This document shows positions 1-64,000 of a stretch of DNA of 64,000 nucleotides, in pieces. Location of the stretch: assembly GCF_037996825.1 (NCBI RefSeq), contig NZ_JBBNAC010000001.1:2790001-2854000 (forward strand). The letters run 5' to 3'. The notes beneath the pieces were generated by a model. That model worked only from the letters and a program-made list of their open reading frames with translations. It did no database searches and was not told the origin of the DNA. A program made the translations under genes and the position numbers. This DNA is from Bdellovibrio sp. BCCA. GTDB taxonomy: Bacteria; Bdellovibrionota; Bdellovibrionia; Bdellovibrionales; Bdellovibrionaceae. The stretch's first letter is position 1. Each line of letters begins with the position of its first letter.

Positions 1-712
1 ATGCAAAAATACCAATCGCCAAGAGATTGCCAAGGTCCCGCACGGACAGCTGTCCCAATTCGTGAAGCTGCACGTTGCCAATAACGGAGCCGTGCAATTC
101 AAATAGACAAACCAGGAAGGTTAATAAAGTAATACCGGATTTCCCAAAAAATTTTTGCAAAAATTTTGAAAGAATCAAAAAAATGCCGACAAAGGCCGCC
201 AGTTTGATCAAAGAAGCAACACCTAAAGAAGGAATGGGATCTTCCTTAAATACAACGTGCCGCAAACGATAAGTTCGCCAATAAATCAAACCTACGGTCC
301 AAAGAGTCGGCACTAAAACAATCGCTAAGAACTCCCAATGCATTTGCGTAGTGCCAATAAAAACAAGCACTAGAGCCTCAACAACCATTCCCAAAAGCGA
401 GCTTAAGTAAGACAAACTCAACAACCGCACTTCATCTTCACTGGCCTGATGACTCTGCTTGGAAAGTGATGCCGTAAAAGCCGTACTGGAGATAAAACCA
501 CTCACAACGCCTAAAGCGATACCGCCAATTTTCTCATTGAAAATCCGCATGATCACAACGCCCAGTATCTGAATCAAAGCTAAGAACAAAATCAACTGTA
601 GAATTTTAAACGGATTTATCAACTCCAATGGATCTATCGGCTGCCGCGGAACCCACAATAGTGCAAGCCCAATCAAAAGACTTAATATAACGAAAGAACG
701 AACTTTATTCAT
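1..712 (-). CDS. DUF4010-type membrane protein (3' end outside window)
   Basis: Open minus-strand frame from an ATG at 712 to the window edge with no stop, about 237 codons visible. It begins MNKVRSFVILSLLIGLALLW and is mostly hydrophobic, with at least six likely membrane segments. The stretch GGIALGVVSGFISSTAFTAS and the charged segment after it (SKQSHQASEDEVRLLSLSY) resemble the C-terminal DUF4010 half of MgtC/SapB-like proteins, here apparently without an MgtC half before it. Function is unknown for the family; transport or osmotic roles are only guesses. The protein is incomplete because the window cuts it. Confidence 0.7.
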   Translation of the reverse strand, partial: MNKVRSFVILSLLIGLALLWVPRQPIDPLELINPFKILQLILFLALIQILGVVIMRIFNEKIGGIALGVVSGFISSTAFTASLSKQSHQASEDEVRLLSLSYLSSLLGMVVEALVLVFIGTTQMHWEFLAIVLVPTLWTVGLIYWRTYRLRHVVFKEDPIPSLGVASLIKLAAFVGIFLILSKFLQKFFGKSGITLLTFLVCLFELHGSVIGNVQLHELGQLSVRDLGNLLAIGIFA

Positions 713-867
713 GCCCGTCCTTATCTTATTCTTCTGCTGGAGCTTTGGTTCCCTTTTTCTCACTGCGTTTAAACAAATCCACCCGCCGGTGGCATGCTTA
801 CCGGTGGACGTGTTTACTCACCGTGGCAGTGATTGCCTTTTTCTTTCAAACACTGCGTAAATAGAAC

Positions 868-1530
868 ATGTCATCGATCAATCCTCACTTCACTCTGAAT
901 TATTCTCAGCCCGAGGATTATCGCTTTTCTCATGACTCGGTCTTTTTAGCTCGTCGGGTTTTTGAGCTGATTCGCGATGAAGACATTTCCACTTGGCGAG
1001 GACTGGATCTCTGTTCCGGTTGCGGCGTGATTGGTTTGGATCTTCTTTTTCATTGCCACAAAGAAGCAAATAAAACTTTTGCGGCTTTTGATTTCTTAGA
1101 GGTGCAAGACATCTATGCTTCTCACTTTGCTACCAATGTCGAAAGGCTGGGAGCCATCGGAGCGGAGCTAAACTTCGTCAATCAAAACTATAATGTGCTT
1201 GCTTCTGCAGCGTGGGAAAATAAGTTTGATGTGATCGTCTGCAATCCCCCGTATTTTCACTTAGGCCAGGGCAAGCTCTCGCCCTCTGAGTTTAAAAACC
1301 GCTGTCGCTTTTTTATGGATTCCGATTTTGAAAGCCTGTTTAAAGGTCTGATAAATGCTCTGAAGCCCGGCGCTCATGCTTATGTGCTTTTGCGTGATCA
1401 AGTCGAACACGGCTGGAGCGCCACGCAAGAAGCACGGAAATGTATTGCTGCTTTAGGTACTTTAGAAAGTCTGGAAGACATTCGCGGAACCGGTGTTGTT
1501 AGAATCACCAAGTTTCCGCAAGAATTTTAA
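868..1530 (+). CDS. TrmN6-like N6-adenine methyltransferase
   Basis: A 220-residue class I SAM-dependent methyltransferase. Motif I is seen as GLDLCSGCGVIG (residues 45-56) and the amino-methyltransferase catalytic motif NPPY at 126-129. The N-terminus (QPEDYRFSHDSVFLARRV) resembles the substrate-side start of TrmN6/YfiC, which methylates A37 of tRNA-Val, so a tRNA or other RNA adenine is the likely target. HemK/PrmC-type glutamine methylation of a protein shares NPPY and cannot be excluded. It runs toward the minus-strand gene that ends at 1535, with only 4 bp between the stops and no clear terminator. Confidence 0.75.
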   Translation: MSSINPHFTLNYSQPEDYRFSHDSVFLARRVFELIRDEDISTWRGLDLCSGCGVIGLDLLFHCHKEANKTFAAFDFLEVQDIYASHFATNVERLGAIGAELNFVNQNYNVLASAAWENKFDVIVCNPPYFHLGQGKLSPSEFKNRCRFFMDSDFESLFKGLINALKPGAHAYVLLRDQVEHGWSATQEARKCIAALGTLESLEDIRGTGVVRITKFPQEF

Positions 1531-1534
1531 GACA

Positions 1535-1966
1535 CTATTTCTTTTTCTTCTTTTCTTTTTCTTTAGCGGCCTCTCGGTCGGCCAAACGATTTTCCTGCTT
1601 TTGGTTCGCAAACATATTTAAAGCATCAATGCGAACGTCAGCAATTTCTTCGCAGGTCGCATTCATCGAAGAATCCTGACAGGCTTCATAAAGCTTTCTG
1701 CGCACGCTGTTCCAAGTTTGAAACCACTCCGTCGCATCTTTCATTTTTTCTTTAGAAATTTTCTCCAGGCCTGGCACCTTCGCCGCTAAAGGCATGAATT
1801 TTTCTAAATAAAAATCTTTTTGCGCAGGTTGCAGGTCATTGAATTCTTCGTAAGACGGCATCCAAAACGGAGGCTCTGACATATCAATCTCGGCCTTCGC
1901 TTTTGACGTAAATCCCATAGTTAAAAGTCCGATCATCACGATGAGTGTCACTAAAGACGCCTTCAT
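1535..1966 (-). CDS. exported Lys/Glu-rich hypothetical protein
   Basis: A 143-residue protein with a signal peptide (MKASLVTLIVMIGLLTMGFTSKAKAE), an acidic helical body and a C-terminal run of Lys and Glu (about the last 18 residues). Two cysteines in YEACQDSSMNATCEE could form one disulfide in the periplasm. I do not recognise a family. Its ATG shares one base with the stop of the upstream gene (TAATG at 1966), so the two are probably translated as a coupled pair. Confidence 0.7.
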   Translation of the reverse strand: MKASLVTLIVMIGLLTMGFTSKAKAEIDMSEPPFWMPSYEEFNDLQPAQKDFYLEKFMPLAAKVPGLEKISKEKMKDATEWFQTWNSVRRKLYEACQDSSMNATCEEIADVRIDALNMFANQKQENRLADREAAKEKEKKKKK

Positions 1967-2685
1967 TATTTCGCTCCTCCGAAGACAGAAGCCACCATCA
2001 CTTTTGGAGAAGAGGAAGAACTTCTTAAAGCATCTTCAATCGCCAAGAGTTTCTGTTGATAGCTAAATGAACTTCTGCGCACAACCGTGAAACGTTTTGT
2101 GTTCGTGCAGGCATCTTTATCCAAAAATGGAAGCTCTGGATCACCCTTCGCACCGAACGTATTCTTTGGATCTTTCATATTCAAAGAACCCGTGAAGAAG
2201 TCAAAGCGACCTTTACCTTTGATCGCGCCACCAGTATCTTGCACGATAAAATACCCAGGATGGACGAATGTTTTTCCATTCGGCAGCGTCATCACCTTGC
2301 CTTTTAAAGCGGGCATATCAATGATGTCACCCATACTGTAAAATCTTGGGTCCGCTGCGACAGAGATATAAGGAATCAGACAGTTGCCGCTCGCACCAAA
2401 CGCCGTTTCGCAAGAACCCAGATCTACTGTCTTACCTGTATAAGTTAAGAGCTTATTCCCAGGAAGAGTTCCTGAACCTTGCATTCTCACTTGTCTCTTA
2501 AACTTCGCGCAAGGAGTTGCGGAAGAACAGTAGTCCTTAATGTGCGGCACAAAATACACCGTAGATTGCGCCATACCTTCAGGACAGCTGTATCTGGCAC
2601 TTCCCACTTCCGCCATCGCGATAAGTGAGCAGATAACCATTGGAACAATTTTAAAACTTTTATTGAGACAGTTTTGTTTTTCCAT
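1966..2685 (-). CDS. exported 3D-domain (MltA C-terminal type) protein
   Basis: From the ATG at 2685 the protein has 239 residues and starts MEKQNCLNKSFKIVPMVICS, a signal peptide. An upstream in-frame start at 2760 is less likely, because a TATAAA-like -10 at 2752-2757 would place the transcript start below it. The body matches the 3D fold named after three Asp residues: VAADPRFYSMGD, FIVQDTGGAIKG and GRFDFFTG. This fold forms the catalytic end of MltA lytic transglycosylases and of enzymes acting on peptidoglycan, but the MltA barrel domain is absent. A wall-remodelling role is inferred. Coupled by TAATG to the next gene. Confidence 0.7.
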   Translation of the reverse strand: MEKQNCLNKSFKIVPMVICSLIAMAEVGSARYSCPEGMAQSTVYFVPHIKDYCSSATPCAKFKRQVRMQGSGTLPGNKLLTYTGKTVDLGSCETAFGASGNCLIPYISVAADPRFYSMGDIIDMPALKGKVMTLPNGKTFVHPGYFIVQDTGGAIKGKGRFDFFTGSLNMKDPKNTFGAKGDPELPFLDKDACTNTKRFTVVRRSSFSYQQKLLAIEDALRSSSSSPKVMVASVFGGAK

Positions 2686-2751
2686 ACAAATACACAAAGC
2701 AAAAAGAGGGCCTCTCGCAAAGTGCCCTAAAATGTCTGTCACCGTCAGTGA

Positions 2752-2757
2752 TTTATA
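2752..2757 (-). promoter_or_regulatory. possible -10 box framed by direct repeats
   Basis: On the minus strand TATAAA lies between two copies of the 9-mer TGACGGTGA (minus strand; plus-strand 2740-2748 and 2761-2769), 21 bp apart. No good -35 box is seen, which suits an activator-dependent promoter for the 3D-domain gene starting at 2685. The 5' leader would be about 60 nt. Confidence 0.35.
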
Positions 2758-2790
2758 CACTCACCGTCACAATAAACACTTTCTCAAAAT

Positions 2791-2828
2791 GAAATGCCTC
2801 GCTGACGGAAACTCCAGCGAGGCATTTC
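2791..2828 (-). terminator. terminator of the metal-efflux operon
   Basis: Perfect 14-bp stem GAAATGCCTCGCTG / CAGCGAGGCATTTC with a 10-nt loop, just after the stop of the RND pump gene at 2845. The following minus-strand sequence is only moderately T-rich (ATTTTGAG). Confidence 0.75.
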
Positions 2829-2844
2829 GTCTCAGATCACAACA

Positions 2845-5800
2845 CTAATGGGCCACGCGTCCTTTAAACCTGTTTTCAAATATCGCGTAAAGAGTTGGTA
2901 ACACAATCAACGTCAAAAGCGTCGAAGACACAATCCCACCGATCACCACAGAAGCCAAAGGCCTTTGCACCTCAGCTCCAATCCCCGTTGAAAGCATCAT
3001 TGGTAAAAAACCAAAGATAGCCACAAGGGCCGTCATCAAGACGGGACGAAGACGGATGAGTGTTCCTTCGATCACAAGCTCTTTGCCAGTTTTTCCTTCA
3101 AGCTTAAGCTGATTAAAATAGTTCACCAAAACAACGCCATTTAAAACCGCAATTCCAGAAAGAGCAATAAACCCGACACCTGCGGAAATACTAAATGGCA
3201 ATCCATTGGCAATCAGCCCGATCACGCCTCCGACCAAAGCAAAAGGAATGCAGGAGAAAATCAGCATTGTCTGACCCAGACTTTTAAACGCAGCATAGAT
3301 CATTAAAAGAACCAGAATCAAAGCCACGGGAGTCAGAACCAATAAACGGTTGCGCGCTTCTTGAAGATTTTTAAAGTTACCTCCCCATTGCAGATAATAT
3401 CCTTGAGGAAGTTCAATGGCTTTTTCAACCGCTTCTTGCGCTTCGTTTACGAAACTTTCTGTATCGCGACCGCGCAGATTGATTAGCACCGCCGAACGAC
3501 GGTTGGAATCTTCACGATTGATGGAACCAAATGTTTCTGCAAATTTGGAAGTCGCAAGATTCGACAAAACCGTTGTCGAGTTAGAACCTAATCCCACCGG
3601 CAAAGCCCGAATCGTCGCCAGATCCGAACGCTCTTCATCGCTGAGCCGAACAACAATCGGATATTTTCTTTCATTCTCATAAAGGTACCCTGCTTCTTGT
3701 CCTCCAAGAGCAATTGAAATAGTACTCAGAACCTCAGAGACGTCAGCACCATATTTTTGAATCGCTTCTTCTTTTGGTTCAACCCGCAAGACAGGACTGG
3801 TTCCCGCCAAGTCCACCTCAACGTCTCCAGCACCTGGAACTTGCGCTACCACTTCTTGAACTTTCTTTGCGAGATCCATATTGGTCTGTAAATCAGGGCC
3901 AAAAACTTTCACAGAGACATCAGCTCTTGTTCCTTCAAGCAACTCATTGAAACGCATTTGGATCGGCTGCGAAGCCAAATAATTTTGGCCTGGCAATTCT
4001 TTTTCTAAACGGGCGATCAAAGTTTTTACCAAAGACTCATAAGTGTGCTTTTTTCCTTCATAGGATTTCGGCCAATCAGAACGATCTTTCAACATGATGT
4101 AAGTATCAGAGATATTCACACCCATTGGATCCGTCGCAACTTCACTGGTTCCAATTCGCGAAAAAACGTTTTCGACCTCGGGAAACTCTTTAATAATTTT
4201 ATCGGCCTTTAATTGAAACGCCATTGACTGATCCAGACTGATGTTCACTGGACGAATCATATGAAAGGCGTAAGAACCTTCACTGAGTTGCGGTAAAAAC
4301 TCAGCTCCGCGTTTGGCAAAAAGCACGGCACCAATCAAAACTGAAATCACAGCCACGGACAGAGTCGCCGTCTTGTGCTTAAAGGTGATTTCAAGCAAAG
4401 GTTGATAAGCTTTTCTGATCCACCCCATAAAGCGCGGCTCTTTGTCCTTCGCATTTCCCGATAAAATCAAAGAGGCCAACGCTGGTGCGGTTGTAAAAGA
4501 AAGAACCAGGGCCGAGGCCACCGCAATTGCAAATGTTGCCGCCATCGGCGTAAACATTTTTCCTTCAACACCGACAAGAGCAAAGATGGGTAAGAACACC
4601 ACAATGACAATCAACTCACCAAATCCCGCAGCGACACGCACTTCAACGGCCGCTTCATAAACGGCATTCTGAACCTCTTCTTTAGTTAATGCCCGTCCAA
4701 ACTCTTTGCTTTTTTTGTGAACGAAGCGCACGCAGTTATCAATCAAGATCACCGTACCGTCGACGATGATACCAAAATCAAGAGCTCCCAAGCTCATGAG
4801 ATTTCCGGAAAGACCCAAAGGCTTCATCACTAAAAAGGTCGCTAGCAATGACAGAGGAATTGTAATCGCAGTAATGACCGCGGCCCGAATATTTCCGATA
4901 AGCAGGAACAACACGACAATGACCAATGTCGCTCCCATCATAAGATTATGTTCAACCGTACCCAATGTCGCGTTGACCAAATCCGATCTGTTATAGACCG
5001 TTGTCATCTCGATATCTTCAGGTAAAGTCTTTCTAATTTCTTCGATCTTGCTTTGAACGCGTGTAGAAACCGTCCGGCTGTTTTCTCCTAAGAGCATCAT
5101 CACAGTTCCCAGCACAGTCTCTTGACCATTGAGGGTCGCCGCTCCTGTACGCAGCTCTTTTCCTAACCGCACTTTAGCAATATCGCCGACTTTCACGATA
5201 CGAAATGAATCCAGTTGTTTGACTGGAACCTTTTCAATATCTGCCGCCGATTTAAACAGTCCAATTCCCTGCACCAAAAACTGTTCCGCTGTCTGCGCGA
5301 TGTATCCGCCACCGACGTTTTTATTGACCTTCTCTAAAGCCTCTACGATTTCTTCGAAATGAATCCCATAAGAAGCCATTTTTTTGACATCAGGCTGAAC
5401 GTGGAATTGTTTTTCAAATCCTCCGGTGGTGTTGATTTCGGCTACTCCCTCCACCGTTAAAAGACGTGGTTTAATGAACCAATCCTGAAGAGCTTTAATC
5501 TCCATCAACTGTTTCAAACGTTCTTCCGAATTTTGCGCAGGTTTTTTAAAATCCAAAGTGTATTGGTAGATTTCACCGAGCCCTGTTGAAACAGGTCCTA
5601 GCTTTGCTTCCGCACCTTTTGGAAGTTCCGGCAAAACACCTTGCAGGCGTTCCGTTACCATTTGTCTTGCGCGATAAATATCAACGGCATCTTTAAAAAC
5701 CACCGTGACCTGCGAAAGACCAAAACGAGTGATGGAGCGTACTTCTGTTACACCAGCGATTCCGCGCATGGAAGACTCTACAGGAAAAGTAATCGTGCGT

Positions 5801-5985
5801 TCGATCTCCTCCGGAGCCAGGCCTTCAATGGTGGTGTTGATTTGCACTTGGTTGTTAGTGATATCAGGAACCGCATCAATGGGCAGATGTTGAAAAGAAT
5901 AAACACCCGCGAGCGCCAGCATTCCCGTGAAAAGCAAAACCAAGGCACGATTATAAACTGAAAAATGAATTATTTTGTTAATCAT
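2845..5985 (-). CDS. heavy-metal RND efflux pump, CzcA/CusA family
   Basis: A 1046-residue inner-membrane proton antiporter of the HME-RND family, full length for the family (about 1040-1060). It opens with the first membrane helix (ALVLLFTGMLALAGVYSF) and has two large periplasmic loops. The proton-relay signature is seen as LDFGIIVDGTVILIDN in TM4, with the two key Asp present and Asp instead of the Glu found in CzcA. The periplasmic stretch GTSEVATDPMGVNISDTY is CzcA-like. The pump would draw Co/Zn/Cd or Cu/Ag through the adaptor and channel encoded just upstream. The metal cannot be decided from the sequence. Confidence 0.93.
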   Translation of the reverse strand: MINKIIHFSVYNRALVLLFTGMLALAGVYSFQHLPIDAVPDITNNQVQINTTIEGLAPEEIERTITFPVESSMRGIAGVTEVRSITRFGLSQVTVVFKDAVDIYRARQMVTERLQGVLPELPKGAEAKLGPVSTGLGEIYQYTLDFKKPAQNSEERLKQLMEIKALQDWFIKPRLLTVEGVAEINTTGGFEKQFHVQPDVKKMASYGIHFEEIVEALEKVNKNVGGGYIAQTAEQFLVQGIGLFKSAADIEKVPVKQLDSFRIVKVGDIAKVRLGKELRTGAATLNGQETVLGTVMMLLGENSRTVSTRVQSKIEEIRKTLPEDIEMTTVYNRSDLVNATLGTVEHNLMMGATLVIVVLFLLIGNIRAAVITAITIPLSLLATFLVMKPLGLSGNLMSLGALDFGIIVDGTVILIDNCVRFVHKKSKEFGRALTKEEVQNAVYEAAVEVRVAAGFGELIVIVVFLPIFALVGVEGKMFTPMAATFAIAVASALVLSFTTAPALASLILSGNAKDKEPRFMGWIRKAYQPLLEITFKHKTATLSVAVISVLIGAVLFAKRGAEFLPQLSEGSYAFHMIRPVNISLDQSMAFQLKADKIIKEFPEVENVFSRIGTSEVATDPMGVNISDTYIMLKDRSDWPKSYEGKKHTYESLVKTLIARLEKELPGQNYLASQPIQMRFNELLEGTRADVSVKVFGPDLQTNMDLAKKVQEVVAQVPGAGDVEVDLAGTSPVLRVEPKEEAIQKYGADVSEVLSTISIALGGQEAGYLYENERKYPIVVRLSDEERSDLATIRALPVGLGSNSTTVLSNLATSKFAETFGSINREDSNRRSAVLINLRGRDTESFVNEAQEAVEKAIELPQGYYLQWGGNFKNLQEARNRLLVLTPVALILVLLMIYAAFKSLGQTMLIFSCIPFALVGGVIGLIANGLPFSISAGVGFIALSGIAVLNGVVLVNYFNQLKLEGKTGKELVIEGTLIRLRPVLMTALVAIFGFLPMMLSTGIGAEVQRPLASVVIGGIVSSTLLTLIVLPTLYAIFENRFKGRVAH

Positions 5986-5993
5986 AAATATTC

Positions 5994-6434
5994 CTAGTGG
6001 CTATGTCCTTCAGGAGCCCCGCCGGATGCCACGATTTCGGCCGTTCTTAAAAAGCCCACACCTTGCACGACAAGTTCATCGCCCGTCTGCAAGTCCTTCG
6101 ATTTGATTTTTATTTGAGAGCCGTTTTTAGAAATCAGGTCAAAATCAATACGCTTGTAAAAGCCATCACGCAATCGATACACATTCACTTCTTCACCCGA
6201 ATATAAAACGGCGTTCGCTGGGACTTCCCAAGGGTTTGATCCTTTTAACGCCACTGTTTTAAGATCAAAGTTTTTAATAGCCTCCGAAGAAAGTTTAAAT
6301 CCATCATGTTCGTCAAAAGAAATGATTCCTTTATCAGGCCCCACGCTGGCATTTTCTTCGTGATCGTGACCTTCACTGGCAACGACTGCCCATCCATAAA
6401 TAGCCATGCAAATTACAACTAAGATTTTTTTCAT
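5994..6434 (-). CDS. mini periplasmic adaptor of the RND pump
   Basis: Only 146 residues, against roughly 350-500 for normal CusB/CzcB adaptors. It has a signal peptide followed by a His/Glu-rich SEGHDHEENAS. The remainder matches only the C-terminal part of membrane fusion proteins: VPANAVLYSGEEVNVYRL, then a GFYKRIDFD strand pair, SKDLQTGDELVVQGVGFL and a His-containing tail. The lipoyl domain and alpha-helical hairpin that reach the outer-membrane channel are missing. The frame is intact with good junctions (4-bp ATGA overlap upstream, 8 bp to the pump gene), so it is unlikely to be a simple fragment. Confidence 0.75.
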   Translation of the reverse strand: MKKILVVICMAIYGWAVVASEGHDHEENASVGPDKGIISFDEHDGFKLSSEAIKNFDLKTVALKGSNPWEVPANAVLYSGEEVNVYRLRDGFYKRIDFDLISKNGSQIKIKSKDLQTGDELVVQGVGFLRTAEIVASGGAPEGHSH

Positions 6435-7642
6435 AAATTCAGCTCCACCGCTTCGCCATGAAGGATGCGTAAATCCAGATAGGCTTCGGCAGCCTTTGTT
6501 TCTCTTTCGCTACGGGTCTTTTCAAAATCCACCAAGGAACGATGCACTTCAATCACCAAGGAACTGGGCACCACTCCACGAGCAAAAAGACTTTCCATAC
6601 GCTGGTGATTTTTATCGAGCACTTTTCCTGTCGGTGTTTCCTCTAAAGCTTTCACCGAGCGCTGATAGATTTTTAGAAGTCGATCCTTTTCAGCCTGCAG
6701 TTCCTGAAGAGCTAAGTTCTTGCGAGTCTCTGCTGATTGCAAAAGAGCATGGGCTGTCGCCTTGTTGCCACCATTCAGGCTTAAAACCGGCAGAGGCATA
6801 CTTAAATTCACACCATAGTGTTCCGTATTTTTTCCGTCTTCTTTTGTAAACTTCGCTGACGGGCCAACGCTCATTGTGGGCCAGGCATCCCCGCGCGCTT
6901 TCGTCACCTCACCTTGAGCAATTCGAATCTCCGAATCATAAAGAGCTAAAAGCGGCGACGATTTCAGATCAGCATTGTGATCCTCTAGAACCGGCCACTT
7001 CGCGCTTGTCGTTGGAAGAATTTTTTTAATCACCTCAATGCTTAATCCGGTGTTGATTTTGAAATACGATTCTAAGCCTGCCAGCTCTTCATCATATTCC
7101 ATCTTCTTAAATCCATAATCTCCTTTAGCGACTCTAAAAACCATCAAAGTCACTTCTTGCTCTGGAGATCGTAGTAGTCGAGCTTCATACTGCTTCACTA
7201 GTTTCGTAAATGTTTCCAGTGATTCTTCCATTAAACCTTGTTCGGAATAAAACTGACGAAGACGCAAAAGTTTTAAAAGCGTTTGCTTACGCACTTGAGC
7301 TTTAGCCAAGAATAACTCTTGTTCTACCCGGCCTGCCTCGCCCTCTGCCACTTCCTTACGACCTTTGCGTTTCCCGCCAAGCTCAATCGGAAATGCCAAA
7401 GAGACATCCGTTTCATCTTTTACGCTTTCGACACTAAGTTCAGGATTCAAGAGTTGCGTCGCAGCCCCGGTAGCGGCTCTTTTCGCATTCACCATGGATT
7501 CTGCACGCAAAACTTCAGGAGAACGCGATTCCGCGCACGCGATAATTTGTTGATAAGTCGTTATGTTGCCACAGGCCTCTGTTTCTGCCCACGCCATGGA
7601 CGAAACAAAAAGAGCCAGTGGAACTAATCTTAAATAAGACAT
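6431..7642 (-). CDS. TolC-like outer-membrane efflux protein, CzcC/CusC type
   Basis: A 403-residue protein with a signal peptide ending AMAWA. It carries the OEP pattern of long helices and short strands (LLNPELSVESVKDE, AYLDLRILHGEAVEL near the end). The TWPTMSVGPSA-like strand region and the NLSMPLPVLSLNGG motif are typical of CzcC. It should form the outer-membrane channel of the tripartite metal pump. The operon order is CzcI-like, channel, mini-adaptor, pump. No lipobox is seen, so it is probably not lipid-anchored. Confidence 0.88.
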   Translation of the reverse strand: MSYLRLVPLALFVSSMAWAETEACGNITTYQQIIACAESRSPEVLRAESMVNAKRAATGAATQLLNPELSVESVKDETDVSLAFPIELGGKRKGRKEVAEGEAGRVEQELFLAKAQVRKQTLLKLLRLRQFYSEQGLMEESLETFTKLVKQYEARLLRSPEQEVTLMVFRVAKGDYGFKKMEYDEELAGLESYFKINTGLSIEVIKKILPTTSAKWPVLEDHNADLKSSPLLALYDSEIRIAQGEVTKARGDAWPTMSVGPSAKFTKEDGKNTEHYGVNLSMPLPVLSLNGGNKATAHALLQSAETRKNLALQELQAEKDRLLKIYQRSVKALEETPTGKVLDKNHQRMESLFARGVVPSSLVIEVHRSLVDFEKTRSERETKAAEAYLDLRILHGEAVELNL

Positions 7643-7690
7643 AGGTCACACCTTTTAAATTTTTATTTAATTAAAGAGATTCGCGGAACA

Positions 7691-8035
7691 CTAAGCCGCG
7701 TGTTTGGGAGGCTGAAACGGACCGTCGATCGAGCGGTCTAAAAGGTTTTTATTTTTTTGAGTATAAAGGGAATCTAAAATTAAAGGTGACGCTAAATCCG
7801 TTTCTTCTGATGACAATAAAATTGCACAGTGCCCTAAGTGACAATGCCCCGTCGCGCAAGGATCCACGTCTTGGTGTTCGCAATTTGTCGTCGAATCATG
7901 CAACTCAGTTTGTAATGAAACTTCAACCGAAGTTTTTTCTTGATGAAGATGAAAGGAAAGCGCATTTCCGACCAGAACTGAAGCCAGGGATACAATAAGC
8001 GTTAGAAAAATAAAGGATCGAAACACTCTATTCAC
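7691..8035 (-). CDS. exported Cys/His-rich CzcI-like protein
   Basis: A 114-residue protein with an N-terminal hydrophobic segment (FIFLTLIVSLASVLVGNA). A metal-ligand cluster follows: CEHQDVDPCATGHCHLGHC, plus FHLHQE near residue 30. This resembles the small CzcI-type proteins at the head of czc operons, thought to sense or buffer periplasmic metal. The start appears to be GTG at 8035 with no visible Shine-Dalgarno site. A weak TTGTAA - TATATT pair just upstream would place the transcript start almost on the GTG. A regulator gene is not seen nearby. Confidence 0.65.
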   Translation of the reverse strand: MNRVFRSFIFLTLIVSLASVLVGNALSFHLHQEKTSVEVSLQTELHDSTTNCEHQDVDPCATGHCHLGHCAILLSSEETDLASPLILDSLYTQKNKNLLDRSIDGPFQPPKHAA

Positions 8036-8271
8036 ATCAGAAATATATGCTAAATAAGCTTCCCATTACAAGTTCTTTACCGAGAAATAACAAGATCTCT
8101 CAGTCTGAGATTTATTGTCACAAAAGTTCCTCGTCTTTCCTAATGCAATTGCAAGGAACTTGCTCCTTCAATGCAAGTGAACTGCGCCTATGTAAAACTC
8201 CATAGTTTTGGGTTTTATTTTGTCTGGTCTTTATTCCTGTATAAAACTTCCTCCACTAATACGGAGGAAAA

Positions 8272-8709
8272 ATGAAATATCTATTATCAACAGCCCTAAT
8301 ACTATTCACCTGCACCCAAGCTTTTGCTGCGGAGATCACGCCAGGCAATCTGGTAGGACGCTATAAAGTGGAAGCGAAAGCGGGATTCCAACGCGTTTAT
8401 TTAAACTTTCGCGTTGTAAATACCAAAGAATTTGAACTGCAAAGAACTTATCCTGACGGCCATGGCGATGAAGTCTGCAACGGCACCTACTCGCTCAGCC
8501 CAAGCCTTTTCTGGGAAGATATCATTCTTGCTAGCGGCAAAACCTTCCAAGGTGTCTTTAGCTGCCCAAGTAATCGCTCTCGCAGCATCAACTTCAATAT
8601 CGATTTTGAAAATAAAACGACGGATGATCTTTCTCAAGGTACGAGCGTGACCGTGACGAGCTCTTTAGCTCCAGGTCGCCGTATCAACGCCTACGTGAAG
8701 AAACAATAG
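8272..8709 (+). CDS. small exported hypothetical protein
   Basis: A 145-residue protein with a clean signal peptide (MKYLLSTALILFTCTQAFAAE). The mature part is beta-rich and holds two cysteines (EVCNGTYS and FSCPSNRS) that may pair. I do not recognise the family; the pattern recalls lipocalin-like or copper-resistance-type small periplasmic proteins, but this is not supported further. Its ribosome site GGAGGAA lies in the right arm of a perfect 7-bp inverted repeat. A strong terminator follows the stop. Confidence 0.7.
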   Translation: MKYLLSTALILFTCTQAFAAEITPGNLVGRYKVEAKAGFQRVYLNFRVVNTKEFELQRTYPDGHGDEVCNGTYSLSPSLFWEDIILASGKTFQGVFSCPSNRSRSINFNIDFENKTTDDLSQGTSVTVTSSLAPGRRINAYVKKQ

Positions 8710-8715
8710 AAAATA

Positions 8716-8746
8716 AAAAAGCCCTTCAGATTCTGAAGGGCTTTTT
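8716..8746. terminator. bidirectional terminator
   Basis: Stem AAAAAGCCCTTCAG / CTGAAGGGCTTTTT with a 3-nt loop, between convergent genes ending at 8709 and 8767. T-runs are present on both strands. Confidence 0.92.
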
Positions 8747-8766
8747 CGCTAACTTAGCGGGCTCCA

Positions 8767-9288
8767 CTAATCTACCGCTTCAATTCTTAATTTATCAATG
8801 CCCACCTGAACACCGACACCTTTAAGCAGTTGCAATGAAATGTTAAACGCCAACTGTGGCAATCCGACTTTCACCGCCGTGAAGGCTCCCACACCGCCGA
8901 TAATAGCCGCTTCACCTTGAGCTACTTTGTACTTACCAAGAATCACGCTAGGTGACGAATTAAATAAACTGATTTCTGAAGACACACCGGCAAGTTTGAA
9001 GTAACCAGCTCCCACTGTGGGACCCAACCAGTGATGGCCAATGGTGATCTTAACGTTTTGACTGTAATGTTTATTCAAAAGGCCTTTGCACGTCAAAGTT
9101 CCGTAAGCCACGGTTGAAAAATGGCCTACGATAACCTTAAGCCCCTTCGAAGTTCCCTTAAAGGCAAGTCCGCACGCCCAAGCGCGGCCATTGATAGAGA
9201 CATCTCCTTGAACTTGAGAATCTGCGGACTCCGCATGGGCAAAGACCCCCGCCAAACTTAACGCTAAAATCACAGCTAACTTTTTCAT
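8767..9288 (-). CDS. exported Gly/Val-rich hypothetical protein
   Basis: A 173-residue protein with a signal peptide MKKLAVILALSLAGVFAHA. The mature region alternates hydrophobic and small residues in a beta pattern with many glycines and two cysteines (WACGLAF, TLTCKGLL). No known domain is recognised. A good Shine-Dalgarno site (AAGGAGAAAG) precedes the ATG. It ends opposite the gene at 8272-8709, with a shared terminator between them. Confidence 0.7.
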   Translation of the reverse strand: MKKLAVILALSLAGVFAHAESADSQVQGDVSINGRAWACGLAFKGTSKGLKVIVGHFSTVAYGTLTCKGLLNKHYSQNVKITIGHHWLGPTVGAGYFKLAGVSSEISLFNSSPSVILGKYKVAQGEAAIIGGVGAFTAVKVGLPQLAFNISLQLLKGVGVQVGIDKLRIEAVD

Positions 9289-9491
9289 CGCTTTCTCCTT
9301 GTTGTGAGTTGTTCTTGCCCTCTATGAAGAGCCAACCCACTCAGAGAAGCAAGCCAACGGATGAAAGACATAGCAAAGCCGTTCCGGCTGCGTTCCTTTT
9401 CCGATGAGAGTTGGTAAGAACTCCCAGCGCTTTTGCCGCCTCACAATGAATAAGTCTTGTATTGACTGTCATTTTGTGAGAGCAATTTTAA

Positions 9492-10955
9492 ATGGCGCAA
9501 TCAACAATTCGTAATCAAATCCATCTTCTTATCAACGGTGTCGAACACACCATTGGCGGCGACGAAGCTTTTCTGCCTTTGGCGCAATATCTTCGCTATC
9601 ACGCTCTTCTTCCGGGAACAAAAGTCGTCTGTGCTGAAGGTGACTGCGGAGCTTGCACGTCTCTTGTGGCGCGTTGGAATGAGGAGTCTTGGTCAGCCTT
9701 TCAAACTTTGAATTCCTGCATCGCTCCCGTTTATCTTTTCGACCTGGCTTCGATTGTCACGGTGGAAGGCCTCGCCATGGAGGAAGAGCTAACTGAAGTA
9801 CAAAGTAAGATGCGTGAATTTCACGGCGGCCAGTGCGGTTACTGCACGCCGGGAATGGTCTGCGCTCTTTCAGGACTCGCAGAAAATTGCGTCCAGAAAA
9901 AAACTCCGATCACCGAGAAAAAAGCGCGCAATCATCTGACAGGAAATCTTTGCCGCTGCACGGGCTATGAGCCGATTCTTAATTCAGCCCTGCACATGGA
10001 TTTAAAAAAATGGCAGCCGCTAAGTGAGAGATACAACACAAGCGCCTCTAAAAGTTCATTTCAAAAAATCGCAGACGATGTGATCGAAATTCAAGGGACT
10101 CAAAAGAAAGTCTCCGCTCCAAAAAATTTAAATGAGGCTTTGCGTATTAAGGAGCAAACTCCGCAAGTGCGTTTGGTTTCAGGTGCCACAGACTTAGGAG
10201 TCCTTCACAACAAAGGAAAATCTTTTTTAGATCAAGTCTTGGTCATCAACCGCATTCCTGAAATGGGAAAGCTTGAAACAACGGACAAAGGCCTTTGGGT
10301 GGGCGCAAAAATTTCTTTGACGGAGTTTGAAAACTTCGCCGAAGAATATCATCCTGAACTCACTCGCTTGATGCGCGTCTTTGCTTCCCCACAAATCAAA
10401 AACCAGGGAACATTGATCGGCAACGTGCTTAACGGTTCTCCCATTGGTGACAGCATTCCGGGTCTTTTGGCTTTGAATGCAGAAGTTCATCTGCAATCCA
10501 CCAAGGGTCACAGAGTTGTTCCTCTGACGGCGTTCTATAAGGGATATAAGTCTTTTGATCTTTTGCCGGAAGAAATAGCCATTGGAATTTTGATTCCTCA
10601 CCTGGCAAAAACTTGGCGTACGAAGTTTTATAAAGTTTCCCTTCGTAAAGACCTTGATATTTCGGCAGTGACTTTTGCGGCAGCTTTAAAAATTGAAAAC
10701 AACAGCATTCAAGAAGCGCGCATTGCTTTAGGTGGCGTAGGTCCCACAGTGGTGCGCTTGCCCCAGATTGAAAAAACCTTGCAAGGGGCTCAGTTCACCG
10801 AACAAGTTTTCAAAAACGCGGGGATAGAAGCCCGTCAACATATCAAACCGATTTCCGATCTGCGTGCGACGGAAGACTATCGTCTGCAAGTCGCCGAAAA
10901 TCTTTTCCATAAATGTTTTGTTGAACTTCAGGAAGAGGCCACTGCATGTCCATAG
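9492..10955 (+). CDS. xdhA: xanthine dehydrogenase FeS/FAD subunit
   Basis: A 487-residue fusion of the iron-sulfur and FAD parts, as in XdhA of two-subunit enzymes. N-terminal [2Fe-2S] ligands are C47, C52, C55 and C77 (GDCGACTS). The second cluster is C115/C118 (GGQCGYCTPG) and C154/C156 (CRCTGY). The FAD domain begins near residue 225 (LVSGATDLGVL) and includes NQGTLIGNVLNGSPIGDS. Electrons from the molybdenum subunit pass via FeS to FAD and NAD+. First gene of the purine operon; it overlaps xdhB by 10 bp. Confidence 0.93.
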   Translation: MAQSTIRNQIHLLINGVEHTIGGDEAFLPLAQYLRYHALLPGTKVVCAEGDCGACTSLVARWNEESWSAFQTLNSCIAPVYLFDLASIVTVEGLAMEEELTEVQSKMREFHGGQCGYCTPGMVCALSGLAENCVQKKTPITEKKARNHLTGNLCRCTGYEPILNSALHMDLKKWQPLSERYNTSASKSSFQKIADDVIEIQGTQKKVSAPKNLNEALRIKEQTPQVRLVSGATDLGVLHNKGKSFLDQVLVINRIPEMGKLETTDKGLWVGAKISLTEFENFAEEYHPELTRLMRVFASPQIKNQGTLIGNVLNGSPIGDSIPGLLALNAEVHLQSTKGHRVVPLTAFYKGYKSFDLLPEEIAIGILIPHLAKTWRTKFYKVSLRKDLDISAVTFAAALKIENNSIQEARIALGGVGPTVVRLPQIEKTLQGAQFTEQVFKNAGIEARQHIKPISDLRATEDYRLQVAENLFHKCFVELQEEATACP

Positions 10956-13270
10956 GTCAAAATATTCCCCATGATTCGTCTCGCGGTCACGTGACTGGCG
11001 GCAGTGTTTTTATTGACGATCGCGCTTTGACACAAAAAGAAGTTTTCGTTTTACCTATCGGCGTTCCCGCCGCAGCCGGAACTTTAAAGAAAGTCGATAC
11101 GGAAGCCGCCATCAAAGCTCCCGGAATTTTAGCGGCCTTCACAGCCAAAGATTTGCATCACAATATGTGGGGAACCATTGTTCCCGAGCAGCCCATCCTG
11201 GTAGATCAAAAAATCGGTTACTATGACGAGCCCGCTGTGATTTTGGTCGGCACATCCATGGATGCTTTGCTGCGCGCTAAACCTTTTGTGAAATTTGAAA
11301 TTGAAAAAGCGCCTGCGATTTTGACTATTGATGAGGCCATCGAAAAGCAGCAGTTTATTTACAAAGCCAATGCTTTCGTATGCGGTAATGTTGATGACGC
11401 TCTTAAAAAATCTCCGCATCGCCTTCAAGGATTTTTCGAGTGTGGCGGCCAAGAACACTTCTACATGGAGTCGCAAGCCTGTATTGCCTACCCGCTTGAA
11501 GACGGCCAGGTGGAAATTCACTCAAGCTCTCAACATCCCAGTGAAACTCAACACGTGGTTGCAGAAGCTTTGGGCCTGCAACTGCACGAAGTTGTTTGCA
11601 TCGTCAAACGCATGGGCGGAGGTTTCGGCGGTAAAGAAAGTCAGGCGGCCCCGTTTGCCGCCATGGCGGCTTTGGTTGCGCAAAAAATGCAACGCCCTGC
11701 TCGCCTTTGCCTTTCAAAAGACGACGACATGGTGATGACAGGAAAACGCCATCCGTTTAAAAATTTCTATGAAATCGGTTTCGATAACGAAGGTCACATC
11801 TTGGGCCTCAAAGCCCAGCTCTATGCTGATGGCGGTGCCTATGCCGATCTTTCAAGTTCTATTCTAGATCGAGCGATGTTTCATATTGATGGGGCTTACT
11901 ATCTTCCCAATGCTCACATTGAAGGCTTTGTCGTTCGCACAAATATGCACTCGAACACCGCTTTCCGCGGCTTCGGTGGTCCTCAGGGCACCATGACCAT
12001 TGAAAGTCTTATTGAAGACATCGCAAAGCATTTAAACATAGATGCGCTGACAGTGCGCGAGCGCAACTGCTATGGCCAAGAAAAAAACAATGTCACTCAC
12101 TACGGCCAAAAATTAGATCACAATCCTTTGCCAGAACTTTTCACTCGTCTGAAAAATGACAGCGATTATTTTAAACGTCGTGAAGAGATTGAAAAATTCA
12201 ATTCGCTTAATAACGGCAAGGTTCGCGGTCTTTCGATGACGGCGACAAAGTTTGGTATCGCCTTCACAGCTCGTTTCTTAAATCAAGGAAACTCTTTGGT
12301 GAATGTGCATAAAGATGGAACTGTACAAGTTTCAACGGGAGCAACGGAGATGGGCCAAGGTGTGAACACCAAGATTCAACAAATCGTGGCTCACGCTTTT
12401 GGCATTCCCGCTCCCGATGTCAAAGTGATGGCGACCTCCACAGAGAAGAATCACAACACTTCGCCCACAGCAGCGTCGAGTGGTTCTGATATCAACGGTT
12501 CAGCGGCTTTGAAAGCCAGTCTTGAAATTAAGAAACGTTTAGCTTGGTTGTTTCAAAATATTATTGCTGGCACACCAATGAACGATATCGCCGAGTGTCC
12601 ACCTGTTGATGAAAAACTTCTTCGCCTTGAAGATTTTGATTTCAATCATGGGCAGGTCAAACACTTACCATCAGGCCAAACACTGCCGTGGGCAGATCTT
12701 GTAAAGAAGGCGTATCTAAATCGTATGTCCTTAGGAGAATACGCTCACTTTAAAACGGAAGGTCTTGGTTTCGATAAAGCCCGCAGTATGGGAACACCTT
12801 TTAGTTATTTCACAAACGGTGTGGCATTAAGCGAAGTGCAACTTGATACGTGGACCGGAGAATACAAAGTTTTAAGAACGGATATTCTCATGGATCTGGG
12901 ACGTCCATTAAATCCTGGTATTGATCGCGGTCAGGTCACCGGCGCCTTCGTACAAGGCATGGGTTGGGTAACATCCGAAAAACTTTTCTATAACAAAGAC
13001 GGAAGACTTTTGAGTCACTCTCCAACGACTTACAAAATCCCCAACATTCAAGACACCCCTCGCGTTTTCAATATCGAATTTATTGAGAATCACGAAAACC
13101 GTCAGAATGTCCACCGCTCGAAAGCCGTCGGTGAACCACCGTTCTTATTGGGAATCAGCGTATGGACGGCCTTGAAAGATGCTTTGAAATACAAGACGTC
13201 AAAAATTCCAAATATTAAATCTCCTGCAACACCCGAAGAACTTTTAATGGAGCTAGCTCGCTATGAGTAA
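10946..13270 (+). CDS. xdhB: xanthine dehydrogenase molybdenum subunit
   Basis: A 774-residue catalytic subunit that binds the molybdopterin cofactor. Expected XDH motifs are seen: GGQEHFYMESQA, GGGFGGKESQ (substrate-site Glu), FRGFGGPQ (substrate-site Arg), TEMGQGVNTK, and AVGEPPFLLG near residue 728 with the catalytic Glu. The Glu/Arg pair points to a purine oxidase rather than an aldehyde oxidase. It would convert hypoxanthine to xanthine and then urate. It overlaps xdhA by 10 bp and xdhC by 8 bp, indicating tight translational coupling. Confidence 0.94.
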   Translation: MSIGQNIPHDSSRGHVTGGSVFIDDRALTQKEVFVLPIGVPAAAGTLKKVDTEAAIKAPGILAAFTAKDLHHNMWGTIVPEQPILVDQKIGYYDEPAVILVGTSMDALLRAKPFVKFEIEKAPAILTIDEAIEKQQFIYKANAFVCGNVDDALKKSPHRLQGFFECGGQEHFYMESQACIAYPLEDGQVEIHSSSQHPSETQHVVAEALGLQLHEVVCIVKRMGGGFGGKESQAAPFAAMAALVAQKMQRPARLCLSKDDDMVMTGKRHPFKNFYEIGFDNEGHILGLKAQLYADGGAYADLSSSILDRAMFHIDGAYYLPNAHIEGFVVRTNMHSNTAFRGFGGPQGTMTIESLIEDIAKHLNIDALTVRERNCYGQEKNNVTHYGQKLDHNPLPELFTRLKNDSDYFKRREEIEKFNSLNNGKVRGLSMTATKFGIAFTARFLNQGNSLVNVHKDGTVQVSTGATEMGQGVNTKIQQIVAHAFGIPAPDVKVMATSTEKNHNTSPTAASSGSDINGSAALKASLEIKKRLAWLFQNIIAGTPMNDIAECPPVDEKLLRLEDFDFNHGQVKHLPSGQTLPWADLVKKAYLNRMSLGEYAHFKTEGLGFDKARSMGTPFSYFTNGVALSEVQLDTWTGEYKVLRTDILMDLGRPLNPGIDRGQVTGAFVQGMGWVTSEKLFYNKDGRLLSHSPTTYKIPNIQDTPRVFNIEFIENHENRQNVHRSKAVGEPPFLLGISVWTALKDALKYKTSKIPNIKSPATPEELLMELARYE

Positions 13271-14078
13271 AGGAAATTTCGAAGATTTTCTAGGCGCAAT
13301 GTCCGCCCTTCAAAAAAAAGGCAAAACTTTTGTTGTTGTCACTTTGGTAAAACAAATCGGCTCTTCCCCGCAAGAGGTTGGAGCCCGCGCGATCATCAGC
13401 GCTAACGGCCTTGAATACGGAACCGTCGGAGGTGGCAAGGTTGAAAACCGCGCCATCCAAGAAGCCAAAAAAATGATCACAGAAAAAACGCGTTACTTAT
13501 TTACCGATTGGAACTTACAAAAAGACATCGGTATGACTTGCGGTGGCGTGGTGAGTTTCTTTTTTGAACTCTTTGAACAAGAGCACCCCTTTCATGTTGC
13601 AGTGTTTGGCGCAGGCCACATTGCTCAAGAATTCGTTCGTCTGCTTTTGAAACTCGACTGCAAGGTCTCCTGTTTTGATCCGCGCCGTGAATGGCTGGAT
13701 AAGCTTCCGACATCTTCTAAACTCACGACTCTTTGTACAGAAGATATGGCGAGCGAAGTGACAAAACTTCCTGAAAGATCTTTTGTCACACTGATGACGA
13801 TGGGACACGGTACGGATTTACCCGTTTTAATTGAAACGATGAAACACCGTGATCGTTTCAGTTATGTTGGAAACGTCGGAAGCCATCAAAAGTATTTACG
13901 CCTGCGCAACGATCTAAAACAAGCCGGCATTCCTGAAGACGTGATTGAAAAGTTTTATTGCCCGATGGGTGAAGACTTTGGTGGCAACTCTCCAGTTGAA
14001 ATCGCATTCAGCATCATTGCGCAAATTTTAAGAACAAAAGATCAGATCTTTGGTAGAAGCAACGAAGCTTCAACATAA
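13263..14078 (+). CDS. xdhC: XdhC molybdenum-cofactor insertion protein
   Basis: A 271-residue XdhC-family chaperone that binds sulfurated Moco and loads it into XdhB. The N-terminal domain shows VTLVKQIGSSPQEVGARAII and GTVGGGKVENR. The C-terminal Rossmann domain starts near residue 110 with VAVFGAGHIAQE and ends with SPVEIAFSIIAQIL. Position directly after xdhB fits its role. Its TAA is followed within 10 bp by the adenine deaminase ATG. Confidence 0.92.
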   Translation: MSKGNFEDFLGAMSALQKKGKTFVVVTLVKQIGSSPQEVGARAIISANGLEYGTVGGGKVENRAIQEAKKMITEKTRYLFTDWNLQKDIGMTCGGVVSFFFELFEQEHPFHVAVFGAGHIAQEFVRLLLKLDCKVSCFDPRREWLDKLPTSSKLTTLCTEDMASEVTKLPERSFVTLMTMGHGTDLPVLIETMKHRDRFSYVGNVGSHQKYLRLRNDLKQAGIPEDVIEKFYCPMGEDFGGNSPVEIAFSIIAQILRTKDQIFGRSNEAST

Positions 14079-14088
14079 GGGAACATCC

Positions 14089-15855
14089 ATGGCCACTTCT
14101 TTGGCAAAAAAGAAAACTCAAAAAATTTCCTCTCAAGAATTGCCAGAACGTCTGGCTCAAGCTCGTGGTGATGCAGAACTTGATATGCTTATCACCAATG
14201 TCCAAATGCTGGATGTGATCACCGGAGAAACCTATCCCACGGCCATTGCCATTGGCGGAGAATACATCGTCGGCGTGGGTCTTGAATATCTTGGCAGTCC
14301 TACGAAACGCACCTACGACGGCCAAGGTCTTTTCGTGACACCGGGTTTTATTGACGGACACTTGCACATTGAATCTTCAATGATGTCGCCGTTTGAATTT
14401 GAAAAAGCGACTTTACCTTTAGGCACTACCACAGCCGTCTGCGATCCGCACGAAATCACAAATGTTCTGGGAGCAAAAGGTTTTGAGTGGTTTTTAAGAA
14501 GCTCAGAACTCATGCACCAAAATCTTTTTGTGCAAATGTCCTCTTGTGTGCCCGCTCTTCCCGGTTTTGAAACAACAGGAAGTGATTTTCCTTTAGAGGA
14601 AATGAAAAAGCACAAGGACCATCCTTCCGTTTTGGGCTTAGCTGAAATGATGAATTTCCCAGGCGTAATTCACGCGAACAAAGAAGTGCTCGCGAAAATT
14701 GAAGCCTTTGACGATCTGAACCTCGACGGCCATGCGCCTCTGTTAAGAGGTAAAGCTTTGAATGCCTACCTTCTGGCTGGAATTCAAAACTGTCACGAAA
14801 CCGTGACGATCGAAGAAGGGCGAGAAAAACTGCAAAAAGGAATGGGCCTGATCATTCGTGAAGGCAGTGTCGCAAAAAATTTAAAAACGCTTGCGCCTTT
14901 AGTAAACGATTTTTCATCTGCGCAATGTCTTCTTTGCACGGATGATCGCAATCCTTTTGAAATCGCGCATGAAGGTCACATTAATTTTTTAATCCGCGAA
15001 CTCATTAATAAGCACACTGTTCCAGTGCATGTGGCTTATCGCCTCGCGACTTATTCAGCAGCCAAACACTTTGGCTTAAAGCGTTTAGGTCTGATCGCTC
15101 CAGGTAAGAAGGCAGATTTGGTTTTACTTTCAGATTTAAAACAAGTCCGCATTCAAGAAGTGATGATCCGTGGAAAATTCGTTTCAGAACTTTCTTTGAA
15201 AGATCATGTTCAAGAAAAATTAAAAAAATCTCTCCCACCCTTAGAAAACACAATGAAGCGCGCGCCTTTAACTGCCGCAGATCTTCAATACAAACTCACT
15301 GCGGGGGGCTACAATGTGATTGAGATCGTGCCTCACGAAATCATCACAAAACACTTAACTGTTCGTTATGACGGTCAAAAGTTCTTAGAAAATGATGTTC
15401 TTTATATGGCGAACATCGAGCGCTACGGCAAAGGTTTGCCACCGGGCTTAGGATTGGTGAAGGGCCTTGGTTTAAAAAGCGGTGCTCTAGCAAGTTCTGT
15501 GGCTCATGATTCACACAATCTTATGGTGATTGGCACCAACGCCGAAGACATGGCTCTTGCGGCAAACAGCCTCATTGATTGTGGCGGCGGCTTCGTTGTT
15601 GTCGATCAAGGAAAAGTGCAAGCGCTTGTGAAACTGCCTATCGCAGGACTTTTGAGTCTGCAAAGTGCTGAGGAAATTAAAACCGGTATTGAAGATTTGA
15701 AGCAAGCCTTCCGCAAGCTAGGGGTCGTACTGGATGAACCTTTTATTCAGATGGCCTTCTTAGCTCTTCCGGTGATTCCGACATTGAAACTGACGGACCG
15801 AGGTCTTGTCGACGTGACAAAGTTTGAATTCATTCCTCTTTATCAAGAGGCTTAA
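14089..15855 (+). CDS. ade: adenine deaminase
   Basis: A 588-residue metal-dependent amidohydrolase of the Ade family (usually about 570-600). An upstream in-frame start at 14050 lies inside xdhC; the ATG at 14089 with AAGGGAAC before it is preferred. The HxH metal motif is DGHLHIESS near residue 88, followed by CDPHEI. LCTDDRNPFE carries the conserved Asp. The C-terminal Ade domain has SVAHDSHN and GGGFVVV. It turns adenine into hypoxanthine, the substrate of the XDH encoded just upstream, so the operon covers adenine to urate. The stop codon lies in a terminator hairpin. Confidence 0.93.
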   Translation: MATSLAKKKTQKISSQELPERLAQARGDAELDMLITNVQMLDVITGETYPTAIAIGGEYIVGVGLEYLGSPTKRTYDGQGLFVTPGFIDGHLHIESSMMSPFEFEKATLPLGTTTAVCDPHEITNVLGAKGFEWFLRSSELMHQNLFVQMSSCVPALPGFETTGSDFPLEEMKKHKDHPSVLGLAEMMNFPGVIHANKEVLAKIEAFDDLNLDGHAPLLRGKALNAYLLAGIQNCHETVTIEEGREKLQKGMGLIIREGSVAKNLKTLAPLVNDFSSAQCLLCTDDRNPFEIAHEGHINFLIRELINKHTVPVHVAYRLATYSAAKHFGLKRLGLIAPGKKADLVLLSDLKQVRIQEVMIRGKFVSELSLKDHVQEKLKKSLPPLENTMKRAPLTAADLQYKLTAGGYNVIEIVPHEIITKHLTVRYDGQKFLENDVLYMANIERYGKGLPPGLGLVKGLGLKSGALASSVAHDSHNLMVIGTNAEDMALAANSLIDCGGGFVVVDQGKVQALVKLPIAGLLSLQSAEEIKTGIEDLKQAFRKLGVVLDEPFIQMAFLALPVIPTLKLTDRGLVDVTKFEFIPLYQEA

Positions 15856-15866
15856 CAAGCCTCTTG
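15844..15866 (+). terminator. terminator enclosing the ade stop codon
   Basis: Perfect 10-bp stem CAAGAGGCTT / AAGCCTCTTG with loop AAC. The TAA of ade (15853-15855) sits at the stem-loop junction. A T-rich tail (GCTGTTTTCTG) follows. Confidence 0.75.
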
Positions 15867-15948
15867 CTGTTTTCTGTCACATATTTTGTGGTCTGAATGA
15901 TTTTGCCGTTCCAAAGGCTCATAATTCTAATGAAAGAAGGAGCTTTTT

Positions 15949-16476
15949 ATGGAACTCGAAAAACAGAGAAAACCTACAACACCTCCCTCTAATGTAACTC
16001 CACTTCCCACGGAAGCGACAAAAACATATCAGGCCCAACCCACAAAGACGTTTGTACCAATTCAGAAAAATTACTCCCAGGAAGTCTGCGTAATCATGGG
16101 TGTACTTCTACTGATTACGGGACTTGTCGGTTTTGTTGTCGACAATCTTCTGGGCGCTCATCTTAGTTACACTCACAACGCCATTCACGTCGCCTCGGGA
16201 GCTTTGGCATTGTGGTTTGGTTTTGACAGTTTGCTTAACGCGAAAAGATTCGCCTATGTCGTCGGTGTTTTTTACGGTCTTTTAGGCATTATCGGATTTG
16301 CCTTAGGCCGCGAAGGCCTGCCCGATGTCGGCAATATTGTAGAAGACCGCTATCTTTGGAAAGCCATTCCAAAAGTTTTGGAGTTCGGCACCGTTGACCA
16401 CGTTTTGCATCTCATCTTTGCTGCCGTATTTATTTTAGGAGCCGTGATGACGTTCAAACGCTTTCAAAGCATTTAA
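15949..16476 (+). CDS. DUF4383-like four-helix membrane protein
   Basis: A 175-residue protein with a Pro/Thr-rich cytoplasmic start and four membrane segments: EVCVIMGVLLLITGLVGFVV, AIHVASGALALWFGF, FAYVVGVFYGLLGIIGFALG and VLHLIFAAVFILGAVM. The NAIHVASGALAL and DHVLHLIFA signatures match DUF4383, a family of unknown role. The AAAGAAGGAG site before the ATG is good. It overlaps the opposite-strand gene by 4 bp at the 3' end. Confidence 0.75.
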   Translation: MELEKQRKPTTPPSNVTPLPTEATKTYQAQPTKTFVPIQKNYSQEVCVIMGVLLLITGLVGFVVDNLLGAHLSYTHNAIHVASGALALWFGFDSLLNAKRFAYVVGVFYGLLGIIGFALGREGLPDVGNIVEDRYLWKAIPKVLEFGTVDHVLHLIFAAVFILGAVMTFKRFQSI

Positions 16477-16736
16477 CCTTCGCGACGAAGGATTTCCTCC
16501 ACCACACTTTCAACCGTGGCGTCGCGGGACATTGTCAGTTTGTTAGAAACAATCAAAGTGATTTTTTGCGGAGGACAAAACCGTTGGCAGGACGTCGTTT
16601 GTACCTGCCATTGAACTTCCGGTTTTCTTTCGGAGAGTTCCCGCTGAATAGCTTCGACGAAGTCTTTCAACGAAAACCCAGGGTCTGTAGCCGAGCCTTT
16701 TGCGCAGCTCGCACAGATCTCAATATGTTTTATCAT
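16473..16736 (-). CDS. four-cysteine ferredoxin-like / DUF1636-like protein
   Basis: From ATG 16736 the protein has 87 residues and starts MIKHIEICASCAKGS. Four cysteines in a CxxC and C-x3-C arrangement (ICASC and TSCQRFC) resemble thioredoxin-like [2Fe-2S] ferredoxins and DUF1636 proteins. FCPPQKITLIVSNK looks like the strand after the second Cys pair. The ATG overlaps the stop of the protease gene by 4 bp (ATGA), so the longer start at 16766 is unlikely. No partner redox enzyme is next to it. Confidence 0.65.
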   Translation of the reverse strand: MIKHIEICASCAKGSATDPGFSLKDFVEAIQRELSERKPEVQWQVQTTSCQRFCPPQKITLIVSNKLTMSRDATVESVVEEILRREG

Positions 16737-17626
16737 TTCATTTTTTGCATTACTTCCGCAATCCACGTCTTATAGTAGACTGCATTCGTGTAAACGCCAA
16801 CACCATCGCAAAGTTGGCTGCCACGACTTGTAACACCGAAAAGATAATATTGTCCGTTTTGCTCGATATAAGCGGGACCGCCAGAATCACCAGCGCATGT
16901 GCCGTGACCTTTGGACTCATCCAAACGCACTTCGCTCATTTGAATAGATGAAATCGGAGCTTTTGTTTCACGAAGAACGCCATCACCTGACATATCAACT
17001 TTAAGGCAATTCTTAAGGTTGTCGTCACACATGACTTCGCCATATTCTAAAGCTTCGTCTAAGTTTTTAATTTTTTTCGGATCGACAGGTTCAACATCGA
17101 CTTGAGACACGCCATAACCTGCGACTGTGACAACAGTTCCGCGGCGGAGAACATTTGAGTCCGCAAGTATTTGTACAGGCTTGTAACCCGCCGGCAAGGT
17201 TCCTGCGAACTTGATGATAGCGATATCGCCCCAGTCAGATTGCTTTTCTTCATGTTCTTCCGGTTTGTAAGAGTCATGGTATTTCACATCAACGACTTTA
17301 CGAACAACTTCTTGAAGAACGTCAGGCTCACGAGTCGCCATGGCGGCATCGACGTCCACACCGAAAACGACTTTCAATTTTGAAGGCTTTGTTTGCACGC
17401 AGTGAGCCGCTGTTAAAACAAAATTTTCCGCAATAAGAGAACCTGTGCAGATCGCGTTGTCTTGGAGATCATAAATTCCTACGATTCCGGAAGCCAAAGG
17501 AGCTTTTTCCGAAACCAAAGTCCCGCCCATAATTCCCGTTCCAGTTGTCGTCTCGACCTCAGGTTGAGATTTAAGTCCACAGGACACCAAAGCAATCAAG
17601 CTGATAGCTAATAAAATACGGGCCAC
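16733..17626 (-). CDS. trypsin-like serine protease lipoprotein
   Basis: A 297-residue S1-family protease. Its signal ends in a lipobox, LVSC with Cys16, so it is probably lipid-anchored to a membrane. The catalytic triad is complete: TAAHC (His75), GDIAIIKF (Asp134) and GDSGGPAY (Ser near 248). The MGGTLV segment before the protease body recalls the activation site of trypsin (IVGG). Start is GTG at 17626 behind GAGGGAGG. A good sigma70-type promoter lies about 20 nt upstream. S1 proteases are rare in most bacteria but numerous in predators. Confidence 0.9.
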   Translation of the reverse strand: MARILLAISLIALVSCGLKSQPEVETTTGTGIMGGTLVSEKAPLASGIVGIYDLQDNAICTGSLIAENFVLTAAHCVQTKPSKLKVVFGVDVDAAMATREPDVLQEVVRKVVDVKYHDSYKPEEHEEKQSDWGDIAIIKFAGTLPAGYKPVQILADSNVLRRGTVVTVAGYGVSQVDVEPVDPKKIKNLDEALEYGEVMCDDNLKNCLKVDMSGDGVLRETKAPISSIQMSEVRLDESKGHGTCAGDSGGPAYIEQNGQYYLFGVTSRGSQLCDGVGVYTNAVYYKTWIAEVMQKMK

Positions 17627-17652
17627 GGCCCCTCCCTCTAAAATGAGGGGCT

Positions 17653-17681
17653 CTTATAGGCACTCCCTTACAAAACGGCAA
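17653..17681 (-). promoter_or_regulatory. sigma70-type promoter of the protease gene
   Basis: On the minus strand TTGCCG, a 17-bp spacer, then TATAAG. The predicted start of transcription is near 17646, giving a leader of about 20 nt before GTG 17626. Confidence 0.65.
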
Positions 17682-17754
17682 GAATTTTCTTAAAAAAGGC
17701 GAGGCAGTTGACATATTCTTGTCCCCCTTCCTCTGAAAGCCTAAACTATCGGGT

Positions 17755-19305
17755 ATGAAAAACTTTTATCAAGACGGCCCAAGCCTATCGAACACGTATC
17801 GTGCAGATGAAACTCTGCAAAAGTTTTTAAAAAAAGTCCTCCCTCCTGAAGCGCAAAAGGAAGCTCTGCCTCACCTCGATCACCTCGGGGAAAGAGCCGT
17901 CACAGACATGCTTCAATGGGCCCAAGAAGCCGAGGCTCAACCACCTCAGCACATTCCTTTTGATCCTTGGGGTCGTCGTATTGACGACATCAAAACTTCT
18001 CACGGTTGGAAGCAGCTTGAAAAAGTCGCCGCTGAAGAAGGCGTCGTGGCCACGGCGTATGAAAGAAAGTTCGGAGCCTTCTCTCGCGTCTATCAAATGG
18101 CTTTGCTTTATTTGTATTCGCCAAGCTCGGCGATTTTTTCTTGTCCTTTAGCAATGACGGACGGCGCGGCCCGCGCTCTGGAAATTTATGCTGGCAATGA
18201 CCTGAAAGAAAGAGCTCTGCCTCACCTTTTATCCAAAGATCCAAAAAACTTTTGGACGGCCGGACAATGGATGACGGAAAGAACTGGCGGCTCTGATGTG
18301 AGCGGCACTTCCACAGACGCTCATCCTTTTAGAGAGACCAGCTTGTTTTCAGCGACACACTCGCTGCACGGAACTAAGTGGTTCACTTCAGCAACAACCT
18401 CACAAATGGCCTTAACGCTGGCTCGTCCCGATGGAGCCCCCGCTGGCTCCAAGGGGCTCAGCCTTTTTTATCTTGAACTCCGCGACAAGCAAGGACAGCT
18501 CAACAATATTCAAATCCATCGACTGAAAGACAAGCTTGGCACTAAAGCCCTGCCGACGGCCGAGTTGAGTCTTCAAGGAACTCCCGCTCGTATGATCGGC
18601 GGCGAAGGTGAAGGAATTAAAAAAATCGCAAGTGTTCTAAACATCACTCGCATCTACAATTCCATCTGCGCGACCGGACACATGCGTCGTGCTTTGGATT
18701 TGGCAACCGACTATTCCAAAAAACGCAAAGCCTTCGGTAAGATTCTCATAGATCATCCTCTGCACCGAGAAACCTTGAAAGCTCTTGAAGAAGACTATCG
18801 CCGCTGTTTTGCATTTTGCATGTTTGTCTCTCACCTTTTAGGACAAGAGGAAGTCGGCGAGATTTCCGCCTCACAAAGAGTTTTATTAAGAACATTGACT
18901 CCGATTCTAAAACTTTATACGGCAAAAAAAGCAATTCAGATTTCCAGCGAAGCAGTCGAGATGTTTGGGGGCGCAGGCTACATCGAAGACACGGGTCTTC
19001 CTCGTTTGCTTCGCGATGCTCAAGTGTTTTCAATTTGGGAAGGCACGACCAATGTGCTTTCTTTAGATATGCTGCGTGCATTTGAAAAAGAACAAGCGCT
19101 GCCTGTCCTTCTTGAATATTTCAAGAATTGTCCGGCAATGAAATCGTCCGTCTCTTCATTTATTGATAAGTGGACAGCACTACAAAAAATCTTAGGACAG
19201 TTGGCGAAAGGCTCTCCTGAAGAATGGGAAGCCAACGCAAGACGTCTGGCGTTTATGGTCGGTGATCTTATGACCGACAACCTCGTTTACGAATATGGGC
19301 TGTAG
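17755..19305 (+). CDS. AidB-like acyl-CoA dehydrogenase
   Basis: A 516-residue flavoprotein of the acyl-CoA dehydrogenase superfamily. The AidB-like branch is suggested by length, by WMTERTGGSDVSGT near residue 175, and by FYLELRDKQG. C-terminal ACAD features include FGGAGYIEDTGLPRLLRDAQ and IWEGTTNVLSLD. AidB proteins bind DNA and FAD and act in the alkylation response, but many relatives oxidise branched acyl-CoA. No fatty-acid or methylation-repair genes lie beside it, so the substrate stays open. It ends at a bidirectional terminator. Confidence 0.85.
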   Translation: MKNFYQDGPSLSNTYRADETLQKFLKKVLPPEAQKEALPHLDHLGERAVTDMLQWAQEAEAQPPQHIPFDPWGRRIDDIKTSHGWKQLEKVAAEEGVVATAYERKFGAFSRVYQMALLYLYSPSSAIFSCPLAMTDGAARALEIYAGNDLKERALPHLLSKDPKNFWTAGQWMTERTGGSDVSGTSTDAHPFRETSLFSATHSLHGTKWFTSATTSQMALTLARPDGAPAGSKGLSLFYLELRDKQGQLNNIQIHRLKDKLGTKALPTAELSLQGTPARMIGGEGEGIKKIASVLNITRIYNSICATGHMRRALDLATDYSKKRKAFGKILIDHPLHRETLKALEEDYRRCFAFCMFVSHLLGQEEVGEISASQRVLLRTLTPILKLYTAKKAIQISSEAVEMFGGAGYIEDTGLPRLLRDAQVFSIWEGTTNVLSLDMLRAFEKEQALPVLLEYFKNCPAMKSSVSSFIDKWTALQKILGQLAKGSPEEWEANARRLAFMVGDLMTDNLVYEYGL

Positions 19306-19336
19306 CCGCTTCGGGCACCTCACCGAAACAGAATAA

Positions 19337-19368
19337 AAAAGGCCACCGAACTTAATCAGTGGCCTTTT
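19337..19368. terminator. bidirectional terminator
   Basis: Stem AAAAGGCCAC / GTGGCCTTTT with a 12-nt loop and T-runs on both strands, between convergent genes ending at 19305 and 19393. Confidence 0.9.
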
Positions 19369-19392
19369 GTTTTTATGATCTTTCCAATCAGA

Positions 19393-22300
19393 TTAGAAAG
19401 TCACTGGCGTCATATGCGGAACTTTTCCTGCATCGGAGTTACCGATGATCATACCGCGCACTCGTGAGTGACGAGTTGCTGGTTTGAATGGAAGTCCTTT
19501 ATACAACGGACTTTGCATAACTGGCGCCCAACGACCTTTAGAGTCGATTGTCCACTCGCGGAAGTACATTGAAATCGTTGTACCTTCGATCAAGTAATCA
19601 ATAGTCGCACCAGAACCTGCAAGTTTCATGGCTGCTCTGAATGTGAAGAGGTTTTCTGCCATACCTTCACCGAACTGACCATAAGCCGTAGCGAACGCTC
19701 TTGGATCCGAGTTCATTGTTTTGTACATCGTTCTTAGAGCGTAGTACATTTTGCTTGCAGCATTTGCTGTGTCACGGTTGACAGAGTTCACGCAAGGACC
19801 ACCGCGATCCAAGATGCAAAGATCGTATGGATCGTTGCTTGAACGGAAGTAGTCATAAATTTGATCTGTCGACACGTTGATAAACTCATCTTGGCCCATA
19901 CGCTGAGCTGCCATCATCAATCTCATCGTGTTCTCATCACTGAAGTTCACGTTGAATTCGATGCCTGTGTAGCCCAAGTCTCTGTCAGGCACGCTCACCA
20001 TCAAAGTATCCAAACCTGTTTTCTTCACAAGTTCACGAATACCTTTTCTGAGGCGGTCACCGTTACTAGACTCGTGTTTGAATGAGTAGCTGTATGTACC
20101 GAACATGCTGTCCATACGCGCTTTAGTATCCCAGTTTTCAACAGAGTATTTCGCTCCGTAGAACATAAAGTCTTTTTCTTTATGTTTGAACCAGAAACGA
20201 GTGTCCTCTGAATCTGAGAAGATACCGTAGTGCACGCGAGCCGTGTTGCGGTCGATATGCATGTCAGATGTCGTGAAGGAAGCCACACGACCTTTGCTGT
20301 ACGTTTTATCCCAGATGATAGGAATCGCAAGTGACTTGCTGACAACTTTACCCGTAGATACGTTGCGGAAAGTTTCCACTTTCAACACCGGTGCTTTTTC
20401 TACGAAGTTTCTAGGTTTGTTGCTTGCGAAAGTTTCAGACGCAAGAACGTTACCACGAATAAGATCTTCGTAAGCTTTTCTACCTGTCTCCGTCGTCAAG
20501 TCAAACAAGAATGAGAATCCGTCATCGGCGTATTTGAATTCGTTCAATGAAAGATTCAAGATCGCCACTTTCGTGAACATAGAGAAGCTGTCGAGTTTAC
20601 CGCGAGTCATCTTCACGTAAGCTCTGTCAGATCCTACTTTTTCCACGTAAGTTTCCCATGTACCTGTCGCCAATTTTGCAACACCAACGCCTACCGGACC
20701 AATACCTGCTCCAGCAGAGAAGATGATACCACCGTGACCCATGTATGTGATGCTGTCGCCAGTATCCCAGCTGTCAAGGTCAGAGGCCGCTTTAGGAACC
20801 TGCCAACGTCCGCCCATCGCGTAAGCTTTGTCGAGTGTGCTTACGTAACGAGTCGACTCTGTGTCTTTTCCGATGATCGGCAAGACGCCCACGTAAGCCC
20901 AGAAATGATCCAGAACTCCCGTTGCGTTGTCGAACCAGAATCGCACTTGAGCACCCAAACCTACTTCAAGACTTCCGTAAACAGTTTTTTGGAAACCGTC
21001 GCGGTAATCGCCATAGATCAGAGCATCTGAAGACGCCATTGGTTTGTAGTCGTATTTTACGAATGAAGATTTCGGCTCAACGTCTCTGAATTGAGGCGTC
21101 AAGTTCACGATGTAAGAACCGTAGTCGAAGCTTAAGTGGAACAATGGTTTCAACTTAGCTTTAAGTTCGTTCTTTTCTTTTTCTTCAAACTTACCAGTTG
21201 TGCTTGTTTCAGCTGTGGAACCAGTTGAGCTTGTTGAACTTGTAGTTGTTGTTTCACCAGCAGTGGTTGTCTCACCCGCTGTTGTTGTCTCACCCGCTGT
21301 TGTTGTTTCTCCGGCAGTGGTCGTTTCTCCGGCAGTCGTAGTTTCACCGGCTGTGGTAGTTTCGAATCCCGTCGTAAAACCAGTTGTTCCGTGGTTCCCG
21401 TTGTTTCCGTTATTACCATTGTTGCCGTTGTTACCGTTATTCCCGTTATTCCCGTTATTCCCGTTATTTCCGTTGTTTCCGTTGTTTCCGTTATTGCCGT
21501 TATTTCCGTTGTTTCCGTTGTTTCCGTTATTTCCGTTGTTTCCGTTATTGCCGTTATTTCCGTTATTTCCGTTATTTCCGTTATTTCCGTTATTTCCGTT
21601 ATTTCCGTTATTTCCGTTATTGCCGTTATTTCCGTTGTTTCCGTTGTTGCCGTTATTAACGTTGTTGCCGTTATTACCGTTGTTTCCGTTATTGCCGTTA
21701 TTTCCGTTATTTCCGTTATTTCCGTTGTTTCCGTTGTTGCCGTTATTGCCGTTATTAACGTTGTTGCCGTTATTACCGTTATTACCGTTGTTTCCGTTAT
21801 TGCCGTTATTACCGTTGTTGCCGTTATTACCGTTGTTACCGTTATTACCTACAACACCGTTATTTCCAACGATACCACTGGAAGCAGCAACGCCGTTGTT
21901 ACCATTATTGCCATTGTTTCCATTGTTGGCGTTATTTCCATTATTTCCGTTGTTGCCGTTATTTCCATTATTTCCGTTGTTGCCGTTGTTACCTACAACA
22001 CCGTTATTTCCAACGATACCGCTGGAAGCTGCAACACCGTTGTTACCGCTATTGCCATTGTTTCCATTGTTGGCGTTATTTCCATTATTTCCGTTGTTTC
22101 CGTTATTACCTACAACACCGTTATTTCCAACGATACCACTGGAAGCTGCAACACCGTTGTTGCCGTTATTTCCGTTGTTACCTGCATTTCCTAAAACGCC
22201 TGCGCTTCCAAGAATGCCGGAACTTCCAACAACTCCGTTATTTCCATTATCACCGTTGTTGCCATTGTTGCCGTTGTTTCCGTTATTCCCGGTGACACCG

Positions 22301-22725
22301 AGAAGACCGGAACTTCCGACGATACCCGCACTTCCTGCGACACCGCTGTTCCCGTTATTACCATTGTTGCCGTTATTCCCGACAACACCGTTGTTTCCAA
22401 CAATACCGGAGTTTCCGACAACTCCACTGTTGCCGTTATTTCCATTGTTGGCGGCAAAGAATTTCAACTTCGCCCCTGAGCACTGAACCCAAACATTGTT
22501 CATCAAACAGCGACCTTCAGCAGTGTTTTGATCTGAAGGTTTTTGATTAATGAATCCCCCTTGCCCACGAACATCGACGACAGTTCTTGTATTTGAATTT
22601 GCCGCCTGATTATTTGGGTTGATATTTTTCCAAGCCGGGTTCGCTGAAGGATTATTCGCGAGCGCGAAATTTGCCATCAACGTGACTCCGGCCAAGAAAA
22701 CAACCTTTCTTGACTTCCCAGTCAT
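19393..22725 (-). CDS. giant exported Gly-Asn-Asn repeat protein
   Basis: About 1,110 residues from ATG 22725, chosen because AAAGGAG stands 7-8 nt upstream; an in-frame ATG 6 bases earlier is too close and the 22830 start too far. Signal peptide [24 protein letters not shown] region of about 355 residues in Gly-X-Y periodicity, mostly GNN with GVV, GNS, GIV and ASS variants, is followed by GETTTA hexapeptides and a Ser/Thr linker. The C-terminal body of about 570 residues is not recognised; it has aromatic beta-rich stretches ([19 protein letters not shown]). A surface fibre or stalked adhesin is inferred. Confidence 0.85.
21243..21363 (-). repeat. 18-bp tandem repeat encoding ETTTAG
   Basis: Six full 18-bp units plus a partial one inside the Gly-Asn-Asn protein gene, each encoding Glu-Thr-Thr-Thr-Ala-Gly. 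Codons vary between units, so the peptide is more conserved than the DNA. It looks like a Thr-rich linker between the triplet array and the C-terminal body. Confidence 0.9.
21390..22457 (-). repeat. 9-bp tandem array encoding Gly-Asn-Asn triplets
   Basis: About 1.07 kb of in-frame 9-bp units. The part at about 21393-21848 is nearly pure GNN (roughly 50 triplets) broken twice by Val in place of Gly, at about 21657 and 21756. The part above 21848 holds [15 protein letters not shown] blocks repeated three times within longer units of about 120 bp. Unit length in multiples of nine keeps the frame after slippage. A 428-residue open frame on the other strand is a shadow of this array. Confidence 0.93.
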
Positions 22726-23121
22726 GTGCATTCTCCTTTGTGTTTGTTGCTTGTTTTGTGTTCCTTGAGGGAAATCTTTAAATCTCACAAAACAAGTTTG
22801 GCACTTTAAATAATTGATGGTTTCATTCATTTAATTGACAGTCTCACAACTGTTGGAACACACAATCTATTCTCTTTGCCGCCAAATTATTTTTCTTTTC
22901 ACACGATTTCTCGAATGAAAAATGCCAATTGAGATCATCACAAACAATTACGGAACACAGCTAGATTGCCGCTTTAATCATCAACCCGTGTTGCTGCTAA
23001 GAAATAAATAATTCGGGAAATGTCATCTTAGTTTCACAACAGTAAAGAACGTTCCGAAAAAATTTATGTTAAGAACCACAGACCAAATGAATCACAAACA
23101 ATAAGTTTCGAGGGGGTTCTA
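22726..23121. promoter_or_regulatory. 396-bp divergent intergenic region
   Basis: AT-rich region between the repeat-protein gene (minus) and the first HTTM cassette (plus), so it must hold both promoters. TTGTGAGA occurs twice on the minus strand (22783-22790 and 22842-22849). No consensus -35/-10 pair is convincing and no small gene, RNA or repeat element was recognised. GAGGGGG at about 23110 is the ribosome site for GTG 23122. Confidence 0.5.
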
Positions 23122-23742
23122 GTGTTTAAATTTCTTAGAACAGACAAATGCCGTCGAATTTTTGGAATTTTCCAAAAGACTATCATTATAATGTTCTTCT
23201 TAGTAAACGTCGGAATCATGATCACCGACGGTTTACCGGATCGAAGTGCTCTTGGAGCAAGATTCATCAAACTCATTTCCCGATATCAGGCCTTTGGAAT
23301 GCTTTATCAACCATGGTCGATGTTTGCTCCAAATCCGATGAACACGAACGCTTTCATTCAGGCAGAACTGCACTTCGAAGATGGTACCGTTGAACAGTGG
23401 CCACTCCCACGCCAAACGCTGATGACAGGAATACGTCGTGTGCTTGTCGGAGACCGCTATCGACTTTTTGGTCAGGAAACTCTTCTGCCAAATCAGAACG
23501 AACTGGCGTGGTTTGATATTTCTAAATACATCACTCGTCAGATCACACTGCGAGAACTTGATGGCCATCATCGCGCTTTGAAACAAATTATTTTCAACCG
23601 CTACTCCAGTGTTGTGCGCCCTCCTCCGGAAGCACCATTAATTCCGCATGGCACACTCAGTACTTACTATAAAGTTGATCCCGTTTTTTATTACGTCCCC
23701 ACAGTCGAGAAGGTGAGATATGAAGCTAAAAACAGCCTTTAA
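23122..23742 (+). CDS. DUF5819-like membrane-anchored protein, cassette 1
   Basis: A 206-residue protein starting at GTG 23122 behind GAGGGGG. One N-terminal membrane anchor (TIIIMFFLVNVGIMITDGLP) is followed by a soluble domain. WSMFAPNPMNTNAFIQ and YFHFEDGT-like strands recall DUF5819, a family found beside HTTM genes in actinobacteria. It overlaps the HTTM gene by 23 nt, so the pair is likely translated together. A diverged copy is encoded at 25617-26198. Function unknown. Confidence 0.7.
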   Translation: MFKFLRTDKCRRIFGIFQKTIIIMFFLVNVGIMITDGLPDRSALGARFIKLISRYQAFGMLYQPWSMFAPNPMNTNAFIQAELHFEDGTVEQWPLPRQTLMTGIRRVLVGDRYRLFGQETLLPNQNELAWFDISKYITRQITLRELDGHHRALKQIIFNRYSSVVRPPPEAPLIPHGTLSTYYKVDPVFYYVPTVEKVRYEAKNSL

Positions 23743-24658
23743 AGCATTTCATGATTTTTTATTCGCACCACAGCCCGTTTACAGCGTCGCTCTGTTACGC
23801 ATTGGAATGGGCTTCCTTATGATCTTCAATTGGATGATGATTTATTGTGATCTCGATACTCTTTATGGACCGGAAGGTATTGTCTCTCTTACGACAGCTC
23901 AGCAATACGGAAACCAACTGCGCTTTTCTTTATTCGACTATTTACCAAATACGTCAAAAACCGTGATGGTACTGGCTGCGGTTAATCTCATCGCTGTTTT
24001 AGCCATGACAGTGGGAGCATGGACACGCACGGCGATCTTTGTAGCTTTCGTCACCATGGTTTCCTTTCATCATCGCAATGGATTTATTCTCAACAGCGCG
24101 GACTCTGTCTTGCGCGTCTTTTTATTCTTTCTAATTTTTACTCACTGCGGAGATTATTTCTCGGTCGACTACTGGAGAAAACGCACGAAAGGCCTTGTCG
24201 GCGCTATTCCGCCTGAGAAAAGCCCTTGGGCCCTGCGGTTAATCCAAATTCAGTTCTGCGTGATTTATATCGCAACGGTGATGTTTAAAATTAAAGGCGA
24301 TCGTTGGGTGGATGGCACAGCCGTTTATATAGCCACTCGCCTCGATGAGTTTGTCCGTTTCGAGTTGCCTTTGTTGAACAGTCTTCTTTTCATCAAACTT
24401 CTCACCTGGTCCACGCTGGTCGTTGAACTTGCTCTTGGAACTCTGGTTTGGTTTAAAGAGTTGCGCTATTGGGTGCTGTTAGCCGGCATCGGACTTCACC
24501 TCGGCATCGAATATACGATGAGCATTCCCGTCTTCGAATGGGCGATGATCGTGATGATGATCGCAATGATAGATTCCAGAGACATCCAACACTGGATGCA
24601 ACTCCTTCGCGAAAAAAGACTGCGCGCCACAATTCCAAACTTAATCGCCGGGAAATAA
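23720..24658 (+). CDS. HTTM-domain membrane protein, cassette 1
   Basis: A 312-residue polytopic protein matching HTTM, the membrane module related to vitamin-K-dependent gamma-carboxylase. Visible features are RIGMGFLMIFNWM, LYGPEGIVSL, SFHHRNGFILNSADSVLR, and a C-terminal part with ALGTLVWFKELRYWVLL and GIEYTMSIPVFEW. Six to eight helices are likely. The soluble C-terminal domain of true carboxylases is missing. Whether it modifies or moves the partner encoded upstream is unknown. A terminator follows at 24673. Confidence 0.82.
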   Translation: MKLKTAFKAFHDFLFAPQPVYSVALLRIGMGFLMIFNWMMIYCDLDTLYGPEGIVSLTTAQQYGNQLRFSLFDYLPNTSKTVMVLAAVNLIAVLAMTVGAWTRTAIFVAFVTMVSFHHRNGFILNSADSVLRVFLFFLIFTHCGDYFSVDYWRKRTKGLVGAIPPEKSPWALRLIQIQFCVIYIATVMFKIKGDRWVDGTAVYIATRLDEFVRFELPLLNSLLFIKLLTWSTLVVELALGTLVWFKELRYWVLLAGIGLHLGIEYTMSIPVFEWAMIVMMIAMIDSRDIQHWMQLLREKRLRATIPNLIAGK

Positions 24659-24672
24659 TGCTTTCCCAATAA

Positions 24673-24699
24673 AAAAGCCCCGCGATCTGCGGGGCTTTT
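24673..24699. terminator. bidirectional terminator between the two HTTM cassettes
   Basis: Stem AAAAGCCCCGC / GCGGGGCTTTT with a 5-nt loop and T-runs on both strands. It is the centre of the inverted pair of paralogous cassettes. Confidence 0.93.
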
Positions 24700-24709
24700 C
24701 ACCATCAAC

Positions 24710-25639
24710 TTATACCGTAGCTTCCTTAAGTCTTTCCTGACGGAATATTTTAACTTTATTTATCAGAACTTCGATATCTCGTGAATCAACCATACAAATC
24801 ATCGCAACAATCATAATCCACTCAAACAGCGGAATACTCATCGTGTATTCGATTCCCAGGTGCAACGCCACGCCAGCCAACAGCACCCAATAGCGAAGCT
24901 CCCTGATCCACACGAGCGTTCCCAAAGAAAACTCAATCACCAAGGTCGACCAGGTCAAAAATTTAATCACCATAAGACTGTTTAAAAGATCCAAAGGCAC
25001 TCGCACAAATTCATCCAGGCGAGTGGCTATATACACGGCTGTTCCGTCGGCCCAGGAAGGGCCTTTCATCTTAAACATCACCGTCGCAAGATAAATTATT
25101 GAAAACTGAATCTGCATCAAGCGTAAAGCCCAAGGACTTCTCTCCTTGGGGGCTCCTTGCACAAGACCTCGTGCCGTCGCCATCCAGCGATCCAAAGAAA
25201 ACGCTTCACCTGAAGGAGAAAAGAAAAGCAGAAACAGAAAGTTTCGTACCACCATGTCGGAACTGTTTAAAATGAAGATGTTTCGATTATGAAATGACAG
25301 CAAGGTAAAGAATGTCAAAAACAACGATGCGCGAGTAAAAAAACCCAAAGTCATACCAATAACGCCAATAAGATGTAAGACCGCCATCAGTGCCGGCACA
25401 CGCGGATCGTTCGGCAGAAACTCAAAAAGATTAAAGCGCATGGCTCCTGAATACTTCACAGCCGTATCCAGACTCAGAATGCCATTCACCCCCCAAAATA
25501 AATCCAGGTTTTTCCAAATGCTCAACCAGTTCAGAAGCAAAATAAAACCGAAGGCGATGCGAAGCAAAGCCACGCTGTGAACCGGTTGCGGTAGAAAGAA
25601 AAAATCATCAAGAGATTTAGTGATCGTTCTTAGCTTCAT
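24710..25639 (-). CDS. HTTM-domain membrane protein, cassette 2
   Basis: A 309-residue paralogue of the protein at 23720-24658. It shares the starting pattern (MKLRTITKSLDDFFFLPQPV versus MKLKTAFKAFHDFLFAPQPV), SFHNRNIFILNSSDMVVR, and the near-identical block GTAVYIATRLDEFVR. It is transcribed toward its relative, with a common terminator. Its start overlaps the end of the DUF5819-like gene by the same 23 nt. The duplication is old enough that many residues differ. Confidence 0.82.
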   Translation of the reverse strand: MKLRTITKSLDDFFFLPQPVHSVALLRIAFGFILLLNWLSIWKNLDLFWGVNGILSLDTAVKYSGAMRFNLFEFLPNDPRVPALMAVLHLIGVIGMTLGFFTRASLFLTFFTLLSFHNRNIFILNSSDMVVRNFLFLLFFSPSGEAFSLDRWMATARGLVQGAPKERSPWALRLMQIQFSIIYLATVMFKMKGPSWADGTAVYIATRLDEFVRVPLDLLNSLMVIKFLTWSTLVIEFSLGTLVWIRELRYWVLLAGVALHLGIEYTMSIPLFEWIMIVAMICMVDSRDIEVLINKVKIFRQERLKEATV

Positions 25640-26198
25640 GTCTTACCTGCTCTGTAGGTTTGTATTGAAAAACAGATTCCGTTTGATAATTTGTGCTCAG
25701 CTTTCCATGTTCAATGAACTGCTCCGTTGGAGGTTTCACTGTATTGAAGTGACGGTAAAACTGCGCCTGCTCAAACACGCGACCGCGGCCGGAGCGTTCA
25801 ATTCTGTTCACTTCTTTTTCAAGAAAATGCCCAAGATCAAGCCAGATTTCATTTCGTTCCATCGCCTTTAAATTTTCTTGCTGATATTTTCGAAACCGCT
25901 CTCCACCGGTGAAACGATCCCAGTCACTCAGTTGAGACGAACGCGGAAAAGTCCATTTCTCTGTGGAGCCATCTTTAAACGTGATTGTCGCATCCAAATA
26001 CGAGTTCACCGACGAAGGATTCGGAGCAAACATACTCCATGTCTGGTCCAAGCCAAAAAACACCTGATAATCGCGCAGGTGATTTAAAATTCTTTGTCCT
26101 ACCACGCTTCGATCTGGCAGTCCGCTCGTCACCATCATCGTGATGTGAGCAGCAATGAAAATCGATACAAGAGTCTTCACTAGAATTCTCATACGCAC
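25617..26198 (-). CDS. DUF5819-like membrane-anchored protein, cassette 2
   Basis: About 193 residues from GTG 26198 (VRMRILVKT), which has AGGAAAGCGA in front at good spacing; ATG 26192 is the alternative. The anchor ISIFIAAHITMMVTSGLP-like segment is followed by QTWSMFAPNPSSVNSY and FKDGSTEKW, the same framework as the paralogue at 23122. The end EAKNDH corresponds to EAKNSL there, and both stops lie inside the next gene. Confidence 0.7.
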   Translation of the reverse strand: MRMRILVKTLVSIFIAAHITMMVTSGLPDRSVVGQRILNHLRDYQVFFGLDQTWSMFAPNPSSVNSYLDATITFKDGSTEKWTFPRSSQLSDWDRFTGGERFRKYQQENLKAMERNEIWLDLGHFLEKEVNRIERSGRGRVFEQAQFYRHFNTVKPPTEQFIEHGKLSTNYQTESVFQYKPTEQVRHEAKNDH

Positions 26199-26309
26199 TC
26201 GCTTTCCTGTTATTAAACAGCTTGAGAATCTACTGAGTGCTCCGAAATCGGGCAATGCCATTCACTCTAAAACGGATTAAATAAAACGAAGATAGATTTC
26301 GGATTTTTA

Positions 26310-26330
26310 AAAAATCCAAGAAGGATTTTT
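26310..26330. terminator. short hairpin with T-run
   Basis: AAAAATCC / GGATTTTT with loop AAGAA. Read on the minus strand it may back up the larger terminator at 26373-26404 and shield cassette 2 from upstream transcription. Confidence 0.5.
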
Positions 26331-26372
26331 TTCGATAGCTCTCCAGCGTTTGAGAGCCGGATCTCAAAAAAA

Positions 26373-26404
26373 AAAGAGGAAGTTCCCAAAAGAACTTCCT
26401 CTTT
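26373..26404 (-). terminator. terminator after the small exported protein gene
   Basis: Perfect 13-bp stem AAAGAGGAAGTTC / GAACTTCCTCTTT with a 6-nt loop and a long T-run on the minus strand, 26 bp after the stop at 26431. Confidence 0.9.
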
Positions 26405-26430
26405 AAAATTACAAAGACGTTAAGAAACTC

Positions 26431-26688
26431 TTACTTTTTCTTTTTAGATTCTTTCACTTCGATTTTGTCGGCCGCCATTGTGTATTCGATCGTCACTTTC
26501 TCTCCGACCTTAAGATCGCCAGTCACTTTCGTAGCCGCTGTTTTTTCGATCTCCCATTTATCCTTGCCTTTTTCTACGATGATCTTGCTGTCAGTCACTT
26601 CAACGACAGGACCCGTCACTTGATATGTTTTTGCGGCAAATGCCATAGAAGAAGAAAGTAAAACCAATGCGCCTAAAATAGACTTCAT
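26431..26688 (-). CDS. small exported OB-like protein
   Basis: An 85-residue protein with a signal peptide (MKSILGALVLLSSSMAFA) and a single short beta domain: YQVTGPVVEVTDSKIIVEKG, then KVGEKVTIEYTM. The pattern resembles the small DUF5666/OB-like periplasmic domains. It ends in a Lys tract. It has its own strong terminator and probably its own promoter. Role unknown. Confidence 0.7.
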   Translation of the reverse strand: MKSILGALVLLSSSMAFAAKTYQVTGPVVEVTDSKIIVEKGKDKWEIEKTAATKVTGDLKVGEKVTIEYTMAADKIEVKESKKKK

Positions 26689-26943
26689 AAAAACTCCTTT
26701 TTATTTTTTTACTCCTCGTCATAAATTATCGACAACATTGTTTTTTAAAAATCTGCTATTTCACAGCACCCGCAGCATTGGTGGAACTACAGAGGACACC
26801 CGTCAAACCTTTGGGCGAAAGGCCCTTTAATGTCACCCCCACTGTTGCCAGCTCAAAGCTAGAAATATTATGGGTCCAAAATGAATGGCATGTCCCTTGT
26901 ATACGTTCCCTTCGTGTTGAACGTGAACAGATAAGGACCTGCC

Positions 26944-27762
26944 ATGATCAAAATTCTAAGCATCTTGACGATCACTCTTCTAAGCCTCAATAGTTTCGCC
27001 GAAAGCCTCTATGATATTAAAGTCAATGGCACGCGCATTTACGACATGTTTAAAAAACAGGGCGTGCCTGAACCGGCAATGCAAAGAGCTTTTGAGTTCC
27101 TCGATGTGAACGCAGGTAAAACCATTCGCGTGAAGGCTAAAATTCGCGAAAAAACCAAGACCTATATGGACGACCGCGAAGTTACGATTAAAGAAGAATC
27201 ACTTGCGATCATCGACTTCTCAAAACCTTCTAGCGAGCGCCGTCTTTATGTTTTGAATCTTAAAACCGGAGCCGTGTCCAAACATTTCGTAGCCCATGGC
27301 AAAGGCTCCGGCGTTAACGTGGCCGCAAAATTTTCAAACGTGGACGGATCTAAGATGTCTTCTTTGGGTCTTTACGTTGGTGGTAACACTTACTACGGTG
27401 GTCACGGAGAATCTTTAAATCTTTATGGCCTCGAAGGCTCGAACAGCAACGCGGCAGAACGCGACATTGTCGTTCATGCTGCCAACTATGTTTCTGAAGA
27501 CTACGTAAAAGCGCGCGGTCGCTTGGGAAGAAGCTGGGGTTGTCCAGCTGTAGCTCCTGGAATTATCAACAAAATGATCACGACTTTCAAAGAAGGCGGC
27601 ATCATCTACGCTTACCATAAAGACCTTACTGGCAGTGCTGCGAAAAACCCTACATTGCAAGAAGTAACAACGGATCACGACGAAGAAGATGTTGATTTGC
27701 CAGAGGAAGAAGAATCCGTTCGTAAAGCGTTGGCCGAAGTTCAGGCCGAGAAGAAAAAATAA
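26944..27762 (+). CDS. YkuD_2-type L,D-transpeptidase
   Basis: A 272-residue exported enzyme (signal MIKILSILTITLLSLNSFAES). The catalytic domain shows IDFSKPSSERRLYVLNL, VVHAANYVS (His near 177) and SWGCPAV with the nucleophile Cys near 200, as in the YkuD_2 family. It should act on the peptidoglycan stem peptide, making 3-3 crosslinks or exchanging D-amino acids. The C-terminal 40 residues are acidic and then Lys-rich. Bdellovibrio carries many L,D-transpeptidases that modify prey wall; whether this one acts on prey or self is not visible. Confidence 0.85.
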   Translation: MIKILSILTITLLSLNSFAESLYDIKVNGTRIYDMFKKQGVPEPAMQRAFEFLDVNAGKTIRVKAKIREKTKTYMDDREVTIKEESLAIIDFSKPSSERRLYVLNLKTGAVSKHFVAHGKGSGVNVAAKFSNVDGSKMSSLGLYVGGNTYYGGHGESLNLYGLEGSNSNAAERDIVVHAANYVSEDYVKARGRLGRSWGCPAVAPGIINKMITTFKEGGIIYAYHKDLTGSAAKNPTLQEVTTDHDEEDVDLPEEEESVRKALAEVQAEKKK

Positions 27763-27777
27763 AATATACAGACTTAC

Positions 27778-27815
27778 TTTTGGTTGAGACCTGCATTAAG
27801 CAGCCTCAACCAAAA
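27778..27815. terminator. bidirectional terminator
   Basis: Stem TTTTGGTTGAG / CTCAACCAAAA extended by CTGC / GCAG after one mismatch, between the convergent L,D-transpeptidase and manC genes. Confidence 0.88.
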
Positions 27816-27825
27816 ATTTCAAAAA

Positions 27826-29202
27826 TTACTTTCTTTGATAATCATCCTGGTAACGGATGATATCATCCTCACCAAAATAAGATCCCAATTGAACTTCCAC
27901 GAATTCAAGAACCGCATCCGTATTGTTGCGAATGCGATGTTTCGCACCAAGTGGAATATGGATATGGCTTCCGGCTTTCACAGGAATCACCTCATCATTT
28001 AAAACCACTTCACCGGAACCACGTGTGATCGTCCAGTGCTCCTCGCGTTTTGCGTGGGACTGATAAGAAATCTGAGAATGCGGATTTACACGTATCACTT
28101 TGGATTTAAAAAACTCCGTGTCTTTTAGAATCTCAAAATAGCCCCAAGGACGGTATTCAAAAACATGTTCTTTCACTAAAGAAGATTTCTGTTGAGTCAA
28201 AGCCTCAACAACATGGCGCACGTCTTGCGATTGCCCTTTCTTCACAAGCATCAAGGCATCTTTCGTATCAACAAGAATCACGTCTTCCATGCCTATCATG
28301 GAGTAATTTTTCCCGGCATCGCCAAAAACAAAATTATCTTGGCCTTTGACGTTCAAAATCTCATGGCCCTTTTGCAAAGACGCGACAGCATCCCAAGAAC
28401 CCACGTCACTCCATCCGAACTCGGCAGGAATACAAGCCAGCTCATCACCGCCCAGTTTTTCCATGATTGCATAGTCGATAGAAATGCTTTGAACTTTTGA
28501 ATACACGTCTTCTAAATTGGAAGAATCGTCTTTAAGACTGGAAATATGTTTCCACAACTCCGGCTGATGTTTTTCAAAAAGGCTCACCATGTGAGACACT
28601 TTGAAAACAAAGATCCCCGCGTTCCAGCTAAAACTTCCTTGCGCAATAAATTCTTTGGCCTTTTGCAAATCCGGTTTTTCGTGAAACTTCACAACCGAAT
28701 ACGCCTTCAAAGGCCCTTTTTCTTTAAGGCTCACGGCGCGAGTTTGAATATAGCCGTAGCCAGTCTCTGGATACGAAGGAGTAATCCCTAAGGTTACTAT
28801 GCGATTTTCTTCCGCCACGGTTTTTGCGAAAGAGACCACGTTCAAAAACGCTTCTTCTTTGCTGATCAGATGATCGGAAGGAAAGACTCCCACGATCTCG
28901 TTGGCTTTTCCTTGCGACACCAAAAGTTTGCAAAGAGCCGCAATTGCGGGCGCCGTATTCTTACCCATTGGCTCATACACCACACGCACATTGTCAGCTT
29001 TGTTCTGCTTTAGATTCAGCTCCGTCAAAGTTTGCAAAGCCTTGGACGTTACAATCCACGGAGATCCCATCTTCAAACATCTTTGCAACGTCAAAGTCTG
29101 AAGAGGTTGGCCGAAAATATCACAAAATTGTTTAGGCATATGCTGGCGGGAAACGGGCCAAAGACGTGTTCCACTTCCCCCTGACAGTATTACCGGGATC
29201 AA
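27826..29202 (-). CDS. manC: mannose-1-P guanylyltransferase / mannose-6-P isomerase
   Basis: About 458 residues from TTG 29202, which stands 5 nt after GGAGG; the longer frame to 29244 begins right at the predicted transcript start. The nucleotidyltransferase signature is LSGGSGTRLWPVSR with MPKQF. The C-terminal cupin (type II phosphomannose isomerase) shows HAKREEHWTI and HIPLGAKHRIRN. It makes GDP-mannose for LPS O-chain or other surface glycans. It stands divergent from the aminotransferase-kdsA operon, forming an envelope-sugar block. Confidence 0.9.
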   Translation of the reverse strand: MIPVILSGGSGTRLWPVSRQHMPKQFCDIFGQPLQTLTLQRCLKMGSPWIVTSKALQTLTELNLKQNKADNVRVVYEPMGKNTAPAIAALCKLLVSQGKANEIVGVFPSDHLISKEEAFLNVVSFAKTVAEENRIVTLGITPSYPETGYGYIQTRAVSLKEKGPLKAYSVVKFHEKPDLQKAKEFIAQGSFSWNAGIFVFKVSHMVSLFEKHQPELWKHISSLKDDSSNLEDVYSKVQSISIDYAIMEKLGGDELACIPAEFGWSDVGSWDAVASLQKGHEILNVKGQDNFVFGDAGKNYSMIGMEDVILVDTKDALMLVKKGQSQDVRHVVEALTQQKSSLVKEHVFEYRPWGYFEILKDTEFFKSKVIRVNPHSQISYQSHAKREEHWTITRGSGEVVLNDEVIPVKAGSHIHIPLGAKHRIRNNTDAVLEFVEVQLGSYFGEDDIIRYQDDYQRK

Positions 29203-29256
29203 AATTACCTCCGAGCTGAGTTCATAATCTATATCACCAAACACCGAGAGTGCGTA

Positions 29257-29287
29257 ATTATAGTCACACCTTGGCTCGATTCGTCAA
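29257..29287 (-). promoter_or_regulatory. promoter of manC
   Basis: Minus strand TTGACG and a perfect TATAAT separated by 19 bp, longer than usual. Transcript start near 29250, leader about 48 nt to TTG 29202. Confidence 0.55.
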
Positions 29288-29413
29288 AAAACTGAGGACT
29301 TTTGTAAACAAAGGGCCGTGGCACTTTCACAACACTGGCCAAAAAGCTCTCGACCCAAAGCCGTAAAGCCTTGTCCTGATAGACATTTCCCTCGAAGAGG
29401 AGGATACTTTTTC

Positions 29414-29446
29414 ATGTTTCAATTTACTATTTTTGGAGGCTACTAA
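29414..29446 (+). CDS. 10-codon leader ORF coupled to the aminotransferase gene
   Basis: ATG at 29414 preceded by GAGGAGGA, coding MFQFTIFGGY, with TAA ending on the A of the next ATG (TAATG at 29444-29448). A second ribosome site (TTGGAGG) lies inside it for the downstream gene. It may be a translated leader or chance; no attenuator hairpin is obvious. Confidence 0.35.
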   Translation: MFQFTIFGGY

Positions 29447-30555
29447 TGTCTATTCCTTTTATCGATCTTAAATCTCAGTACAAAGCTTTGAAGACGTCTA
29501 TCGACTCTCGCATTCACAAAGTTCTTGAGCACGGTGCGTACGTAAACGGCCCTGAAGTTGTTGAGCTTGAGCAAACTCTTGCAAAATATGTTGGAACAAA
29601 ACACTGCCTTACAATTGCGAACGGTACGGATGCTTTGTGGGTTCCCTTGATGGCGTTGGGAATCGGTCAAGGTGATGAAGTTATCACGACAGCTTTCTCT
29701 TTCATCGCAACAGCAGAGACAATCGTTCTTGCCGGCGCAAAACCAATCTACGTTGATATCGATCCAAAAACTTTCAACATCGACGCTAACAAAATTGAAG
29801 CCGCGATCACTCCTCGTACAAAAGCGATCATGCCTGTGTCTCTTTACGGTCAAATGCCTGACATGGATAAAATCAACGCGATCGCGAAAAAGCACAACTT
29901 GCACGTGATCGAAGATGCCGCACAAAGCTTCGGCGCTCGCTACAAAGATCACCGCAGCGGAAGCATGACAACAGCAACAGGCACAAGCTTCTTCCCGGCA
30001 AAACCTTTGGGCTGCTACGGTGACGGCGGCGCGATCTTCACAAACGACGACAATCTTGTAAAAATCATCAAAGAAATCCGCGAGCACGGTTCTGAGTCTC
30101 GTTACTACCACACTCGTTTGGGTATCAACGGTCGTTTGGATACAATCCAATGCGCGGTTCTTCTTGCGAAAATGGAAAGATACGATTGGGAATTGGAACA
30201 ACGTCAACGTGTAGCTGATCGCTACAACGATGCTTTCTCTTCTATCAAGGCCGAAGGCTTCACAACTCCGTTCGTAGACGCTTCTTGCAAATCAGCGTGG
30301 GCGCAATACACATTGACTGTGAAAGATCGCGCGGGCTTCCAAAAGAAAATGTCCGACGCTGGCGTTCCAACATCTATCCACTACCCTCGCATCATGCCAG
30401 ATCAACCTTGGTACAAAGAACACACAGCAGATCCAAAACAAGAACTTCCAATCGCACGCTGGGCTGCAGAGCACGTAATCAGCTTGCCGATGTACCCTGA
30501 TATGGACAACGCGACTCAAGATAAAATCATCGCGGCTGTTAAAGGAGCCTTTTAA
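29446..30555 (+). CDS. DegT/DnrJ/EryC1-type sugar aminotransferase
   Basis: A 369-residue PLP enzyme. NGTDALWVPL and EDAAQSFGA bind the cofactor, and the Schiff-base Lys lies in TSFFPAKPLGCYGDGGA. It is closest in pattern to WbpE/WlbC-like enzymes that aminate a UDP-3-keto-sugar, so it probably makes an amino sugar for LPS or a surface polymer. The partner dehydrogenase and acetyltransferase are not in the window. It is joined to kdsA by a one-base TAATG overlap. Confidence 0.87.
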   Translation: MSIPFIDLKSQYKALKTSIDSRIHKVLEHGAYVNGPEVVELEQTLAKYVGTKHCLTIANGTDALWVPLMALGIGQGDEVITTAFSFIATAETIVLAGAKPIYVDIDPKTFNIDANKIEAAITPRTKAIMPVSLYGQMPDMDKINAIAKKHNLHVIEDAAQSFGARYKDHRSGSMTTATGTSFFPAKPLGCYGDGGAIFTNDDNLVKIIKEIREHGSESRYYHTRLGINGRLDTIQCAVLLAKMERYDWELEQRQRVADRYNDAFSSIKAEGFTTPFVDASCKSAWAQYTLTVKDRAGFQKKMSDAGVPTSIHYPRIMPDQPWYKEHTADPKQELPIARWAAEHVISLPMYPDMDNATQDKIIAAVKGAF

Positions 30556-31406
30556 TGGGAACAGGATTCGGTCCTCTTAAAAAGCCTGTCGTTATGAAGA
30601 CAGGCAACGAAACGATCACTTGGGGCGACGGAAAGAATTTTGTTCTTTTCGCAGGTCCTGACATTATCGAAGATGAAGGAATGGTTTTAGAAACAGGAAA
30701 AGAAATCCAGAGAATCACAAAGTCTTTGGGTATTCCTTGGATCTTGAAATGTTCTTTCGACAAAGCCAACCGTCAAAGCGCTTCCAGCTTCCGCGGTCCT
30801 GGTGTGAACTCGGCTCTTAAGAGCTTGGAAAAAATCAAAAGCGAAATTGGCTGTGCCCTTTTGACGGACGTGCACGAAACAATTCAAGTGAAAGAAACAG
30901 CGGAAGTTGCTGACGTTCTGCAAATCCCGGCATTCTTGTCTCGTCAGACAGACCTTTTGGTCGAAACAGCAAAGACGGGCAAAATCATTCACATCAAAAA
31001 GGGTCAGTTCTTGGCTCCTTGGGATATGAAAGCGATTGCTCAAAAAGCTGTGAACGCAGGGAATGATAAAATCCTTCTTTGCGAACGCGGAACGACTTTC
31101 GGTTACAACCGTCTTATCAACGATATGACCGGACTTGTAGAGATGCGCAACCTTGGCTTCCCTGTGATCATGGATTGCACGCACTCAACGCAATTGCCGG
31201 GTGCTACTGGTGAAAGCAGCGGCGGTCGTGGCGAAATGGTATGGCCTTTGGCTCGTGCTGCAATGGCTGTGGGTGTGGATGGTATCTTCTTGGAAACTCA
31301 TCCAAACCCAGAGAAAGCTCTTTGCGACGGTCCAACGTCTTTGCCGTTGAGAAACCTCGAAACAGTTCTAACGAACCTTAAAAAAATCTGGACAACTCAT
31401 TTCTAA
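30555..31406 (+). CDS. kdsA: Kdo-8-phosphate synthase with atypical metal site
   Basis: A 283-residue enzyme joining arabinose-5-P and PEP to make Kdo-8-P for LPS core. Typical motifs are CSFDKANRQSASSFRGPG, PAFLSRQTDLL, KKGQFLAPWD and LETHPNPEKALCDGP. The metal-type KdsA has Cys in AGPC and the metal-free type has Asn; here the same place reads AGPDIIED, with Asp. The other three ligand positions (His in DCTHS, Glu in LETHP, Asp in CDGP) are kept. The sequence is otherwise of the Aquifex-like kind. The N-terminus is about 25 residues longer than in E. coli-type proteins of this class. Confidence 0.88.
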   Translation: MGTGFGPLKKPVVMKTGNETITWGDGKNFVLFAGPDIIEDEGMVLETGKEIQRITKSLGIPWILKCSFDKANRQSASSFRGPGVNSALKSLEKIKSEIGCALLTDVHETIQVKETAEVADVLQIPAFLSRQTDLLVETAKTGKIIHIKKGQFLAPWDMKAIAQKAVNAGNDKILLCERGTTFGYNRLINDMTGLVEMRNLGFPVIMDCTHSTQLPGATGESSGGRGEMVWPLARAAMAVGVDGIFLETHPNPEKALCDGPTSLPLRNLETVLTNLKKIWTTHF

Positions 31407-31442
31407 GTAGAGTTCCCCGTTATTTTCAAGTAAGACTGAACC

Positions 31443-32435
31443 ATGGTTAAGCAATCTAAAAAGCTCCTGGTTCAGTCTTTAAAAATCCTGTTTTCTGCAG
31501 GTATTATTTTTTGGCTCATCCAATCAGGAAAACTTAATTTCTCCGCTCTCAAAAATCTGCTCACTCCTGGTGCTGCGGCTTTGGCGTTGTTTTTAGTTCT
31601 GCTGAACCTTTTCTTTGCCAGCGAACGTTGGCGCATTCTGATTCGCTCTCAAGGCATGACAGCGCATCCCTGGTCCGTTTTTAAATTAAGCCTTATCGGC
31701 ACCTTCTTTAACTTTGCCATGCCCGGTGGGGTCGGTGGCGACGTTATTAAAGCTTATTATTTCACACGCGAAAATCCCGGCAGCAAAGTTGTGGCTGTGA
31801 CCAGTGTATTGATGGATCGCGTGCTGGGACTTTTTGCGATGGTTCTTTTGGCGCTCGTGGTGATGGTGTACGACATCAATCACATCATGAAGACCCCCGC
31901 CCTTTTAACGCTTCTATGGTTTATTGCGGGACTGTTTGTGGCGTTTGTAATTGCGCTCTCTTTGATTTTCTCTCAGAAGGTTTATCAAAACGGCGGACTT
32001 AAAAGGTTAATCAATAAACTTCCTCTTTCAGAAAAGTTTATGAAGCTTTACGAAAGCATGCATCTTTATGGAAAAGATGGAAAACGTTTTCTGCTCGTGA
32101 TTTTCCTAAGCCTTGTTTCTCAAGCATGCGCCATCACATTTCTTTATCTTGCAGGCAGCATGGCGGGCTTCAACGACGTACCGGCCAAAACTTATTTCCT
32201 AGTGGCACCACTGGGCTTTATGGCGACAGCTATTCCTATCTCCCCTGCGGGAGTGGGCGTAGGACAAGCCGCATTTTATTTCTTATTTAATCTCTACACA
32301 GGACACCCTTCAGAGATCGGCCCGACAAGCATTACGGCTTTCCAAGTCGGAACATTTCTGATGAGTTTATGGGGTGCCTTCTTCTATCTACGCCGTAAAG
32401 ATCGCGTAGAAACCACAGAGATTGCCGCAAATTAA
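31443..32435 (+). CDS. flippase-like LPG-synthase-TM family membrane protein
   Basis: A 330-residue integral protein with about eight helices. SERWRILIRSQGM, MPGGVGGDVIKAYYF and PAGVGVGQAAFYFLF are signature loops of the UPF0104/AglD-like lysylphosphatidylglycerol synthetase TM family. Members flip or add to lipid-linked groups, and those beside sugar genes are thought to handle lipid-linked saccharides. It follows kdsA by 36 bp. The last 4 bp overlap the convergent phosphatase gene. Confidence 0.8.
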   Translation: MVKQSKKLLVQSLKILFSAGIIFWLIQSGKLNFSALKNLLTPGAAALALFLVLLNLFFASERWRILIRSQGMTAHPWSVFKLSLIGTFFNFAMPGGVGGDVIKAYYFTRENPGSKVVAVTSVLMDRVLGLFAMVLLALVVMVYDINHIMKTPALLTLLWFIAGLFVAFVIALSLIFSQKVYQNGGLKRLINKLPLSEKFMKLYESMHLYGKDGKRFLLVIFLSLVSQACAITFLYLAGSMAGFNDVPAKTYFLVAPLGFMATAIPISPAGVGVGQAAFYFLFNLYTGHPSEIGPTSITAFQVGTFLMSLWGAFFYLRRKDRVETTEIAAN

Positions 32436-33412
32436 ATTTGCACCTGAGAAAAATCCTTCGCCACCGCAAACTGGAAAGAAGGATTTTTTAACTGGAACTG
32501 CAAAAGATCTTTTTGTTCTTTTTCTAGTTTTTCTGAAGACAATAAATAAAGACGTCCAACACCGGCGCCAAAAGCGGCGATGAGATCTGAAGCGCTATCT
32601 CCCACCATCACCGACTTTGCCATATTCACTTTGAGCTTGGCATTTACAAGCTGAAACATTCCCGTGCGTGGTTTGCGAAGGCCCGCATATTGACGACCTT
32701 GCGGCACGGGCTCTTTTTCATAAAAACCCGCCCACACGCACTCATCAATCCAACAACCTTTTTCAGCCAACAAGGATAACATCTTTTGATGCACCTTTTG
32801 ATAATCCGTCCAAGGAATCCAACCACGTCCAAGACCAGATTGATTTGTGACTAAAGCCACCCAGAAACCCTGCGCATGCGCTTTCTTCATGAGACCGTCA
32901 ATACCTGGCATCAGTTCAACAAGACTAGGATCGCGATTGTAAGGGACGTTTTTTACAACCACGTCATCTCGATCTAAAAACAGACAAGGCCCTTGATGAC
33001 TGCCCTGATAATCTTCTATCGCAGATGCCTGACTCCAACTGACATGAAGCCTTTGCAAAGCCTCGGTCCAAGTTTTGAGATCACAGCCTGACCAGATAAA
33101 ATCAATCAAAGGATTTTTCTCAGTCACAGCATCGGGCGAAAGTAAAAGTCTTTGCCCCTGAAGCACAGAATTAAGTTTCGTTAGAATCTCATCTTGTTCT
33201 GAAAAAAGAATCACAAGATCCTGAAACGATGTTTGCAAACGACCCGAAAGAAGATCTTGAGCACGACGTTTAACAAAGGGAATCTCGCCTAGAAACAATG
33301 ATTGAAAAGGCATCATCCAAGCGGAAAGATCCTTCGGAGCCTTGTCCTCAACAAAGACAATACTGCCGCCCAACTGAACTGTTTCTAAGATTAAAGTTTC
33401 CCACTGCATCAT
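32432..33412 (-). CDS. GmhB-like HAD phosphatase with extra N-terminal domain
   Basis: About 326 residues from ATG 33412. The C-terminal 185 residues are a HAD-IIIA phosphatase: FLDRDDVVVKN (nucleophile and acid Asp, with Asp in the usual Gly place), VTNQSGLGRGW, RKPRTGMF and MVGDSASDL. This matches heptose/histidinol bisphosphatases (GmhB/HisB-N). The zinc loop (CxH...CxC) of GmhB is not present. The N-terminal 140 residues are unrecognised and may be a second, sugar-nucleotide-like fold. A role in LPS heptose supply is suggested by its neighbours only. Confidence 0.7.
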   Translation of the reverse strand: MMQWETLILETVQLGGSIVFVEDKAPKDLSAWMMPFQSLFLGEIPFVKRRAQDLLSGRLQTSFQDLVILFSEQDEILTKLNSVLQGQRLLLSPDAVTEKNPLIDFIWSGCDLKTWTEALQRLHVSWSQASAIEDYQGSHQGPCLFLDRDDVVVKNVPYNRDPSLVELMPGIDGLMKKAHAQGFWVALVTNQSGLGRGWIPWTDYQKVHQKMLSLLAEKGCWIDECVWAGFYEKEPVPQGRQYAGLRKPRTGMFQLVNAKLKVNMAKSVMVGDSASDLIAAFGAGVGRLYLLSSEKLEKEQKDLLQFQLKNPSFQFAVAKDFSQVQI

Positions 33413-33510
33413 TGGCATCCTACGACAAGTTGCCTCCTCTGTCGTCGGCTTTCTACTTGCCGCCTTGCATTTATACTTATTAGAATCTTATGCAAAAGAC
33501 GGAGGAATTT

Positions 33511-34035
33511 GTGACTCTTTTATTGAAGCAGATTTTTAACTTCCTGAAGCTCCTGAATTCAGACACAGGAACAAATCAACTGGCGATAGGACTTTCTTTG
33601 GGATTGATCTTGGGCTTTGCTCCCGTTTTATCAATCCAAACTCTCGCCGTGTTTTTTATTATCTTCATCTTCCGCGTGCAAATCGGCGCCGCTTTTCTTG
33701 CCGCTTTCTTTTTTAAATTTGTCGCGTATCTCTTTGACCAACCGGCACACTATCTAGGCAAAGCGGTTCTTGAGATGGAAAATCTTCGTCCCCTTTTCAC
33801 AACGATGTACAATATGCCGTTTGTGCCGATGACTCGTTTTAATAACAGCATCGTGATGGGTTCGATGATTGTTTCCGTCATCCTTCTGCCGTTTGCTTAT
33901 TTCGGTTTTAAAGTTGCCATTATCAAGTATCGCGCCACTGTTGTCGCGCGCTTTAAAGGAACGAAATTCTGGAAAGCATTTGCCGCTACGAAATTCTATA
34001 ACTGGTACCTAAAGTACGACGAACTTTACGGCTAG
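33511..34035 (+). CDS. TIGR03546-like membrane protein
   Basis: About 174 residues from GTG 33511, placed right after GGAGGAATTT; the ATG at 33490 has no such site, and a TATACT -10 at 33472-33477 would put the transcript start near 33483. Membrane helices include NQLAIGLSLGLILGFAPVL and LAVFFIIFIFRV, with FKFVAYLFDQPAHYLG between them. This fits the TIGR03546 family, which sits beside TIGR03545 genes. Function is unknown. It is followed after 15 bp by the partner. Confidence 0.75.
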   Translation: MTLLLKQIFNFLKLLNSDTGTNQLAIGLSLGLILGFAPVLSIQTLAVFFIIFIFRVQIGAAFLAAFFFKFVAYLFDQPAHYLGKAVLEMENLRPLFTTMYNMPFVPMTRFNNSIVMGSMIVSVILLPFAYFGFKVAIIKYRATVVARFKGTKFWKAFAATKFYNWYLKYDELYG

Positions 34036-34050
34036 GACAAGAGGCACAAC

Positions 34051-35997
34051 ATGACAGAGACAACAACTACAAAACCAAAAAAAACCAAGGGTCCTATTCG
34101 CTGGGAAGCTATCATTCCTTTTGTCATCATTTGCTTGGTGATCGGACTTTATTTCCATTTCTTCTTTGACGGTCATTTACGTCGCGCGCTTGAGTGGGCC
34201 GGATACAATGCTGTCGGCGCTGAAGTGAATATCGCAAAACTTGAAACAAGTTTCTTCAATGCCAGCCTTCGCGTGCAAGGTATTGAAGTCACCGACGCCG
34301 AAAAACCAACTCATGATTCAATTAAGATCGGCGACATTCGTTTCTCGATGCTTTGGGATGCGCTTCTTCGCGCCAAAGTCGTAGTAAATGAAGCCGCTGT
34401 CGAACAAATCGAATTCGGTGTGAAAAGAAAACATCCAGGAAAAGTAAAACCACCAGAGCCCGTCTCCAATGAGCCCGGCATGGCTGAAAAACTTAAAGAA
34501 CAGGCTTTAAAAGAAGCCCAAGAACAATACGGCGACAATGTTCTTGGCGATGTAATCGCAATGCTCGGCGGAGCTGACGCCAACGTGCAATTGCAAAAGC
34601 TGCAAGAATCTTTGCCTTCCAAAGCCATGATCGAAAAATTCCAAGTCGACCTGAAAGCCAAACAACAGAATTGGGACGCTCGCCTTAAAACTCTGCCGCA
34701 AAGTAAAGACATCCAAGCTTTGAACGATCGCTTGAACAAAATCAAATACAAAGACTTCAAATCGCCGCAAGAGTTGCAAGCGTCTTTGCAAGAACTCGAT
34801 AAGGTGTATAAAGACGGCGATGCTATGTACAAACAAGTGCAAAGCACCGGCGATGATTTAAGCAAAGATTTAAAAGCCCTCGAAGCTCATTACAAAGAAA
34901 TCGACAAACAAGTAAAAACGGACATCAAATCTTTAGAGCAACACTTCCGTATTCCAAAGCTTGATGCGAAAGCCATGACGATGGCCGTCTTCAATCGCTA
35001 CTTGGCTCCGTACAAAGCGAAGTTCTATCGCTATAAAGCGATGGCCGATAAATACTTGCCGCCAAATCTTCTGAAGAAAGACAAGAAGGATGAAGAAGTC
35101 GTTATCCAACCTCATCCTCGCGAAAAAGGAATCAGCTACGAATTCGGTCGTTTGAATTCTTATCCTCTTTTCTGGATCAAGCGCACAGCGGTCAGCTCTC
35201 AAGCGGGATTGACTCCTGAAGCGGGAAACATCAAAGGTGAGATTCTAGATATCACTTCCAATCAACGCTTGATTGGCAAACCGACAGTGGCCACTTTGGC
35301 AGGTGACTTCCCAGGTATGCAAATTTTTGGTTTCTTGGTTCGTCTTTCTTTAGACAACACGAAATCTGAAAGCATTATCGACTACAAACTCAAAGTAGAC
35401 TCGTACTCCATCACTGGCAAAGAGCTTGTGCAATCTCCTGACGTGCAAATTGCTTTCAATAAAGCCAACGGCACTATTGGAGTTGAGGGCAAGGTCGTAG
35501 GACTTAAAAAGATCACCGTGGGCATGGATAACAAGTTCACAAAAATTGATTACGCCGTTTCATCTAAAAACGAAATCGCCGATCAAATTTTGAAGGCTGT
35601 CTTTGCTGGTATCCCTGTTGTGACTTTGACTGTCGATGGCCAAGGCGAATTCCCGAATGTTCCACTCAATGTGAATTCAAACTTGGGACCTGAATTGCAA
35701 AAAGGATTTGAAAAACAAATCCAAGCTAAGATCGACGAAGCTCGCAAAAAAATTCAAGCAATGGTCGACGAAGAGATCGGCAAACAAAAAGCGCAAGTCG
35801 AAGCTCAGCTCAACCAACTTCGTGGTCAGTTCGACAAGGAAGTAAAAAAAGCTCAGGCTCAATTGGACGATCAGAAAAAACAAGCTGAATCCAAAGTTGA
35901 ACAAGCTAAAAAAGACGCCGAAAACCAAGGCAAGAAAGCTCTCGAAAAAGAGGGACAAAAAGCCGTGGATGAGTTGAAGAAGAAACTCGGTTTCTAA
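34051..35997 (+). CDS. TIGR03545-like AsmA-type long envelope protein
   Basis: A 648-residue protein with one N-terminal membrane helix (WEAIIPFVIICLVIGLYFHF). The region after it (VNIAKLETSFFNASLRVQGI) resembles AsmA/DUF748-like bridging proteins. It then has long predicted helices and a C-terminal coiled coil rich in Lys, Gln and Ala, from about residue 550. The family is conserved in Bdellovibrionota, gammaproteobacteria and others, always next to TIGR03546. A role in the envelope is inferred; no enzymatic motif is seen. Confidence 0.75.
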   Translation: MTETTTTKPKKTKGPIRWEAIIPFVIICLVIGLYFHFFFDGHLRRALEWAGYNAVGAEVNIAKLETSFFNASLRVQGIEVTDAEKPTHDSIKIGDIRFSMLWDALLRAKVVVNEAAVEQIEFGVKRKHPGKVKPPEPVSNEPGMAEKLKEQALKEAQEQYGDNVLGDVIAMLGGADANVQLQKLQESLPSKAMIEKFQVDLKAKQQNWDARLKTLPQSKDIQALNDRLNKIKYKDFKSPQELQASLQELDKVYKDGDAMYKQVQSTGDDLSKDLKALEAHYKEIDKQVKTDIKSLEQHFRIPKLDAKAMTMAVFNRYLAPYKAKFYRYKAMADKYLPPNLLKKDKKDEEVVIQPHPREKGISYEFGRLNSYPLFWIKRTAVSSQAGLTPEAGNIKGEILDITSNQRLIGKPTVATLAGDFPGMQIFGFLVRLSLDNTKSESIIDYKLKVDSYSITGKELVQSPDVQIAFNKANGTIGVEGKVVGLKKITVGMDNKFTKIDYAVSSKNEIADQILKAVFAGIPVVTLTVDGQGEFPNVPLNVNSNLGPELQKGFEKQIQAKIDEARKKIQAMVDEEIGKQKAQVEAQLNQLRGQFDKEVKKAQAQLDDQKKQAESKVEQAKKDAENQGKKALEKEGQKAVDELKKKLGF

Positions 35998-36024
35998 ATT
36001 TAAAGAATTCCGTCGATAAAATGT

Positions 36025-36047
36025 TCGCTCGAAGATTCGTCGAGTGA
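36025..36047 (+). terminator. first of two hairpins after the TIGR03545 gene
   Basis: Stem TCGCTCGA / TCGAGTGA (one G-U) with a 7-nt loop, 28 bp beyond the stop. No T-run follows, so terminator function is uncertain. Confidence 0.4.
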
Positions 36048-36076
36048 GATCCCATCAAAAAAGTTTTCTTGAGAAT

Positions 36077-36113
36077 GTCGAAGCTCTCTACAGGACCTGT
36101 AAAGAGCTTCGAC
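36077..36113 (+). terminator. long near-perfect hairpin
   Basis: GTCGAAGCTCT-c-TACAG / CTGTA-a-AGAGCTTCGAC: 16 paired bases with one mismatch and a 3-nt loop. It is followed by GGAATTTC, not a strong T-run. Likely ends or stabilises the upstream transcript, or is a dispersed element. Confidence 0.5.
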
Positions 36114-36226
36114 GGAATTTCTAACTTACTGTTATCACTTAATATTTTCGCTCACTTTTTGAGTCATGCCTCTTTTTTTAGCACAAGTTTTCATGATAGC
36201 CTGACGAAGAGAAACTTGAGGTGTGT

Positions 36227-37309
36227 ATGAAAGCTTCGATTCTAAATTTAGCATTGAGCTGTGTGGTTGCCACTTTAGGTACGGCGTGCGCGAAGATGAA
36301 TTTCGCTCCTGTGCCTGTGGAAGACAAGGCCTCTATCGTGGAGCCACCTCCCAGCAAAACAATTTCTTCAACTGAAGTGGTTGCTTATGGAAACAAGCAA
36401 GTCGATTTCTTGTTGGTGCTCGATGATTCGAACTCGATGCTTCCTGAACTTAAAAAACTCGCGGCAAGAATGTCGACGTTCGTAAACTCTTTGGATGCCA
36501 GCAACATTGACTGGCAAATGTGCATCACAACAACTCGCGGAGTTTCCTCGGGCGGCACTCTCGTTTTCGGAAATCCTTTAACATGGGCAAACTATGTCCC
36601 TGCGGCAGGCACTCCGGCTTACCTTTTGAAGAAAGGCACGGCCAACTTAAATACAATTTTCACATCCACGATCGACACTCTGACGATCGGTGGAGCAAAC
36701 TCCGGTGATGAGCGCGCGATTAAAGCCACTCATGACAACTTTAAAAATTCATCTTCTCACGCGTGTTATCGTGCCGGTGCTGCAATTTCTGTTATCGCGA
36801 TCTCTGATGAAGACGAACGCTCTGTGGGTGGCGATCCTAAAAACGTAAAAGCGAAAGATGCCGACGGCGCTTATCAACCCTTTGAAGCCGAAGACTATCC
36901 ACAAACCATGGTGGATCGCGCGAAAGCAACATTTGGTGACGATGTTCGTTTCACATTCAGTTCGATCATCGTAAAGCCTGACGACAAAGTTTGCGAAGGC
37001 GAACAAGACGTGGATTTGTCTCCAAGTCATTTTGGTCATACTTATGCAGAAGCTTCCCGCCTCACGGACGGAGGTGTTGGAAGTATTTGCGACGCCGACT
37101 ACAGCGCGAACTTGAATACCTTCAAAGACAAAATCGTGAATTCACTTTCATCGCTGACTTTGCAATGTGAAGCCAAACCAAAAAGTCTTAAAGTTAAAGT
37201 CGGAGGCCTTGATGTCTCAGGACTCAAACTTGACGGCAAAGTTTTGAAATTCACTTATCCGTTAATCGAAGGAACGCAAATCGATTTGCAGTACGACTGC
37301 GAAGATTGA
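36227..37309 (+). CDS. VWA-domain lipoprotein-like protein
   Basis: About 360 residues from ATG 36227, behind GAGGTGTGT; the GTG at 36221 is less likely. The signal ends near GTACAKM, a loose lipobox. A von Willebrand factor A domain follows: VDFLLVLDDSNSMLPEL carries the DxSxS MIDAS residues. Further along, VIAISDEDERS and FTFSSIIVKPDD fit the later VWA strands. The last 50 residues form a small beta extension with one Cys pair. It may bind partners through a metal ion at the surface. Confidence 0.78.
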   Translation: MKASILNLALSCVVATLGTACAKMNFAPVPVEDKASIVEPPPSKTISSTEVVAYGNKQVDFLLVLDDSNSMLPELKKLAARMSTFVNSLDASNIDWQMCITTTRGVSSGGTLVFGNPLTWANYVPAAGTPAYLLKKGTANLNTIFTSTIDTLTIGGANSGDERAIKATHDNFKNSSSHACYRAGAAISVIAISDEDERSVGGDPKNVKAKDADGAYQPFEAEDYPQTMVDRAKATFGDDVRFTFSSIIVKPDDKVCEGEQDVDLSPSHFGHTYAEASRLTDGGVGSICDADYSANLNTFKDKIVNSLSSLTLQCEAKPKSLKVKVGGLDVSGLKLDGKVLKFTYPLIEGTQIDLQYDCED

Positions 37310-37867
37310 TTATTTTCCCAAAAGGGATTTCACGTAAGCGACTGAATCCTTATTGTACCAATCTATAGAGCCCACAAGTTTCTTCACGAGCTTGTGGTCC
37401 TTCCCTAGCACCATAGATTCAGGCAAACGGGAAATCTGGAACTGCTTCATGAACGCACGGTCTTGATCCCACACGATCTTGATATTGGCATCTTTAAGTT
37501 CTGGGAAGGACTTCATAAAGACTTGGATATCCTCAAGCTTGCTATCACCAGAGATCGCTATCAACTGCACGTCCCCTTTAAATTCTTTCACAAGCTTGAT
37601 CAGCGACGGCACTTCTTCAATACAAGGCCCACACCAAGAAGCCCAGAAGTTCAGGATAACAACTTTCCCATCCATAGATTTAAGTTCGAAAGACTGACCG
37701 TCGAGATCTTTAGCTTCGAAATTGGGAACGCCCTTCTTCTCATAAGTCTCTAAAGTCGCATAAGAAGAGTTCTCAACCGGCTTTGAGCCAAAGAGCTGAT
37801 TGAATCCCCAAACACCCAGGGCGCCGACAATAACAACAATGATGATAGCTTTAAGATGTTGATTCAT
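37310..37867 (-). CDS. membrane-anchored TlpA/ResA-type thioredoxin
   Basis: A 185-residue protein with an N-terminal anchor (AIIIVVIVGALGVWGFNQLFG) and one thioredoxin domain: FEAKDLDGQSFELKSMDGK and the redox site WASWCGPCIEEVPS. It should act in the periplasm, reducing disulfides, for example during cytochrome c maturation; no such genes lie nearby. Its stop abuts the stop of the convergent VWA gene with no space for a terminator. Confidence 0.88.
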   Translation of the reverse strand: MNQHLKAIIIVVIVGALGVWGFNQLFGSKPVENSSYATLETYEKKGVPNFEAKDLDGQSFELKSMDGKVVILNFWASWCGPCIEEVPSLIKLVKEFKGDVQLIAISGDSKLEDIQVFMKSFPELKDANIKIVWDQDRAFMKQFQISRLPESMVLGKDHKLVKKLVGSIDWYNKDSVAYVKSLLGK

Positions 37868-37931
37868 AGTAAGTCCTCTATGGACTCAACTTAGTTGATT
37901 ACCCACGATGGAGCAACCGTTGACTCTGGCA

Positions 37932-38005
37932 AAAGGTACGGACTTACTTGTGTTAGCGCATTCGCGTCTAACGCCGATCTCAACCAAAAGTAAGTCCGTA
38001 CCTTT
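37932..38005. repeat. perfect 18-bp inverted repeat
   Basis: AAAGGTACGGACTTACTT at 37932-37949 and its exact reverse complement at 37988-38005, with a 38-nt loop that itself contains GTTAG / CTAAC. It lies between the TlpA-like gene and the terminator of the ribosomal cluster. No open frame of interest is contained. It may be a MITE- or REP-like element or a protein-binding site. Confidence 0.85.
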
Positions 38006-38030
38006 GATGGAGAGAAATTTGGGTAAAAAA

Positions 38031-38056
38031 AAAGACCTTGGTTTCCCAAGATCTTT
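38031..38056 (-). terminator. terminator of the alpha operon
   Basis: Stem AAAGATCTTGG / CCAAGGTCTTT on the minus strand (one mismatch) with loop GAAA and nine Ts after it, 30 bp past the rplQ stop. Confidence 0.92.
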
Positions 38057-38085
38057 TCCGAAAATCTTAATTTTGAAGATTCAAA

Positions 38086-38616
38086 TTAAGCGCGAGCTGC
38101 TGCTCTTGCTTTCTTTTGAGTCTTTTTAACAGACTTTTTCTTAGCAGCTACAAGTTTAGTAGATGCTTTTTTCGCAGTAGTAGCTTTTTTAGCTGCTGCT
38201 TTTGGTTCAGCTTTAGTCGCTTTCGCTTCTTCTTTAGCTGCGCCTTTTGCTTCGAAATCGTAGTCTACGAACTCAAGGAATGCCATCTCAGCAGTGTCAC
38301 CAGGGCGACGACCGATTTTGATGATACGAGTGTAACCACCTGGGCGTGTTTTAAAGCGTGGAGCAAGATCTTTTACAATCGCTGCAACAGCGTCTTTATT
38401 TGGGTAGCGAGACATCAACAAACGAGTTGTTGCCAAATCACCTTTTTTACCAAGAGTGATCGCTCTTTCAACGTGGCGACGTACTTCTTTAGCACGATCA
38501 ACAGTTGTAGTGATGCGGCCGTGCTCGATAAGAGAAGTTACAAGACCTCTCAACAAAGCTTTTCTTGGGCCAGATTTACGATCGAAATGTTTTACTCTTC
38601 TTCTGTGTGAGCTCAT
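38086..38616 (-). CDS. rplQ: 50S ribosomal protein L17
   Basis: A 176-residue L17, with the core RKAVLRNLVTSLIEH-like start (SGPRKALLRGLVTSLIEHG) and IIKIGRRPGDTAEMAFLEFV. E. coli L17 has 127 residues; here a tail of about 55 residues rich in Lys and Ala is added, likely contacting rRNA. The gene is set 176 bp from rpoA with a hairpin between, so it may have its own promoter as well as read-through. Confidence 0.96.
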   Translation of the reverse strand: MSSHRRRVKHFDRKSGPRKALLRGLVTSLIEHGRITTTVDRAKEVRRHVERAITLGKKGDLATTRLLMSRYPNKDAVAAIVKDLAPRFKTRPGGYTRIIKIGRRPGDTAEMAFLEFVDYDFEAKGAAKEEAKATKAEPKAAAKKATTAKKASTKLVAAKKKSVKKTQKKARAAARA

Positions 38617-38755
38617 TTTATTCTCCGTTAAACGTACTGACCGGATTAGGTATCAGCACGATAGTACCCCGAAGGGTCACTTTTAAGGGCTCCTTGCCCC
38701 GCAACTCCCGCAGGAATCGCTGTTTAGAACACCATCATTGGAAATTCTTAATTGG

Positions 38756-38785
38756 AAAGGCATCCTGATTTCTCAGAATGCCTTT
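38756..38785 (-). terminator. hairpin between rpoA and rplQ
   Basis: On the minus strand AAAGGCATTCTGA, loop GAAA, TCAGGATGCCTTT, fully paired with one U-G. Only three Us follow, so it may be a partial terminator or a processing site that sets L17 apart from the alpha subunit. Confidence 0.6.
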
Positions 38786-38792
38786 TAAAATA

Positions 38793-39824
38793 TTACTGCT
38801 GAGATTCTCTTTTTTGAGGTGGTTGGCTTGGATCCCAACCTGCTGGCGGCCAGCCTTCGATTTTCATACCAAGGCTAAGTCCCATCTCACCCAAGATCTC
38901 TTTAATTTCGTTAAGAGACTTACGACCGAAGTTTTTAGTCTTAAGCATTTCTGCTTCTGAACGAACAACCAACTCACCGATGTAACGGATGTTAGCGTTT
39001 TTCAAACAGTTTGCAGAACGCACAGACAACTCAAGATCGTCTACAGAGCGGAACAAATTCTCATTCAATGAAGGAGAACCCATTTCACGAGCTTCTTCAG
39101 CTGGCTCCATAGTTTCGTCGAAAGTAAGGAAGATCTGAAGTTGTTCTTTCATGATTTTAGATGAAAGAGCTACAGCTTCTTCAGGTTTCAAAGAACCATC
39201 AGTCCAAACTTCCAAAGTCAATGCATCGTAATCAGTTCTTTGACCAACACGCGCATTTGAAACGTTGTAGTTAACCTTTCTGATAGGGCTGTAAAGGGCG
39301 TCAACGCCGATAAAGCCTACAGGAAGATCAGTCTCTCTGTTTTCTACTGGTACATATCCACGACCGAAGCTCACGATGATTTCGGCGTTGAAGTTTGCAT
39401 TAGCACCCAAAGTTGCAAGATGGTGATCTGGGTTTAGAACCTCGATCTTATCTGAAGTTTGGATATCCGCTGCAGTTACTTTACCTGGACCTTTTTTAGA
39501 GATTTTCAAAGTAACAGAGTCAGAAGTGTACTGTTTAAAGCGAACTTCTTTAAGGTTCAAGATGATGTCAGTTACATCCTCAAGAACGTCTGGGATCGTA
39601 GTGAACTCGTGCAATACGCCTTCAAACTTAACAGCTGTAATTGCAGAACCCATCATTGAACTAAGAAGAATTCTTCTTAGGGAGTTACCAAGAGTAACCC
39701 CAAAGCCTCTTTCGAGGGGACGGATAATGAATTTAGCGTAATCTTCACGAAGAGTATCACGATCAACCTCAAATCCCTTTGGTTTGATCATCTCTCTCCA
39801 GAACTTATAATAGTGCTCTTGCAT
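38793..39824 (-). CDS. rpoA: RNA polymerase alpha subunit
   Basis: A 343-residue alpha subunit. The N-terminal dimer domain shows [19 protein letters not shown] and the insert KEVRFK. The C-terminal domain carries [20 protein letters not shown] and [15 protein letters not shown], the DNA/UP-element and activator contact surface. Ordered rpsD-rpoA as in most bacteria. The last 20 residues ([14 protein letters not shown]) are Pro-rich. Confidence 0.98.
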
Positions 39825-39844
39825 GCTTCCCCCGAGAGGTAAAA

Positions 39845-40471
39845 TTATCTTGAGTAGTATTCAACGATCATGTTCTCTTCAACTGCCACTGTTACATCTT
39901 CACGGTTTGGAAGATCTTTAACAGTTCCAGTGAATTTCGCATGATCAGCTTCAAGCCAAGCTGGTACAGATCTGCGTGCTACTGATTGAATAGCAGCTTG
40001 GATCTTAACAACTGCGCGGCTTGATTCCGCAACTGTAATAACGTCACCCTTATTTACAATGATGCTTGGAATGTTAGCTCTCTTACCATTCAACAAGAAA
40101 TGGTTGTGTTTAACAAGCTGCCTTGCTTCACGACGAGAGTTAGCATACCCCAAAGAGTAGACAACGTTATCAAGTCTTGTCTCGAGGAACTTAAGAAGCG
40201 CAGTACCAGTCAATTCTTTTGAGCGGTTGGCTTCAGATACATATTTTACAAATTGTTTTTCAGAAACACCGTAGTATCTCTTAGTTTTTTGTTTTTCACG
40301 CAATTGAAGTGCAAATTCAGAGAACTTCAAACGAGATTGACCGTGTTGTCCTGGAGGATAAGGTCTTCTTTCGAAAGAACACTTATCTGTGTAACAACGA
40401 TCACCCTTCAAGAAAAGTTTCACGTTTTCGCGACGGCAAAGCTTACAAACGCTTTCGTTAATGCAGCTCAC
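39845..40471 (-). CDS. rpsD: 30S ribosomal protein S4, zinc-binding form
   Basis: A 208-residue S4. The N-terminus carries four Cys in the order C9, C12, C26, C31 (CKLC and CYTDKC), the zinc site found in Thermus-type S4 and lost in E. coli. The S4 RNA-binding domain is [21 protein letters not shown]4 starts 30S assembly and in many species represses its own operon. Confidence 0.97.
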
Positions 40472-40483
40472 GATATACTCCTA

Positions 40484-40882
40484 TTAAATTCTTCTACGCT
40501 TAGGTGGACGGCAACCGTTATGTGGAACAGGTGTGATATCTTTTAGAGTCAAGATTCTCATGCCTGTTGCTGCCAATGCACGAATTGCAGGTTCACGACC
40601 AGCGCCTGGTCCTTTAAGATAAACGTCCACAGATTTCATGCCTGCTTCCATAGCTTTTTTTGCAGCGTCTTCTGCCGCGGACTGTGCTGCATAAGGAGTA
40701 CCTTTACGGCTTCCTTTGAAACCAAGGTGTCCAGCAGAGGACCAAGACACCGTAGCTCCGTTTGGATCAGTCATCGTAACGATAACGTTTCCGAAACCAG
40801 CTTGGATATAGCAGTTCCCTTGAGGAACGTTTCTTTTAACTTTTTTCTTAGCAACTGTTTTTGCTTTATTTTCAGTATTCAT
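40484..40882 (-). CDS. rpsK: 30S ribosomal protein S11
   Basis: A 132-residue S11 with the highly conserved [34 protein letters not shown] and the end [10 protein letters not shown]. It forms the mRNA-exit platform with S7 and S18. Placed between rpsM and rpsD. Confidence 0.98.
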
Positions 40883-40895
40883 CTGTCAGTTACCT

Positions 40896-41270
40896 TTATA
40901 CGGCTTTTTTCTTGTTAGCTACCGTCTTCTTAGGACCTTTACGAGTACGAGCGTTAGAACGAGTGTTCTGACCACGTACAGGCAAGCCTTTACGATGACG
41001 GATACCACGGTAGCAGTTGAGGTCCATAAGACGCTTGATAGACAAACCGATTTCACGACGCAAATCACCTTCAACTTTGAAGTTTTGCTCGATGATGCCA
41101 CGGATTTTAGCAATGTGCTCATCCGTAAGGCCTTCAGTTCTCAATTCGTGAGGAATGCCTACTTGCTTGCAAATCATAGCCGCGCGAGGACGACCAATGC
41201 CGTAAATATAAGTCAACGCGATTTCAACGCGTTTATTTCTAGGTAAGTCGACACCAAGGATACGTGCCAT
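40896..41270 (-). CDS. rpsM: 30S ribosomal protein S13
   Basis: A 124-residue S13: [20 protein letters not shown] at the start, helix-turn [16 protein letters not shown], and the C-terminal [20 protein letters not shown] that touches P-site tRNA. It begins only 3 bp after rpmJ. Confidence 0.98.
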
Positions 41271-41272
41271 GA

Positions 41273-41386
41273 TTAGCCCTGCCTTTGCTTATGTTTAGGG
41301 TTTTCACAGATAACGCGAATAACGCCTTTTCTTTTAATAACTTTACATTTGTTACAGATCTTCTTAACTGATGGTCTTACTTTCAT
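41273..41386 (-). CDS. rpmJ: 50S ribosomal protein L36
   Basis: A 37-residue L36 from ATG 41386 ([20 protein letters not shown]), with GGGAAGA upstream. The zinc ligands C11, C14, C27 and H32 are present, the zinc-binding form. A longer in-frame opening to 41470 is chance. The 126-bp stretch up to adk holds no other gene; the infA gene often found here is absent. Confidence 0.96.
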
Positions 41387-41512
41387 AATGTCTTCCCATA
41401 CGCTTAGTTTCATCCCAAAAAAGGACGAAAATACCAGCAAAAACACGAACGCGGTTCGGCACGCTAACACCGATAAACATTAAAGTCTAGAGATAAAAAT
41501 AATACAGCCGTC

Positions 41513-42148
41513 TTATTTTATTATTTTTTCGATCTCTGAATAGACTTCCTCGGTGCCTCTATTGCCGTCCAGTTCAATGTACTTTCCTGCTTTTTTATAA
41601 AACTCTTTTAAAGGGCTTGTGAATTCTTCGTAGGTTTTAAGACGAGTCTCGATCACATCGGCTTTGTCGTCATTACGTTGAATGACTTCTCCCCCACAAA
41701 CATCACATTTGCCTTCCGTCTTGGTAGGCTTGCTAACGATATGGTATACGGTTCCGCAATTTTTACAGACACGTCTACCCGTCAGTCGATCCATCAAAAT
41801 CTTCATCGGAACTTCGAGAAAAATAGCTTTTCCGATAGAAAGATTCATTTTAACTAACAATTCATCTAAAGCCTGGGCTTGCGCCACAGTTCTTGGGAAA
41901 CCATCCAAAATGATGTCTTTAACACCTTTTTGAAGGACTTCCTCAACCATGCCGATAACAATGCTATCTGGCACAAGTTGACCCTTATCCATATACTCTT
42001 GGGCTTTTTTTCCGAGGTCCGTTTGGCCTTTGATTGCCGCTCTGAATAAGTCGCCTGTGCTGATCTGAGTCATTCCCAAGCGCTTAATGAGCAATTCAGA
42101 CTGAGTACCTTTACCGGCCCCGGGGGCTCCAAAGAGGATCAAGTTCAT
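41513..42148 (-). CDS. adk: adenylate kinase
   Basis: A 211-residue long-form enzyme making ADP from ATP and AMP. P-loop [13 protein letters not shown]-binding [10 protein letters not shown], and a LID domain with four zinc cysteines (CKNC and CDVC), as in many Gram-positive forms. Start overlaps the secY stop by one base (TAATG). Adk downstream of secY is the classic spc-operon order. Confidence 0.97.
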
Positions 42149-43473
42149 TAGAACTGAACCCTTCTGCTACGGATCTTAGCTCCTTTTAAGAAGCCCTCAT
42201 ATTTTTGAGTGATCATATGAGATTGAATCTGCTGAGCTGTATCCAAAGCAACACCGATTAGGATCAACAAACTTGTTCCACCGAAATGGAAAGGCACGTT
42301 GAACTGAGTCGTCATGATTCCTGGCAAAATACAGATCGTGCAAAGATAGATACAACCAAGAACGTTTACGCGCTCAAGAACCTTTTGGATATAGTCAGAC
42401 GTGCTTTTACCAGCGCGAACGCCAGGGATGAAACCGCCGTACTTTTTGAGGTTATCAGCTACGTCGTTTGGATTGAACACGATCTCTGTATAGAAGAACG
42501 AGAAGAACACGATCAAAGCCACGAACATGATGTTGAAGATAGTTCCAGAAGGATTCAAAGACTCCTGCAACGCTTTCAACCATGGCGTTTGTACGAACTG
42601 AGCCATTGTCGCCGGGAACATCAACAAAGAGCTCGCGAAGATTGGTGGGATAACCCCAGAGAAATTGATTTTAATAGGCAAGTGGCTTGTTGGAGTTTGC
42701 ATTGACTGCATACCGCCACCTTGTCTTTGTGAATACTGGACAGTGATACGACGTTGCGCCACTTCCATATAGATAACAGCCGCAATGATCGCGATCATGA
42801 AAAGGATCAATAGAAGCGCCAATGCGAAACGCATTTCACCCGTGCGAACAAGCTCCCAAATTTGTTGAGCGCCGCCAGGAATTGCTGCTGCGATACCAGT
42901 GAAGATGATAAGTGAAGAACCGTTACCGATTCCTCTTTCAGTGATTTGCTCGCCCAGCCACATGATGAAGCAAGTACCTGCTGTCAATGTGATGATAGTC
43001 ATGATTTGGAATGGCAAGAAAGCCACTGTTGGAGCCGTCACTAGAGCGTGCCCCTCAGGACTTGTAGAGTTCATCAACCAGCTGCTGATGCCGTAACCTT
43101 GAACAACTGCCAAGGCTACTGTTGCATAACGAGTGTACTGATTGATTTTACGGCGCCCTTGCTCCCCTTCTTTCTTCAACGCTTCCAAGTATGGAATCGC
43201 TGAAGTCAAAAGTTGGAAGATGATGGACGCCGAAATGTACGGCATGATTCCCAATGCGAAAACGCTGAATTGGGAGAGAGCACCACCCGTGAAGGTGTTA
43301 AACAAACCAAAGATCCCGCGGCTCTGAGCTTGGAAGAATGACAATACAGCAGTTCCATCAACTCCAGGAGTCGGAACGTGTACACCAATTCTGTAAATAG
43401 CCAACATAGCCAAAGTGAACAAGATGCGTTTACGAAGATCAGAATTCTTTGCGATGCTCTCAATTGCAGACAC
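42148..43473 (-). CDS. secY: preprotein translocase subunit SecY
   Basis: A 441-residue channel protein with ten membrane helices. Visible features are [19 protein letters not shown], the plug region, [17 protein letters not shown] and the cytosolic loop [20 protein letters not shown]. The start is GTG 43473, whose G is the last base of the rplO TAG stop. The end overlaps adk by one base. Confidence 0.98.
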
Positions 43474-43910
43474 TATTTAATTACCTCGACTTTGCCGCCA
43501 GCAGCTTCAATAGCTTTCTTAGCGCTTTCTGAAAATTTGTGAGCTTTTACAGTCAAAGCTGTTTTAAGCTCGCCATTTCCCAAAATCTTAACAGCGCCTT
43601 TAGATACAAGTCCAGCAGCGTGTAGAGTTTCAGGAGTTACTTCTCCAGAAAATTTAGCAAGTTGTGATAAATTAACAATCTCAAATTTGTTAGCAAACGC
43701 GACGTTGCTAAAACCAAATTTAGGAAGACGACGATGCAAAGGTGTTTGACCACCCTCGAAGCCACGGCGAACAGTACCGCCCGTACGAGCTAACTGACCC
43801 TTGTGACCTTTTGTCGATGTGCCGCCCATACCAGAACCGATACCACGACCGATTCTTTTTGGAGCGTGCTTAGATCCTGCTTTGGGTGCCAATGTTTTAA
43901 GCAAGCTCAT
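43473..43910 (-). CDS. rplO: 50S ribosomal protein L15
   Basis: A 145-residue L15: [20 protein letters not shown], then [15 protein letters not shown] and [15 protein letters not shown]. Late-assembly 50S protein. Its stop shares a base with the secY start. Confidence 0.97.
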
Positions 43911-43912
43911 GA

Positions 43913-44098
43913 TTACCCCTTAACTTCAACATCAACTAGATGCTGAACTTTCATGATATTTCCACGTGCTGCTGGAGAGTCTTTCACTTCTACAGTGTGA
44001 TGACGTCTCTTCAAGCCAAGAACGCGAACTGCGTCCTTTTGAGCTTGAGTGCAAGCAATCGTTGATCTTTTCAATGTTACTACGAATGTTTTAGCCAT
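43913..44098 (-). CDS. rpmD: 50S ribosomal protein L30
   Basis: About 61 residues from ATG 44098 ([20 protein letters not shown]), set 5 nt behind GGTGG; GTG 44107 is the other option. [19 protein letters not shown] is the typical L30 body. Lies 2 bp before rplO. Confidence 0.93.
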
Positions 44099-44115
44099 TT
44101 TTGCCACCAGTCCGA

Positions 44116-44574
44116 CTATTTAAGCTGTTTCAACTGCTTTAAGCCGTCGATTGTTGCTCTTACAGCATTGTGAGGGTTACGAGTCCCAACACATTTAGTA
44201 AGAATGTCTTTTACACCTACAGACTCAAGAACTGCACGCACCGCGCCACCCGCGATTACGCCAGTACCAGGTGCTGCTGGTCTCATGATGACTTTCGCGG
44301 CACCGAATTTACCGATAACTTCGTGAGGGATTGTACGTCCTTCTTTCAAAGTTACAGAGCGAGCAGATTTTTTTGCAGATCTGCTTGCTTTACCGATAGC
44401 CTCAGGAACCTCTCCAGCTTTACCAGAACCAAAACCAACATCGCCGGCTTTGTTTCCAACTACTACTAGAGCTGCGAAAGAGAAGCGACGACCACCCTTA
44501 ACAACTTTTGTTACGCGGTTGATCGCTACTACACGCTCTTCTAATTCAGCTGCTTGAGCTTGAACTTTCTCCAC
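44116..44574 (-). CDS. rpsE: 30S ribosomal protein S5
   Basis: A 152-residue S5 starting at GTG 44574. The N-terminal dsRNA-binding part is [20 protein letters not shown], then [17 protein letters not shown]; the C-terminal part has [18 protein letters not shown]. It helps fidelity and mRNA entry. Confidence 0.97.
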
Positions 44575-44584
44575 ACATCACTCC

Positions 44585-44950
44585 TTAGAAATTAAGGCCG
44601 CCCTCACGAGCGCCTTCAGCTAGAGATTTAACACGTCCGTGGTACAGGTATCCGTTACGGTCGAAAACCACATCTTTGATGTTCTTAGAAGAAGCGGCTT
44701 TTGCTACTTCCATACCAACAAGTTTCGCCATGTCGATACCAGATTTGTCCTCTTTACCAAGAGAAGAAACAGCTACCAAAGTAGTGCCCGCAACGTCATT
44801 GATGATCTGAGCGTACATGTGCTTACCGCTACGGAATACGCAAAGACGAGGTCTTTCCGCAGTACCGTTTACAGTCTTGCGGATTCTGATTTTCTTCTTG
44901 AGGCGGTTCGCTTTTCTATCACTAGTATGTTTGCTTACTTTAATTTTCAT
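44585..44950 (-). CDS. rplR: 50S ribosomal protein L18
   Basis: A 121-residue L18 that binds 5S r[23 protein letters not shown] and the C-terminal [20 protein letters not shown]. Usual place between rplF and rpsE. Confidence 0.97.
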
Positions 44951-44962
44951 ACATTACCTCAA

Positions 44963-45505
44963 TTATTTACCAGCCGACTTACCAGCTTTACGTCTGATAT
45001 GCTCACCAGCGTAACGAACACCTTTTGCAAGATAAGGCTCAGGTGGACGGAAAGAGCGAATTTTCGCCGCTACTTGTCCAACAAGCTCTTTGCTTGGGCC
45101 AGTGATCGAAAGTGCAGTTTGCTTGTCAACTTTGATCTCGATTCCTTCAGGGATGTCGAAGATCACTGGGTGAGAGAAACCTAAAGAAAGTTCCAATTTT
45201 TTGCCAGCTACGTTTGCACGGTAACCGACCCCATGAAGTTCAAGGCCCTTAGTGAAACCTTTTGTTACGCCAGTTACGGCATTTTGAATAAGCGCTCTGT
45301 AAAGACCGTGCAATGCACGAGTTTCTTTAGAGTCATCATTGCGAGTCAATACAACTTTCCCACCCTCTACTTTTGCAGTGATGTTTGGTTGCATGCCAAT
45401 TTTCAAAGAAGACTTCGCACCTTTAACGAGAACTTCGTTAGCAGGTGAAACGCTTACTTGTACTGTGTTATCAAAAACAACGGGTGCTTTTCCAATACGT
45501 GACAT
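44963..45505 (-). CDS. rplF: 50S ribosomal protein L6
   Basis: A 180-residue L6 of two similar domains: MSRIGKAPVVFDNTVQVSVS, then LHGVGYRANVAGKKLELSLG, ending with PEPYLAKGVRYAGEHIRRK. Binds near the sarcin-ricin loop. Confidence 0.98.
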   Translation of the reverse strand: MSRIGKAPVVFDNTVQVSVSPANEVLVKGAKSSLKIGMQPNITAKVEGGKVVLTRNDDSKETRALHGLYRALIQNAVTGVTKGFTKGLELHGVGYRANVAGKKLELSLGFSHPVIFDIPEGIEIKVDKQTALSITGPSKELVGQVAAKIRSFRPPEPYLAKGVRYAGEHIRRKAGKSAGK

Positions 45506-45512
45506 TTTTCAC

Positions 45513-45902
45513 CTACCAAAGTGTCGCAAGCAATTCACCACCGAGTTTAGCCTCAGTAGCTTGCTTACCGCTCATGATTCCTTTGCTTGTGCTGATAATG
45601 GACATACCCATTCCAGAACGAACTACAGGAATTTTGTCAGATTTAATATAAACTCTGCGACCTGGACGTGATACGCGGTCGATAGAGTTGATCACATGGT
45701 TTCCAGCTTCGTCGTATTTCAAGTAAACACGCATGATGCCTTGTTTACTGTCTTTAGCGACTTTGAAGCTTCTGATCAAACCTTCGTTAACGAGGATTTG
45801 AGCAATACCCGCTCTTACTTTTGAAGCAGGAAGATCCACTTTTTCGTGTTTCGCTGCTCCAGCATTTCTAATCATTGTAAGGAACTGAGAAATTGTATCC
45901 AT
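45513..45902 (-). CDS. rpsH: 30S ribosomal protein S8
   Basis: A 129-residue S8: DTISQFLTMIRNAGAAKHEK and the C-terminal GMGMSIISTSKGIMSGKQA. In E. coli S8 represses the spc operon near rplX-rplE; here rplX is missing, so that site would differ. Confidence 0.97.
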   Translation of the reverse strand: MDTISQFLTMIRNAGAAKHEKVDLPASKVRAGIAQILVNEGLIRSFKVAKDSKQGIMRVYLKYDEAGNHVINSIDRVSRPGRRVYIKSDKIPVVRSGMGMSIISTSKGIMSGKQATEAKLGGELLATLW

Positions 45903-45912
45903 AGTGATCCTC

Positions 45913-46218
45913 TTACCAGCTAGCTTTCGTTACGCCAGGCAATTTACCGTCAAGGGCCAATTGTCTGAAAGCGATACGAGACAAACCGAATTTTCTGTAG
46001 TTACCACGAGGGCGACCAGAGATCTCACAACGAGTGATAACACGGTTTGGATTCGTATTCTTAGGAAGAGCTTGAAGCTTCTTACGAGCTGTAGCTCTTT
46101 CTTCGTCAGAAAGTTTCATGTCGACAGCTTTCTCTCTAAGTTCAGCTCTGTATTGAGCGTAACGCTTAGAAAGCTCTTTTCTTTTATTGTTTTTTACGAT
46201 GCTTGATTTACGAGCCAA
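45913..46218 (-). CDS. rpsN: 30S ribosomal protein S14, long zinc-free form
   Basis: A 101-residue S14 of the long form without CxxC zinc motifs, in contrast to the zinc forms of S4 and L36 nearby. Motifs: [18 protein letters not shown] and [18 protein letters not shown]. Confidence 0.97.
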
Positions 46219-46230
46219 GTGACACCCCTC

Positions 46231-46770
46231 TTACTTTCTGAAGGGCATGCCAAGTGCTTCAAGAAGCGCTCTGCCCTCAGCGTCGTTTTTAGCAGTTGTA
46301 CAAATAGTGATGTTCATACCGCGAGTTTTATCAACTTTATCGTAGTTGATCTCAGGGAACACGATTTGTTCTTTCAAGCCCATGTTGTAGTTACCACGAC
46401 CGTCGAAACCTTTGTTTGGCAAACCGCGGAAGTCTCTTACGCGAGGAAGTGCCAAAGTGTTCAAACGATCTAGGAAAGACCACATTTTCTCTCTTCTCAA
46501 AGTCACGCGAACACCCAATGGGATGCCAGCACGCAATTTGAAGTTAGAGATAGCTTTTTTAGCTTTCGTGATAACAGCTTTTTGACCAGTGATCGCAGTG
46601 ATCTCGTCAACAACTGTGTTCAAAATTTTTGGATTTTGAACTGCTTCGCTCAAGCAAACGCTAAGAGTGATTTTCTCCAAGCGAGGAACTTGCATCACGT
46701 TTTTAGCTCCCAATTGTTTCATCAGAGCGGGAGCGATCTCTTTTTTGTATTGTGTATGTAAGCGATTCAT
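46231..46770 (-). CDS. rplE: 50S ribosomal protein L5
   Basis: A 179-residue L5, same length as in E. coli: [40 protein letters not shown] and [20 protein letters not shown]. Binds 5S rRNA and P-site tRNA. Only 11 bp separate it from rplN, so no rplX lies between. Confidence 0.98.
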
Positions 46771-46781
46771 CTCATCACCCC

Positions 46782-47150
46782 TTATAGAACTTCCGGAGCC
46801 AAAGATACGATCTTAACGAACGACTTTGCTCTCAATTCTCTGGCTACTGGGCCAAAGATACGTGTTCCAATTGGTTCTTTAGAAGCGTTAATAAGAACAG
46901 CAGAGTTGTCATCGAAACGGATGTAAGATCCGTCTGGACGACGAAGTTTTGCTACAGTTCTAACAACAACAGCTTTAGCTACGTCACCTTTTTTAACTTT
47001 AGCGTTTGGCAAAGCTTCTTTGATAGATACAACGATAATGTCACCGATAGAGGCAACACGACGTTTAGATCCACCAAGAACCTTTACGCACATAACTTCT
47101 TTTGCGCCAGAGTTGTCAGCTACATTCAGTCTAGTTTGCATTTGAATCAT
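46782..47150 (-). CDS. rplN: 50S ribosomal protein L14
   Basis: A 122-residue L14: [40 protein letters not shown] and [13 protein letters not shown]. No C-terminal extension, so L24 is not fused here. Confidence 0.98.
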
Positions 47151-47161
47151 GACAGCTCTCC

Positions 47162-47434
47162 TTATGCCTTCGCCGTTTCAACGACTTCAGCCAAAGTCCA
47201 ACGCTTAGTTTTGCTAAGTGGGCGAGTTTCACGGATTTTCACGATGTCACCAATTTTAGCTTGGTTCTTTTCATCGTGCGCTTTGAAAACAGAAGTTTTC
47301 TTAACGTACTTACCGTATTTAGCATGCTTTACCATGCGGTAGATGAGGACAGAGATAGTTTTATCCATCTTGTCACTGATAACTTCACCTACGACTTCAA
47401 TTTTACGTCCTCTAGTATTAGTTTCAGTTGCCAT
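47162..47434 (-). CDS. rpsQ: 30S ribosomal protein S17
   Basis: A 90-residue S17, OB fold: [40 protein letters not shown] and [12 protein letters not shown]. Confidence 0.96.
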
Positions 47435-47443
47435 TCTCTACCT

Positions 47444-47635
47444 CTATCTCGCCACTTTTTTTACGATCGCTGTGTTGATTTTAGCGATGTTGCGACGAAG
47501 ATCACGAATTACAAGTGGATTTGAAAGTTGACCAATTGAATTCTTGATACGTGCTTGGAACAACTCTTCAGAAAGAGCTGCTCTTTTTTTCTTCAATTCA
47601 GTTACAGAAAGATCTTTAACTTCATTAAACTTCAT
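47444..47635 (-). CDS. rpmC: 50S ribosomal protein L29
   Basis: A 63-residue two-helix protein near the tunnel exit: MKFNEVKDLSVTELKKKRAA and QLSNPLVIRDLRRNIAKINT. Confidence 0.95.
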   Translation of the reverse strand: MKFNEVKDLSVTELKKKRAALSEELFQARIKNSIGQLSNPLVIRDLRRNIAKINTAIVKKVAR

Positions 47636-47639
47636 ACAA

Positions 47640-48047
47640 CTACTCCCTTACCAAGAAACGAGTTTTGAAAGGAAGTTTGTGAGCTGCACGTTCGAAAGCT
47701 TCTTTAGCTTGTTCACGTGTCACACCGTTCATTTCGAAAAGAACTTTTCCAGGAAGAACGCGTGCTACCCACAACTCAGGATTACCTTTACCGCTACCCA
47801 TACGAGTTTCAGCAGGTTTCTTAGTAACAGGAATATTTGGGAACACACGGCACCAGATTTTACCACCACGTTTTACTGAACGTGAGATAGCAATACGACC
47901 CGCTTCCAATTGACGAGCAGTTAGACGACCTTCCTCGATTGCTTGAAGACCGTAGTCTCCGAAATCAAGGTTAGCACCTCTCACTGCAAAGCCAGTTGCG
48001 CGGCCTACAAATTGTTTACGCCATTTTACTCTTTTAGGACTTAACAC
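47640..48047 (-). CDS. rplP: 50S ribosomal protein L16
   Basis: About 135 residues from GTG 48047 ([15 protein letters not shown]), placed 6 nt after GGAGG; the longer start at 48062 is inside rps[21 protein letters not shown] and [20 protein letters not shown] are typical. It overlaps rpsC by 14 bp. Confidence 0.95.
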
Positions 48048-48699
48048 GACCTGCCTCCTCAACTTCGCGAGCAGATAAGATATCGCCTTTATAGATCCAT
48101 ACTTTCAAACCGATGATACCGTATGCTGTTAGAGCTTCTGCAGTACCGTAGTCGATATCTGCGCGCAATGTATGAAGAGGAACACTCTTCTCATTGTACC
48201 ACTCTGAACGAGCAATCTCTGCACCATCAAGACGTCCTGAAACACGAATCTTGATACCTCTCACGCCGCCTTTGATCGCAGCTGCAATAGATTTTTTAAG
48301 AGCTCTTCTCCAAGAGATACGTTTCTCAAGTTGTTGAGCAATGCTCTCAGCAACGAGCTGAGCATCGAGGTCTGGCTTGCGCACTTCTTGGATGCTCAAG
48401 AAAACTTCGTTGGGTGTAAGTTTTTGAACTTCCGCTTTAAGCGAATCAATACCAGTACCTTTTTTACCAATAACAACGCCTGGACGAGCAGTAGAGATGA
48501 TGATTTTAATCTTCTTCGCTGCACGTTCCATTTCAATTTTCGCAACACCCGCGTGTTTGAGCTTAGTTTTCAAATACTTTCTCAAACGGATGTCTTCGTG
48601 GAGATTGTCAAAATATTGTTGACCCTTCGCATACCAGCGAGAATCCCAAGTTCTGATAACACCGACTCTAAGACCAATTGGATTAACCTTTTGTCCCAC
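48034..48699 (-). CDS. rpsC: 30S ribosomal protein S3
   Basis: A 221-residue S3: [22 protein letters not shown] domain [20 protein letters not shown] and the C-terminal [20 protein letters not shown]. Part of the mRNA-entry helicase. Confidence 0.98.
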
Positions 48700-48701
48700 G
48701 A

Positions 48702-49034
48702 CTATTTCTCCTCGAGTACTACGTTAATGTGGCTGGTCTTCTTGCGAACGCCGAACGCGCGACCTTGAGCGCGTGGACGGAATCTCTTAAGAACTGGGCC
48801 TTGATCAACCCAGATAGCTTTAACATAAAGGTTGTCTACATCCATAACCTTTTTGTATTCCGCGTTAGCTACAGCAGATTCGATTAACTTTTTTACCATT
48901 CCAGCAGTTTTTTTGTTCAAGAATGTAAGAGTTTTTACTGCTTCGTTCACGTCTTTACCGCGAACTAAATCAGCAACCAATCTAGCCTTCTGAGCACCAA
49001 CTCTTGCATATTTCAAGCTTGCTTTAACTTCCAT
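48702..49034 (-). CDS. rplV: 50S ribosomal protein L22
   Basis: About 110 residues from ATG 49034 ([20 protein letters not shown]) behind GAGGTTGATT. The tunnel loop is [23 protein letters not shown] 49040 is an unlikely alternative. Confidence 0.97.
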
Positions 49035-49046
49035 AATCAACCTCTA

Positions 49047-49340
49047 TTACTTCTTCGCAGCTGCAGCAGGAGCAGCGGCTTTCTTCTCGGCGTGACCTTG
49101 GAAAGTTCTTGTTGGAGCAAACTCACCGAGTTTGTGACCAATCATGTTCTCAGTGATGTATACTGGAACGAACTTTCTTCCGTTATGAACCGCGAACGTC
49201 AGTCCGATAGCCTCTGGAAGAATTGTTGAGCGGCGAGACCAAGTTTTAATAACTTTTTTATCATTTTTTTCGATCGCATGGTCGATCTTCTTTTGAAGAT
49301 GCAAATCGACGAATGGACCTTTTTTAATTGAGCGTGCCAC
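49047..49340 (-). CDS. rpsS: 30S ribosomal protein S19
   Basis: A 97-residue S19: [40 protein letters not shown] and [13 protein letters not shown]. It ends in an Ala/Lys tail (about 15 residues) not found in E. coli. Confidence 0.97.
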
Positions 49341-49349
49341 CTTTTACTC

Positions 49350-50168
49350 CTACTTACGTCTCTTGATGATTGAAGAGTTGGTTCTCTTGTTATTTCTAGT
49401 TTTGTAACCCTTACAAGGTTGGCCCCAAGGAGTTACAGGGTGATGCCCTTTACCGACACCCTCACCACCACCCAATGGATGGTCGACAGGGTTCATGTGC
49501 ATACCACGAACTGAAGGACGGATACCTCTCCAACGAGAACGACCTGCTTTACCTAGGTTGATGTTTTCGTTGTCAGTGTTACCAACTTGACCAATAGAAG
49601 CCTTGCACACAGACAAGATTTGCTTCAACTCACCAGAAGGCATACGTACTTGGCAATATTGTTCACCTTTACCAGCCAAAGTTGCGGAAGCACCAGCTCC
49701 ACGGCAAACTTGACCACCTTTACCAGGACGCATTTCGATGTTGTGGATCACAGTACCAACTGGGATCGCAGCCAAAGAAAGACTGTTACCTGGCTTAATA
49801 TCCGCTTTGTCAGAAGCGATGACAGTATCACCAACATTCAAACCAACCGGAGCGATGATGTAAGCTTTCGCTCCATCAACATAAGAAATAAGAGCGATAC
49901 GGCAAGTTCTGTTTGGATCGTATTCGATCGCAACAACTTTTGCTGGAACGTCTAGTTTAGTGCGTTTGAAATCAACCAAACGGTATTTTCTCTTGTGACC
50001 ACCACCTTGGTGACGGATCGTGATTTGACCGTGATTGTTACGTGCCGCTTGTTTTTTCAGAGGAGCAAGCAAAGACTTCTCTGGAGTTGTCTTTGTGATT
50101 TCTTTGAAATCGAAACCAGTCATTCCTCTGCGACCATGAGAGCGTGGGGCAAATGTTTTAATACCCAT
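49350..50168 (-). CDS. rplB: 50S ribosomal protein L2
   Basis: A 272-residue L2: [20 protein letters not shown] and the peptidyl-transferase-centre loop [20 protein letters not shown]. Two bp before rplW. Confidence 0.98.
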
Positions 50169-50170
50169 CT

Positions 50171-50449
50171 TTATACTCCCTCAAAAAGAGCGATCTTCTC
50201 ACCTTCAACAAGCTTAACGTAAGCTTTTTTCCAGTAAGGGACCTTTGTTAATCCGAATTTAGAATACTTAGAGTGACCGCGGCAGATGCTAGTTCTAACA
50301 TTGTCCACTTTCACTTTGAAGTTTTTCTCTACAGCAGCTTTGATGTCAGTTTTTGTAGACTTCAAATCTACTTCAAACACATACACGCCAGCAGCGTTAT
50401 GATAAGTATTTTTCTCTGTAATAAGAGGAGCTTTAATTACTTGTTTCAT
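50171..50449 (-). CDS. rplW: 50S ribosomal protein L23
   Basis: A 92-residue L23 from ATG 50449 ([20 protein letters not shown]), sharing one base with the rplD stop (TAATG). The upstream in-frame start at 50470 lies in rplD. Body: [19 protein letters not shown]. Confidence 0.96.
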
Positions 50450-51078
50450 TACGCTTTCTCCAATGAGCAACGATCTACGATTTTTGCTACAGAATCTTTA
50501 GTGATTACAGCAGCGTCGTATTTCAATAGATCGAATACGTTCAAACCTTCTACTGGGAAGTATTTGAAAGATTCCAAGTTTTTAGAAGCACGGTTGAACT
50601 TTTCGTTCACAGTTGCATCTACCAATACAGCTTTTTTCAAACCGAAAGCTTTCAAACGTTTGTTAAGCTCAGCAGTTTTACCTTCAGATTGCATGCTGTC
50701 TACGATGAACAACTTGCCTTCTTTTTGAAGGTGAGAAAGAGCCATGCTCAAACCTAAACGACGAACTTTTTTAGGTAGAACGAAAGCGTAACTACGAGGT
50801 TGAGGACCGAAAGCAGTACCACCGCCAGGCATTAGGATAGAACGGCTAGAACCTTGACGAGCTCCACCAGTACCTTTTTGTTTGAATGGCTTTTTACCAC
50901 CACCAGACACAAGACCTTTAGTCTTTGTCATGTGTGTACCTTGACGACGAGCCGCCAATTGCCATTGAACTACAGTGTGAAGAACTTCCTTTTTAACAGG
51001 AGCTTCGAACACGTCAGCAGCCAATTCAACTGATCCAACTTTTTCTTTTTTCCAGTTTAATACGTTTACTGTTGCCAT
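50449..51078 (-). CDS. rplD: 50S ribosomal protein L4
   Basis: A 209-residue L4: RRQGTHMTKTKGLVSGGGKK, KQKGTGGARQGSSRSILMPG (tunnel loop). In E. coli it also represses the S10 operon via the leader; the 165-nt leader here could serve likewise, but this is inference. Confidence 0.97.
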   Translation of the reverse strand: MATVNVLNWKKEKVGSVELAADVFEAPVKKEVLHTVVQWQLAARRQGTHMTKTKGLVSGGGKKPFKQKGTGGARQGSSRSILMPGGGTAFGPQPRSYAFVLPKKVRRLGLSMALSHLQKEGKLFIVDSMQSEGKTAELNKRLKAFGLKKAVLVDATVNEKFNRASKNLESFKYFPVEGLNVFDLLKYDAAVITKDSVAKIVDRCSLEKA

Positions 51079-51079
51079 A

Positions 51080-51748
51080 CTATTCTCTCACCAACTTAAC
51101 CAAAGTGTTTCTTGCACCTGGAACTGGTCCTTTAACCATGAGAACGTTTTCAGCAGCAATAACTTGAACGATCTCAACGTTGCGAACTGTAACAGTCTCA
51201 GCACCCAAGTGACCTGGGAATTTCTTACCCGGCATTACACGACCCGGCCATGTTCTGTTACCAGAAGAACCAGGACGACGGTGGAATTTAGATCCGTGAG
51301 AAGCAGGGCCTCCCGCGAAGTTCCAACGTTTCATAGAACCCGCAAAACCTTTACCTTTAGACTTAGAAGTGATTTTTACGAAATCACCTTGAGCCAAAGA
51401 GTCGATAGAGATTTGCGCGCCAACAGTTGCACCTTCTGGAAGAGTTTGACGAAGTTCTTTTACGAACTGAGCGCCATTCTCGAAGCCAGCTTTAGTAAGG
51501 TGACCTTTTTCTGCTTTATTTGAATTCTTAGCTTTTTTTGGAGTGCAAGCTAATTGGATAGCTTCATAACCATCGTTCTCGTTAGTTTTGATTTGAGAAA
51601 CAAACCAAGGCTCATAACGAAGAACAGTTACAGGTACGGCTTCACCTTGCTCATTATAGATAGTAGCCATACCTTCTTTAAACGCGAACAGGCCATTCAG
51701 CTTAAGGCCTTGCTCTGAAGTATTTGTAGTTTGTGTAGTTTCGCTCAC
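51080..51748 (-). CDS. rplC: 50S ribosomal protein L3
   Basis: A 222-residue L3: [40 protein letters not shown] and [20 protein letters not shown]. The N-terminus carries about 15 extra Thr/Gln-rich residues. Confidence 0.97.
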
Positions 51749-51757
51749 TTGTTACTC

Positions 51758-52075
51758 CTAGATCGCTGAAAGTTTAATTTCAACATCAACACCAGCAGAG
51801 AGGTCGAGTTTCATGAGCTGATCGACGGTCTGTTGAGTGGGTTCTAAAATATCGAGCATACGCTTGTGAGTTCTCACTTCGAATTGTTCACGAGATTTTT
51901 TATCTACGTGCGGAGAACGCAATACAGTGTAACGGTTAATGCGAGTTGGCAAAGGGATAGGACCCGCAACTTTTGCACCTGTACGACGAGCAGTCTCAAC
52001 GATTTCTTTCGTCGACTGGTCAAGCAATTTATGATCGAATGCCTTCAATCTGATTCTAATCTTCTGACTTTGCAT
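51758..52075 (-). CDS. rpsJ: 30S ribosomal protein S10
   Basis: A 105-residue S10: [40 protein letters not shown] and [14 protein letters not shown]. First gene of the S10 cluster, preceded by a leader of about 165 nt and a consensus promoter. Confidence 0.98.
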
Positions 52076-52239
52076 AAGGACACTTCTCTTCTTTTTTGTA
52101 AAGTAGCGTAGTTACTAGCAAATTTGTTAACAATTAACGCCATTATCCCATCAAAAACTTGCCCCGAATTAGCCCTTGCGGCCGTGAAATCACCCAATGC
52201 GGGGGGTTTTCTGTAGATTTTAGACGTCACGAGTGCGCG

Positions 52240-52268
52240 AGTATGCGCAACAAAAAAAACATTGTCAA
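52240..52268 (-). promoter_or_regulatory. strong promoter of the S10-spc-alpha cluster
   Basis: Minus strand TTGACA, 17-bp spacer with a T-tract, then CATACT. It lies just after fusA and points at rpsJ. Predicted transcript start near 52233, leaving a leader of about 158 nt. This leader contains CCCCCCGCATTGGG and GCCGCAAGGGC pieces that may fold, as in other S10 leaders. Confidence 0.75.
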
Positions 52269-52286
52269 AGGGAAATATTGATTTTT

Positions 52287-54392
52287 TTAGAATCTTCCCA
52301 TTTTGTGGAGAATCTCGGTTTTTACCTTCGGAGGCACCACCGCATACTCCAAAAATTCCATACTAAAGCTAGCTCTTCCTTGGCTTAAACTGCGCACGTT
52401 CGTCGCATAACCAAAGAGGTTCGCCAGAGGGGCTTCGGCAGAAATAACCTGACCTCCGCCCACTTTAGCATTCATTGTAAGGATTTTACCGCGGCGAGAA
52501 TTTAAGTCCCCTACCACGTTACCTACGAACTCATCAGGGCATGTCACTTCAAGCTTAAAGATAGGCTCTAGAAGTTCAACAGCTGCACCTTTTACCGCCT
52601 CCCTGAATGCCAAAGAAGCAGCCGCTTTAAAGGCCATTTCATTGGAAGCTTCAGGACGCGTTTCAACAGAGTTCAAAGTCCCACGAATACCCAACATCGA
52701 GTAGCTCGCCAGAGGTCCAACTTCGGCTGCCTCTTTAAAACCGCTTTCAACTGCCTTCAGGAAAGGGGCTGTAAATTCTTTAGACACAGCCACTTTCGAT
52801 TGAAATTGAATACCGTCATGTTGAGAAATTGGATCAATCGTCAAAGATACTTTTGCAAAATGAGCTTCGCCCGCGATCTCACGCTCGTACACGTATTCAA
52901 CCGTCGAGGAAGCTGAAATAGTTTCGCGATATGAAACTTGCGGCTTACCTACATTTGCCTGAACTTTGTGTTCACGCAAAAGACGATCAACAAGGATATC
53001 AAGGTGAAGTTCGCCCATGCCCGAAAGAAGGATCTGTCCTGTCTCAGGGTCTGTTTTCAAACGGCAAGAAGGATCTTCTTTACCGAGCTTTTCAAGACCT
53101 TGAAGCATTTTCTCTTGGTCTGCGGAAGACTTCGCTTCAATCGCAACCGAGATCACAGGCTCTGGGAAAGTAATAGATTCTAAAACAACAGGATGAGATG
53201 TCTCACAAAGAGTATCACCCGTTCCTGTGAATTTAAGTCCGACAACGGCGCCGATATCACCCGCCTTCAAGTTGGTGATTTCTTCACGAGAGTTGGCGTG
53301 CATTTTCACAAGTTTTTGAATGCGCTCTTTTTTCTCTGTGCGAGGATTAAGAAGCTGATCGCCCACCTTCACTTCGCCAGAGTAGACACGAATATAAGTC
53401 AAAGTTCCTGCAAATGGATCGTTCGCAATTTTGAAAGCCAGAGCCGCTGTGTGCGCTTCGAAATCCGTTTTGCAAACAATTTCTTTTTCAGGTTTTTCTG
53501 GATCGTGACCCACGATCGCTGGAACTTCGATTGGAGATGGAAGATAGTCGATCACTCCATCAAGCAAAGGCTGAACACCTTTGTTTTTGAAAGCAGCTCC
53601 ACAGAAAACTGGGAAGGCTTTTAACTCAAGAGTGCCTTTACGAAGAGCCGCTTTGAGCTCTGCCACAGACACTTCTTCTCCGTTGAGATATTTCTCAAGA
53701 AGAGAGTCTTCAAATTCAACGATCTTCTCAATGATCTCTGTGCGGAAGCGATTCACTTCTTCCTTCATATCATTGGGAACATCGGTAATTTCGAAATGGT
53801 CACCCATTCCGGACTGATCCCACATATAAGCTCTGTTTTCGAGAATATCGACAACGCCACGGAATGTGTCTTCCATGCCGATCGGAACTTGGACTGGGAT
53901 TGGGTTCGCATTGAGTTTATCTTTGATAGTCCCATAAGACATCACAAAGTCAGCACCCACACGGTCCATTTTATTAACGAAACAAATTCTTGGAACTTTG
54001 TATTTGTCAGCTTGTTTCCAAACGGTTTCAGACTGCGGCTCAACACCGTTCACACCGTCAAACACAGCAATCGCACCGTCAAGAACGCGCAAAGAACGCT
54101 CAACTTCAATTGTGAAGTCAACGTGCCCGGGAGTATCGATGATGTTGATTCTGTGATCTTTCCAGAACGCCATGGTCGCAGCAGACGTGATAGTGATACC
54201 ACGTTCTTGCTCTTGAACCATCCAGTCCATGGTGGCATCGCCATCATGAACTTCGCCGATTTTATGACTTTTACCTGTGTAGTAAAGAATACGTTCGGTG
54301 GTGGTCGTCTTACCGGCATCAATGTGTGCCATGATGCCGATATTACGAGTGAACTTAAGATCAGCTACTGTTTTAGGATCTTTAGCTGACAT
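52287..54392 (-). CDS. fusA: elongation factor G
   Basis: A 701-residue GTPase for translocation. [19 protein letters not shown] is the P-loop; DTPGHVDFT and NKMD complete the G motifs. Domain IV and V follow ([20 protein letters not shown]). Tuf, which normally follows fusA in the str operon, is not here. Confidence 0.98.
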
Positions 54393-54401
54393 GAATGCAG
54401 A

Positions 54402-54875
54402 TTACCAATTGTAGTGAGAGAAAGCCTTGTTCGATTCAGCCATTCTGTGAACATCGTCTTTCTTCTTGATCGCGTTTCCACGATTGTTGTAAGCATCAAC
54501 GAATTCACCAGCCAAACGCTTAGCCATATCTTTCTCACCACGCTCGCGAGAGTATTCGATCAACCAACGCATAGCCAAAGCCATACGACGAGATGGACGA
54601 ACATCTACTGGAACTTGGTAAGTCGCTCCACCAACACGGCGAGAACGAACTTCGATAGAAGGCTTCACATTTTCAAGAGCTTTTCTGAAAACTGCCAAAG
54701 GTTCTTCACCTTGGATTTTACCTTCAAGCTCTTTCAAAGCTCCGTAGAACAACTTTTGAGAAGTTGCTTTACGACCTTGGATCATCATTTTATTGACGAA
54801 CTTAGCGATAACTAGATCCTTGAAAACCGGATCTGGAATAATTTCTCTTTTAAAGGTCTTTTTACGACGTGACAT
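54402..54875 (-). CDS. rpsG: 30S ribosomal protein S7
   Basis: A 157-residue S7: [40 protein letters not shown] and [20 protein letters not shown]. Nine bp before fusA. Confidence 0.98.
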
Positions 54876-54885
54876 CTCTCAATCC

Positions 54886-55260
54886 TTATTTCTTAGGTCT
54901 CTTAGTACCGTATTTAGAACGTGCACGAAGACGGCCGTTCACACCTTGAAGATCCAATACACCGCGTACGATATGGTAACGAACGCCCGGCAAGTCCTTC
55001 ACACGACCACCACGGATCAAGACAACGCTATGCTCTTGAAGGTTGTGACCGATACCTGGGATGTAAGAGATCACTTCGAAACCGTTAGAAAGACGAACTT
55101 TTGCTACTTTACGAAGAGCTGAGTTCGGCTTCTTTGGAGTCGTCGTATAAACACGAGTACAAACACCACGGCGCTGAGGGCAAGAGTCCAAAGCTGGTGA
55201 CTTTGTTTGGTTCTTTTGAACTTTACGCTCACTTTTGATGAGCTGGTTAATTGTAGGCAC
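54886..55260 (-). CDS. rpsL: 30S ribosomal protein S12
   Basis: A 124-residue S12: [40 protein letters not shown] and [20 protein letters not shown]. The Lys residues at which streptomycin-resistance changes occur (KPNS and RVKD) are of the wild type. Confidence 0.98.
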
Positions 55261-55290
55261 TTTAAAACCCCTTAAACAATTTTTTACCTA

Positions 55291-55308
55291 ACTCCGACCT
55301 GTCGGAGT
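55291..55308. repeat. CTCCG palindrome 1 (upstream of rpsL)
   Basis: ACTCCGAC-CT-GTCGGAGT: 8-bp perfect arms in the rpsL leader. Confidence 0.75.
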
Positions 55309-55333
55309 GCAGATTTTTCCCAAGACGCTGGAA

Positions 55334-55361
55334 CTTACATTGCCAAAAGCGCCCTGGTCAA
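55334..55361 (-). promoter_or_regulatory. promoter of rpsL-rpsG-fusA
   Basis: Minus strand TTGACC, 16-bp spacer, TGTAAG, about 70-100 bp before rpsL. Weak -10. Palindrome 1 would lie in the leader. Confidence 0.45.
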
Positions 55362-55382
55362 GACTTTGTTGTTAATTTTGTA

Positions 55383-55416
55383 GCTCAAAAAGGGGTGTGA
55401 GATCCCCTTTTTGAGC
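55383..55416 (-). terminator. terminator after rpoC
   Basis: Stem GCTCAAAAAGGGG / CCCCTTTTTGAGC, 13 bp with an 8-nt loop. It can work on both strands; on the minus strand the U-tract is within the stem. Confidence 0.8.
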
Positions 55417-55440
55417 TTTTTACATCTATTTTGCCAACTA

Positions 55441-55456
55441 CTCCGACAAATCGGAG
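55441..55456. repeat. CTCCG palindrome 2
   Basis: CTCCGA-CAAA-TCGGAG between the rpoC stop and its terminator. Related to the palindromes at 55291 and 55473. Confidence 0.7.
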
Positions 55457-55472
55457 GGCTGACTTCTCGATC

Positions 55473-55497
55473 CTACTCCGGCGAAGCCGGAGTGTAG
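55473..55497. repeat. CTCCG palindrome 3 (after rpoC)
   Basis: CTACTCCGGC-GAA-GCCGGAGTGTAG, 8-bp core stem plus outer CTA/TAG with a bulge. Only 2 bp from the rpoC stop, so it would be in the 3' UTR. Confidence 0.8.
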
Positions 55498-55499
55498 AC

Positions 55500-58400
55500 C
55501 TACCCTTGGTGAGGTTGAGCAGTCGTTGCCATTCCTGGCAAAGCAACGAATTGAGTATCGTCGTCTTCTGCTACAGACACTTTCCAACGTTTGTAAGAAG
55601 TCAAACCAGTACCAGCAGGGATCAAGCGACCCATGATGATATTCTCTTTCAAACCACGCAAATGGTCTGTGCGAGAATTGATCGCTGCCTCTGTAAGGAC
55701 TTTCGTTGTCTCTTGGAATGACGCCGCTGAGATCCAGCTGTCAGTGCTCAAAGAAACTTTCGTAATACCTAGAAGAAGCGGGCTGTTTGTAGCAGGTTGT
55801 CCGCCTTCACGGTTGATACGATCATTTTCTTCTTCGTAAGCATATCTTTCAACTTGCTCACCCGCCAAGAAACGGCTGTCACCAGCGTCTCTGATTTCTA
55901 CTTTACGTAGCATTTGGCGAACGATCACTTCGATGTGCTTATCGTTGATGCCAACACCTTGAAGTCTGTAAACTTCTTGGATTTCATTCACAAGGTATGC
56001 AGAAAGAGCTTTCGCACCTAGAACCGCCAGAATGTCATGAGGATTTGTTGGACCGTCCATCAACGCCTCACCGGCTCTTACGTACTCACCTTCTCTTACT
56101 GCCACGTGCTTACCTTTAGGGATGAGATATTCTTTTTGCTCACCCACTTCAGGAGTTACGATCACACGTTGTTTACCTTTAACGTCTTTACCGAATGTCA
56201 CGTAACCATCGATCTCAGAGATGATAGCCGCTTCTTTCGGTTTACGAGCTTCAAACAATTCAGCAACGCGCGGTAGACCACCCGTGATATCCTTCGTTTT
56301 CGAAGCTTCACGATGCATCTTCGCAATAACGTCACCGGCATGAACTTCCTGTTGGTCAGAAACCAGAAGCTGTGCACCCACTGGGATCAAGTATCGCGCA
56401 GGGATTTCACGGCCTGGAAGATTCAATGTCTTACCATTATTGTCTACAAGGAATACTGTTGGCTTAATGTCAGAAGACTTAGACTCCATGATAACTTTAG
56501 TCGCGAAACCAGTTACCGCGTCGACTTGTTCCTGCATTGTCGAACCTTCTTCGATATCGCTGTATTGGATCTTCGCAGAAACTTCGGCGATGATCGGATT
56601 CGAATATGGATCCCACTCAGCTACAGTTTGACCTTTAGTGACTTTGTCACCTTCTTTAAAGTTCAAAACAGCACCATAAACGAGCTTGAAGTTTTCACGC
56701 TCACGACCCGCTTCGTCGATAACAAGAGCAGATCCGTTACGGTTCATCACAGTCAACTTACCGTTACGGTTCGTTACTGCATGAACGTTCACAAGTTTAA
56801 TGACACCGTCATGGCGAGTTGTATGAACAGATTGTTCAACCGCACGAGAAGCCGCACCACCCAAGTGGAACGTTCTCATTGTCAACTGAGTACCTGGTTC
56901 ACCGATTGATTGTGCTGCAATGATACCCACTGTTTCACCAAGGTTCACAGTGTTACCGCGAGACAAGTCACGGCCGTAACATTTCACGCACACGCCACGT
57001 TTAGATTTACAAGTAAGAGCTGAACGGATGTCGACTTTGTCGATACCCAGGCTCTCGATAGTTTTTACGTCAGTTTCAGTGATCTCTTGGTTTGCTTTAA
57101 CAACAACAGTGTTGCTCATTGGATCAACAACGTCTTTCAAAGCAGTTCTACCAAGGATACGGTCACCGATGTTTTGGATGATCTCTCCAGCTTCGTAAAC
57201 TGGAGTGATTTCCAAACCGTCTTCAACTCCGCAATCGATTTCAGACACAACAACGTCTTGAGCAACGTCAACCAAACGACGAGTCAAGTAACCAGAGTTC
57301 GCTGTCTTCAATGCTGTATCGGCCAAACCTTTACGCGCACCGTGCGTAGAGATGAAGTACTGGATAACTGTCAAACCTTCACGGAAGTTCGCAGTGATCG
57401 GTGTTTCGATGATCTCACCAGAAGGTTTCGCCATCAAACCACGCATACCACCCAACTGACGGATCTGAGCTGCGGAACCACGGGCTCCGGAGTCAGCCAT
57501 GATGTAGATCGGGTTGAAAGAAGGTCCTGTAACCTCTTTGCCATCAACTACGAAAGTTTGTTTTTCGATCGCGTTCATACCTTCTTTTGCGATCTTGTCA
57601 CCCGTTTGAGCCCAGATATCCACCACTTTATTGTAGCGCTCACCATCTGTGATCAAACCTTCATCGTACTGCTGTTGGATTTCAGTCACTTGTTTCTCAG
57701 CGTCTGCGATCATTGTCGCTTTCGCTGCTGGGATCACCATGTCGTCGATACCGATAGACATACCTGCCGCAGTTGAATATTTGAAACCAAGTTCCATGAT
57801 CTTATCAGCCAAGATACAAGTCGCTTTTGCACCGGCAAGACGGAATGTCTTGTCGATCAAAGCTGCGATTTGTTTCTTGTTCATTGTTACGTTCACTTCA
57901 TTGAACGGAACTTCTTTAGGAACGATGTCAGACAAGATAGAACGACCTACGGAAGTCTCTTGAACTTTTCCGTTGATACGAACTTTACACGCTGCCTGCA
58001 AGTCAACCAAACCAGTTTCGTAAGCGTACTGTGCTTCTTGAACAGTAGAGAACGCTTTACCAGTTCCTTTGGCTCCTGGACGAATACGAGTCAACCAGTA
58101 CAAGCCCAACACGATATCTTGTGATGGATTGATGATTGGCTTACCGTTCGCTGGAGAAAGGATATTGTTCGTAGACATCATCAATACACGAGCTTCAACT
58201 TGTGATTCCACTGAAAGTGGAACGTGAACCGCCATTTGGTCACCGTCGAAGTCGGCATTGAACGCCGTACACACTAGAGGATGCAATTGGATTGCTTTAC
58301 CTTCGTGAAGTACTGGTTCGAAAGCTTGGATACCAAGTCTATGAAGAGTTGGTGCACGGTTTAGAAGAACTGGATGTTCTTTAACCACGTCTGCCAAGAT

Positions 58401-59630
58401 ATCCCAAACTTCTACTGTCTCTTGATCAACAAGGCGTTTCGCTTGCTTAATCGTTGTCGCCAAACCTTTTTCTTCAAGTTTGTTGTAAACGAATGGTTTG
58501 AAAAGTTCCAACGCCATCTTCTTAGGAAGACCGCATTGGTGAAGTTTCAATGTCGGACCAACTACGATAACCGAACGGCCAGAGTAGTCGACACGTTTAC
58601 CCAAAAGGTTTTGACGGAAACGACCTTGCTTACCTTTCAACATATCAGAAAGAGAGCGAAGAGGACGTTTGTTTGGACCTGTGAAAGTCTTACCGCGACG
58701 GCCGTTATCCAACAACGCATCAACCGCTTCTTGCAACATACGTTTTTCGTTGCGGATGATGATGTCTGGAGCGTTCAGCTCCTGAAGACGTTTCAAACGG
58801 TTGTTACGATTGATAACACGACGGTAAAGATCATTCAGATCTGAAGTCGCGAAACGACCACCATCAAGTGGTACCAACGGACGAAGATCCGGAGGAAGAA
58901 CTGGAAGGGCTTCCAACATCATCCACTCTGGCTTGTTGATAGAACCTTTGAAGGCTTCAACAACGCGAAGACGTTTCGTCAATTTTTTGATTTGCGCTTC
59001 TGATTTCGTGTCTTTCACTTCCATACGAAGTTTACGAGACAAGTACTCAGGGTCAATTTTGCGTAGCAATTCACGAACAGCTTCACCGCCCATGCCTGCT
59101 TTGAAGCTTGGACCGAACTCATTAAGAGCGGCTTGGTAAGCTTCTTCAGTCAAAATTTGACCTTCTTCCAATGTTGTTTCCATTGGATCGATAACAACGT
59201 GCGCTTCACAGTAAAGAACTTTTTCAACGTCTTTCAAAGAAAGGTTGAGCAAGTTACCAATACGAGAAGGCAATGAGCGCAAGAACCAGATGTGCGCAAC
59301 CGGAGTTGCAAGCTCAATGTGGCCAAGACGTTCACGACGTACTTTAGTTTGTGTAACTTCAACGCCGCACTTTTCACAGACGACGCCACGGTACTTCATA
59401 CGTTTATACTTACCGCACAAGCACTCGTAATCCTTAATAGGACCGAAGATTTTCGCACAGAACAAACCATCACGTTCTGGTTTGAATGTACGATAGTTGA
59501 TAGTTTCAGGCTTCTTAACTTCACCAAATGACCAATCACGAATCATTTCTGGTGACGCCAACGATACTCGTACGGCGTCAAACGAAAGTGGATCTTTTGG
59601 TTTATCGAAAAAATTCAACAAGTCTCTCAA
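55500..59630 (-). CDS. rpoC: RNA polymerase beta' subunit
   Basis: A 1376-residue largest subunit. N-terminal zinc site [20 protein letters not shown]; catalytic [12 protein letters not shown] near residue 460 with the three Mg-binding Asp; trigger-loop region [20 protein letters not shown]; second zinc site [14 protein letters not shown]. The last residues ([10 protein letters not shown]) are short, as in proteobacteria. 27 bp after rpoB. Confidence 0.98.
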
Positions 59631-59657
59631 AGAACACCCCTGTTGTTAAAGTATTAA

Positions 59658-62600
59658 TTAGTGTTGTCCTGGCTCGTCTGAAGACGGCGCCTGAACAATT
59701 GCTTCTTCACCCCCGATACCGTCGTCACCAAGATCTTCATCTTGATCACGAAGGATGTCGGACTCCATCAACTCAACATTCAATGCAAGAGACTGAAGCT
59801 CTTTCACCAAGACGTTGAATGACTCTGGAAGGCCCGGCTCAAGGATGTTTTCACCTTTCACGATGCTTTCATACATACGAGTTCTTCCTGCCACGTCATC
59901 TGACTTAACAGTGAGGAATTCTTGTAGTGAGTATGCAGCACCGTAGGCTTCGATCGCCCAAACCTCCATCTCCCCGAGACGTTGGCCCCCGAACTGTGCT
60001 TTACCGCCCAGTGGTTGCTGAGAAACGAGTGAGTAAGGTCCGATAGAACGAGCGTGGATCTTTTCTTCCACGAGATGGTGAAGCTTAAGCATGTACATGA
60101 TACCCACAGTAACTGGGTTCGTGAACGGCTCACCTGTACGACCATCAAACAAGATGGACTTACCAGATGTTGGAACTTGCGCTTTAGTGAGCAAGCCTTT
60201 TACGTCGGATTCACGAGCACCGTCAAAGACCGGTGTTCCTACGTGGATACCGTTCTTCATACGAGTTACCATTTGTTTCAATGAAGCATCGTCCGCTTTA
60301 TCAAGTTTTGCGGAGATATCAGTGTCATTGAAGATATCTTTCATTTCAGTACGAGCATTTTCAGCGTTCCACTTAGCCAAGTGTTCGCCTAATTGCTTAC
60401 CCAAGTTGTGCGCAGCCCAACCCAAGTGAACCTCAAGGATCTGACCGATGTTCATACGAGAAGGAACGCCCAGTGGGTTTAGAACCATGTCAACAGGTGA
60501 ACCGTCAGCTAGGTATGGCATGTCTTCAGCAGGCAATACTTTAGAAACGACACCTTTATTTCCGTGGCGACCCGCGAACTTGTCACCGACTTGCATTTTA
60601 CGTTTGATAGCAACGTAAACTTTAACCATTTTGATAACGCCTGGAGGAAGCTCGTCACCTTTACGTAGGCGGTCGATCTTCTCGTTGAATACCAATTTAA
60701 CGGCATCAAGTTGGTTACGGGCATTGTCGATAATTTTGTTCACTTGGAATTCAAGGTCTTGCTCAAGTGGGATGTAGTTCAACAATTCAAATGGAACTGT
60801 CTCTAGATCCGCCTCTGTGATTTCTTGACCTTTGTTCAAAAGTTTTTGGCTTCCGTCTTCGTTCAAAAGAACGCCCGTTGTTGTTTTACCAACAAGGATG
60901 TCACGAAGTTTAGAGATCGCGTTATTCTTGATAACGTTTTGCTCTACAGCCAAGTCTTTTTCTAGTTTGCGTTTTTTCTCTTCGATGATTGAAGACAAAC
61001 GCTCATCGCGGTCAGCACCTTCACGAGAGTAAACTTGTGCATCGATCACCGTACCGTAAACGCCTGATGGCGCACGAAGTGACGTATCACGAACGTCGCC
61101 GGCTTTTTCACCGAAGATCGCTCTCAAAAGTTTTTCCTCTGGAGAAAGTTGCGTTTCACCTTTTGGAGTTACTTTACCAACTAGGATGAAGCCTGGACGA
61201 ACTTCCGCACCGATGCGGATGATACCAGAGCTGTCGAGGTCTTTAAGAGCCTCTTCACCGACGTTGGCGATATCGCGAGTGATCTCTTCCTTACCAAGTT
61301 TTGTATCACGCGCTACGCACTCGAACTCTTCGATGTGGATAGACGTGTAAACGTCGTCTTTCAACAAACGTTCAGAAATAAGGATGGAGTCCTCGAAGTT
61401 GTAACCTTGCCAAGGAGTGAACGCCACCAGGATGTTTTGTCCCAATGCCAATTCACCTAGTTCTGTAGAAGGACCGTCAGCGATGATGTCGCCTTTAGAA
61501 ACCTTGTCACCTACAGTAACGATTGGTTTTTGGTTGAAGCATGTATTTTGATTTGTACGTTGGTACTTAGTGAGGTTGTAGATGTCTACGTTCGCACCAA
61601 GCTCCCCGCCTTTTGCAAAACGGCGAACAACAATACGAGATGCGTCGACTTCTTCAACGATACCGTCGTTTTGAGCAACGACTGAAGTACCAGAGTCACG
61701 AGCAACAAGTCTCTCAACGCCTGTTCCAACAAGTGGAGCGCGAGAACGGAGCAATGGCACCGCTTGACGTTGCATGTTCGATCCCATCAAGGCACGGTTG
61801 GCGTCATCGTGCTCAAGGAACGGAATCAAAGAAGCTGCGATAGAAACAAGTTGTGATGGAGAAACGTCCATCAAAGCAACTTTGTCTTTATCTACGATTT
61901 CATACTCACCATCGCGACGAGTGATCGTCGTTGGAGTTTGGATCGCTTTGTTACCAGCTTCATCACGTGCTGCTGGAGCAATGTGATGACCTGCTTCTTC
62001 AAGAGCCGATAGATAGTTGATGTCTTTAGAAACGTTACCTTGATCAACTTTGCGGTACGGAGTCTCAATGAAACCGTAGTTGTTGATACGAGCGTAAGTC
62101 GCCAAAGAGGCGATCAAACCGATGTTTGGACCCTCTGGAGTTTCAATCGGGCAGATACGACCGTAGTGCGTAGGATGTACGTCACGTACTTCGAAACCGG
62201 CACGGTCACGAGTCAAACCACCAGGGCCGAGAGCTGACAAACGACGTTTGTGAGTGATCTCAGACAATGGATTTGTTTGGTCCATGAACTGTGACAATTG
62301 AGAAGAACCGAAGAATTCTTTAACAACCGCGTTCACTGGTTTCGCGTTGACTAGATCGTGAGGCATCATTGTCTCAACATCTTGAAGAGACATACGTTCA
62401 CGGATCGCGCGCTCCATACGAACTAGACCGATACGGTATTGATTCTCAAGCAACTCACCTACAGAACGAACACGACGGTTACCCAAGTGATCGATATCAT
62501 CGATAACGCCGCGACCGTTTTTAAGATCGATCAAAGTTTTAATAGTGCTCAAGATATCTTTGTGAGTGAGTGTTCTGTGTGAAGGAGGGCACTCATCCAT

Positions 62601-63866
62601 AGAAATACCGAATCTGTGGTTGATCTTAATACGACCAACTTCAGACAAATCGTAAGTTTCTGGATCGAAGAACAAACGACCGAAGAATGTCGTAGCCGCT
62701 TCCAAAGTTGGAGGCTCACCAGGACGAAGGCGTTTGTAAATCTCAACAAGTGATTCTTCTTTGTTAGATACTTTATCAACCAACAATGTGTTGCGAAGGT
62801 AAGGACCTACAGTCAAACCGTCGAAGAAGATCATGAAGAAACGATCAATACCGGCTTCGATAGCACGCTTGATGATTGCAGAGTTCAACTCAGCATTCGC
62901 ATCAGCGATGATCTCACCAGTAGATTCGTCGATAAGAGGTTTCGCCAAAACTTTTCCGTCAAGGTCGTTTGGCTCAACTTCAAGCTCAGTGATGTTAAGA
63001 TCTTTGATCTTCTTAACGATCGCACGAGTGATACGACGGCCCGCTTTTACAAGCGCTTCGCCGGATTTTGGATCCACGATATCAGTCAAAGCTCTTTGGC
63101 CTGACATTCTTTCGATGTCCAACTTACGGAACAACTTGCCGCCTTTAACGTAAACTTCGTCAAGGTCGTAGAAGTATTCAAGAAGTTGTTCAGCGTTGTA
63201 ACCCAATGCTTTCAAAAGAATTGTCACAGGGAATTTACGACGACGATCGATACGAACGTGGATCAAATCTTTTTGGTCAAACTCAGCATCCAACCATGAA
63301 CCACGATAAGGGATCACGCGTGCAGAGTAGATCAATTTACCAGAAGCATTGTTCTTACCACCATCGTGGTCGAAGAACACACCTGGAGAACGGTGCAACT
63401 GAGAAACAACAACGCGCTCAGTACCGTTGATGATGAAAGAACCGTTAGCAGTCATCAATGGGATTTCGCCCAAGTAAACTTCTTGTTCTTTTACGTCACG
63501 GATAGAACGTGCTTCAGTTTCTTCGTCTACGTCGAATACGATCAGACGAAGAGTCACCTTGATTGGCGCAGCGAAAGTCATACCACGCTGACGGCACTCG
63601 TCTACGTCGTACTTAGCTGGCTCTAGGGTGTAAGATACAAACTCAAGGCTTGCAGTGTTGTTGAAGTCTGTGATTGGGAACACAGATTTGAAAACGCCAT
63701 TGAGACCAGCTTCGCCACGGCGATCTGGATCCATATCTTTTTGAATGAAAGCTTCGTAAGAAGACTTCTGCAATTCAATCAGATTTGGGATATCAATGAC
63801 TTGCTTATTTTTCGCGAATGACTTTCTAACTCGAATGTTAGAAGCCGTAACTGGAGTTTTTTCCAA
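59658..63866 (-). CDS. rpoB: RNA polymerase beta subunit
   Basis: About 1402 residues from TTG 63866 ([21 protein letters not shown]); GGAGAGTACA precedes it at proper spacing. The GTG at 63926 gives a 1422-residue form with no ribosome site. Rifampicin region: [20 protein letters not shown] then [14 protein letters not shown], matching the drug-sensitive type except Thr at the place of Asn518 in E. coli. C-terminal [20 protein letters not shown] is complete. rplJ-rplL would be expected just outside the window. Confidence 0.96.
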
Positions 63867-64000
63867 TGTACTCTCCGTGATAAGAAAATCGGATATTCGC
63901 TTCGGGGGGAATATTCCAAGGCCCACATTAAATAAAAGACAAGCAATTCAAACTACCGGAAGTTTTGAAGAAATCAAGTGTTTCTAGTGGTTTTTGGCAC

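What the first reader, a model, noticed from the sequence alone, without database searches (positions are those of the whole stretch)
21390..22457. Very long Gly-Asn-Asn triplet array in an exported protein
About 1 kb of 9-bp units encodes a collagen-like Gly-X-Y period, but with Asn in both X and Y and no Pro. Two Val-for-Gly breaks and three larger blocks show how it grew. Such an array may form a fibre of unknown fold at the cell surface, and its length may vary between strains by slippage without losing frame.
Basis: partly seen in the sequence, partly recalled or inferred. Interest (0 to 1): 0.68.

Follow-up and report, generated by a model that had tools for sequence, protein, structure and literature searches.

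The report
Gly-Asn-Asn stalk on exported Bdellovibrio protein
A secreted protein of a Bdellovibrio-type predatory bacterium carries about 118 collagen-like three-residue repeats, mostly Gly-Asn-Asn, as a long stalk on a conserved, unnamed domain; relatives keep the domain but swap the stalk for quite different repeats, so the swappable stalk matters more than the Gly-Asn-Asn array alone.

Summary
The array is real. It lies on the minus strand (window 21388-22449) in a 1110-aa gene (19393-22725): signal peptide, short N-terminal region, 118 triplets (111 with Gly in register, 80 exactly GNN, no Pro), six TTTAGE linker repeats, then a ~580-aa C-terminal domain. In the last 51 units DNA spelling varies almost only synonymously (pN/pS 0.02), so the protein sequence is held by selection. 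The C-terminal domain matches nothing in Pfam, NCBIfam or PDB, yet occurs in 85 of 369 Bdellovibrionota genomes. Orthologues at the same locus keep it (57-81% identity) but carry different stalks: GNN, charged GDK/GER collagen-like, GVA/GTH, period 4 or 5, or none. One pair with 98% identical domains has unrelated stalk sequences. In more distant relatives the same domain follows Pentapeptide_2, Ser/Gly or Pro/Thr repeats. Best reading: an exported stalk-plus-domain protein whose stalk length and chemistry change fast; collagen-like triple helix likely for charged stalks, uncertain for GNN (Asn is a poor helix former), flexible spacer the main rival. Surface display and strain-level variation are not shown. 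New variant of a known kind (bacterial collagen-like proteins), with an undescribed domain family.

The parts
19393..22725 (-). whole gene, 1110 aa, exported repeat protein
   Evidence: AAAGGAG site 7 nt upstream of ATG 22725 read
22657..22725 (-). signal peptide [23 protein letters not shown] (predicted by reading)
   Evidence: similar leader in orthologues
22480..22509 (-). C-x8-C motif ([10 protein letters not shown]) before the array, also seen in orthologues G018, G013, G008, G020
21388..22449 (-). Gly-X-Y array, 118 triplets, 80 of them GNN
22102..22155 (-). block [18 protein letters not shown], copy 1
21985..22038 (-). block [18 protein letters not shown], copy 2
21841..21894 (-). block [18 protein letters not shown], copy 3
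21391..21849 (-). near-perfect GNN tract, 51 units (48 GNN, 2 VNN, 1 GNH); pN/pS 0.022
21181..21387 (-). Thr-rich linker with six TTTAGE repeats (18-bp period at 21244-21363)
19396..21180 (-). conserved C-terminal domain, 595 aa, no named family; two invariant Cys
17755..19305 (+). acyl-CoA dehydrogenase (AidB-like), conserved neighbour
23122..24658 (+). DUF5819-like and HTTM genes, conserved divergent neighbours
24710..26261 (-). second DUF5819-like/HTTM pair

Best explanation
The gene makes an exported stalk-plus-domain protein. The Gly-X-Y array is an extended stalk, most likely a collagen-like trimeric rod (roughly 100 nm if it is a collagen-type triple helix at 0.286 nm per residue, own knowledge). 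A Thr-rich linker joins it to a conserved ~580-aa domain that does the specific work (binding or anchoring). Shown: gene structure, the leader sequence by reading, selection on the repeat's amino acids, a conserved domain and an exchangeable stalk. Inferred: location in the outer envelope or on the surface, trimerisation into a rod, and a role in contact with prey or other cells. The stalk grows and shrinks by block duplication, and its chemistry is replaced often, so reach and surface character can change without touching the domain.
For: Long Gly-X-Y runs are kept in 13 of the 17 loci analysed (one of them assembled with a gap) while X/Y changes from NN to KD/ER to VA/TH; unbroken runs of 22-112 triplets against at most 10 in shuffles. 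PF01391 matches at 3.8e-48. pN/pS is 0.022 among 51 units. Conserved neighbours (acyl-CoA dehydrogenase, HTTM pair) show that most loci are orthologous. Species G002 has a C-terminal domain 98% identical to G006/G023 but a charged GXY stalk instead of GNN, and the tree needs at least 8 changes of stalk class. Two invariant Cys in the domain, also in distant members, fit an exported, disulphide-bearing domain. The charged stalks of four species carry 15-25 KGD/KGE pairs; ion pairs are known to stabilise bacterial collagens (PMC4565658).
Against: Asn is a weak triple-helix former: an additive estimate gives about 21 C for GNN against 43 C for GER (parameters recalled from memory). Some orthologues have period 4 or 5 repeats or no stalk, so a triple helix is not needed by the domain. 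AlphaFold gave no structure for the stalk alone (pLDDT 29) and a poor model of the domain (pLDDT 44). Surface location is untested.
Confidence: 0.5

Rival explanations
1. The array is a flexible, unfolded hydrophilic spacer (entropic bristle). Only bulk, solubility and Gly/Asn content matter; the triplet period is a by-product of tandem duplication of 9-bp units.
For: Stalks of other periods (4, 5, 8, 12) and Pro/Thr or Ser/Gly stalks sit in the same position. In viral contigs GNN arrays of about 6-15 units appear as short linkers in unrelated proteins, one of them like a filamentous-phage minor coat protein. The low helix propensity of Asn.
Against: Gly is kept in register over up to 112 triplets while X/Y changes; Asn itself is strongly held in the GNN tract, which a generic spacer would not need.
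Confidence: 0.3
2. The array folds as another Gly-rich structure, such as a polyglycine-II type bundle or an Asn-ladder fold, rather than a collagen triple helix.
For: A GXX period is compatible with polyglycine-II packing (own knowledge); Asn in X and Y is selected, suggesting that the side chains pair.
Against: No structural model supports it; charged GER/GDK stalks of orthologues look like ordinary collagen-like sequence.
Confidence: 0.1
3. The array is neutral slippage junk tolerated next to the domain.
For: Orthologue G004 lacks a stalk; stalks change quickly.
Against: Synonymous sites are near saturation (pS 0.72) while amino acids hardly change (pN 0.016); almost every Bdellovibrio orthologue has a long stalk.
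Confidence: 0.05

Closest known systems
Bacterial collagen-like proteins (PF01391), especially Burkholderia Bucl proteins (PMC4565658) and Scl/Lcl adhesins
   Same: Gly-X-Y region of one dominant triplet type next to conserved non-collagenous regions, repeat number differing between loci, almost no Pro (as in Bucl), export signal
   Different: GNN is not among the Bucl triplet types listed (GAN, GAS, GTS and others); 118 triplets against at most 63 in Bucl; the C-terminal domain is unrelated to those described; no LPXTG anchor; the stalk is replaced wholesale between orthologues
Bdellovibrio MAT fibre proteins (PMC10769870)
   Same: long exported protein of the same genus with a C-terminal domain
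   Different: MATs are beta-helical trimers with S74 or other tips; no such family matched here, and that paper does not mention collagen
Pentapeptide_2 repeat proteins (PF01469)
   Same: Asn/Gly-rich tandem repeats; in relatives L127 and L131 such repeats sit in front of the same C-terminal domain
   Different: this window's protein has a period of 3, not 5, and hits Collagen only

Membership tests
Bacterial collagen-like protein (PF01391) | long uninterrupted Gly-X-Y register | tested here: met
   33-triplet longest run, 111 of 118 Gly in register
Bacterial collagen-like protein (PF01391) | match to the Collagen model above the curated cut-off | tested here: met
   161.5 bits against 27.2
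Bacterial collagen-like protein (PF01391) | flanking non-collagenous domain | tested here: met
   conserved 595-aa C-terminal part
Bacterial collagen-like protein (PF01391) | Pro-rich or charged X/Y stabilising the helix (usual, not universal: most Bucl proteins lack Pro) | tested here: not met
   no Pro, no KGD/KGE pairs in the window array; charged pairs only in some orthologues
Bacterial collagen-like protein (PF01391) | forms a triple helix | not testable with these tools
   needs circular dichroism or protease assay; monomer AlphaFold uninformative
Scl/SclB/Lcl adhesin equivalogs (NCBIfam) | score above the curated cut-off | tested here: not met
   198.9 of 325, 142.4 of 400 and 130.6 of 500 bits
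Bdellovibrio MAT fibre | phage-fibre or S74-type domains | tested here: not met
   no convincing Pfam match in the C-terminal domain of any of 28 members
Pentapeptide_2 (PF01469) | five-residue repeat model match | tested here: not met
   window protein hits Collagen only; relatives L127 and L131 hit PF01469

The most novel reading that the evidence does not exclude
A phylum-wide, undescribed exported domain of Bdellovibrionota serves as a common base onto which lineages attach different repeat stalks (collagen-like GNN, charged collagen-like, Pentapeptide_2, Pro/Thr, Ser/Gly), giving predators a modular, fast-changing envelope or surface structure; the GNN form would be a proline-free, charge-free triple helix or a new Asn-based fold.
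Probability: 0.4. Interest if true: 0.72.

Novelty: new variant of a known kind. Interest (0 to 1): 0.52.

Why it matters
If right, one conserved domain has been combined repeatedly with structurally different stalks, which allows a direct test of what a stalk must provide (length, stiffness, chemistry). A 118-triplet, mostly Gly-Asn-Asn tract is also a sharp test of whether a collagen helix can form without proline, hydroxyproline or charge pairs. The C-terminal domain is a candidate unnamed family in predatory bacteria and their relatives.

Tried and rejected
Structure of the C-terminal domain: AlphaFold on the five sequences allowed gave pLDDT 44 and Foldseek gave no significant hit, so no fold is claimed. 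AlphaFold on the stalk alone: no structure. PDB sequence search: none. Phage origin: no viral relatives of the domain, no PHROG. Paralogues in the own genome: none. The antisense 428-aa frame at 21200-22486 (+) is a mechanical by-product of the array, not a gene. The gene split at the array in kdesi (G016) and G007: in kdesi the break joins a multicopy element found at 95-100% identity, often twice, in most relatives (probably an rRNA operon), so a misassembly is likelier than a real rearrangement. Papers on Bdellovibrio collagen-like proteins: none found.

Full report
Observation. The window holds, on the minus strand, one gene of 1110 codons (19393-22725). It has a typical Sec leader ([23 protein letters not shown]), a short N-terminal region with a C-x8-C motif, the array (residues 93-446), a Thr-rich linker with six TTTAGE repeats and a 595-residue C-terminal part. 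The array has 118 triplets, 111 with Gly in register; of 117 full triplets 80 are GNN in 11 DNA spellings. TRF, shuffles and the Pfam Collagen model all place it far beyond chance.

Selection and growth. In the last 51 units synonymous differences are near saturation (pS 0.72) while non-synonymous ones are rare (pN 0.016; ratio 0.022). Both Gly and Asn are therefore held at protein level. Adjacent identical units are only slightly above shuffles (13 of 63 against 9.0 +/- 2.6), so one-unit slippage is not the main recent process, although one run of seven identical units exists; the 117- and 144-bp periods show block duplication.

Relatives. The C-terminal part has no Pfam, NCBIfam, PHROG or PDB relative. 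It is present in 20 of 23 other species of the genus (57-81% identity in the main copy; only a more distant copy in one), in 32 of 144 genomes of the class and in 85 of 369 of the phylum, 34 genera. The loci with organism names are Bdellovibrio and relatives; genome G006 has exactly the length of B. bacteriovorus HD100 (own knowledge), so it is probably that strain. In most species the gene keeps its neighbours, an acyl-CoA dehydrogenase on one side and DUF5819-like/HTTM pairs and a mannose-phosphate guanylyltransferase/isomerase on the other.

Stalk exchange. Across 17 loci: GNN stalks in G000, G001, G019, G023, G006, G018, G020 (also in G016, G009, G007, whose assemblies break in the array); charged GXY stalks in G002, G012, G022, G021, G011; GVA/GTH in G013; period 5 (DTGHH) in G008, period 4 in G005, short Gly/Asp-rich in G014, none in G004. 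Pro is 0-3%. On a tree of the domain the stalk classes need at least 8 changes; many deep branches of that tree are unresolved, so the count is rough. G002 differs from G006 and G023 by only 2% in the domain (92% DNA identity) yet has GDKGNYGNNGDHG in place of GNN. Farther away the same domain follows Pentapeptide_2 repeats up to 1218 aa (PF01469, 3e-149), Asn/Ser/Asp Gly-X-Y repeats (PF01391, 5e-22), Ser/Gly, TGGGD and Pro/Thr repeats, or no repeat. Within the class, GNN arrays of six or more units were found only in the genus Bdellovibrio; the positions listed lie in this gene or its split pieces. Short GNN linkers occur in six viral contigs in unrelated proteins.

Mechanism. The constant element is export plus the C-terminal domain; the stalk is exchangeable. 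The retained Gly register with changing X/Y favours a collagen-like rod in the Gly-X-Y species, most convincingly for the charged ones. For GNN the recalled host-guest values predict a weak helix (about 21 C), so a flexible spacer is a serious rival. Burkholderia Bucl proteins show that Pro-poor collagen-like regions dominated by one or two triplets, with conserved flanks and variable length, are a known kind (PMC4565658). Surface display and function are inferred, not shown.

Limits. One genome per species is held, so strain variation is untested. Draft assemblies break in the array (gap in G001, contig end in G009, probable misjoin in G016), so array lengths there are unsafe. Leader and linker are read by eye. 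The domain model is too poor for a fold.

Noticed in passing
23122-26261: Two inverted DUF5819-like/HTTM gene pairs lie beside the gene and at least one pair is kept beside it in most Bdellovibrio species; no such pair is near the gene in G004, which also lacks the stalk.
   Followed up: partly
L109 (G016:C1:3336000-3343978), L047, L110, L052: In kdesi and G007 the gene is split at the array into two distant pieces; in kdesi one junction runs into a multicopy, highly conserved element, so assembly error is likely.
   Followed up: partly
L126, L127, L128, L131: Relatives in another family of the phylum carry 430-1218-residue Asn/Gly pentapeptide stalks (PF01469 confirmed for L127 and L131) in front of the same domain.
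   Followed up: partly
L063, L064: A second paralogue family (about 950-980 aa) has a different N-terminal part ending in Thr/Glu/Arg-rich repeats (TREETRTETHNEERTG) just before the domain.
   Followed up: no
L125 6013-6120 (-): A 9-kb viral contig encodes a filamentous-phage minor-coat-like protein with about 14 GNN units as a linker.
   Followed up: no
21200-22486 (+): A 428-aa antisense open frame rich in Pro/Leu/Phe exists only because of the repeat; no evidence that it is a gene.
   Followed up: no
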